NCBI RefSeq assembly: GCF_036711975.1
Contig: NC_091973.1
Coordinates: 1,860,001 to 1,924,000, forward strand
From: Onthophagus taurus
Lineage: Eukaryota > Arthropoda > Insecta > Coleoptera > Scarabaeidae
Direction: 5' to 3'
Length of the DNA stretch: 64,000 bases
The notes beneath the pieces were generated by a model. That model did not search any database and was not told where the DNA came from. It saw only the letters and a list, made by a program, of their open reading frames with translations. Within the stretch, counting starts at the first letter, position 1; each line of letters opens with the position of its first letter. This document shows, one piece after another, positions 1 through 64,000 of this stretch. The translations under genes and the position numbers were made by a program.

Positions 1-2
1 TA

Positions 3-1884
3 TTACCAGAAATTATCGTTGTTAACGTCTTTACCCAAGAAGATATAAACCACGATAAAGTTGTTTATGTCCATAACGGAAATGGTTTATCAGACACGAT
101 TCATTTTCGCGTTAGCGATGGATATTTTCAACCAACGTACGCCGCTTTAAACATTCAAATCATACCGGTTTATTTAAACGCGACATCCGGTGTCCCGATT
201 TTTATGCAACAAGTTTCAAGTGTGGTTCATTTAACTGAAAACCAATTTATTATTGATACAAACGCGGATAAACGCAACGTTAAATTTTATTTGAGGAGTT
301 TTCCCCGACACGGTGGTATTTATCTAAGAGACATCAACACCACCAGTTTTGAGTACGAAGATGTGTTAAACAGAAACGTTATGTATATGCAGTTTGATAT
401 GACTGCAGCAAACGATAGTTTTGATATATACGTTGGAATTTCAAACAGGAACATTTCCGAGGGAAAAACTGTTACGGTTAAAGTCATTATTCAACCGTTA
501 ATGCAAATAGGAAATTTCACAGCTTTAACTGGCATGAAAACGAGGTTAACGTTAAAAGTTTTGGATGCTACGCCGTTGGCCAAAATGACAAACACCAACC
601 CCAGCTACAAAATAATAACTAAACCCAAATATGGCGAAATTAGGAAAATTATTCGGAGCTCGGGCGAGCATCGAAACACCTTCGACACCGTCGTTAATGG
701 CTTTACACACGCTGAACTACAAAGCGGATATATTTATTACGTCTTAAAAAACATCGAAGTTGGTTGGAATGGAATTCAGGATAAAATTGAATTCACTTTG
801 GGAGCGGGAATTTTTCAACCAGCCGTAGGTGAACTTAAAATCAATATACGATCATCAGCCAGTAATGATATTGTAGCTACTAGACCAGGACCTGAAGATC
901 CCGCCGGTCATGAAGGCGATTACAACTCTAGTGTTACAAGAGATTATTTTTTTATTGGTAATTTAAAAATAATTATTCCTTGGTTATATTTTTTCTGAAA
1001 TCAATCTTAATGGGTTTTTCTCTCAAAAATTAAATAAGATGTTCATAATTACATCTCACAGTGATAAATCCTAAAAATATCGTAAGAACATTCGGAGAAA
1101 TCTATTTTTTCATATCTTAAGAACGACTTGAGATATTATGATGAAATAACAAACATTTTAAAGCGAATTTAATGAAGATTAACGGTGCCTTTAATAATAT
1201 TTTATTTTCCATAAAGATCGTTGTTATGATTGGTGAACTATAGAAATATAGGCAACCAAACTAACAGCTTTGAATCAGAAGTTGTATAACAATTTTCTAA
1301 AATTCCTAAATAATAAATTTATTTTGTTGCTTTTGTATCAAAATTTGTAATTATCTTTCATCAGGAGACGGATTTTTATGCCAAATCCGTTTGATGAAAG
1401 ACATCCTTTCTGTTGGAGAAGTGTCAAGTGGCTCATCCAATCAATTTGGGAATAAATTTAATATCGATTTCAGAAAAAATATAAACACAAAATTAGGTAA
1501 TAATAATTTTTTTTGTTTACAGTTAGTATGATCGCTGGTGTTGTACTTTTGGGAATTTTAATTGTAATCGTGGTAAAATGTAGATCGATGGATTCTGAAC
1601 CTTTGAACAAAGAAGAACAATGTTTGCAGCCGATTCCATTGCCTCGTCCTCCAGATCGTTTGATGGCTGCGTCTCCGCCGCTTAAAGATGGTTTTTCTTC
1701 GCCACTTTTGACAGCTTTGCCACAGTGTAAAGTGACGCCAATTAATCGGAATGACGTGGATATTCACGGAAGGTATCCGTATGGTGTTGATGAACCTGGT
1801 GATGAATGGAGCAGTTGTGATGCTTCCGATCCCGCTTGTCCCAGTAGAAACATCATGCTGCGTAGAAACCAGTATTGGGTCTAA
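3..1884 (+). CDS. kon: CSPG4/kon-tiki-type transmembrane proteoglycan, 3' end (partial)
   Basis: Two coding exons are visible, 3-957 and 1523-1884. They are joined through a GTAATT donor and a TTTACAG acceptor in phase 1, giving the last 438 residues. The frame is open from base 3, so the gene starts outside the window. Exon 1 holds extracellular CSPG repeats, for example the stretch FTQEDINHDKVVYVHNG followed by DTIHFRVSDG. Exon 2 begins with one membrane span (VVLLGILIVIVVKC), then a ~95-residue proline-rich cytoplasmic tail ending in QYWV. From family knowledge, NG2/CSPG4 and Drosophila kon-tiki end in this PDZ-binding motif, which recruits Grip-type scaffolds. The protein acts at the plasma membrane in muscle-tendon recognition and glial signalling. 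The splice join is inferred from phase and consensus. Family assignment is strong; orthology to kon rather than another CSPG4 copy is likely. Confidence 0.88.
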
Positions 1885-2430
1885 ACAAAGCTTGTTTATT
1901 TGAAAAATTGACTGAGATGATGTTTAAATTGTTTTAAGCTCTTCTTCTTGAAAATTCTTATAGGAATGATTGGATTTTGCAGGAGAGATAACAAGATTTT
2001 TTTGTTCGCAATTTATTTTTTTTATTACATTTTGTACTAAACCAGTTTTTGAATTGTGAAGGGGTTTTTATATCAAACAACCGAGAAAAAAAAACGGTTT
2101 TTTAAAAAAAGATATTCAAAACAGTTTGGGTTGAATATCTTTGTTGAGGTGCCGTATCTTATATCATAACGTTTAAATATTAGCGATTTTTTATTCCAAA
2201 AGTATTTTATATACGAATTTTTGATAGGGTAATAGTTTGTATCTATTTTGGATAGAGATGAGAATTGTTGATATAAACGGAGATTCTTTAGCTGTTTTTA
2301 TATTGTGTGTTTCGGATAAATAAAAGTACGCTACTGTAAAAATATTTTGTTTTATCTATACCAAATCGTAGATTATAGATTAAGATTCAAACTTCATAAA
2401 TATTTTGTCGTTTAAATTTGAAGTTGTGAA
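1885..2430 (+). other. 3' UTR and downstream flank of the kon-type gene
   Basis: AT-rich non-coding DNA after the stop codon. A canonical AATAAA lies at 2319-2324, so the transcript probably ends near 2340. The last ~90 bases before the satellite show no recognisable element. Confidence 0.5.
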
Positions 2431-5400
2431 AATGACTTGGAATATGAAAACCTTTTTAGAAATGTAAAAGAATGTTTGAGGTTAGGTTGTACCAAATTTT
2501 AAGGTTCTAGGTTCAACAGCTTTTTTTATAAGAAATTTTATGGTTTAAATTTCGCGTTTTTTTTTAAATGAAATCAAGGAAAAACATTTTTTCTCCTCAA
2601 TGACTTGGAATTAAATAATAAAACTTTTTAGGAATATAAAAGAATGTTTGAGGTTAGGTTGTACCAAATTTTAAGGTTCTAGGTTCAACAGTTTTTTTTA
2701 TAACAAATTTTATGGTTTAAATTTCGCGTTTTTTTTTAAATGAAATCAAGGAAAAACATTTTTTCTCCTCAATGACTTGGAATTAAATAATAAAACTTTT
2801 TGGGAATATAAAAGAATGTTTGAGGTTAGGTTGTACCAAATTTTAAGGTTCTAGGTTCAACAGCTTTTTTTATAACAAATTTTATGGTTTGAATTTCGCG
2901 TTTTTTTTTTAAATGAAATCAAGGAAAAACATTTTTTCTCCTCAATGACTTGGAATTAAATAATAAAACTTTTTGGGAATATAAAAGAATGTTTGAGGTT
3001 AGGTTGTACCAAATTTTAAGGTTCTAGGTTCAACAGCTTTTTTATAACAAATTTTATGGTTTGAATTTCGCGTTTTTTTTTAAATGAAATCAAGGAAAAA
3101 CATTTTTTCTCCTCAATGACTTGGAATTAAATAATAAAACTTTTTGGGAATATAAAAGAATGTTTGAGGTTAGGTTGTACCAAATTTTAAGGTTCTAGGT
3201 TGAACAGCTTTTTTTATAACAAATTTTATGGTTTGAATTTCGCGTTTTTTTTTAAATGAAATCAAGGAAAAACATTTTTTCTCCTCAATGACTTGGAATT
3301 AAATAATAAAACTTTTTGGGAATATAAAAGAATGTTTGAGGTTAGGTTATACCAAATTTTAAGGTTCTAGGTTCAACAGCTTTTTTTATAACAAATTTTA
3401 TGGTTTGAATTTCGCGTTTTTTTAAAAATAAAATCAAGGAAAAACATTTTTTCTCCTGAATGACTTGGAATTAAATAATAAAACTTTTTGGGAATATAAA
3501 AGAATGTTTGAGGTTAGGTTGTACCAAATTTTAAGGTTCTAGGTTCAACAGCTTTTTTTATAACAAATTTTATGGTTTGAATTTCGCGTTTTTTTAAAAA
3601 TGAAATCAAGGAAAAACATTTTTTCTCCTCAATGACTTGGAATTAAATAATAAAACTTTTTGGGAATATAAAAGAATGTTTGAGGTTAGGTTGTACCAAA
3701 TTTTAAGGTTCTAGGTTCAACAGCTTTTTTTATAACAAATTTTATGGTTTGAATTTCGCGTTTTTTTTTTAATGAAATCAAGGAAAAACATTTTTTCTCC
3801 TCAATGACTTGGAATTAAATAATAAAACTTTTTGGGAATATAAAAGAATGTTTGAGGTTAGGTTGTACCAAATTTTAAGGTTCTAGGTTCAACAGCTTTT
3901 TTTATAACAAATTTTATGGTTTAAATTTCGCGTTTTTTTTTAATGAAATCAAGGAAAAACATTTTTTCTCCTCAATGACTTGGAATTAAATGATAAAACT
4001 TTTTGGGAATATAAAAGAATGTTTGAGGTTAGGTTGTACCAAATTTTAAGGTTCTAGGTTCAACAGCTTTTTTTATAACAAATTTTATGGTTTGAATTTC
4101 GCGTTTTTTTTTAAATGAAATCAAGGAAAAACATTTTTTCTCCTCAATGACTTGGAATTAAATAATAAAACTTTTTGGAAATATAAAAGAATGTTTGAGG
4201 TTAGGTTATACCAAATTTTAAGGTTCTAGGTTCAACAGCTTTTTTTATAACAAATTTTATGGTTTGAATTTCGCGTTTTTTTTTTAATGAAATCAAGGAA
4301 AAACATTTTTTCTCCTCAATGACTTGGAATTAAATAATAAAATTTTTTGGGAATATAAAAGAATGTTTGAGGTTAGGTTGTACCAAATTTTAAGGTTCTA
4401 GGTTCAACAGCTTTTTTTATAACAAATTTTATGGTTAGAATTTCGCGTTTTTTTTTAAATGAAATCAAGGAAAAACATTTTTTCTCCTCAATGACTTGGA
4501 ATTAAATAATAAAACTTTTTGGGAATATAAAAGAATGTTTGAGGTTAGGTTGTACCAAATTTTAAGGTTCTAGGTTCAACAGCTTTTTTTATAACAAATT
4601 TTATGGTTTGAATTTCGCGTTTTTTTTTAAATGAAATCAAGGAAAAACATTTTTTCTCCTCAATGACTTGGAATTAAATAATAAATTTTTTTGGGAATAT
4701 AAAAGAATGTTTGAGGTTAGGTTGTACCAAATTTTAAGGTTCTAGGTTCAACAGCTTTTTTTATAACAAATTTTATGGTTTGAATTTCGCGTTTTTTTTT
4801 AAATGAAATTAAGGAAAAACATTTTTTCTCCTCAATGACTTGGAATTAAATAATAAAACTTTTTGGGAATATAAAAGAATGTTTGAGGTTAGGTTGTACC
4901 AAATTTTAAGGTTCTAGGTTCAACAGCTTTTTTTATAACAAATTTTATGGTTAGAATTTCGCGTTTTTTTTTAAATGAAATCAAGGAAAAACATTTTTTC
5001 TCCTCAATGACTTGGAATTAAATAATAAAACTTTTTGGGAATATAAAAGAATGTTTGAGGTTAGGTTGTACCAAATTTTAAGGTTCTAGGTTCAACAGCT
5101 TTTTTTATAACAAATTTTATGGTTTGAATTTCGCGTTTTTTTTTAAATGAAATCAAGGAAAAACATTTTTTCTCCTCAATGACTTGGAATTAAATAATAA
5201 AATTTTTTGGGAATATAAAAGAATGTTTGAGGTTAGGTTGTACCAAATTTTAAGGTTCTAGGTTCAACAGCTTTTTTTATAACAAATTTTATGGTTTAAA
5301 TTTCGCGTTTTTTTTTAAATGAAATTAAGGAAAAACATTTTTTCTCCTCAATGACTTGGAATTAAATAATAAAACTTTTTGGGAATATAAAAGAATGTTT

Positions 5401-8400
5401 GAGGTTAGGTTGTACCAAATTTTAAGGTTCTAGGTTCAACAGCTTTTTTTATAACAAATTTTATGGTTTGAATTTCGCGTTTTTTTTTAAATGAAATCAA
5501 GGAAAAACATTTTTTCTCCTCAATGACTTGGAATTAAATAATAAAACTTTTTGGGAATATAAAAGAATGTTTGAGGTTAGGTTGTACCAAATTTTAAGGT
5601 TCTAGGTTCAACAGCTTTTTTTATAACAAATTTTATGGTTTAAATTTCGCGTTTTTTTTTAAATGAAATCAAGGAAAAACATTTTTTCTCCTCAATGACT
5701 TGGAATTAAATAATAAAACTTTTTGGGAATATAAAAGAATGTTTGAGGTTAGGTTGTACCAAATTTTAAGGTTCTAGGTTCAACAGCTTTTTTTATAACA
5801 AATTTTATGGTTTGAATTTCGCGTTTTTTTTTAAATGAAATCAAGGAAAAACATTTTTTCTCCTCAATGACTTGGAATTAAATAATAAAATTTTTTGGGA
5901 ATATAAAAGAATGTTTGAGGTTAGGTTGTACCAAATTTTAAGGTTCTAGGTTCAACAGCTTTTTTTATAACAAATTTTATGGTTTAAATTTCGCGTTTTT
6001 TTTTAAATGAAATTAAGGAAAAACATTTTTTCTCCTCAATGACTTGGAATTAAATAATAAAACTTTTTGGGAATATAAAAGAATGTTTGAGGTTAGGTTG
6101 TACCAAATTTTAAGGTTCTAGGTTCAACAGCTTTTTTTATAACAAATTTTATGGTTTGAATTTCGCGTTTTTTTTTAAATGAAATCAAGGAAAAACATTT
6201 TTTCTCCTCAATGACTTGGAATTAAATAATAAAACTTTTTGGGAATATAAAAGAATGTTTGAGGTTAGGTTGTACCAAATTTTAAGGTTCTAGGTTCAAC
6301 AGCTTTTTTTATAACAAATTTTATGGTTTAAATTTCGCGTTTTTTTTTAAATGAAATCAAGGAAAAACATTTTTTCTCCTCAATGACTTGGAATTAAATA
6401 ATAAAACTTTTTGGGAATATAAAAGAATGTTTGAGGTTAGGTTGTACCAAATTTTAAGGTTCTAGGTTCAACAGCTTTTTTTATAACAAATTTTATGGTT
6501 TGAATTTCGCGTTTTTTTTTTAATGAAATCAAGGAAAAACATTTTTTCTCCTCAATGACTTGGAATTAATAAAAGTTTTTGGGAATATAAAAGAATGTTT
6601 GAGGTTAGGTTGTACCAAATTTTAAGGTTCTAGGTTCAACAGCTTTTTTTATAACAAATTTTATGGTTTGAATTTCGCGTTTTTTTTAAATGAAATCAAG
6701 GAAAAACATTTTTTCTCCTCAATGACTTGGAATTAAATAATAAAACTTTTTGGGAATATAAAAGAATGTTTGAGGTTAGGTTGTACCAAATTTTAAGGTT
6801 CTAGGTTCAACAGCTTTTTTTATAACAAATTTTATGGTTTGAATTTCGCGTTTTTTTTTAAATGAAATCAAGGAAAAACATTTTTTCTCCTCAATGACTT
6901 GGAATTAATAAAAGTTTTTGGGAATATAAAAGAATGTTTGAGGTTAGGTTGTACCAAATTTTAAGGTTCTAGGTTCAACAGCTTTTTTTATAACAAATTT
7001 TATGGTTTGAATTTCGCGTTTTTTTTAAATGAAATCAAGGAAAAACATTTTTTCTCCTCAATGACTTGGAATTAAATAATAAAACTTTTTGGGAATATAA
7101 AAGAATGTTTGAGGTTAGGTTGTACCAAATTTTAAGGTTCTAGGTTCAACAGCTTTTTTTATAACAAATTTTATGGTTTAAATTTCGCGTTTTTTTTTAA
7201 TGAAATCAAGGAAAAACATTTTTTCTCCTCAATGACTTGGAATTAAATAATAAAACTTTTTGGAAATATAAAAGAATGTTTGAGGTTAGGTTGTACCAAA
7301 TTTTAAGGTTCTAGGTTCAACAGCTTTTTTTATAACAAATTTTATGGTTTGAATTTCGCGTTGTTTTTTAAATGAAATCAAGGAAAAACATTTTTTCTCC
7401 TCAATGACTTGGAATTAAATGATAAAACTTTTTGGGAATATAAAAGAATGTTTGAGGTTAGGTTGTACCAAATTTTAAGGTTCTAGGTTCAACAGCTTTT
7501 TTTATAACAAATTTTATGGTTTGAATTTCGCGTTTTTTTTTTAAATGAAATCAAGGAAAAACATTTTTTCTCCTCAATGACTTGGAATTAAATAATAAAA
7601 CTTTTTGGGAATATAAAAGAATGTTTGAGGTTAGGTTGTACCAAATTTTAAGGTTCTAGGTTCAACAGCTTTTTTATAACAAATTTTATGGTTTGAATTT
7701 CGCGTTTTTTTTTAAATGAAATCAAGGAAAAACATTTTTTCTCCTCAATGACTTGGAATTAAATAATAAAACTTTTTGGGAATATAAAAGAATGTTTGAG
7801 GTTAGGTTGTACCAAATTTTAAGGTTCTAGGTTGAACAGCTTTTTTTATAACAAATTTTATGGTTTGAATTTCGCGTTTTTTTTTAAATGAAATCAAGGA
7901 AAAACATTTTTTCTCCTCAATGACTTGGAATTAAATAATAAAACTTTTTGGGAATATAAAAGAATGTTTGAGGTTAGGTTATACCAAATTTTAAGGTTCT
8001 AGGTTCAACAGCTTTTTTTATAACAAATTTTATGGTTTGAATTTCGCGTTTTTTTAAAAATAAAATCAAGGAAAAACATTTTTTCTCCTGAATGACTTGG
8101 AATTAAATAATAAAACTTTTTGGGAATATAAAAGAATGTTTGAGGTTAGGTTGTACCAAATTTTAAGGTTCTAGGTTCAACAGCTTTTTTTATAACAAAT
8201 TTTATGGTTTGAATTTCGCGTTTTTTTAAAAATGAAATCAAGGAAAAACATTTTTTCTCCTCAATGACTTGGAATTAAATAATAAAACTTTTTGGGAATA
8301 TAAAAGAATGTTTGAGGTTAGGTTGTACCAAATTTTAAGGTTCTAGGTTCAACAGCTTTTTTTATAACAAATTTTATGGTTTGAATTTCGCGTTTTTTTT

Positions 8401-11400
8401 TTAATGAAATCAAGGAAAAACATTTTTTCTCCTCAATGACTTGGAATTAAATAATAAAACTTTTTGGGAATATAAAAGAATGTTTGAGGTTAGGTTGTAC
8501 CAAATTTTAAGGTTCTAGGTTCAACAGCTTTTTTTATAACAAATTTTATGGTTTAAATTTCGCGTTTTTTTTTAATGAAATCAAGGAAAAACATTTTTTC
8601 TCCTCAATGACTTGGAATTAAATGATAAAACTTTTTGGGAATATAAAAGAATGTTTGAGGTTAGGTTGTACCAAATTTTAAGGTTCTAGGTTCAACAGCT
8701 TTTTTTATAACAAATTTTATGGTTTGAATTTCGCGTTTTTTTTTAAATGAAATCAAGGAAAAACATTTTTTCTCCTCAATGACTTGGAATTAAATAATAA
8801 AACTTTTTGGAAATATAAAAGAATGTTTGAGGTTAGGTTATACCAAATTTTAAGGTTCTAGGTTCAACAGCTTTTTTTATAACAAATTTTATGGTTTGAA
8901 TTTCGCGTTTTTTTTTTAATGAAATCAAGGAAAAACATTTTTTCTCCTCAATGACTTGGAATTAAATAATAAAATTTTTTGGGAATATAAAAGAATGTTT
9001 GAGGTTAGGTTGTACCAAATTTTAAGGTTCTAGGTTCAACAGCTTTTTTTATAACAAATTTTATGGTTAGAATTTCGCGTTTTTTTTTAAATGAAATCAA
9101 GGAAAAACATTTTTTCTCCTCAATGACTTGGAATTAAATAATAAAACTTTTTGGGAATATAAAAGAATGTTTGAGGTTAGGTTGTACCAAATTTTAAGGT
9201 TCTAGGTTCAACAGCTTTTTTTATAACAAATTTTATGGTTTGAATTTCGCGTTTTTTTTTAAATGAAATCAAGGAAAAACATTTTTTCTCCTCAATGACT
9301 TGGAATTAAATAATAAATTTTTTTGGGAATATAAAAGAATGTTTGAGGTTAGGTTGTACCAAATTTTAAGGTTCTAGGTTCAACAGCTTTTTTTATAACA
9401 AATTTTATGGTTTGAATTTCGCGTTTTTTTTTAAATGAAATTAAGGAAAAACATTTTTTCTCCTCAATGACTTGGAATTAAATAATAAAACTTTTTGGGA
9501 ATATAAAAGAATGTTTGAGGTTAGGTTGTACCAAATTTTAAGGTTCTAGGTTCAACAGCTTTTTTTATAACAAATTTTATGGTTAGAATTTCGCGTTTTT
9601 TTTTAAATGAAATCAAGGAAAAACATTTTTTCTCCTCAATGACTTGGAATTAAATAATAAAACTTTTTGGGAATATAAAAGAATGTTTGAGGTTAGGTTG
9701 TACCAAATTTTAAGGTTCTAGGTTCAACAGCTTTTTTTATAACAAATTTTATGGTTTGAATTTCGCGTTTTTTTTTAAATGAAATCAAGGAAAAACATTT
9801 TTTCTCCTCAATGACTTGGAATTAAATAATAAAACTTTTTGGGAATATAAAAGAATGTTTGAGGTTAGGTTGTACCAAATTTTAAGGTTCTAGGTTCAAC
9901 AGCTTTTTTTATAACAAATTTTATGGTTTAAATTTCGCGTTTTTTTTTAAATGAAATCAAGGAAAAACATTTTTTCTCCTCAATGACTTGGAATTAAATA
10001 ATAAAACTTTTTAGGAATATAAAAGAATGTTTGAGGTTAGGTTGTACCAAATTTTAAGGTTCTAGGTTCAACAGTTTTTTTTATAACAAATTTTATGGTT
10101 TAAATTTCGCGTTTTTTTTTAAATGAAATCAAGGAAAAACATTTTTTCTCCTCAATGACTTGGAATTAAATAATAAAACTTTTTGGGAATATAAAAGAAT
10201 GTTTGAGGTTAGGTTGTACCAAATTTTAAGGTTCTAGGTTCAACAGCTTTTTTTATAACAAATTTTATGGTTTGAATTTCGCGTTTTTTTTTTAAATGAA
10301 ATCAAGGAAAACCATTTTTTCTCCTCAATGACTTGGAATTAAATAATAAAATTTTTTGGGAATATAAAGAATGTTTGAGGTTAGGTTGTACCAAATTTTA
10401 AGGTTCTAGGTTCAACAGCTTTTTTTATAACAAATTTTATGGTTTGAATTTCGCGTTTTTTTTTAAATGAAATCAAGGAAAAACATTTTTTCTCCTCAAT
10501 GACTTGGAATTAAATAATAAAACTTTTTGGGAATATAAAAGAATGTTTGAGGTTAGGTTGTACCAAATTTTAAGGTTCTAGGTTCAACAGCTTTTTTTAT
10601 AACAAATTTTATGGTTTAAATTTCGCGTTTTTTTTTAATGAAATCAAGGAAAAACATTTTTTCTCCTCAATGACTTGGAATTAAATAATAAAACTTTTTG
10701 GAAATATAAAAGAATGTTTGAGGTTAGGTTATACCAAATTTTAAGGTTCTAGGTTCAACAGCTTTTTTTATAACAAATTTTATGGTTTGAATTTCGCGTT
10801 TTTTTTTAAATGAAATCAAGGAAAAACATTTTTTCTCCTCAATGACTTGGAATTAAATAATAAAATTTTTTGGGAATATAAAAGAATGTTTGAGGTTAGG
10901 TTGTACCAAATTTTAAGGTTCTAGGTTCAACAGCTTTTTTTATAACAAATTTTATGGTTTGAATTTCGCGTTTTTTTTTAAATGAAATCAAGGAAAAACA
11001 TTTTTTCTCCTCAATGACTTGGAATTAAATAATAAAACTTTTTGGGAATATAAAAGAATGTTTGAGGTTAGGTTGTACCAAATTTTAAGGTTCTAGGTTC
11101 AACAGCTTTTTTTATAACAAATTTTATGGTTAGAATTTCGCGTTTTTTTTTAAATGAAATCAAGGAAAAACATTTTTTCTCCTCAATGACTTGGAATTAA
11201 ATAATAAAACTTTTTGGGAATATAAAAGAATGTTTGAGGTTAGGTTGTACCAAATTTTAAGGTTCTAGGTTCAACAGCTTTTTTTATAACAAATTTTATG
11301 GTTTGAATTTCGCGTTTTTTTTTAAATGAAATCAAGGAAAAACATTTTTTCTCCTCAATGACTTGGAATTAAATAATAAAATTTTTTGGGAATATAAAAG

Positions 11401-11610
11401 AATGTTTGAGGTTAGGTTGTACCAAATTTTAAGGTTCTAGGTTCAACAGCTTTTTTTATAACAAATTTTATGGTTTGAATTTCGCGTTTTTTTTTAAATG
11501 AAATCAAGGAAAAACATTTTTTCTCCTCAATGACTTGGAATTAAATAATAAAACTTTTTGGGAATATAAAAGAATGTTTGAGGTTAGGTTGTACCAAATT
11601 TTAAGATTCT
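2431..11610. repeat. ~171 bp satellite array, about 54 monomers, with higher-order structure
   Basis: A head-to-tail tandem array. Successive copies of AATGACTTGGAATTAAATAA start at 2600, 2771, 2944, 3115 and so on to 11529, spacing 169-173 bp. Most length variation lies in a T-run after TTTCGCG. Monomers are nearly identical except at the array edges. The first copy (2431-2599) is the most diverged, and the last fades after 11600. Shared private variants reveal larger repeat units. TTGAACAGC at ~3200 recurs at ~7832, and a TTAAAAATAAAATC variant at 3422 recurs at 8054, both offset by 4632 bp (27 monomers). GAAATTAAGG variants at ~5323 and ~6007 suggest a 4-mer unit. No ORF of significance is present. 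Confidence 0.97.
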
Positions 11611-11960
11611 AGGTTAAACGGTTTTTTTATGAAAAAAGAATTTAGTTTAAATTTTATTTTTTTTAAAATCAATGAATTAAAAAAAATTAAATTTTCACTT
11701 CAAACAAAATTTGAATTTAAATTGCACCAAATTTAAAATTTCCAAGTTAAAGAGTTTTTTTTATAAAAAATTTCAATTTACAGATAACTAGAAATTACAG
11801 GAATCTTTTAACTTAATTTCAAATTCAAATTGGGGATTTTTTGGATGTTGTCTAATAAGAAAAATTTTTTTTATCTAACTTTTTGTATGCAATTATGTTG
11901 GTTTCTTCGAAGTTGTTAGAATGGTATATAAGATTGTAATAATGCTTAATAGTAATAAAT
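11611..11960. repeat. Decayed satellite edge and AT-rich flank
   Basis: The final monomer changes from GGTTCTAGGTTCAACAG to GATTCTAGGTTAAACGG and then degenerates into AT-rich DNA that still echoes satellite words (TTGCACCAAATTTAAAA at ~11728). This fits the usual decay of monomers at an array boundary. Confidence 0.6.
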
Positions 11961-11974
11961 TGAAAAAAAATTTT

Positions 11975-12284
11975 GTTTTCGGGGGCGTCGCAGTCGTTGC
12001 GGACGGGTGACTTTTTTATCTCGCGGCTAACCGGTTAGATATTGTCACGAAGAGATAATAATATCGATTATGTAAATAGAGAAATTTGTAAATAAGCAGT
12101 GCCCAGCGGTTGCACGGAAGAAATTCCGGCTTTTCGCGAATGGTGGCTATTGCCATCATCAAAATTTGATGCGAGTTGCGCACATGACGAAATCGGACCT
12201 AGCGTACTAAATTATCAGTAGCTTAGGGTCCACTAGTGTTGTTAGGTGCTCACAATGGGGTACGTCTGAAGAATTGTGGTCTGT
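11975..12284 (+). other. Probable 5' non-coding exon/promoter of the zinc-finger gene
   Basis: An abrupt rise in GC content and CpG after the AT-rich satellite edge, ending in a consensus donor (GTG|GTGAGT-like; GTGAGT at 12285-12290). The only ATG near the end (12254) opens a four-codon frame, so the exon is non-coding. The next + strand acceptor with a coding exon is at 15292-15293, which makes this a candidate first exon of the zinc-finger gene with a ~3 kb intron. This is inference only; transcript data would decide. Confidence 0.35.
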
Positions 12285-14265
12285 GTGAGTATTTTTTTTA
12301 CGATATTTTCATTATTTTTGAGTTATTTGTGACGACTTTTGTTTGTTGCGTTTTGTTGAAGCGGTGGTGGTTTTAAACACTAAAAGGTAATTATTTCAAA
12401 TTGATGTGTGGTTATTAATATGAAATTGAGTTTTTATTGGTCTTAATAATTTAATCATATTTTTCTATCTTTTTTTTAATGGCCAATCGATATTTTCTTT
12501 TATTATTATTATTCTTTTTTTAGGGCGAAGGTTTAATGACGAACATTTTTTTTATATTAAGTTAATTAAATATTATTTTTAATGAAAATTTTTATTATCG
12601 GAATTTTTTTTAATTAAAATTTAATTTTCTAAAAAAATAATAACGTTAAGGGTGAATTGAATTTTAGGCGTGTCACGTTTCGAAATTATGTTTTAAAAGT
12701 GTGTTAGTATAAAGCTGACCAGTGGTCTCAGGGCTGTGTGGAAAAGTGGAAGGGCACTATTGATCGAAACAAGCACGATTTTACACACACGCACACACTG
12801 AAAGCTACGTTCACTTTCTCTCTCACCCCCAGCTACAGTTTCACTCGGCATTTAGTTATGGGACAAATGTGTCTTTTTTTTGAACATTATAAATCGATAA
12901 TTCCATATTTCTTAGAAATTCCTAAAGCTCCCCTCACGCACTTATATATTTTTATTTTAGCATTGCGTGATATATATTAGATTCCTTACTTTATTATTTT
13001 TATATTTTTTATTTTTATATTTTAATCATTTTTGTAACATTCTGTTTTATTATATTTTAATAAAAATATCACCACATGGAATCGAAATCGATAAGTTCAG
13101 AACTTTATTTTTAATTTTCGCTTCGATTATCTTTGTTGACATTAACCGGTGCTTTCGTTATGCCTCTATTTAAATACAGACAACTCTTTATAAAAGCACT
13201 TTTTATCGCCTAATTTTTATTTATTTTTTTTTCGATAACGTTAGTGCAGCCGTCTTTTTGATTCCACCCACAACAATAATCATTACACAAGCGTTTATTA
13301 CAGAGCTTTTATTTGTAAAAGCTTTCCTTGGTCGTCATCCTTTTTCCGAACTCTCCCCCCAAAAAGTAAAGTATACGGCGCGCAGGAAGGAGAGAAAAAT
13401 AACTTGAAAGCTCCGATCGATAATATTTAGGCGGCCAATGAAAAATGTACCACGATTATTGCCACCGATAAACAGAAGAAAAAATTTTTCCTGAAACGAA
13501 AATCGAATAAGAGTTATAAAATATGTATGTCGCGAGAGGTTTCTTTACATAAATTAATGTCATTCGACTTTACGTAGGGGGTTGATTCTATAAACTAACT
13601 GAAGTTAGGGTGGGGACTAATATTTCGAATTGGTTTACCTTTTATATGGCACTTCGGCCCTAGTGCCCGTCACGGATACATGTTCATGGTACCCCCTTTT
13701 ATTTTTTGTTCGTGTGACAAACTTTAATAGTGAATGTGTTTACCTACTTGTTATAAACAGTGACAGTGCCTTTTTTAAATTACGGTAATTTATATTCCAT
13801 TATTTTTCCTTTATTTATTTAATTCCTCCAAAATTATTGATTAAATTTTTAAAATTAATTGATTTATCAAATTAACTTTTAGTGTATTTAAAACCAAAAT
13901 TTAATTTTTATATATATTTTTTATTTTATAATTAATTCGTAGAGGATATCATCTAATTAGGACCTCTACGGGTTTTAAGGTACTTTAAAATTGAAATCCT
14001 CAAATATATATAAAAAATATGTCTTAATTCTCAAAATTAAAAAAATATTTTTCTCAAATTTTTTTATTTCTTGTTGTTTTTGGTGTTCGATTGTTCTCAA
14101 AAATTAATTTAATACTTTCATCTAAGAAAATTTTATATATTAGGATATATTTTATATATTATTTTTAGAGATATGATAAAATGTTATAGAAGAAATGTTG
14201 CTCCATGTTTAATATTCTATCATATGCCATACTCTAAAAAACAATTGAGCATCATATGTGTTATA
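12285..14265. other. AT-rich stretch, probable intron 1 of the zinc-finger gene
   Basis: Mostly AT-rich with poly-T runs. A short CA-rich patch occurs at 12783-12800 and a slightly GC-richer patch at 13340-13440. The short ORFs here have no recognisable protein signature. I see no RNA gene. Confidence 0.4.
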
Positions 14266-14269
14266 TTTT

Positions 14270-14580
14270 TGGTTTTATCGATATTTATGCATCTGCGAGC
14301 AAAAGTGAAAGAGAGCAATATTGTTAACAATAAAATTTACTACAATATATTTCAAAGGTTTTTTTATAACATGCTCCGAATCACGAGTGCTCTTGATATA
14401 AGAAATAATCTCGGCCGACTTCGAAGACGTCGGCCGCCCCAAATCTTCACTCAACCTAAATCTTCAATCTTCACTTCTCAACACTCGAGATTCGGAGCAT
14501 ACTACAAAAAAACTTTTAGAACAAAAGTTGTAGCAAATTTCACTTTTCCTCTCAGATGCATAAATATCGAGAAAAATACA
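14270..14580. repeat. Inverted pair of satellite-B monomers around a GC palindrome
   Basis: The left arm (~14278-14392) carries ATTTATGCATCTGCGAGC and AAAGTGAAAGAGAGCAATAT. The right arm (~14478-14575) carries the same monomer in reverse complement (CAGATGCATAAATATCGAG). Between them, 14403-14438 is one copy of the AAATAATCTCGGCCGACTTC palindrome. The same monomer is tandem at 55560-57960. The whole block can fold back on itself. Confidence 0.8.
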
Positions 14581-14599
14581 GCTTTAGCTGCCTCTTATT

Positions 14600-15293
14600 T
14601 TTCAATAAATCCGTTTAGGTTTGTTGTTGTCGAGGTTGTTCGAAAAAAAATCAAAAATTGCGATGTCAAAAATGTTTATTGCCAGTATTCTATGACACAG
14701 ACATTAGTTAAACGAAGACTGGGCAGAAAACGAAGTGTGAAAAAGACTCCGAAGGCAAGAAAATGCCAAAAAGAAAAAAGAGACTGGGAAGAGATTGATA
14801 ATAGAAGGAAGAGAGACCTGGCATAAAGTAGGGAGTTCATAAAGTACTAAACAGAGATTGGAAAAAAAGGAAAGAGACATGGCAGAACGTAAGGAGGCTG
14901 GAAAGATACTGGTAAGAGAAGTAGGAACTGGCCAGAATGGAGGCAGAAGACTGAAAGTGACTAGAACGAAGAAAATGAGATTTGGCATAAAGTAGGGAGA
15001 CTGGAAAAATACTGCACAGTTCTAAAATTTTTCAATCACACAAATAAGTTCAAATACTAATCAATTAATTAAATTTATTAATTAATTAGTGAATCAATTA
15101 AATGGTACTTCAAACATTTTGGAATACACACTTAAGTTCCAGAAATAATCATGCCATAACAGAAGAGTTACATTACTCGTACATCAAGGTTGATACCAAG
15201 TCGACGAATTTGTTTATTTTTAGATATAAATGATTATATTAAGATTTTTAATTTTAAATAAATAGTTATCTATAATTTAATTTTTTTTTTCAG
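14600..15293. other. Purine-rich low-complexity DNA and end of intron
   Basis: From ~14700 to ~15010 the + strand is strongly purine-rich, and GGCATAAAGTAGGGAG occurs twice, at ~14819 and ~14984. The rest is AT-rich and ends in a long polypyrimidine tract and CAG acceptor at 15291-15293. No gene is supported. Confidence 0.45.
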
Positions 15294-15341
15294 AGACCTC
15301 AATTGAAAAAAAAAATTGTATGTCGCCTAAACAACAAAACA

Positions 15342-18300
15342 ATGACGACCTCAGTCACGTTGCCTTCAAACTCCGCACCACTCCACGGCGTTTATCCTGC
15401 CGTACAAGAAGAGTCCAACGAGCATCAGGACTTCGAACCCACGAAACCAACAAAACGATGCCTGCCACCATCGCCGGCGGAATCCTGTAAAAAAAGACGT
15501 AAACAATCGACTCCGGTGAGGATTTCAGCTTTAGATACTGAAGTCGCCACCGAAGGTAAGCCATTGGAAAGGGTAGTTCAAGAGCACGATTTGCGCTGTC
15601 CGATTTGTCACTTGCCGTGTGAGACGACGGAAAAGCTTGAGAATCATGTTAGGCTTGAGCACTCGCTGGAGTGTAAGAAAGAGGTTGAAGAGGTGACGTC
15701 TTTAATTCCTGAAAGGTCGATTACACCTCGACAAGAACAGTTGCCGTGGATGAACGAGATGCCTAATAAAGAATGGTTAAATCCTAACCTTTTAACGTTT
15801 CCCGCAGCCAATCATATGTTTATGTCCTTAACACAATTTCCTCAACCGGATGCTGTTCCACCGCGACAACCAATAAGAATTTTTAATCCGGACGCTTACT
15901 GTGAGCTTTGCAATAAAGAATTTTGTAACAAATACTTTTTGAAAACCCATAAAGCGAATAAACATGGAATCTATACAGATCCGCCGAATACCGAAGGAGT
16001 TTCAACGCCGGTTACCGTTCCTAGTTTTGTTGGTGGGAGCGTTAAATTACCAAGCAATGTGCCAATAGATATAAAAACCGAGCCCAAACCAGTTCTAAAC
16101 ATGTTTTCCGATTTATTTGCAAACCCTTTTGCGAACAAAATTTCCAAACCGAATCTCCCACCCAAACGAGATGTTCCAAAAGATATTGAAAACGACACTA
16201 ACGGAATATCCACATCAACCTTAGCAACTATATCAACATTACCAACCTTACCAACACATCACGAACCGGAGAATAAAGAATACGAAAGAAATGATGAACC
16301 ATCATCAAGTCCAAACACGAATATGATCAAAAATGAGATCATAGATACTGATAATAATCTCTACTACTCCACCCCACCATGTAAAATGTCGCCGGGACAA
16401 CAACAAGGAAGAGAACTTGATTTGTCGAACCGATTAAGAAGAATCGGAGTTATGAACCCAAAAGCTTTTTGCGAGATTTGCTGTAAGGAGTATTGTAACA
16501 AATATTTTCTTAGAACACATAAAATGAAAAGACACGGGATTTATATACCGGATGACGGCAAAGATAGCAAAATGGATAATTCAAACATGTTGTGGCATCA
16601 AAACGCGCAAACGAGTCCGCTAAATTTAATTATGGCCGAACAAGCAAATTCAAGCATGCTTCAAGGTGATAGAAAAACCTCATCGCCGACGGATATTTCT
16701 TGCGAATTATGCGGTATAAAATTCCAAAACGCTTCGCTGTTGCAACTACACAACGTCAGCGTGCACGCCAATCCGAATTTGTCGAAATTAAGCACTAACC
16801 AAGAATCATCCTCGAACGGCTCCGAAGAAGAAAATAAACAAATCGACGATTCCATCAAACCTAACGACACAATTAGCGAAGATTTACAAAAACTTCAAAC
16901 GATGATTTTGCAATTAAATGATTTAGACGTTAACAATAAAACTAATTGTAGTTGTACCGTGTGTGGCAAAGAATTTGAAAATCGTTACTTTTTACACGCT
17001 CATATGATGACCGAACACGGTCTACTTCTCGATGATATTCAACAAGACGTCGAGAAACCCAACGAACTCGGTGAAAACACCAACAATAATACTATGTGTG
17101 AGAGTGTTCAAGAAATGAAAAAACAATTAATGGAATCTTCCAACGAAGTCAAAGAAGATTTCAACGGATTTACAACACCCGAAAAATTAGCCCCGAGAGT
17201 ACCTCAAGTAAATCCAGAACGAAGACCTCCAATGAATATGACACCCACGAGTAGTTATTGTGAAATTTGTAATAAAGAATTATGTAATAAATATTTTATG
17301 AAAACCCACATGCAAAGAATGCATGGAATAGAAATCGAAAACGGTGCTCAAATTGGCGGAGTCATTTGCGACATTTGCAACAAAGAACTTTGTAGTAAAT
17401 ATTTTTTAAGAGTTCACAAACACAACACGCATGGTATTGTTGAATACGGATCAAGCCTGTTACAACCAAGAAAAGGAGAAGACCAGCCGCCCCCACCACC
17501 CATCGATGATACCTCATTAAAACCGACTGATTTAGCCGATTTAAGCCATAGATACTTTACGCATTTCACCGAAGTTTGCGGCATTTGTAGTCGGCGTTTT
17601 CGCAGCACAAAATGGTTAAAAGCTCACTTATTAAGCGATCACGGACAAGCTGGGGTAGATAAATGGACGGAACTAGAACAACAGCTCCAACACAGTTTGA
17701 ACCAAAAACCCAGAACGCCTCAACCGGTTGAACGAGCAAGTCCAACAATAAAAATTCCTTCAAGTGGCCAAGAAAATCTAAACCCAAACCCAATCGGAAT
17801 CCAAAACGTCCTTTCAAGCATCTTCGGCGACGACGAATCAAACCTCAAAACATACCATTGTTCTTATTGCCCCTTCACAACTCCGATTTTGCCGTTTTTG
17901 TTCGTCCATGAAAGATCGCACATGCAAAACACGGAGGCTGACTTCAAATGTCCCGTTTGTGGACAAACCTTCCATCAATCCGAACTACTCCAACACCACG
18001 TTTTCACCCAACACCCCTTTTTCCCGCTTCCGCCATTTTTTAATGCAAACGGCGACGGGGATCCGAAAGATCCCGCGGAACTCGTTGAAGGGTTCTCAGA
18101 ACCAGACACCGACGATGCAAAAACGAAAACGAAAAAGTCGCGTCGTAAAACATCAAAGAGTGATCCCGATGTTGGCTCGTCTTTAAAAGATATGGCTAAG
18201 AGAAGTCAACTTCCGGCTACTTATGCGTTACCTCAAACGGATGATGCGTCAAATTACGTCATGCAACCATTCACACTTGAAGAGGCGAGCCCCGAACGAA

Positions 18301-18386
18301 GGCTTTTACCATCTTTAGTGTTCTTGCCGGTTTTACAAAAACAGTCAGCACCTATTACGATAACATTTACACTCACGCCAGCATAA
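15342..18386 (+). CDS. Ten-finger C2H2 zinc-finger protein
   Basis: A single coding exon entered by the acceptor TTTTTTCAG at 15293. I take ATG 15342 as the start because its context (CAAAACAATGAC) is a good insect initiation site and the in-frame sequence upstream offers only TTG. The protein is 1014 residues. Ten C2H2 fingers start near residues 85, 185, 376, 453, 535, 638, 675, 744, 837 and 869. Four of them (185, 376, 638, 675) are near copies with the pattern C-x2-C-C/N-KE-x-CNKYF-(L/M)-(K/R)-x-H and a trailing HGI. The linkers are long and acidic/proline-rich, with a KKRRK basic stretch near the N-terminus and a KTKTKKSRRK stretch near residue 925. Expected role: a nuclear DNA- or RNA-binding regulator. 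I do not recognise the orthologue. The wide finger spacing is unlike KRAB or ZAD arrays. Confidence 0.9.
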   Translation: MTTSVTLPSNSAPLHGVYPAVQEESNEHQDFEPTKPTKRCLPPSPAESCKKRRKQSTPVRISALDTEVATEGKPLERVVQEHDLRCPICHLPCETTEKLENHVRLEHSLECKKEVEEVTSLIPERSITPRQEQLPWMNEMPNKEWLNPNLLTFPAANHMFMSLTQFPQPDAVPPRQPIRIFNPDAYCELCNKEFCNKYFLKTHKANKHGIYTDPPNTEGVSTPVTVPSFVGGSVKLPSNVPIDIKTEPKPVLNMFSDLFANPFANKISKPNLPPKRDVPKDIENDTNGISTSTLATISTLPTLPTHHEPENKEYERNDEPSSSPNTNMIKNEIIDTDNNLYYSTPPCKMSPGQQQGRELDLSNRLRRIGVMNPKAFCEICCKEYCNKYFLRTHKMKRHGIYIPDDGKDSKMDNSNMLWHQNAQTSPLNLIMAEQANSSMLQGDRKTSSPTDISCELCGIKFQNASLLQLHNVSVHANPNLSKLSTNQESSSNGSEEENKQIDDSIKPNDTISEDLQKLQTMILQLNDLDVNNKTNCSCTVCGKEFENRYFLHAHMMTEHGLLLDDIQQDVEKPNELGENTNNNTMCESVQEMKKQLMESSNEVKEDFNGFTTPEKLAPRVPQVNPERRPPMNMTPTSSYCEICNKELCNKYFMKTHMQRMHGIEIENGAQIGGVICDICNKELCSKYFLRVHKHNTHGIVEYGSSLLQPRKGEDQPPPPPIDDTSLKPTDLADLSHRYFTHFTEVCGICSRRFRSTKWLKAHLLSDHGQAGVDKWTELEQQLQHSLNQKPRTPQPVERASPTIKIPSSGQENLNPNPIGIQNVLSSIFGDDESNLKTYHCSYCPFTTPILPFLFVHERSHMQNTEADFKCPVCGQTFHQSELLQHHVFTQHPFFPLPPFFNANGDGDPKDPAELVEGFSEPDTDDAKTKTKKSRRKTSKSDPDVGSSLKDMAKRSQLPATYALPQTDDASNYVMQPFTLEEASPERRLLPSLVFLPVLQKQSAPITITFTLTPA

Positions 18387-19579
18387 GGATTCAAGTCAGA
18401 ATTATGTTGAGCGTAGTTATTTTGTAACTTTGTAAATTGAGAAAAATTTTTAATCAACAAAAAATATTTATTTAATTTTATTATTTTTTAATTAATTTTT
18501 TTAACATAATCTAGTCGTTTATCTAGTCATTTTAACCAACACATTTTTAATTAAAAATTTTTTTTTAACGTTTACAAAGTTACATTTATTTATAATATAT
18601 ATTTAAAAAAATAACGGCGACAGCTACACCTGTGATTATAAAATTTTTATTTAAACTTAAAGAAAATATTAAGTAAAAAAAGGGGAGTCATTCCTATATT
18701 TGCAAAAAAATCGAAAAGTCGTAATATTTTTAAAAGCAAATACCGGAGAAGACTGAAGAGAAATAAAAAAATATTAAAAAAAAAATAATAATAATATAAA
18801 AATGAGTGGGCGCGACGGAGTTTTGCGTCCGGACACTATATGACGTTTTTTGTACGAATTGAAACGAAAGGCGATGTAACAAAAAACAAAAAAAAAAACG
18901 AAGAAGCTTTAGGTGATTCACGAAGTTCCTATTTTTATCTTTTTCGATATAGCTATCCGTATTGAGTTGTTAGTAGTAGCTTGCTCAAGAGTCCGAGTTG
19001 AGAGAAAGTGAGAGTGAGTCGAGAAGTCAGAACAAAAAGTAATATTAAAGAGACATGTTGAAGAATCCCGGCACCCAACAAAAAAGTCCATAAGATAACT
19101 ACTCAGGGTTTTTCGAAAAGTAACGAATACAATCACACAAGTCGCGGCCGCTCCCGTGGTGCAAATCATCCCGGATCGGCGCATTCCTTTCTCAGTTCCT
19201 GATTAGAAATAAGATATATCAAAAAAAATTTTAAAAAAGTTAATAAAAATAAAAAAATATACCTCAGTCAATGCGTTGCGTATGTTGCGGGTTTAATTAC
19301 TTAAAAAATCGGGTGGCCTTCTCGTAACACACGCTTTAAAAAAAATATATATTAAAAAAAAATAAACAGTTCAGGGACAATTTAGGGTTTATAGAAAAGG
19401 GAAAATAAGAGAGACCGTAATTTCCGTTCAATATTTTTTTTTTTTTCGTTTCATTACGTCTTCCAATAAATAAAATTTTATTAAATTCAAATTAATCTTT
19501 TAACACAATATATAATATATTTATATATATAAAGTATCATCAATAATTTTTTTATTACGGAATATAAAAGTGTATTTTT
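18387..19579 (+). other. 3' UTR/downstream region of the zinc-finger gene
   Basis: AT-rich non-coding DNA with poly-A and poly-T runs. I see no clear coding potential on either strand and no confident polyadenylation site that would fix the end of the transcript. Confidence 0.4.
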
Positions 19580-19878
19580 TGTTGATGACGTCATAATTTA
19601 AAAACAAATGACTATCGGGAAGTGAATATGGGTTCAAAATGTGTGTTTTGAAAAAACAAAATAGACTTGTTTCGCCGTTTTTGCAAAATTATGTTTATAA
19701 GCGTGGGAATTTCATATAACTCGTTCAACTTTTGTTGATGACGTCATAATTTAAAAACAAATGACTATCGGGGAGTGAATTTGGGTTCAAAATGTGTGTT
19801 TTGAAAAACCCAAAATAGACTTGTTTCGTTGTTTTTGCAAAATTATGTTTACCTATAAGCGTGGAAATTTCATATAAG
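19580..19878. repeat. Tandem duplication, unit ~153 bp
   Basis: The block beginning GTTGATGACGTCATAATTTA at 19581 is repeated from 19734 with few changes (AAGTGAATATGGG versus GAGTGAATTTGGG; TTCGCCG versus TTCGTTG). Both copies end with AAATTTCATATAA or a close variant. Each carries the CRE-like palindrome TGACGTCA. Confidence 0.9.
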
Positions 19879-19931
19879 TCGTAATATATTAATGCAGTAA
19901 CCATAGTTACGAAACTACTATGCACTTGCAC

Positions 19932-20916
19932 TGTCCCACATAAAATGCAGTATAGCTTAATAGTGCAGGTATTACGGCTAGTGATATTTCTAGTGCAATA
20001 CTAGAACTAACACTAGACCGAGAACTAGAAACATTCGGATTTAGCCGCACGTCTCTCAAGACGGCTAAACCCGAATGATTCTAGTACTAGGTCTTGTGTT
20101 AGTTTTAGTGATAGTGCAATACTAGAACTAATACTAGACCGAGAACTAGAAACATTCGGATTTAGCCGCACGTCTGTCAAGACGGCTAAACCCGAATGAT
20201 TCTAGTTCTAGGTCTAGTGTTAGTTCTAGTGATATTGCTAGTGCAATACTAGAACTAGCACTAGACCAGAACTAGGAACATTCGGATTTAGCCGCACGTC
20301 TGTCAAGGCGGCTAAACCGGAATGATTCTAGTTCTAGGTCTTGTGTTAGTTTTACTGCTAAACAAGAACTAACACTAGACCGAAAACTAGAAACATTCGG
20401 GTTTAGCCGCACGTCTGTCAAGACGGCTAAACCCGAATGATTCTAGTTCTAGGTCTAGTGTTAGTTCTAGTGATATTGCTAGTGCAATACTAGAACTAGC
20501 ACTAGACCGAGAACTAGAAACATTCGGATTTAGCCGCACGTCTGTCAAGACGGCTAAACCCGAATGATTCTAGTTCTAGGTCTAGTGTTAGTTCTAGTGA
20601 TATTGCTAGTGCAATACTTAAACTAACACTAGACCGAGAACTAGAAACATTCGGATTTAGCCGCACGTCTGTCAAGACGGCTAAACCCGAATGATTCTAG
20701 TTCTAGGTCTTGTGTTAGTTCTAGTGATAGTGTAAAACTAGAACTAACACTAGACCTAGAACTAGAAAGATTCGGGTTTAGCCGTGCGTCTGCAGAGTCT
20801 AGTTTTAGTTCAATAAAAATATGTAGCATCTATGTTAACTAGCACTATCTATCACTGTCACTAGAACTAACATTAGAACTAGAAACATTGAGACATGTTG
20901 CATTTTATGTGGGACA
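19932..20916. mobile_element. Putative non-autonomous DNA element with 18 bp inverted ends
   Basis: TGTCCCACATAAAATGCA at 19932-19949 is the exact reverse complement of 20899-20916. Between these ends lies a hairpin-rich tandem array and no ORF, as in MITEs. I could not identify a convincing target-site duplication next to either end, so the true boundaries may lie slightly outside. The element is 985 bp. Confidence 0.6.
19985..20800. repeat. Seven-unit array of long hairpins, unit 115-128 bp
   Basis: The core TTAGCCGCACGTCTGTCAAG recurs at about 20041, 20162, 20288, 20403, 20530 and 20658, with a diverged copy at 20779. In each unit the left arm (ACTAGACC, GAACTAG, ATTCGGATTTAGCCG) is matched by a reverse-complement right arm (CGGCTAAACCCGAAT, CTAGTTCTAG, GGTCTAGTGTTAG). 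Each unit can therefore form a stem of roughly 45-50 bp with a ~13 nt loop. The AGGTCTAGTGTTAGTTCTAG phrase also overlaps between neighbouring units, allowing alternative pairings. Confidence 0.9.
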
Positions 20917-20961
20917 AAGTACCAAAGTAGTATAATATTGCATTTCAAGTGAAACTCACTG

Positions 20962-20971
20962 TATATATATA

Positions 20972-21004
<33 letters not shown>
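20962..21004. repeat. (TA)n microsatellite
   Basis: Alternating TA over ~43 bases, interrupted once by a C near 20973. Confidence 0.95.
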
Positions 21005-21009
<5 letters not shown>

Positions 21010-24000
21010 GTGTTAAAGGATTAATATTACAAATCCCTTTTTCAACGCACCAGCACAAGTACAACCGAACGTTAAAGGCGTACGCAACATAATAAAATAA
21101 ATAATTTATTGAAATAAATAAAACGATGAAAAATTACGTATCTCAGGTTTGAAAAGTCGACAATACCACAATCTCAAAGCGGTACAATAAAAAAAAATGT
21201 TTGTTTTAAATCTAGTCATTTCTAGTCAGAACTCTCGAATCTAGTCCCTCATTCACCAATTAAATTAATTAAATAAATTTAAATAAAATAATAATCGCGA
21301 CAGAAAAACAAAAAAAAAACGAACATATTCGATAAATTGTATAGTACAAACCTGACTACCTTGCTAATTACTAGTTGTAATACTTAAGCTGTGTGCCTTC
21401 TGTAATTGCAAAAATTGACTCTACCAACCGAAGTGATCTTTCGATCACAATTAATTTTGTGATCGAAAAATCGTTTTAAGTGGAATAATAACACGAGAGA
21501 GAGAGAGAAAGAGAGAGAATGAAGTGTTGAATGAGCAAAACGAAAGAAGAAGAAGAACAAAAAACTGAAATAAAATAAATCTGTTGGTTTTGAGTTTCGT
21601 TCTTATGTGGCGAAAATGGAGCGGTTCGGTTGGCTTTTGTTCGGTCCCTCGCGAAAATTTATTTCGGCCGTCGCATTCAAATTAGGCGCGGCGCATAAAG
21701 AGAACGATTGCAGTTTCGTTTAATATAATTTTTTTTCTACTTATTATGCTTGCCCGGGGAGACTCTTTTTCGGGGTCTATTGTCGTGGCGTAAGGGGTCG
21801 GTCCGAGTTTCCAATATTCGGGTAAACAGCTGCCCGGCACGAGCCCGACACCCCAAAAAGTTTACAAAAAAAAAATTTTTTTTCTTCTCGATGTCGTGCG
21901 CCCAAATTTATGCATCTGTTCTTGACGAATTATTTATACGAAAACGAATTCATTATTTAACATATATCTCCTTTCTAAATTACACAAAATTTGTAAAATT
22001 ATTTGAATGCGAAAGGTCTCGTTTAAAAAAATCTTACGTAATTTTCGTTTGAAATGTTTTGAATGGAAAGATACGGGTTCGCTTCGTGTCGTTTCCGGAT
22101 TTGAGGTGTTCTTTGTAGTATAAATGAGCATAAAATCAAAAAATGCGAGGAAGGCGGCGGCGGATTTGCGATAAAAATTTGTTGAAGATTATAAGTTGTT
22201 CGTAGTGTATAGTTCTTGTTGCGAATGGGCCGTGAGCTTTCCGAGAATTATATAATTAGGTGTTATGAAATACGGGTTTTTCTATATATATATTAAAAAA
22301 AATTATATATATATATTGGTTTTATCTCTAGTCTATACTATAATAAAAGGGGATGATGGTGTTACCTTTTTTCTTTCCGCGACGGAACGCGTTTTTTTCG
22401 AATATGCGGGGTTTATTCGTGTAAATAAAATAATATAAAAAAGGTGCTTTTTTGAAAAAACTAAAATTCGACTAAACTCGTAATAATATCCGTATATTCA
22501 CAGTTGACGTGGGGCTGTTTACTTTTAATTATTTCATTTCGGCCGTTTGACGATCGATCGCGGGCTCGACAATATCCCTTTTACCCCCGGAATGTTCCCC
22601 CACCCCCTCGCCATCCTTAATTATCAGTCTATTGATTTTCACATCATATTCCTTTATCTACTCCGCATCTTGAAAAGAATAAAAATATAACCGATGTCTT
22701 TAACAACAATTGAAAAAAAAATATTTTTTTTTTTTGGGCAACCGTAATTTATGATATATCTGAAAATATTTTCGATATACATTAAGTAATATATATAATC
22801 TCTGCTGTATTGATGTGGTTTCAATCGTAGCTCCTCGCCCGCAAACGACCTTGACTTAATCGGGTAGAATTCTTTCTTCTAAATTATCACAGTGAGATAT
22901 GAGTCGCGAAAAGTACTTTATTTCTTAACCCAACCCATCCCAACTAAACAAACACGGTATTTATCATCAATTTTAATTCCATTAAGAACATAGGGATGTA
23001 TTTAAATTAACACCTAAGAAATTGGTTGCCCAAAAATACAATTTTATTAAAAAAAAATAATATATTTCAATAGAAATAAATGGCAGATGTTCAAACGAAC
23101 GGATTAAAGTTGGGGTGAATTTTGGGTACAAATAAGTGTTATTCTCCAAAATAACTTTGATCGTGTGCCATTGTTGCCATTCCGTGGACATCTGGTGTTT
23201 CCCCGATTGCCATAAAAATGTGTAATTATTGTAAAATGAGGGTAGCGGATTTTATTTACCCTCCCAAAAAAATTTTTTGCGAAAAAGGGGTAAATCCGAA
23301 CCCTCACTTCAAACATGTTTTTTTCCCTTTTTTTGTCATTGATTAATTTTTTCCACGTACAATTAAACTTTGGTAATCTCGGTTTATCTCGTTTTTATTT
23401 TTTTCTAAAAAGGGGTAAAATTGAAAGAATCTTTTGTGCGGGGATTTAATCGGGGGATTTTCTTTTTATTGTCGAGCCCCGTCGTATCGGAACATTTTGA
23501 ATCAACACGAGGTGAGGATAAATCGAAATAAAGAATCTAATAAATTTTCGTAAAAAATTTGGAACTAGAATAAAAATTTTGGAAAATTACAAAATTTTGA
23601 AAAAAATTCAAATAAACAAAAAGGCGTATTGTTATAAAAATAATATATAAGTATCGGAGGCACAAAATCAAAATTAGATTTTAAGGATGTTTAGGCTACG
23701 AACACTAAGTTAACTATTATAGAAATCGTCTTTTTTTCTCCGTTTTTGTAGAGTACGTCACATTATTAAGATTTATCTATTTACATTGGAGACTCAAGAA
23801 GTATATTGAAATATAAAAGTATAAACTATTTTCATATTATTCTGCGATTATGGCGAAACGAAAACAAAGATGGTACAAGAAGGATGTATTGTTTGATCAT
23901 AATTTAAATAGTATATGTGTGCTTGCGTTATGTATATGTGTTATATGTGTACGTAGTATCAAAAGATGAACCTAAATAACAAAAAAATATAACGAAGATA

Positions 24001-25831
24001 TCAACAAAATAATAAATTAATAAATATTCCACAAAAAAAACACACAAACTGCCAGTAGATCTTCTCATTTATACATAATAAAAGGAAAATAATTTTTAAG
24101 GTGTACAAGATAGTGCAGAATCGGTTTATACATTGTTGAAGATATTTTATAATGATGTTATACGACGATTTTACCTCAACTCAAAATAATTACTGTAAAA
24201 AAATCTGTAATGCAAAATGTATTTTACAAAAAAAATATATATTAATTTTTAATTAATTATTTTTATTTTTTTTTAATCGGTGTTACGCGCTATAAATAAC
24301 TGTTTGTATTTATTAGTTTTGTATTAATCACATCCGTAATTTGTTATTGTCATCTTAAAAAACAATAATATTAATACAAAAATATTGAGATAGAGCGTAA
24401 TACCCTTAAAAATATTATTAATAACAAAAACAGTTGTAAATACCGCAAAACGATCTAAAATATTCATTCTTAGAGGATAATTTTCAAGTTGAGATGGGAC
24501 AAAAACTTATTGATTTTCTAATGTATTGGTAATTATTTTAATTTTAATAGACAAAAGGTGATAAAACGTTATGGATACTGCGAATTATCGATGAAACAAC
24601 AATAACATGAGTCCCCGGTTTCTCGATTGAATATTTTAGTCGTTCGTATTGTACTTTATTGTCTTAAAGAAAAAAAAAGGTAAACCATTTTTACATTTTC
24701 ATATTCAGAAATGAGTATTATAAAAAAAAACAAATTGTATTGTATTTGTTAAGCGTAGGGCAAATAATGATGTATTATTGATAGACATAACTGAAATAAA
24801 ACTTGATGAGAAATGAATTAATTTCTTCTTCTATTCTTATATTTGTTTTATTTATTTATTTTTATTATTATTAATCATTAATGAATCGAAATTCTATATT
24901 TGTTAAACAATTGATGATATCACCATTTATAAATACTTTATATTATTTACTACTAAAGATAATGATCTTACACAAATCTGTCTCTATTTTCTCAAAAAAA
25001 AAAAAAATATGTACAGACGAGATTACATTGTGTAAACAAACTCAAGCACTTTGAATTAGATATACAAACGTGTCAAGACTAGGTCCCATCTATTATTGTG
25101 TTTTAATTTAATAAAGGAAACAGAAAGTATCTGTGTACTATCGTACGTAGTGAGGAAGGGTTTCAATAAACATTTTAAGAAAAGAGTTATATAAAAAAAT
25201 GTTTCCGAGTTAAACAAAATTTTCCACAGTGTTACGTATACTTTTTTCTCAAGTACTTAGCGATTTATTGCGAATCTGGGAACATTTGTGGTCAAACATT
25301 TTATTGTACGTTTTATTTTTATCTTGCTTCATTTTTTAAACAAATATTACAAAACAAATTTTTTTTTATAATAATTACTTTTGGTTAAAAGAATAGACAC
25401 AAATTAACCGACATTTTCAATCATGCAAAATGTCTGTACTTTTTTCATTCCTAAGGACGTCCATTGTATTTGTTTTAAATGGTTCGGCTTAAATGGTATT
25501 GTTCACGATTATTAATGTCTTAGCAAAACATTTTTCTTTTTTTAGTACATCATAAATCAAGGGGAAAAACTTTTTCAATTTTAAAGGTTATTTACGCGTT
25601 TTTCCTTAATATTTAACCGTTAGTTAAACAAAATAAACTTTAAATTAATATAATCTTAATTTAATCTAAATCTTAATTGTTAATTGTTATTAATTATCTA
25701 TTGTTTAGTATCAACTTTTTATTGGTACTTTATTTTTTTTTAATACATGTAATATTAAAAACATGGCACTGATTCAAAATGGAACCAAAGTTGGATCTTT
25801 CTTGGACCAAAACGAATAATTATCATACATA
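21005..25831. other. Long non-coding intergenic stretch
   Basis: Mostly AT-rich. The segment ~21600-21880 is richer in GC and CpG (for example GGCGCGGCGCATAAAG) and could be a promoter or conserved non-coding block. A smaller GC-rich patch lies at ~22540-22615. The short ORFs have alternative starts and no recognisable domains. I see no tRNA-like or rRNA-like sequence. Confidence 0.35.
21493..21519. repeat. (GA)n microsatellite
   Basis: Short GA dinucleotide run interrupted by one AAA. Confidence 0.9.
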
Positions 25832-25833
25832 TA

Positions 25834-26255
25834 CAGGGTGGTTCAGTTTTTAATCGGGAAACTTTACTAGGACGTAGTACTTGCCAAAATAACACAAGTT
25901 TTTTATATAAACATAGGGTCGCAACTCTTTTGTTTTCGAGCTATGAGCGATCAAAGTTGAGCTAAAAATTTACATTTTATTATTTATTTCGGCTATAAGT
26001 AAACCGAAGAATTTGAAATTTGGTATGTATTTACTACTGGTTAACATCTTGTTTTCTAGCATACCTTAAGCTTCCCTAGCGCCCTCTAAGGGGATGAAAT
26101 TCACCACCCCCTTGGTTCTTTTTAGAAGAACTTTTTAACGCCATGGAGTATTAACATAAAAAAATATTGGTTATAAAGCTCATTCTTTAATGGTACTTTT
26201 TTGTCTCTTTAGTTTTTTTCCTAAAATTGATAGTTTTTGTGTAAAAAAATGGAAT
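25834..26255 (+). repeat. Left long inverted repeat of the transposon
   Basis: About 420 bp pair with the right end. The first ~315 bp are nearly perfect. The inner ~100 bp (ATTGATAGTTTTTGTGTAAA region) match with substitutions and small gaps. Confidence 0.9.
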
Positions 26256-26444
26256 GTCGTGCCATGTACCGCCATGCTTAGCTAAAATTACTCTAAAAGT
26301 TGGCTTTGATTTTCAAAAAACAATTTATGTTTGTATTGAGACGAGCTGTTAGTTACGTTAAATCCTCTTAATTGTTGACAATTATTGAAAATATTTCTTG
26401 ATTGTTATTAAGTAAAAGTATCATTATTTTTTTATTGTTGATCA

Positions 26445-27543
26445 TTGTTTAAAAAACTACGAAAAATTGATCATGCCACGATTATTTTCGACAGAAGAAT
26501 CCATTTTATTTATGGTTTTTGTGATGGAAATGCGGAAGCGGCATCTAGAGAATACGCTAGAAGGTTTCCTAATAGAAGATGTCCTGATCCTCAGGTATTT
26601 ATCAATACACATCAACGTTTTCGACAATATGGTTTAAATACCCAGCAAGTACGAAATAATCAAAATAACAGAAACCAAAGAGCAATTTTAAACCTTTTTG
26701 ATAATGACAGCACATTAAGCAGTCGCATAGCTGCTAGACTACTTCAAGCTCAAAATTTACGAGTCTCAAGAAGTACAATTTTACGAACTCTGAAGAAGGA
26801 CCACAGGAAACCCTATCGTTTTCAACCTGTACAAAATTTAAGACCTGAAGATGGTCCTAAAAGAGTAACTTTCTGTAGGTGGTTTGTACAGTCTGTTGAA
26901 CGTGACCAAAATTTTTGTAAGAAGATTTTGTGGACAGATGAAGCCACGTTTACAAGAAGGGGTGTCGTAAATTACCATAACTTATATAGTTGGGAGCATG
27001 AAAATCCCCATGCAATACGTCCAAAAACCTACCAAACAGAGTTTAGTTTTAATGTGTGGATGGGTGTCATTAATAATAACCTCTGTGGGCCTTATTTTTT
27101 GCCACCTCGTTTGAACGCAACGATGTTTTTAAATTTTTTGCAAAACGATTTGGCGGAATGTTTATCGGACGTTCCTCTAGGTGATCTGGAGCAACATTGG
27201 CTTCAGATGGATACGTGCATGGTGTAACGCACGTTATGGACATAGACGGATAGGACGACTAGGTCCTGTCAATTATCAAGAGGCAAACCGAGGTCCCGTT
27301 GCCTGGCCACCAACGTCTCCTGATCTTAACGTTTTAGATTTTTTTGTGTGGGGCTATATGAAAAATCTAGTTTACGCCGCTCCAATAAACACTCGGGAAG
27401 AACTGTTGGGAAAAATAAAAGACGCTGCTAACACTTTAAGGAACAATCCGTTTCAAATATTAGCAGCAGTTAATTCTGTTGTTACAAGATGCCAAAAATG
27501 CATTGATAACAATGGCATGCATTTTGAACAATTTTTAAATTAA
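26445..27543 (+). pseudogene. Frameshifted mariner-type transposase
   Basis: The N-terminal part reads FIYGFCDGNAEAASREYARR followed by FPNRR, the helix-turn-helix region typical of the insect DUF4817-containing mariner-like transposases. The middle part has ILWTDEATFTRRG with the first catalytic Asp. The frame breaks at ~27200-27230 after HWLQMD (second Asp) and continues in another frame with WPPTSPDLNVLDFFVWGY (third Asp and the WG motif), ending at 27543. A further frame change is likely near 26500: an ATG at 26473 opens the expected N-terminus in another frame, while the frame used here has a stop just upstream of 26445. At least two frameshifts make it inactive as written. Spacing between the last two acidic residues is about 37, uncertain because of the break. 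Confidence 0.88.
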
Positions 27544-27884
27544 TTGTGTTTATTTTTGTAATGAGTTTTTTTGATAAATTTGTTTCATTTTGATTCTTAA
27601 TTAGTTTTCTGTTTGTTTTTTAACATTTTTCTCTTGTAATTTCCATTTTTTTAGTATACTATTTAATTTATTATTAAATGTTACTTATCTTTTGAATGAT
27701 TATTTTAACTTAAATTTAATTAAATTTTTTATTACTTTAATGAGAAAACAAGTCAAGAGACGAAATCGTAAATAATTTGTGTTATTGTGTTAGCCCAAAA
27801 TCCTGGTAAGTTTACATCTTCCATAGCCAACTTAAAATTTTGTTTTTTATTAGTAGGTAGCGCTTTGCCGCGCAATGTAACATA

Positions 27885-28294
27885 TTTTATTTTTTTACGC
27901 AAAAACTATCAATTTTAAGAGAAAAACTAAAGAGACAAAAAAGAATGAGCTGTACAACCCATATTTTTCTATGTCAATATTGCATTGCGTTAAAAAGTTC
28001 TTCTAAAAAGAACCAAGGGGGTGGTGAATTTCATCCCCTTAGAGGGCGCTAGGGAAGCTTAAGGTATGCTAGAAAACAAGATGTTAACCAGTAGTAAATA
28101 CATACCAAATTTCAAATTCTTCGGTTTACTTATAGCCGAAATAAATAATAAAATGTAAATTTTTAGCTCAACTTTGATCGCTCATAGCTCGAAAACAAAA
28201 GAGTTGCGACCCTATGTTTATATAAAAAACTTGTGTTATTTTGGCAAGTACTACGTCCTAGTAAAGTTTCCCGATTAAAAACTGAACCACCCTG
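27885..28294 (-). repeat. Right long inverted repeat of the transposon
   Basis: Reverse complement of the left end, about 410 bp. It loses similarity upstream of the TTTTTTTACGCAAAAACTAT block. Confidence 0.9.
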
Positions 28295-28296
28295 TA

Positions 28297-29019
28297 TATT
28301 TTCTCCCTCAAAAATTATGATAGCTAGGATGGAACTGGTTATGGATCATGTTTACTTGGATCATTAAAAGTAATTTTTGTAAGTAACATGTTGCTGTGTT
28401 AGTTATTGTTTTGGAGATTATTTAATAGAAATCATATATTTTGGAGATAAAAATTCTGACAACTAAACTAAAACTGGTTGTTGTATTTTGGCAATCACCC
28501 CTTAATTTCTGCAAAGTATCACGAGAACTGCTTATGAGTCAACCTTATTTAGTTTAATACTGCCAATTTTTGTACGTGTCATTATACTCTATCCATTATC
28601 AGTTTTGAGTAGATAAGGATACAGATTGATAATAATAAATGATTATCTACGCTGCAACTATCTTTGGTTGGTTGAATAACAACAGTTTTCCTATTAATTG
28701 AATAAATTTTAATGGGCTAACAAATGGTTGTGAAGTCTTAAGCATTCAAATGTAACGCAATTTGTATTGATAGCATAAATGTTACTTTAACATAAAATTT
28801 TTGTATTTGTAAATATTGATTACGTAGTTTAATAGATAAAAAAGAAAACAATACAATTTGTTTTCAATATCTATTAAGAAATGTTACTATTCTTAAACCA
28901 CTTTGCAGTATTAATATATAGTAATAAAATTCAATCGTCGTTCTCTAATTGGATCATGAGTCCACGTGTTTGAGATATGTACAAATATATATATATTAGT
29001 TAGTTGCGAAGCCTTTGGT
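28297..29019. other. AT-rich intergenic DNA
   Basis: Between the transposon and the presumed first exon of the SLC41-type gene. I see no ORF, RNA gene or repeat in it. Confidence 0.4.
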
Positions 29020-29403
29020 GATTAGAAGTACCCGACGTCGGCTCTCATTTCCGAGCAAGAAACGTACCTGTTCCATGAATGGAGTTCGGCATTGTGTGAC
29101 CGAACTTTTTTTTATTTAAGGGCACCTACAGCTTCGTTTTCGGCTAAGCACGGTAGCAGTCGTCTTCAGGTAAGTCGTGAAATCCCACCTCAAATATCGA
29201 CGAATCGGTTTTGCGCGATTCTAAGTAAAATCGTGATGACTAAACTAAGTTTATAAAACGGTCGCGCCGTTGTGTTATTTGTGTGCTGCGAATTAGTGGA
29301 GGGTTTACCACCGTCAATTCAATAGGTATTTTGAAAAGTATAAAAAGGTGTTGTTGATTTCTGCGATTAATACTGCTTTATTGTACTTGTATGCAATTAT
29401 TTG
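29020..29403 (+). promoter_or_regulatory. Probable 5' non-coding exon(s) of the SLC41-type gene
   Basis: GC-richer DNA with two strong donors on the + strand: CAG|GTAAGT with GT at 29170-29171, and TTG|GTAAGT with GT at 29404-29405. Either could splice to the acceptor at 30392-30393 just upstream of the ATG at 30430. This suggests alternative first exons or an internal retained segment. The transcription start is not identifiable from sequence alone. Confidence 0.45.
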
Positions 29404-30429
29404 GTAAGTTAATTATTTTTAATTTATTAAATTATTTTATTTATTAATTTTAATAAAAAATATAAAAATTAATCTCCCTCAAAAAAATATAAAAAATATA
29501 AAAATTAATATATTTATATAAAATTATTATTTAATATAATAAATATGTTATTTATATATTAAATTTTTTATATAATTTCTTAAAAAAAAATTCTTAATAA
29601 AATTTATATTTATTTTTTTATTAGGTATTTTTTGAACATTAAGTTTGTCCTTGGACAATATCGAATAAAACGCTATACGCGACATTATTTTAACCGTAAT
29701 ACGCGAATAAACATATCGTGACATATTACTAGAGGTAGTCTATTAAAAGTTATATGATTAGCGATTTTTTTTTCATTAAACGCGAGTTTGACGCCAACAA
29801 AATTTCTACAATGTGGTTATGGTAGTTTTGCGTAAGACGCGTTATCGGTAAATATCGACAACAAAAATACCTTTGTCATAAGTAAGTTGAAATGTAATTC
29901 CACCGTGAAATGTGCGGTAAAAAAAGGAAAGGAAAGTTATCACTTATATAAAAGAAAAATGTGAGTTTTGTATTTTCTAATTATTATAAAAATTTTTATT
30001 GAACACGTCGAGAAGAAATGTTTCAATTACAAATCACTTTCAAAAAATGTTTATTGTACGCCTCAAGATAACAGCATTTCGCTTTAAATCATTCAAATTT
30101 TTTGCTCAAACGATAAAATACCCACACGTTTGCAAAACAATACTACACCGTTTAATTAATATATTGTTTTCACCTACGAGATTAAGTTACCAACAACTTT
30201 ATTGATAAAACAAAATCTGATTTAAAATCTTTAAATAAATTTAAATCAATCAATGAAAATATTATAAATTAATTTTGACACAATTTTATGGTGATAGATA
30301 ATGAGGTAATTGTTAATTTGTTTAGTAATCAACATATTATCGTTTATATATATTTTTAAACAATAAAATTACGTTATTAATTTTTAATTCCAGCCTGTAC
30401 GGATGTAAATAACTCAAAAAACATACAAA

Positions 30430-32640
30430 ATGACGTCAAAAAAATACGAAGGATTTTCAAATCCTATAGATGTTAGCACAGAAACATTATCCTGTGATCT
30501 AAACCAAATGACGGTAAGCACAGTGCTTGGTTTAATGGAGAACGAAAAAAAGCTACCAACAAACGATATTAATAAAGTTGAATCTCAAGAAAATGAAAAA
30601 TCGGGTCACAATTGTAAAGAACCGGTTGTGGAAAATCTTTTCTACATGGCGCTCCAAATTTTTGTGCCCTTTTTGATTGCTGGTATAGGAACTATAGGAG
30701 CCGGTTTGGTTTTGGGTCGAGTTGAAGATTACGAAGTTTTCAAAAACATAAAGGCGCTCTATATTTTGGTACCAGCCATAATTGGATTAAAAGGAAATTT
30801 GGATATGTGTTTGGCATCGAGGATGTGTACCCAAGCCAATTTAGGAACATTGGATATTCGCGCTGAGCTCATCTCGATGATTATAGGAAACATTTTTTTA
30901 GTACAAGTCCAAGCTATCGTTGCATCTTGCGTGGTATCGCTGTTTGCTGTTTCGGCATCGGCAGTTCTTACCGGCGATTTTAATTTTCACGATGCCATGT
31001 TATTGGTAGCTTCTAGCACAATAACCGCAACAACATCTTGTTTTATTTTGGACTTTGTATTAATAGCCGTTATACTTTTAACAAGAAAATTAAAAATGAA
31101 CCCCGATAATTTGGCCACTCCTTTAGCGGCTAGTATTGGAGACGTCGTTTCTTTGATCGTCCTTTCAACAGTTGCTTCTCTTTTATACGAAATACACGAT
31201 AAATACTTTTATATCATGTTCATCATCGTTGGAATTTACGTCTTATTTTTGTTACCTACTTGGGTTATGATTGTAAGAAAGAATAAATATACCAAGACTG
31301 TTTTAAAAGAAGGATGGGTTCCTGTTATTTCAGCTTTATTTATTAGCGGGTAAGACTTTTTTATAATATCCTTCAAGTATATTTTAGGCAGATATGTTAA
31401 TTTAATGGCCTGCGAAAACATTACTTCATTAAAAAACATAATTTAATCTCTCTCATTTCAAAAATAAGCTAACAATATTTACGGAATTCAGGTGACGCAT
31501 ACAAAAATACTTCATCAATTCAAATGTAATGACCGTGACGTTTAAAAAATTGAAACATTATCTGGAATGTTTTCCAGGAAATTTTACAAATATTATTTTA
31601 GGAAATATTATTTTTAAGTAACTGGCTTGATCCAATTTCTTATTAGTTTACTTCTTCCTATCATCATCTCTTATGCAAGTAATATTTAGTGTTTCCAAGC
31701 AGATTAAGTCATCTAGTTTTCTGCATGCAGTATCTTGTTCTATTTTAGCAGTATATTTCTGCAGTAATATTTAATATTGTTAGCAGAATTTATGTTTTTG
31801 CAATACTTAGACATCGATTAATACAAAATTATTCATGCGCAAAGTGTATAGAGAGAGAGGTTGTTTAGGGTCGTTATATTTGAAAAGAACATTGAAAGAT
31901 CATCCACCTGATGCGTTCGGCCCCCTTTCGGTTTAAAATTTTAGGGGTGGCTGATTCGTGGCAAGAAATTTTAATGGAGTAAAATTGTTTCAAAACAGGT
32001 CAAAAAAATAAATCTTTGTAATTTTTAATTATTTTTTTTTGAATATTATAGAATGGGTGGTTTAGTTTTGGATAGTGCCGTGGAAGATTTCACAGGATTC
32101 GTAGTCTTCCAACCGATAATCAACGGAATCGGTGGAAACTTAGTTTCAATACAATCAAGTCGGATATCAACGATGTTGCATCAAACTTCTTTGCCGGGTA
32201 TCATCCCGCCTTACACCAAGCAATGGATAATGCCGTGGGCAACGTTTTTTAGTAAAAGTAAGTTCAAAATAAAATTAAAATTTTCAAATTAACGCTTATT
32301 TTTTTTAGTGTTATCGGCGAGAACTGCGAGATTATTAGTAATATTATCAATTCCGGGTCAAGTTGTATTCGTTCTGGTTGCCGATGTAATTTATAACAAC
32401 GGCGAATTAGCCTCGACTGTTTACTTTGTTCTAACTTACCTGACAGTATTTATATTTCAACTGAGTATTCTTCTCTACGTCTGCCATTTATTAATCCATA
32501 CCATGTGGAGGTTTAAAATTGACCCGGATAACTCCGCCATCCCGTTTTTAACTGCTTTGGGGGATCTTTTAGGAACCTGCTTGTTATTCGCAGGATTCAT
32601 ATTTTTGAAAGAAATCGGCCATCCATATACTCCTATTTAA
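30430..32640 (+). CDS. SLC41-family magnesium transporter (MgtE-like)
   Basis: Coding exons are 30430-31349, 32052-32257 and 32309-32640. Phases agree (split codons GG|A and A|TG), giving 485 residues, the usual SLC41 size. The N-terminal ~75 residues are cytosolic. Two MgtE-type membrane domains follow. The first has the motif LVPAIIGLKGNLDMCLASRM and later PDNLATPLAASIGDVVSL. The second has FQPIINGIGGNLVSIQSSR and later PDNSAIPFLTALGDLLGTC. The paired 'P-x-N-x-A-x-P' helices are the family hallmark of the Mg2+ pathway. Expected role: plasma-membrane Na+/Mg2+ exchange or Mg2+ transport. The 5' UTR begins in this exon at 30394, with the ATG in good context (ACAAAATG). Which SLC41 paralogue it is cannot be settled here. 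Confidence 0.93.
31350..32051 (+). other. Intron 1 within the SLC41-type coding region
   Basis: Donor GGG|GTAAGA-type at 31350 and acceptor TATTATAG at 32050-32051. AT-rich interior with no repeat or ORF that I can support. Confidence 0.85.
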
Positions 32641-32840
32641 TTTAATTTAATTCAACATTTTAGGATTCTTTGAAGAATATTCAAACGATAAATATATTTT
32701 TATACATATGTATATATTTTTAATGTGATAAAAGCAGCTCAAAATAAATTAAAAAAGATTATATAGTTACCTAGTCGTTAATTAATTTATATATACTATT
32801 GTGATATTTATTGCAAAATAAATAAATATACATTCTTCCA

Positions 32841-33217
32841 TTTAATTATGTTGGTTATTTTTTTTTTTTAAATATCAAAATCATTTTCAAATAAAACTTG
32901 TTAAGAATTAAACAAGGAACAATGTTTATTGGCACCATTTTTTAAAATTATGAAATTTTTAATTTCCTATTTAATTATGTTGGTTGTATCAAAATATTTT
33001 TCAAATAAAATTTGTTAAGAATTAAACAAGGAACAATTTTTATTAGCACCATTTTTTAAAATTATGACATTTTTAATTTCCTATTTAATTATGTTGGTTT
33101 TTTTTTTTGGTTGTATCAAAATATTTTTCAAATAAAACTTGTTACGAATTAAACAAGGAACAACTTTTATTGGCACCATTTTTTAAAATTATCAATTTTT
33201 TAATTTCCTATATTTAG
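32841..33217. repeat. Three tandem copies of a ~114-129 bp unit
   Basis: TTTAATTATGTTGG starts at 32841, 32970 and 33084. Each unit continues with TTTTCAAATAAAACTTGTTA and CAAGGAACAA...GGCACCATTTTTTAAAATTA. It lies just past the end of the SLC41-type gene. Confidence 0.92.
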
Positions 33218-35499
33218 TATATTAATAAAAGATAAAAGGTAGAATTAAAAGATTTTTATACCGAGACCGCTTTATTCTTTCGCCAAGCTTACAAACTAAA
33301 TATTAATATTCCAATAGCTATTCTAAAAACAACAATTGCTTAGAAAAACTATATGTATATATGTAATAATATTATTTTACAAGAATGATCATGCACTTGT
33401 TTTTTTTTGTCATTATCCATACAAATTAGATGGAAAATATATAAAAGCTCGTAGAATCGTAATAGGTGCAAAAAAACTGATCTTGATTTCACCGTATTAA
33501 TCGCTTGCTCTTATTACGCCCTTGTGTTTGTTTCATTCTCTTTATTTTAAATGTAATAATTATTATGTATACCGCGTTTCGGGTTTCTCTTTTGCTTTTG
33601 AACGTTATTGCGTGATTACCGGAGCGAGTCAAAAATGTTTTGAGGGCGGGTACGAAGGGCTGCCAGTGCGTTATTATTTATTATTTCACGTTTTTATCAG
33701 CGAGTGCCACAGAAGTCAAGTAAAAAGGTGTGTGAACATTATGAAGTAGTGTCAGTTGTGGCCGTATTTTTTGTTATTATTTACGTTATATTACACGTCG
33801 TGTTCGCTTTTTGCGTTACTGGTAAATCGCTGCGCGTTAGTTATCCTGGCTTCCAACGGCGGACGAAAGGATAACTCTTTAAAGTATTTTACGTCGGATG
33901 TCTGAGTGTTTGTTTTTTTTGTATCTGTGCGCATTATGTGAAAACCGAAAACTTAAGAGACACCCTTTTTTTCGAGGAAAACCTTCGTTACAACCTGAGT
34001 GGGTTTATTTCGATATCGTAGAAAAAAATAAACTATACGATCTCACTTTTTTTCCCGAAAGCCACCCGGAAAGAACGCAATGGTAGGTAAGTTATGTATG
34101 CTTTTTTTTAATATAATCTCTTCAATGGACAATTATTTACACATATTTTTTTTTCAAAAAAGATTCTTTCTGGTTTACAGAAATAAATAATAACATCAGT
34201 CCTCTCCGTTCAGAAGTAAAACGGTAAACCAAGAAAAACCCTGGTTTGAAATTTAAGTTTGACTATTTTACAAGCCGTCCAATTTTTCCGTAATTATCAT
34301 AACAAGTTATTTACACCAATTTCGTCTACTTCTCAACAATCGTTTCGCCCTTGCGCTGCTTCTTTCGCATAGAAAAAAGCAACCAAGTCGCATTCTCGGA
34401 ATCAACTGGGTCATTTTCTAACCAGCTAATTGTCTTGGGAACAACAATACGCTCGAGTAGAAACGTACCCATTTTCGTCGAATCCGCCTTACTTCACAAA
34501 CACCGTCAGATGTACAACATTTATTATAAAAAATTCAACAATCAATACGTACTATCTACAGAAAAACGTCAACGAAATGGTTACACAGGCGTGTGTTGTG
34601 TGTTTTTGTGTGTATGTGTGTTTAGAATCGTTAGTTTTCACAAACGGTACAAACTCATAAAACTTAATAAGTGATGAAATGAGAATAAAAATAAACGAAG
34701 CATTCTTTAGGGGTGGATAAAAAAATGGGTTAAAAATGAATTATACGTATTTAGTATGTGCCGTGTGTGATTAACGATGAAACGAGCCTATCTCTATGTA
34801 ATGCATTAGAAATATTTGATGCTTCAGCCATGGAAAGTAACAACGAACGAAGCTAGGGTGAACCGTGTCATCAAATTTTTAAATGCATTGCCAGAGCGCG
34901 TCCGCGACGAACGTAACTCTCGTTAAAGCATTTGATATTAAAATAGACATACGTGCTAATTTCCTTTGGTAGTTTCCCGTACGCCGAAAACTGCCACACA
35001 TACGAACTTACAGTAGATATTATTGTACGAGGCATACAAAAAGTTTGTGTACAATTTTGCGACGTTTTTTAATTTTAATTTTATTTTTTTCTAATATATT
35101 TTTTTAAATCCCTCGATTGATGCGGCAACGTACGCCCCTCCCCTTGCGGAAAATCGCGTCGACGGCGGCCGAGGAAAGCGCCGTCGTTCGCGAGGGGTCG
35201 ATAATGAAGGCGAATCGTGGTTAGCGGAGACCTGGTGATCTAAGCGGGTCCAGATTTCCGATTGGGAACGTCGAAAATCGGGAGCAGCTGCGCGAACTTG
35301 CACGGTCACGCTGGGATGTGGCTGTGCAGGTTCGAAAAGCGGGTCTATACTCATCTTTACGTCGGGCCGTAGGGAACATTAATACTTGACTTCGATGTAT
35401 AAGAACAAAAGGATACGCAGGGAACCGAACCGATATAAAGATGACGCGTTAATAGGTCAAGTCGCGCTAGGACTTGGTCGGGGAGGGGCGTTGCCAATC
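33218..35499. other. Intergenic region and para 3' UTR
   Basis: The + strand SLC41-type gene and the - strand para gene converge here. The last ~400 bases (35100-35499) are GC-rich on both strands and lie directly downstream of the para stop, so they belong to its 3' UTR. The reverse-strand AATAAAA at ~35080-35087 is a candidate polyadenylation signal. The segment ~33500-34700 has mixed composition with short ORFs of no recognisable family. Confidence 0.4.
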
Positions 35500-47537
<12,038 letters not shown>

Positions 47538-48739
47538 TTCTCCTTACACCTAGGCCCCCACGATACCCTAAAAAGAAATTTTAATCCAAAAAAAATTTTT
47601 TATTTATATCAAAGAATGAGCCTAACTTTACCTGATGGGCGAATTGTTGGAACGAAGGCACAAATTGACGTACAAAAATACTTAAACATTAACATTTGAA
47701 TATAAATAGAATTCAAATAGTTACTAAATACTTTTGTGACTTCATTACGTTTTAAAAAGCTAAGTGTACTAATTTTTTTGGATTTTAAATTTAATAAACT
47801 TTTTCTACGGAAAATAAAGAAGAAAGTTTTTCGTCTTGAACCGACGATGTCCAATTCCTTAAGTGGAAAAACACCCACGAGATATTTTGGATGGGACTAC
47901 GTGACGTCATATATTTTCCAGACTTCGTGCCGACAAACGCGCTTGCGCCCTCGCCAGTGCGCAGTCAAATAAAAATCAATGTAGCATTGGATAGTTTTTC
48001 AGTTTTGATGATTATCGGATAATTCCCATCAAAATAGATCATTTCGAACAAAAATTAAAACAAATTTTAATAATAATCGAAATTAATTCAGAAAAAAATT
48101 AAAAAAAAAAATTAAATTAAATTGAATTACAGAAAAATGCTTGGTTGTTTGATCAAAAATATGATGGGATTACGGTCATGGTAGGGGTTAATTAGTAAAA
48201 TGTAGATTCTAGATAGATTAGGGGTTAATTAAAAATGAATCAGTTAAGTGATTACTGATGTAAAAAAAAGATATTAATTAAAGAGAGATGTTTTTGTGTT
48301 AACATTTTCTTTTGTGACAAAAAAAAAATATTTGGTTAGTCAAAAAGAAACCTGCCCAAGACAATATATCTCAGGTTTTACGATTCCCGATCATTAAATA
48401 TGTAGCCTTAGTTCCGGGAGAATTCATGAACGATGCATAACATCGAATTCACGGAATCGTTGGGGAAGTTTTCGTAATACGGAAGGTTTCTAAACGTTCC
48501 CGAGAGCTGCTTAGGAAGCGAGCCTATGCGACAGAATAATCGATACGCAGGATTGACCCATAAACCGACGGCCTCAAATAAAAAAGGTTAAATTAAAATA
48601 AACTCTTGGTCTCGTTGTTGCATTTTCTTTTTGGGGGGCTCGCACAATATATTTTACTTACATCAACTTTCTTTGTTACGTGTGTATGTCCTTGAAAAAT
48701 CATGTGAGGTATTAGTCTTCATTTATTGCTGGTGGCTTA

Positions 48740-49150
48740 TGGCAATCTCGTCGCAGCAGCAGGCTTCGCGCACTCACTTTATTCGGGGCACCCGCGTTTT
48801 TCTCGGTCGTCGGGTCGCGTTTCCGTTTTCGGGGGCATTACGATTTCCGCGCGACGACTTGCGCCCCCGTTCCGGAGCACTCCTCAGCGTACGCCATTTT
48901 CCTCACACTGCACCGTCCATTTTGACGCAGAGCGAATGTCAGGGGGGGATGGCGGGTCCTGCAGGGTCCTGCCGGCGAAAGTACCATTTCCGGTCGGGAA
49001 CGACGAGACCGTGCGCGTTTTTCCGGGGCGCCGCTTTTGCCGCTCTTGCCGCAGTCGGCGCGGATATTCACATCGTTTCTGCGACGTTTCGCCTTCTGCA
49101 CGATTTGAACTACTTATCTACAGTCGCGCGCTCTAGCGGTGGACTGGCTA
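48740..49150 (-). promoter_or_regulatory. GC island, probable para promoter/5' non-coding exon
   Basis: A ~400 bp GC- and CpG-rich block in AT-rich DNA, upstream of the para coding start. On the - strand it ends with a consensus donor (AATAAA|GTGAGTGCG, exon end 48778). That donor could splice to the acceptor at 47568-47569 before the para ATG. ORFs on both strands here reflect the low stop frequency of GC-rich DNA and have no recognisable domains. It could also serve the + strand PEK gene, which starts 1.5 kb further right. Confidence 0.4.
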
Positions 49151-50649
49151 GGCCTTCTCAAAAACTACCCCTCAAGACTTAGTTTCAACCCCCTACTTAG
49201 TTCCATCAGCGGGGGCGCCACTGATACACGTTACGTAAAACCGTCACTATGACAACAACACCATTGCTGCAACAATAAAGACTTTATATATGTATACTAA
49301 CAATCAATATATAAATGAATTAACTTGTTTTATATATATACATATATATACTTATATAACAAATATTTCACTTTAATGTCATCACTATAATTATCAAAAA
49401 TAATCACATCATTAAAAAATAATATTTCAATAAGTTTATATATATATAATAATATATAGTATATATGCGATAATTCTAAATGTGCCAACTGAGATTGACC
49501 TATATCAAAACTTTCCTGGAAATTCAGTAATCCCCTGTGATAAGGGGTGTATTCATTCATGAAAACGGATTAAGCCGGCGCATCCACCAAAAATCCCCAT
49601 CAATGAACATGCCGTAGTTCACGTCAACCTTAACAGATGGCGCTCGCTTTCATTCTGTAGATGCAGCGCTTAACCTCACATTTTCACGTGGCTATTTAAC
49701 TCTTTTCCTCATTTTTTTTATTGTTCACAACAAAAAATTTAATGCATTTAATCATTTTTCCTCTTACTGGAAGCTCTTAATACAGCATTTTCCATAATGA
49801 GTCACCAACATCAATGTCTTGATGAAAATTTCCTGCTTTGATGAAACTTGATGCATCTGTCAAATTTGTGGGAGTAATTTCCCTATATATTAGAGATTAT
49901 TTCTTATACCACGAACAATACTTTGCCCTAAAACTAAACATTGCATAAAACTAAAATTTATGGAAGAAATAATCTTCTAGTATTGTTCATGTTACATTGG
50001 GCGGCCGACATCTTCGAAGTCGGCCGAGATTATTTCTTATATCACGAACAATACTTAGCCCTAAGTGTTATTCATGATACTTTGGGCAGCCGACATCTTC
50101 GAAGTCGACCGAGATTATTTCTTATATCACGAACACATCAATGCTTTGAATGTACAAGAAAATAAAAACGATTAAAATATATACAGCGACATCTAATAGT
50201 CATAAGTACGAACCACACAACACAATTCATTTGACCAACTATATTTATTAACAATACCCATATACATTTTATGTATCAATAAGTAGATATGTCATAAAAT
50301 AGTTAACTCTCAACTTCGAAAACAATTTAAACGACCCCGAAATAAAAATCGGTAAAACAGATTCCGTTTTAAAACAATTTTTATTCATCATCCACAAACA
50401 AATTAATTTATAAAATCCAACAATCAAAATTGGTGTATTATTAAAAAATAGTAATAATCTAAAATATACCAACACTACGAAATAGAATTCCACGTCATTC
50501 ATTTTTGGAATTCATATTTTTTTTTATATTGGTACGCACTGATATCGGCTGATGTTGTAGATAAAGTAGTTTGACAGTTTCCAAGTGATGTCAACACCGT
50601 CGAGGTATGCGGTTATATTACTATGTGAAAACGTTGAGTTAACGTAAAA
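49151..50649. other. Intergenic DNA between para and PEK
   Basis: AT-rich, with TA-rich low-complexity DNA at 49290-49460. It contains the two palindrome copies listed separately. No gene is supported. The PEK promoter must lie near the right end. Confidence 0.45.
49890..50140. repeat. GC-palindrome element, two direct copies
   Basis: GGCGGCCGACATCTTCGAAG at ~50000 and GGCAGCCGACATCTTCGAAG at ~50086 are each followed by (T)CGGCCGAGATTATTTCTTAT-like sequence and ATCACGAACAATACTT. Both are in the reverse orientation relative to the copy at 14403. The second copy has point changes that weaken the stem. Confidence 0.85.
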
Positions 50650-53600
50650 ATGAAATTAAAATTGTTAGAAATTGGTTGTGGTTTTCTCTTGGGAGTTTAT
50701 TTATTCGTTGGCGTTGCCGCCACCGTGAGACAACTTCCTCATTGCATCGAAAATTCCAATCAAGGGTAAGCTTCAAAAATCAAACAGTGTTTATCAATCA
50801 TTTAATCATTCTTTTTAGGCTTATTTTAGTAAGCACTTTAGATGGCAAATTAAGCGCTTTAAATACTTCCGGAGTGCTGTCATGGCAAATTTCAACTGAT
50901 CCAGGTTCGCTTCTTAAATCAAACATTCATAATCTACAAGTAAGTATGAAGTTATATACAGGTGTCCCATGTAAGAGCTGTTAAACGCATATATTTTATG
51001 ATCTACTAATAAAAAAATAAATGAAATTGCGATTGTTTGTATTATTTTGATTAATTTTGCTATATCTCAATAACTGCAACAGATAGGTATAGGGACATGT
51101 AGTGAAGATTTGTAGAGAATTAAATTCTCTAACTGATAAGCGAATCAAATATGGGTTGTAATTAAATATGGCAAAACAGCAGTTATATTTTTGAACACTG
51201 TATAAGATAGATCAATGTAGCCGATTTTGATTAATTCTGCTATATCTCAACAACTGCAACAGATAGGTATAGGGACATATACTGAAAATTTGTAGAGAAT
51301 TAAATTCTCTATCTGATAAGCGAATCAAATATGGGTTGTAATTAAATATGGCTAAACAGCAGTTATATTTTTGAACACTGTATAAGATAGATCAATGGTG
51401 CCGATTTTGATTAATTCTGCTATATCTCAACAACTGCAACAGATAGGTATAGGGACATATACTGAAAATTTGTAGAGAATTAAATTCTCTATCTGATAAG
51501 CGAATCAAATATGGGTTGCAATTGAATATGGCAAAACAGCAGTTATATTTTTGAACACTGTATAAGATAGATCAATGTAGCCGATTTTGATTAATTTTGC
51601 CATATCTCAACAACTGCAACAGATAGGTATAGGGACATGTACTGAAGATTTGTAGAGAATTAAATTCTCTATCTGATAAGCGAATCAAATATGGGTTGTA
51701 ATTAAATATGGCAAAACAGCAGTTATATTTTTGAACACTGTATAAGATAGATCAATGTAGCCGATTTTGATTAATTCTGCTATATCTCAACAACTGCAAC
51801 AGATAGGTATAGGGACATGTAGTGAAGATTTGTAGAGAATTAAATTCTCTATCTGATAAGCGAATCAAATATGGGTTGTAATTAAATATGGCAAAACAGC
51901 AGTTACATTTTTGAACACTGTATAAGATAGATCAATGTAGCCGATTTTGATTAATTCTGCTATATCTCAACAACTGCAACAGATAGGTATAGGGACATAT
52001 ACTGAAGATTTGTAGAGAATTAAATTCTCTATCTGATAAGCGAAACAAATATGGGTTGTAATTGAATATGGCAAAACAGTAGTTATATTTTTGAACACTC
52101 TGTATAAGATACATCAATGTAGCCGATTTTGATTAATTCTGCTATATCTCAACAACTGCAACAGATAGGTATAGGGACATATACTGAAAATTTGTAGAGA
52201 ATTAAATTCTCTATCTGATAAGCGAATCAAATATGGGTTGTAATTAAATATGGCTAAACAGCAGTTATATTTTTGAACACTCTGTATAAGATAGACCGAC
52301 ATAGCCAGTGAATATTTATCTATTTAAGGATATCCAAGCAGCAAATTAAGATTTAAAGAACACAGTGTTAATTGCTAAAAAAGTTTCTAATTAAAATAAC
52401 TCAAAAACTAAAAGCACTAAATATTTCTCTTTTTTATAGTTAACTAATAATGGGGAATGGATACAAATAATTCCTTCATTAACAGGAAGTTTGTATAAAT
52501 TTAATGGAAAAACTATAGATGCCATTCCAATAACAGCTGAAAGCCTTCTTAAATCCTCCTTTGTTTATGCCAATGACATAGTCATTGCTGGGGGGAAAGA
52601 AGTAAAAACATACGGAGTTGGACTCCATACTGGACATATTTTATATACTTGTTCAGTGAATGGGTGTCATAATAAGACACAAAACGATGGGGAGATTGAC
52701 GACGTCATTATTATCGAGAGGAACACTCTCACTGTTCATGCTCATGAGCCACGAACTGGAAGTGAAAGGTATTTTAAAGTGTTAAAACTTATGTTGCTAT
52801 TTAATAAATGTCTTATCTTTATAGATGGAACTTCAGTGTGGGACATCACAACGTAAAAATACCACATCACGATTGCGCAAATTTAATCACGACAAAGATG
52901 GATTTTAACATCACAGCAATACCTCCAGAGGGGCTTATACAAGCATCAAAAATAGAAGATAAGGAAAATAAATTTATTTGGGAGAAAAAATTTGAATCTC
53001 CTATCGTGGACGTTTGGATATGGGATGGAAAAGATTTGCAAAGCGTCGATACTTTTGAATCGGCCGCGATTGTAGAAAATGATGTTAAGAATAATCCTCT
53101 AATTTACTTAGCGATGCATAACAAACAATTGTATATCCACGAATCGAAGGAGATGTTAAAAAAGTTGCAACACAGCCGGTATAGCGAGTATGAAGTAATT
53201 GAAAGTAAAGGTGTTTTAACTATTCCATGGAAACCGGTTGTGGCATCATCTTCGGATGTAAACACGAAAGATCTTGACCAATCCACCGCTATTTCCGTTT
53301 TGTATGGGTCAGAATACGTGAACGGAAATGGATTTTATTTATATGATGAAGAAAAGAAAGACGAAGATGCCTACTCTTGCCCGGATAATTTAACCGACGC
53401 GGGAACTTTCGAAAATGGAATGTTATTTCTTTGGCCACTACAATGGCATTGGACGATCCATCTAACAATTATTACCGCAATTTGCGTAGCTTATTTCCTA
53501 TGTAATTTTGAAGTTAAAACTCAACCCGATTGCATAGTTCAAATTGATACAAAACGAGTCCCTTCCGTATCCAACGCAACAGAACCGGAAACATCAACTT

Positions 53601-54706
53601 TTACATCACATTACGAATGTAGCTTCGAAACGATTGGTTGTTTGGGTAAAGGAGGTTTCGGGGTGGTCTTTGAAGCCAAACAAAAAATTGATCAATGTGG
53701 TTATGCCATTAAAAGAATCACGTTGGATAAAGAAGAATACACCGAATTGGTTCTGCGTGAAGTTAGAGCATTAGCCAATTTGGATCATAAGAATATTGTT
53801 CGATATTTTAATTCGTGGTTTGAAAGACCACCGCTAGGTTTTTGTTATGAACATGATAAAGATCTGATTGAATCGACGTACGATGAAACTACCCCAGTGA
53901 AAACACACAAAAATACGCATAAAAGGAACAATTCCACTATTATTGATATGAGCGAAATGGAATCTTCTGGTGGGATTGTATTTTTAGATGAAACTAAGAC
54001 GGATAAAAAGAGTGGCATTACTAATAATAAAAATCATCAGATATCCACGCCATCACAAAGTATTTCTTACAAAACAAAATCTCACTCAAACGATACAAGA
54101 GAAACATTTGTTGAACGAACCCCAATTTATCTTTATATTCAAATGCAATTGTGTCAAGCGGAAAGTTTAAAAGAATGGTTGCTCGATAACTCGGATAATC
54201 GGGATAAAACGTTTTCGTTAAATATATTTAAGCAAATAGTTGAAGCAGTCGCTTATGTTCACTCAAAAAATTTGATACATAGAGATTTAAAACCCAGTAA
54301 TATCTTTTTCTCCATGGAAGGAATAATTAAAGTTGGCGATTTTGGTTTAGTTACTACGATGGATAATATTTCCGATAACAGCGTGGCATTTAACGAGTCA
54401 ATTTTGCAAAGCCATACTAAAGGTGTTGGAACTCAACTTTACATGAGTCCCGAGCAAATTGAAAAGAAAAAGTACAATTACAAAGTCGATATTTATTCTT
54501 TGGGGGTGATATTGTACGAATTAATGGTTCCGTTTTCCACCGAATCGGAAAGGATTAGAACATTGACTGATTTACGCAAAGGCAATTACGTTGAGGAATT
54601 CGTAAACGATCACGATTACGAATTTCGGGTGCTCCAAAATATGCTGGCGCACAATCCGGATGATCGTCCGACAACGGCTCAAATTCAAACGTCGTTGTTT
54701 TCTTAA
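50650..54706 (+). CDS. PEK: PEK/PERK eIF2alpha kinase, ER-stress sensor
   Basis: Exons 50650-50765, 50819-50939, 52440-52768 and 52825-54706 join in phase to give 815 residues. A hydrophobic leader (FLLGVYLFVGVAATV) starts the ER-luminal sensor, which has the beta-propeller-like phrase LVSTLDGKLSALNTSGVLSW. A membrane span (~398-415, IHLTIITAICVAYFLC) is followed by the cytosolic kinase domain (~453-815). The glycine loop GKGGFGVVF, Lys ~485 in YAIKRI, HRDLKPSNIFF (~676), DFGLVT (~694) and GTQLYMSPEQ are all intact. A ~100-residue insert lies between the lobes (~523-621), a hallmark of eIF2alpha kinases. It phosphorylates eIF2alpha during the unfolded protein response. It is shorter than typical PERK (~1000-1100 residues), mainly in the luminal part and the insert. 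The first exon is inferred from splice phase and the leader. Confidence 0.94.
51041..52307. repeat. 180 bp satellite in PEK intron 2, seven monomers
   Basis: CCGATTTTGATTAATTCTGC starts at 51221, 51401, 51581, 51761, 51941 and 52123, with the first partial unit from ~51041. The period is exactly 180 bp until a 2 bp insertion (ACTCTGTATAAG) in the last two units. Monomers are ~97% alike by eye. Because 180 is a multiple of 3, stop-free frames run through the array without meaning. Confidence 0.97.
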
Positions 54707-55434
54707 AAACACATCGCTGTGATTAATATTTAGGGACCTGTGATTCCTAGCGGTTAGTATTAAGGTATCATTAGATTAGCTCGAATTAATTTTAAATTTT
54801 TTACTTTGTAAAAGTATTATTACGTTTATTTTTCGAGATATTATTACAACTTTGGAGTTCTTTAGTGATTCGATAATTATGCATATTTACCAGATATTAT
54901 ATTTAATTACATTAAAATTTTGTCTTAATAAAGTGTGAAATCTTTCAACATAATCGCCGGTAATTATGCTTAAATTTATCGGATTGTTTATAACGTGTAT
55001 GCAATATTGGATTATATAAGTCATTGCTATAACGATTAGGTTGTGTGGATGCTCATTTAACATCTTCGATTTGATTTTTGTTGTTATAATATAAGATAGT
55101 GTTATTGTTGTTAAATAAAATAAAATAGCGGACTCCTGGGATGTAACAATGCGATAGTTTTATTCTTATTTCTTGTTTCCTTAAGTTTAAGAACTTATTA
55201 GAATTAATATTGAGTTTATATTCCCTTTATTCGACTGCGTATTTTAATATATATATTAATTAAATAAATTTTTATAAATAAGTTGATTTCTTTTATTTCA
55301 TAAAAGTATAAAAACGAGTAAAACAACTTATTTAACTTACACAAAAAACTAAAAGAGATTACGAAACAGCTGGAGAGGTGACAAGAGTCACGATGAAACA
55401 AAACCGCGAATGTTGAAAGTGATCCTCAAGTATT
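54707..55434 (+). other. PEK 3' UTR and downstream AT-rich DNA
   Basis: AATAAA at 54927-54932 is the likely polyadenylation signal. The rest is AT-rich with no supported feature. Confidence 0.5.
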
Positions 55435-57960
55435 GTTAGTGATATAAGAAATAATCTCGGCCGACTTCGAAGACGTCGGTCGCCCCAAGTATTCTTAACA
55501 ACACTTAGGGCGGCCAAGATTATTTCTTCCATAAACAACATATACAACTTTTAAAACTATGAATTTAGCAAATTTTCATATTTTTCTCGATATTTATGCA
55601 TCTGAGCGTAAAAGTGAAAGAGAGCAATATTGTTAAGAATAAAATTTGCTACAACTTTTATTCTAAAAGTTTTTTTATAGCATGCTCCGATTCTGAAATG
55701 TTACCATTACCTACTTAAAACAACGAAATTCATAAAATTTTCATATTTTCGTATTTTTCTCGATATCTATGCATCTCAGAGCAAAAGTGAAAGGGAGCAA
55801 TATTGTTAAGAATAAAATTTGCTACAACTTTTGTTTCAAAAGTTTTTTTGTAATGTGCTCCGAATCTCGAGTGATGCCATTAACAACTTGTAAAACTACG
55901 AATTTAGCATATTTTCGTATTTTTCTCGATATTTATACATCTGAGAGCAAAAGTGCTAGAGAGCGATATTGTTAAGAATAAAATTTCCTACAACTTTTGT
56001 TCTAAAAGTTTTTTTGTAATATGCTCCGAACCCCAAGTGTTTTGATATAAGGAATAATCTCGGCCGACTTCGAAGACGTCGGCCGCCACAAGTATCCTGA
56101 ACAATACTTAGGACGGCCGACGTCTTCGAAGTCGGCCGAGATTATTTCTTCCATAAACAGCATATAACTTTTAAAACTATGAATTTAGCAAATTTCATAT
56201 TTTTCTCGATATTTATGCATCTGAGTGTAAAAGTGCAAGAGAGCAATATTGTTAAGAACAAAATTTGCTATAACTTTTGTTTCAAAAGTTTTTTTGTAGT
56301 GTGCTCCGAATCTCGAGTGACACCATTAACAACTTGTAAAACTAAGAATTCAACAAACTTTCATATTTTTGTATTTTTCTCGATATTTATGCATCTGAAA
56401 GCAAAAATGAAAGAGAGCAATATTGTTAAGAATAGAATTTGCTACAACTTTTATTCTAAAAGTTTTTTTATAGCATGCTCCGATTCTGAAATGTTACCAT
56501 TACCTACTTAAAACAACGAAATTCATCAAATTTTCATATTTTCGTATTTTTCTCGATATCTATGCATCTCAGAGCAAAACTGAAAGAGACCAATATTGTT
56601 AAGAATAAAATTTGCTACAACTTTTGCTTCAAAAGTTTTTTGTAGTGTGCTCCGAATCTTGAGTGATACCATTAACAACTTGTAAAACAACGAATTCAGC
56701 ATATTTTCGTATTTTTCTCGATATTTATGCATCTGAGAGCAAAAGTGCTAGAGAGCGATATTGTTAAGAATAAAATTTCCTACAACTTTTGTTCTAAAAG
56801 TTTTTTTGTAATATGCTCCGAACCCCAAGTGTTTTGATATAAGGAATAATCTCGGCCGACTTCGAAGACGTCGGCCGCCACAAGTATCCTGAACAATACT
56901 TAGGACGGCCGACGTCTTCGAAGTCGGCCGAGATTATTTCTTCCATAAACAGCATATAACTTTTAAAACTATGAATTTAGCAAATTTCATATTTTTCTCG
57001 ATATTTATGCATCTGAGTGTAAAAGTGCAAGAGAGCAATATTGTTAAGAACAAAATTTGCTATAACTTTTGTTTCAAAAGTTTTTTTGTAGTGTGCTCCG
57101 AATCTCGAGTGACACCATTAACAACTTGTAAAACTAAGAATTCAACAAACTTTCATATTTTTGTATTTTTCTCGATATTTATGCATCTGAAAGCAAAAAT
57201 GAAAGAGAGCAATATTGTTAAGAATAGAATTTGCTACAACTTTTATTCTAAAAGTTTTTTTATAGCATGCTCCGATTCTGAAATGTTACCATTACCTACT
57301 TAAAACAACGAAATTCATCAAATTTTCATATTTTCGTATTTTTCTCGATATCTATGCATCTCAGAGCAAAACTGAAAGAAACCAATATTGTTAAGAATAA
57401 AATTTGCTACAACTTTTGCTTCAAAAGTTTTTTGTAGTGTGCTCCGAATCTTGAGTGATACCATTAACAACTTGTAAAACAACGAATTCAGCATATTTTC
57501 GTATTTTTCTCGATATTTATGCATCTGAGAGCAAAAGTGCTAGAGAGCGATATTGTTAAGAATAAAATTTCCTACAACTTTTGTTCTAAAAGTTTTTTTG
57601 TAATATGCTCCGAACCCCAAGTGTTTTGATATAAGGAATAATCTCGGCCGACTTCGAAGACGTCGGCCGCCACAAGTATCCTGAACAATACTTAGGACGG
57701 CCGACGTCTTCGAAGTCGGCCGAGATTATTTCTTCCATAAACAGCATATAACTTTTAAAACTATGAATTTAGCAAATTTCATATTTTTCTCGATATTTAT
57801 GCATCTGAGTGTAAAAGTGAAAGAGAGCAATATTATTAAGAACAAAATTTGCTATAACTTTTGTTTCAAAAGTTTTTTTGTAGTGTGTTCCGAATCTCGA
57901 GTGACACCATTAACAACTTGTAAAACTAAGAATTCAACAAACTTTCATATTTTTGTATTG
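55435..57960. repeat. Composite tandem repeats: satellite-B monomers plus GC palindromes, 792 bp period
   Basis: Two levels are visible. The basic ~180-200 bp monomer has CTCGATATTTATGCATCTGA, AGAGAGCAATATTGTTAAGA, GTTTTTTTGTAATATGCTCC and ACAACTTGTAAAACTA. Groups of monomers alternate with a foldback pair of GC palindromes (56060-56145, 56852-56937, 57644-57729). The whole 792 bp unit is tandemly repeated: ATGAATTTAGCAAATTTCAT occurs at 56179, 56971 and 57763, with almost no differences between the first two units. The apparent ORFs that repeat every 792 bp are by-products. Confidence 0.95.
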
Positions 57961-58935
57961 AGCATAAACAACGATTTAAAAATCAGAATGCTATATTTTT
58001 CTGTAGTCCTTTAGGAGGTTGAGACATTGATGGAGCCCCCTATTGAAAATAATAACAATTTTAGAGGGTAACACGCATAATAGCCTATTAAGACACCTCG
58101 TTGAATGATTTTCCCACACTTGGGAACACATATCCAATGAATTCATAATAGTTGAATCCCCACTTTCTTTGATAACTTCTTGCAGTGTTACTGGTACTTG
58201 GTCACTTCCAGAGATCTGGAAGAATGTGATAGGGGGTATGAGTGAAACAGGTTTGAACGAATTGAATTACTATTTCAACACCGGGAGGTATAAACAAAGT
58301 CTGATTCTATATTTAAGTATTAATAATAGGATTAGAATTATTCAGTCCATTTTTTCTTGTGATTTGATTAAATCAATAGTTTCTTATACTGTTAATTCTT
58401 CCATTATTAATAATCCGTTCTATTTCTTCGATATATACCATTCAACTTTTCCATGTGTTGTTTTCAAAATAAATTTTTTCCTGCCTTTATTACCACATTT
58501 TGCTAATAATAAGTCACTTCTGAAATGAAATTGGATTTATATATGATTTAAACAAAATATTTTAGACAAAATTTGATCAATCGAACCTGCAGTATTCTTT
58601 TGGTTCCAACTGTACTTGCGCTTGCTAAAACTTGTTCCTTTGGATTATTAATTTAAAACAATTTAAAACGTCCATAATGTATCTCTGAGTGCAAATAAAG
58701 TTAAAACGAGAAAATTAACTTTATTAATTGGTAATTTTTATAAAAAGATAGATATTTTTTGTTTAATAACTTTACTTATCATAATTTGTAGGTTAAGTTC
58801 GCTTATAGTTCGAATATTTTTCGTTTTGAGGTTGGCGCTTCACGATTCGTATTTGATTTAAATTAAATTCTCCGCATTCGAGGTATTTTTACTTTTAATA
58901 ATTTATTTATTACAACAAAATGTTTAATTTGTCTC
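57961..58935. other. Intergenic DNA before the kinase-only gene, no supported gene
   Basis: Contains one 119-codon ORF (58169-58528) opening with SLPEIWKNVIGG-like sequence, faintly like the start of a reverse-transcriptase segment, but the remainder is low-complexity and I do not support it as a gene. The right part is AT-rich promoter-proximal DNA. Confidence 0.35.
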
Positions 58936-58980
58936 AATCTTAGGTATTCCAACGATATTACCAATCCAAGCTAAATAACT

Positions 58981-60027
58981 ATGGTAAGACATCACACATT
59001 TCTATGATCACTTTAAAACATCTCATTTTCACAGGAACACGAATCATATTTAGACGTAATTAAGAATTATGGGCAGCCACCACGCCAATCAACTTTTGCC
59101 TCATATATGGAAACCACCTTCAATGTACTTAGTAATTTGGGTTCCGGAGGGTTCGGAAGTGTTTTTGAAGTAAAACATAGGAATACTGAACGTAGTTATG
59201 CTATTAAAAGAGTTAAAATAGAACGAAATAAAGGCGTGGATTATGCTATCCGTGAAATGTTGGTGTTAAAAGCGTTGAATCATCCGAATATTGTTCGATA
59301 TTTTGACTCATGGCTGGAACGAACACCCTCTGATTTTTGTTACGATCATTATTATTACTATAATTGTAACAAGTCATCTTGTAACTTAACGAAAGCTGTG
59401 GCATCCCGTTGTAACTGCTGCCCTGTGAATCCTCACTCAAATGACATGAAAATTTTCTTTTTTATTCAAATGGAGTTGTGTCTAACAGGAAGTTTAAAAG
59501 ATTGGCTGTTTTTCACCGCGCCTAATCGCGTTAAAGCGGATTCTTTAGACGTTTTTAGACAAATTGTTGATGGAGTTGCTTATATTCATTCTAAAAATTT
59601 AATACACCGAGATTTAAAACCGTGCAACATTTTTTTCTCATTGAATGGAGTCGTGAAAATTGGAGATTTTGGCTTAGTCACTAGTATGGATAACCATGGT
59701 AACAACGAAGAGTTAGACAACTCAATAGAGCAAAGTCACACGCGAGGTGCTGGAACACAGCTCTATATGAGCCCAGAAGTATATTATACGAAAACGTACG
59801 ACAATAAAGCTGATATTTTTGCGTTAGGGATGATATTGTACGAATTAATGGTCCCATATTCAAACGAAGAGGATAGAACTAGAGGATTGATAGATTTACG
59901 ACGAGCAATATATAACGTAGTCTTCGTATTGAATGATATACACGAGTTTCACTCAGTTGTAAATATGATGTGTATAAATCCGGATGATCGTCCAACAATT
60001 TTCGAAGTTAGAGAAATGTTTTCTTAA
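58981..60027 (+). CDS. PEK-like protein kinase lacking luminal and membrane regions
   Basis: The exon ending ATG|GTAAGA (58981-58983) joins to 59035-60027 after a 51 nt intron ending TTTTCACAG, giving 331 residues. The frame is open through that junction, adding 25 residues before Met 59107. The protein is one kinase domain: glycine loop GSGGFGSVF, Lys ~59 in YAIKRV, the NIVRYFDSWLE block, HRDLKPCNIFF, GDFGLVTSMDN and GTQLYMSPEV. All catalytic residues are present. NIVRYF-SW, DFGLVT-MD and VPYS-ED-R-L-DLR match the neighbouring PEK and mark it as a PEK-type eIF2alpha kinase rather than GCN2. The inter-lobe insert is only ~40 residues and Cys-rich (CNKSSC, RCNCCPV). There is no signal peptide or membrane span, so it should be cytosolic or nuclear. 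It is probably a local duplicate of PEK's last exon; expression is unknown. Confidence 0.85.
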
Positions 60028-60255
60028 AAATTATTTATTTGTTTCACTAAGTTTTGATAAATTAAAATTATTCTGTGTTATTAAATGTTATTTAAAAAAA
60101 TTAGTCGCATTCCTGTGATACATTATTATTAAGCAATGTTTTCTTAAAAATTATTTATTTGTTTCACTAAGTTTTGATAAATTAAAATTATTCTGTGTTA
60201 TTAAATGTTATTTAAAAAATTAGTCGCATTCCTGTGATACATTATTATTAAGCAA
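60014..60255. repeat. ~120 bp direct duplication including the kinase stop codon
   Basis: ATGTTTTCTTAAAAATTATT at 60016 is repeated at 60136, followed by near-identical sequence through GTGATACATTATTATTAAGC. The second copy thus carries an out-of-context copy of the last codons and stop of the kinase gene. A more diverged third echo runs from ~60256 to ~60450. AATAAA at 60448-60453 could be the polyadenylation signal. Confidence 0.9.
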
Positions 60256-60530
60256 TCGTTTTTGATTTACCTCTGTGATAATGTATTTTCAAATATAGTT
60301 TACTAAGTTATAAATATTAATTGTTCTGCCTTTTTGAACGTTAATATATAGCGAATTAAAATAGTCTTATTGTTGTGATATGTTAATATTAAGCAAACGT
60401 TTTTGATAATGTATTTTGTAATAAAAATTGTTCACTAAGTTTTGATAAATAAAGTTTATATTTAATATAATTCTTCAAAGTAACTTTTCCCCCAAAATTA
60501 ATTGGAATCGGAACACCAGACATAGCGGTA

Positions 60531-60650
60531 CCCTTACCAACGATAGAAGAAGTGGGTGACGCCAGAATGGGTTGCATCCCAGCCGAATTGTATAAAGATA
60601 GCGGAGATACTCTGCAGGAGCACCTATACAACTTAATAAACCATATATAG
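60531..60650 (+). pseudogene. Non-LTR retrotransposon reverse-transcriptase fragment
   Basis: In frame from 60531 the translation reads PTIEEVGDARMG, then CIPAELYKDSGDTLQEHLYN and LINHI before a TAG at 60648. From family knowledge, the phrase I-P-A-E-L-(Y/F)-K-x-G-x-x-L-x-x-x-L is the conserved start of the reverse-transcriptase domain of LINE-type elements. It is only ~40 codons, interrupted, and a relic. Confidence 0.7.
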
Positions 60651-60797
60651 GCAGAAGAAACGATATCTAACGACGGGAAAAAATTAAGATATGTCCAATA
60701 CATAAGAAGAGTCAGAAAATGAAGTCCGAAAATTACATTGCTGTGCACTCAAAAGACGCCAAACATAGTGAATATCAACATTAAAAACTTTATTGAA

Positions 60798-62490
60798 GAA
60801 ATAATCTCGGCCGACTTCGAAGACGTCGGCCGCCCTAAGTATTGTTTGCGATACTTGGGTTGGGTTCTGTTTGGCTGAGATTATTTCTCAACCCAACCCA
60901 ACCTACGTTTTGTACTTGATACTTAGGTTGGGTTGCAGGCGAAGATCATGCTCCATCACGAACAATACTTATGGCGGCCGACGTCTGCGAAGTCGGCCGA
61001 GATTATTACCTATATCAACAGAAATAATCTCGGCCGACTTTGAAGACGTCGGCCGCCCTAAGTATTGTTTGCGATACTTGGGTTGGGTTCTGTTTGGCTG
61101 AGATTATTTCTCAACCCAACCCAACCTACGTTTTGTACTTGATACTTAGGTTGGGTTGCAGGCGAAGATCATGCTCCATCACGAACAATACTTATGGCGG
61201 CCGACGTCTGCGAAGTCGGCCGAGATTATTACCTATATCAACAGAAATAATCTCGGCCGACTTCGAAGACGTCGGCCGCCCTAAGTATTGTTTGCGATAC
61301 TTGGGTTCTGTTCTGTTTGGTTGAGATTATTTCTCAACCCAACCCAACCTACGTTTTGTACTTGATACTTAGGTTGGGTTGCAGGCGAAGATCATGCTCC
61401 ATCACGAACAATACTTATGGCGGCCGACGTCTGCGAAGTCGGCCGAGATTATTACCTATATCAACAGAAATAATCTCGGCCGACTTCGAAGACGTCGGCC
61501 GCCCTAAGTATTGTTTGCGATACTTGGGTTCTGTTCTGTTTGGCTGAGATTATTTCTCAACCCAACCCAACCTACGTTTTGTACTTGATACTTAGGTTGG
61601 GTTGCAGGCGAAGATCATGCTCCATCACGAACAATACTTATGGCGGCCGACGTCTTCGAAGTCGGCCGAGATTATTACCTATATCAACAGAAATAATCTC
61701 GGCCGACTTCGAAGACGTCGGCCGCCCTAAGTATTGTTTGCGATACTTGGGTTGGGTTCTGTTTGGCTGAGATTATTTCTCAACCCAACCCAACCTACGT
61801 TTTGTACTTGATACTTAGGTTGGGTTGCAGGCGAAGATCATGCTCCATCACGAACAATACTTATGGCGGCCGAACAAGTATTGTTCATGATATAAGAAAT
61901 AATCTCGGCCGACTTCGAAGACGTCGGCCGCACTAAGTATTGTTCGCGATACTTAGGTTGGGTTGCAGGTGAAGACCATGCTTCATCATAAACAATACTT
62001 ATGGCTGCCGACGTCTTCGAAGTCGGCCGAGATTATTACCTATATCAACAGAAATAATCTCGGTCGACTTCGAAGACGTCAACCGCACTAAATATTGTTC
62101 TTTAGACTTACAGGCGAAGATCATGCTCCATCACGAACAATATTTATGGCGGCCGAACAAGTATTGTTCATGATATAAGAAATAATCTCGGCCGACTTCG
62201 AAGACGTCGGCCGCACTAAGTATTGTTCTTTATACTTGGGTTGGGTTGCATGTGAAGACCATGCTTCATCATAAACAATACTTATGGCGGCCGACGTCTT
62301 CGAGATTATTACCTATATCAACAGAAATAATCTCGGCCGACTTGGAAGACGTCTGCCGCCCTAAGTATTGTTCGCGATACTTAGGTTGGGTTGAGTTGGG
62401 TTGGATTAGATTACATATAGGCAAAGATCATAGGCGAGATTATTTCTGTTGATATAAAAAATAATCTCGGCCGACTTCGAAGACGTCTTC
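60798..62490. repeat. Tandem array of a 223 bp foldback (MITE-like) unit
   Basis: Units start with GAAATAATCTCGGCCGACTT at 60798, 61021, 61244, 61467 and 61690 (exact 223 bp spacing), then degenerate copies with deletions run to ~62490. Each unit begins with the GC palindrome plus CCCTAAGTATTGTT and ends with the inverse AACAATACTTATGGCGGCCG plus palindrome and GAGATTATT, so each is a ~50 bp-armed foldback. Inside are AACCCAACCCAACC and GGTTGGGTT blocks. Repeated ORFs every 223 bp are artefacts. Confidence 0.95.
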
Positions 62491-62764
62491 CATAAATTTC
62501 AAGCAGGATCACACTCAGAATTCCAAATAACATCATTAACAACTTATAAGACTACGAATTCAGCAAATTTTTATATTTTTCAACAAAAGTGAGCTTTTTT
62601 AAGTAATATTAAGTGTGGAGCATCATTTTATCATATCTCCAGTCAGTATTCGAGATATCTGTTGTGACAATTAAAATCAAACACTCTATATGTTAATATA
62701 GAAGCTAGAATAGTATACATATTTATTTAATTAGGTAATTTTGAATTTAAAATGACGATAAAGA
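62491..62764. other. Satellite-B remnant and promoter-proximal DNA
   Basis: 62525-62580 (ACATCATTAACAACTTATAA, then GAATTCAGCAAATTTTTATA) is a decayed piece of the monomer found at 55560-57960. The rest is AT-rich and precedes the PEBP gene. Confidence 0.6.
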
Positions 62765-62900
62765 ATGGGTCAAGTTGAGAAAACGCGTGATTGTTGTAAA
62801 TACGCATGCGTGATAACACACCGGCGTACTTTGTATTATTCGAGCAGTGTGGCGATAGCAAAGGCAACCAGTAACAGCGATAACCGGAAAGATATTCTAG
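62765..62900 (+). other. Probable 5' non-coding exon of the PEBP gene
   Basis: GC-richer sequence ending in CTAG|GTAAGC (donor GT at 62901). It can splice to the acceptor CTTTTAG at 63011-63012, one base before the ATG at 63014. A second donor (GTAAGT at ~62971) is possible. The transcription start is not known. Confidence 0.5.
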
Positions 62901-63013
62901 GTAAGCTATTTATAACTAATTATTTTGAGTTATTCGTGTTAACTAACAATCCACACGGTAACTTAAACGGTAAGTGTTCGTAAAAATCATCGTTTCTATA
63001 TCGTACTTTTAGC

Positions 63014-63666
63014 ATGTTTGCACTTAGACGACCGGCATTTGTAAGACATTTTTCTGCACTAGTTAAAAACATGGAAAAGTTGGAAGTTGTCCCCGATGTT
63101 ATCGATCAAGTTCCCAAGGAAGTCTGCAAGGTATAATTAACACGAATCGAATTTAATTTCTGAATTAAGTATGTCTATTTGGTTTCAAGGTTAGCTATCC
63201 AAGTGGTGTCAAGGTTGATCTTGGGAACGTTTTGACGCCGACTCAAGTTAAAGACATTCCAAACGTGGAATGGACAGCCGATGATAGCGCTTTATACACC
63301 GTTTGCATGACGGATCCGGATGCTCCAAGTCGCAAAGAACCGAAATTTCGCGAATGGCATCATTGGTTAGTGGGAAACGTTCCCGGAGCTAACATTTCTA
63401 AAGGAGAGACTTTATCTCAATACGTCGGATCTGGACCGCCTCAAGGAACCGGATTACACCGTTACGTTTTTTTGATTTACAAACAAAATGGAAAATTAAA
63501 TTTTGATGAACAGAGACTTACAAACACTTCAGGGGATAATAGAGGATGCTTTTCAATCAAAAAATTTGCCGAAAAATATCAATTGGGTCAACCTGTCGCT
63601 GGTAATTTTTATCAAGCCGAATGGGACGATTACGTTCCTATTTTGTACAAACAATTGGGCGGATAA
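63014..63666 (+). CDS. Phosphatidylethanolamine-binding protein (PEBP/RKIP family)
   Basis: Exons 63014-63130 and 63190-63666 join in phase 0 (GTATAA donor, TTTCAAG acceptor) to give 197 residues. The PEBP core is clear: the ligand-site block [20 protein letters not shown], then [18 protein letters not shown] and [20 protein letters not shown]. From family knowledge, these residues form the phospholipid/phosphate pocket. The first 19 residues ([18 protein letters not shown]) are basic, without acidic residues, and resemble a mitochondrial targeting leader. Met20 (63071) would give the usual ~178-residue cytosolic form. AATAAA at 63676-63681 is the probable polyadenylation signal. The assignment to PEBP is firm; the Raf-inhibitor role is not implied. 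Confidence 0.94.
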
Positions 63667-64000
63667 ATATTAAAAAATAAAACTTTGTAATATTATAGCA
63701 TGATATTACTGAAATACATTTTTGTTAAGTAATCTTATCTTGTTGTTATCTGTTTAAAACGAGAAAGAAAATAAAACCAAATTTATTTTATCCTTATAAT
63801 AAATTTTTACTTTTGAAACTTTTTTATATTACATAGACTGGAATTATCGTACACGTAAAAAATGTCGTAATCAGTTTACGAAGATATGCTAAATTTTAAG
63901 TACGTCCCAAACGTCCGAACGAGACGCGTTGTGCAGAACTGCTACCAATGTAAAAAAGCGAAACCATTTCGAAAAATATACAATATATCCCCACTAATAT
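63667..64000 (+). other. PEBP 3' UTR and downstream flank
   Basis: After the polyadenylation signal the sequence is AT-rich. The last ~150 bases are more GC-mixed and may belong to the next gene, but nothing can be named. Confidence 0.4.

Follow-up and report, generated by a model that had tools for sequence, protein, structure and literature searches.

In the stretch of Onthophagus taurus DNA analysed here (64,000 nt, hereafter the window), we found next to PEK, which is the genome's orthologue of PERK, a second gene of PERK-clade ancestry whose sequence-based model comprises the kinase domain and neither luminal sensor nor membrane span. It has evolved under purifying selection and differs from eight reference kinases at exactly four of the positions on which these agree, all four lying at the dimer interface or in helix alphaG. 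The explanation that we prefer, and hold with about even confidence, is that a duplicate of the last PEK exon gave rise to a soluble kinase that would depend less on dimerisation, phosphorylate eIF2alpha less and use substrates differently. That the gene is expressed, and its product soluble, active and shifted in substrate use, we infer from the evidence presented below.

Gene model and surrounding locus

The first-pass annotation had described an intact 331-residue kinase 4.3 kb downstream of PEK in the same orientation, with its start codon alone at the end of an upstream exon and a 51-nt intron behind it. The open reading frame and splice model bore out the first of these statements, and an enumeration of possible introns the second. 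The two genes are arranged as follows.

50650..54706, + strand: PEK, complete, 4 exons, 815 aa
58981..58983, + strand: start codon ATG of the paralogue, sole coding part of its upstream exon, the same ATG in all 3 candidate models
58984..59034, + strand: predicted intron of 51 nt, GTAAGA...TTTTCACAG, with donor ATG|GTAAGA and acceptor TTTTCACAG
59035..60027, + strand: main coding exon with the kinase domain, residues 2-331 and stop, as judged from the open frame, Pfam, PERK structures and the tree

To define the 5' end, we listed the GT-AG introns 45-120 nt long whose acceptor falls within 58985-59099, requiring an in-frame ATG upstream. Three models survived, all of them with the same donor, and among their acceptors the one at 59035 had the best pyrimidine tract (11/15, vs 7 and 6 for the other two). 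The donor scores 7/9 against the consensus, the ATG is preceded by A at -3 and, after splicing, followed by G at +4, and without splicing the frame from 58981 runs into a stop after 8 residues. The resulting product of 331 aa (ATG, 51-nt intron and one coding exon) is a sequence-based model. An alternative start is the first in-frame ATG inside the exon, at residue 26 (59107). Yet PEK can be aligned to STF and other residues directly before this ATG, and the two genes begin to resemble each other at the DNA level at 59088, 53 nt into the coding exon, so that coding probably begins further upstream. At the other end of the gene, a 120-bp tandem duplication at 60015-60262 (2.1 copies, 98% matches) starts within the final codons, and the end of the frame and the flanking downstream DNA are thus repeated.

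The exons of PEK lie at 50650-50765, 50819-50939, 52440-52768 and 52825-54706, with the kinase domain wholly within the last. Short introns occur here too (2/3, of 53 and 56 nt), and two hydrophobic stretches of the protein, at residues 8 and 399, fit a signal peptide and a membrane span respectively. About 4.3 kb separate the end of PEK from the ATG of the paralogue on the same strand, and much of this gap is taken up by one array.

55544..57954, + strand: tandem repeats, units of about 170 bp grouped into a higher-order unit of 792 bp

The 300-nt units compared within this array are 97% identical to the first. A 180-bp satellite is present some seven times in intron 2 of PEK (51044-52295, 96% matches), and a 223-bp tandem repeat of 5.3 copies at 60797-61964 carries palindromic GGCCGACTTCGAAGACGTCGGCC-like motifs, similar motifs being present near 50.0 kb and within the 55-58 kb array. 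At 63172-63666 lies an exon of a phosphatidylethanolamine-binding protein (PF01161, E 3.3e-19), and upstream of PEK, on the minus strand at 35503-47540, are open frames that resemble, in a reading by eye, a voltage-gated sodium channel (para). No RNA family reached its gathering score at 50-64 kb.

Between the two lobes of its kinase domain the paralogue carries a distinctive insert.

59323..59451, + strand: inter-lobe insert, residues 98-140, 43 aa with 6 Cys

Within boundaries that we set ourselves, this insert holds 6 of the 9 Cys of the protein (enriched, Fisher p = 2e-4), vs 1 Cys in the 99-aa insert of PEK, in keeping with the earlier description of a short Cys-rich insert unlike that of PEK; a role in metal or redox sensing is speculative. 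An AlphaFold2 model computed from a two-row alignment had a mean pLDDT of 31, a pTM of 0.20 and 0 residues at 50 or above, and no conclusion rests on it.

Ancestry and selection

The Pfam Pkinase profile (PF00069) matched residues 30-325 of the exon translation (E 2.6e-48), and the best PDB matches were PERK (E 1.3e-59). At E 1e-30 or better there were 19 PDB sequences, 17 of which are named eIF2alpha kinases (PERK, PKR, GCN2, HRI), the other two carrying generic names and closely matching GCN2. In maximum-likelihood trees of 8 and 9 kinases, built from the eIF2alpha family alone with no kinase from outside it, the paralogue was the sister of PEK (support 100/98), with branch lengths of 1.59 (8 sequences) and 1.34 (9 sequences) vs 0 for PEK; the alternative in which PEK and mammalian PERK group together and the paralogue falls outside was rejected weakly (AU p = 0.023, with a warning from the program about long branches). 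PEK and the paralogue are identical at 159 of 317 aligned residues. Judged by these sequence comparisons, the paralogue belongs inside the eIF2alpha kinase family, in the PERK clade, and the tree with PEK, GCN2 and HRI suggested in the first-pass annotation does not place it outside PEK. Its best genome matches were itself, PEK and then weaker kinases, one of them a GCN2 as judged by tblastn, and the candidates scored in the 291-Mb assembly (121 of the 204 first-look candidates) included no second copy.

That the ER leader, luminal sensor and membrane span are missing, as had been claimed, was confirmed by tblastn and hydropathy, which found none of the three in the paralogue. Homology with PEK begins past the PEK membrane span, and the kinase alone matches. 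A whole-PEK tblastn over the window returned only the kinase near the paralogue and no luminal-domain match, and the most hydrophobic 19-residue stretch of the paralogue, which lies in the kinase core, has a mean of 1.25 vs 2.15 for the leader and 1.78 for the span of PEK. An upstream exon encoding a luminal domain, named beforehand as an observation that would count against this picture, was looked for in the same search and rejected, with nothing found between 54.7 and 59.0 kb. We also rejected a 5' end captured from another gene: a genome search that passes over simple repeats and highly frequent words matched 58560-59095 only to itself and gave no donor for the new 5' exon. As for a virus-borne relative, none was present among viral contigs, where 2 stretches fit a pattern and 0 were confirmed. 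The proposed origin, duplication of the last PEK exon plus a new 5' exon, gains support from the sister relationship, from the onset of DNA similarity at 59088 and from the lack of a luminal match.

Pairwise codon maximum likelihood between the paralogue and PEK gave omega = 0.236 (vs 1, p = 3.2e-12; dS 1.5, dN 0.36), and the cruder NG86 count gave dS 0.94 and dN/dS 0.37. Because most of the amino-acid change probably fell on the paralogue branch, we fixed the omega of PEK at low values (0, 0.02, 0.05 and 0.1) and, assuming equal synonymous rates, obtained omega of 0.45 to 0.33 for the paralogue branch (vs 1, p = 2.4e-4 to 1.7e-5 for PEK omega of 0 to 0.1), which stays below 1 even with all amino-acid changes assigned to this branch (p = 2.4e-4). 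The changes hit 19 of 96 positions common to PEK, PERK and PKR vs 89 of 143 others (p = 5e-11). Neither stop nor frameshift interrupts the 331 codons. Neutral simulation from the PEK sequence (257 codons, 2000 runs at each of five distances) left 1 of 10,000 runs stop-free, so an open frame at such divergence is not due to chance. Relative-rate tests found the paralogue faster than PEK with PERK as outgroup (45 vs 9 unique changes, p = 7e-7) and with HRI (35 vs 12), the excess being not significant with PKR (28 vs 22, p = 0.48) or GCN2 (25 vs 14, p = 0.11). Given the low omega and the avoidance of conserved core positions, the codon evidence indicates that the paralogue is under purifying selection, relaxed relative to PEK. 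By the same evidence it has neither the disabled frame nor the neutral evolution expected of a pseudogene, and the dN/dS near 1 that the annotation had said would mark one was not found.

Residue changes at the dimer interface and helix alphaG

We compared the paralogue with eight references, which represent only four family types: PEK, two PERKs, PKR, HRI, two PDB GCN2s and the GCN2 of this genome, pieced together from tblastn matches on L010. All eight are identical at 54 columns, and the paralogue differs at exactly four of these, PKR D289 (Thr), V309 (Met), T487 (Asn) and E490 (Asp). The last two fall in alphaG, the helix that docks eIF2alpha.

59185..59187, + strand: codon 52, Thr for Asp (PKR D289, dimer contact), Asp in 8/8 others
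59257..59259, + strand: codon 76, Met for Val (PKR V309, dimer contact), Val in 8/8 others
59863..59874, + strand: codons 278-281, start of alphaG, with N278 (PKR T487) and D281 (PKR E490)

Two features of the family are missing from the paralogue: Thr at T487, present in 8/8 others including the PEK and GCN2 of this genome, is Asn278, and the dimer-interface Asp at D289 is Thr52. When the interface was taken as the PKR dimer contacts plus alphaG (486-499), 4/7 invariant interface columns were changed vs 0/47 others (Fisher p = 1.1e-4), a p value that, like the one below, is partly post hoc and indicative, the alphaG range having been chosen after the T487 change was noticed. With seven references, before the GCN2 of this genome was added, the counts were 4/7 vs 2/49 (p = 0.0013).

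For control, with the paralogue outside the reference, we left out PEK, PERK, PKR, HRI, the two PDB GCN2s, the GCN2 of this genome and all three GCN2s. In this order, the interface columns broken were 0/7, 1/8, 1/8, 0/7, 1/8, 0/7 and 1/8, and those broken overall were 0/54, 3/57, 4/58, 2/56, 2/56, 2/56 and 14/68. From these controls, the number of invariant columns broken by the paralogue is, at the level of sequence, unexceptional; it is their placement that is exceptional. When the paralogue was counted among the references, on an alignment of 8 rows, the broken columns were 0/50 for PEK, 2/52 for PERK, 3/53 for PKR, 7/57 for HRI, 9/59 for each PDB GCN2 and 6/56 for the paralogue.

Both D289 and V309 are among the published dimer contacts of PKR, in which D289 forms a bond with Y323 of the other protomer (PMC3534215). 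T487 of PKR is reported to be highly constrained; it stabilises alphaG and brings about the change in eIF2alpha that phosphorylation requires, and E490 is listed among the sites where many variants evade K3 and retain function (PMC11556786). A further study describes PKR-T487A as catalytically active and able to phosphorylate RNA helicase A, and as unable to regulate translation via eIF2alpha (PMC2637979).

The catalytic K296, E308, HRD and DFG and the activation-loop T446 and T451 are all retained in the paralogue, as are R499 and the interface tyrosines Y293 and Y323. The alphaF-alphaG spacing, from D470 to T487, is 18 residues in the paralogue and in 7/8 others, and 19 in the GCN2 of this genome. 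With its catalytic residues and both threonines intact, the protein should be capable of kinase activity, and the missing sensor together with the changed pairing surface makes switching as in PEK unlikely.

Preferred explanation, rivals and significance

We propose that the last exon of PEK was partially duplicated in tandem and gained a new 5' exon, and that the copy would thereby have become a separate soluble protein kinase. Without the luminal sensor and membrane span it could not be expected to answer ER stress like PEK. With the dimer interface (D289T, V309M) and the eIF2alpha-docking end of alphaG (T487N, E490D) altered, it may, as a kinase, rely less on PERK-type dimerisation, phosphorylate eIF2alpha to a lesser extent and have a new substrate or a wider range of them. 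The T487 and D289 changes, together with the parallel of PKR-T487A, make such altered substrate use more likely than an eIF2alpha kinase that has simply lost its tether. The first-pass annotation had proposed an untethered kinase acting on eIF2alpha or on another target: the first half of this is weakened by the loss of T487 and D289, and the second fits better. Going further, one may imagine a natural case of a PERK-derived kinase leaving eIF2alpha behind, its sensor cut off by duplication, its dimer interface and alphaG dock, both invariant in the eIF2alpha kinases aligned, changed by selection and a new target served from a locus beside that of its parent; we regard this as a tentative idea, with a chance of perhaps one in three.

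Several considerations speak against the preferred explanation. T487N may be milder than T487A, Asn being a good helix cap and perhaps able to replace Thr in capping alphaG; PKR tolerates variants at E490, and the change from E to D is conservative; and the alphaF-alphaG spacing typical of eIF2alpha kinases is kept together with R499. Moreover, the PKR dimer rules may not transfer to the paralogue, because PEK here is also without the R262-D266 pair, the PKR dimer salt bridge: it has H and S at these positions, where PERK, HRI and GCN2 carry R and D/E. Finally, since mutations that disrupt the dimer are said to block PKR activity (PMC11457141, PMC5345052), the interface changes could, on this analysis, have produced a weak or inactive kinase and not a redirected one.

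The rival that survives best, which we consider unlikely at about one chance in four, is a soluble eIF2alpha kinase outside ER control, whose alphaG changes are tolerated and which drives the integrated stress response at a basal level or upon a different trigger. It is consistent with the PERK-clade position, with the retained catalytic residues, T446, T451 and alphaF-alphaG spacing, and with the tolerance of E490 in PKR (PMC11556786). The genome search returned one EIF_2_alpha match, which fits this rival and led us to reject a duplicated eIF2alpha as a private substrate. Human HRI matched only PEK and the paralogue at E 1e-15, with the caveat that the GCN2 of this genome also misses this cut-off and an HRI may exist. 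Set against this are the loss of T487, present in 8/8 other kinases, the inability to regulate eIF2alpha ascribed to PKR T487A (PMC2637979), and the loss of D289, bonded to Y323 across the PKR dimer (PMC3534215).

Improbable, at about one chance in eight, is the functional decay of a gene that was once constrained and is now relaxed or unexpressed. The faster evolution of the paralogue (45 vs 9 changes, PERK outgroup, p = 7e-7), its end branch of 1.34 vs 0 for PEK, the broken family-invariant positions and the lowered activity that interface changes could bring (PMC11457141, PMC5345052) would all agree with decay, which is opposed by 331 codons free of stop or frameshift, by omega <1 on the paralogue branch and by the avoidance of conserved core positions. 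Slightly less probable still is a regulator of PEK or eIF2alpha that pairs with the PEK kinase domain or competes for substrate. For such a role baculovirus PK2, a decoy, offers a parallel. The paralogue is indeed a neighbouring duplicate of PEK and has kept Y293 and Y323, but its catalytic residues are conserved, which a decoy would not need, and its pairing surface is altered at D289 and V309. A reading of the frame as an alternative final exon belonging to PEK, suggested by the shared strand and the 4.3 kb distance, is very improbable beside an intact start codon of its own joinable through a short intron (in an enumeration limited to introns of 45-120 nt).

Returning to the preferred explanation, the paralogue resembles PERK (EIF2AK3, insect PEK) in kinase ancestry (100/98), catalytic core, activation-loop threonines and alphaF-alphaG spacing, and departs from it in having no luminal-sensor match or membrane-span-like stretch, a Cys-rich insert of 43 instead of 99 aa, and changes at the D289, V309, T487 and E490 positions. 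HRI and GCN2 are soluble eIF2alpha kinases with homologous kinase domains; both keep the residues at these four positions, whereas the paralogue does not, and it lacks their regulatory domains. The closest experimental parallel that we found is PKR T487A, a laboratory mutant in which the alphaG threonine is likewise gone and the catalytic site intact (PMC2637979); here the change is natural, from Thr to Asn, in the PERK lineage and accompanied by several others. Fish and amphibian PKR duplicates are likewise lineage-specific duplications within the eIF2alpha kinase family, and they concern PKR with varying numbers of dsRNA-binding domains, unlike the PEK without sensor described here (PMC2291453). 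In the open-licence literature, no insect PEK duplicate was found among the matches listed, as judged by title and opening of the abstract. This absence is weak evidence that a sensorless PEK paralogue with altered family-invariant interface residues is new.

What characterises the eIF2alpha kinases is one main substrate and pairing driven by a sensor. A natural duplicate that has kept its catalytic site while its pairing and docking surfaces changed would show how such specificity is lost or rewired, and a parent-offspring pair of kinases about 4 kb apart provides material for swap experiments. If the paralogue still phosphorylates eIF2alpha, T487 would prove replaceable, and the animal would have gained an eIF2alpha kinase free of ER stress.
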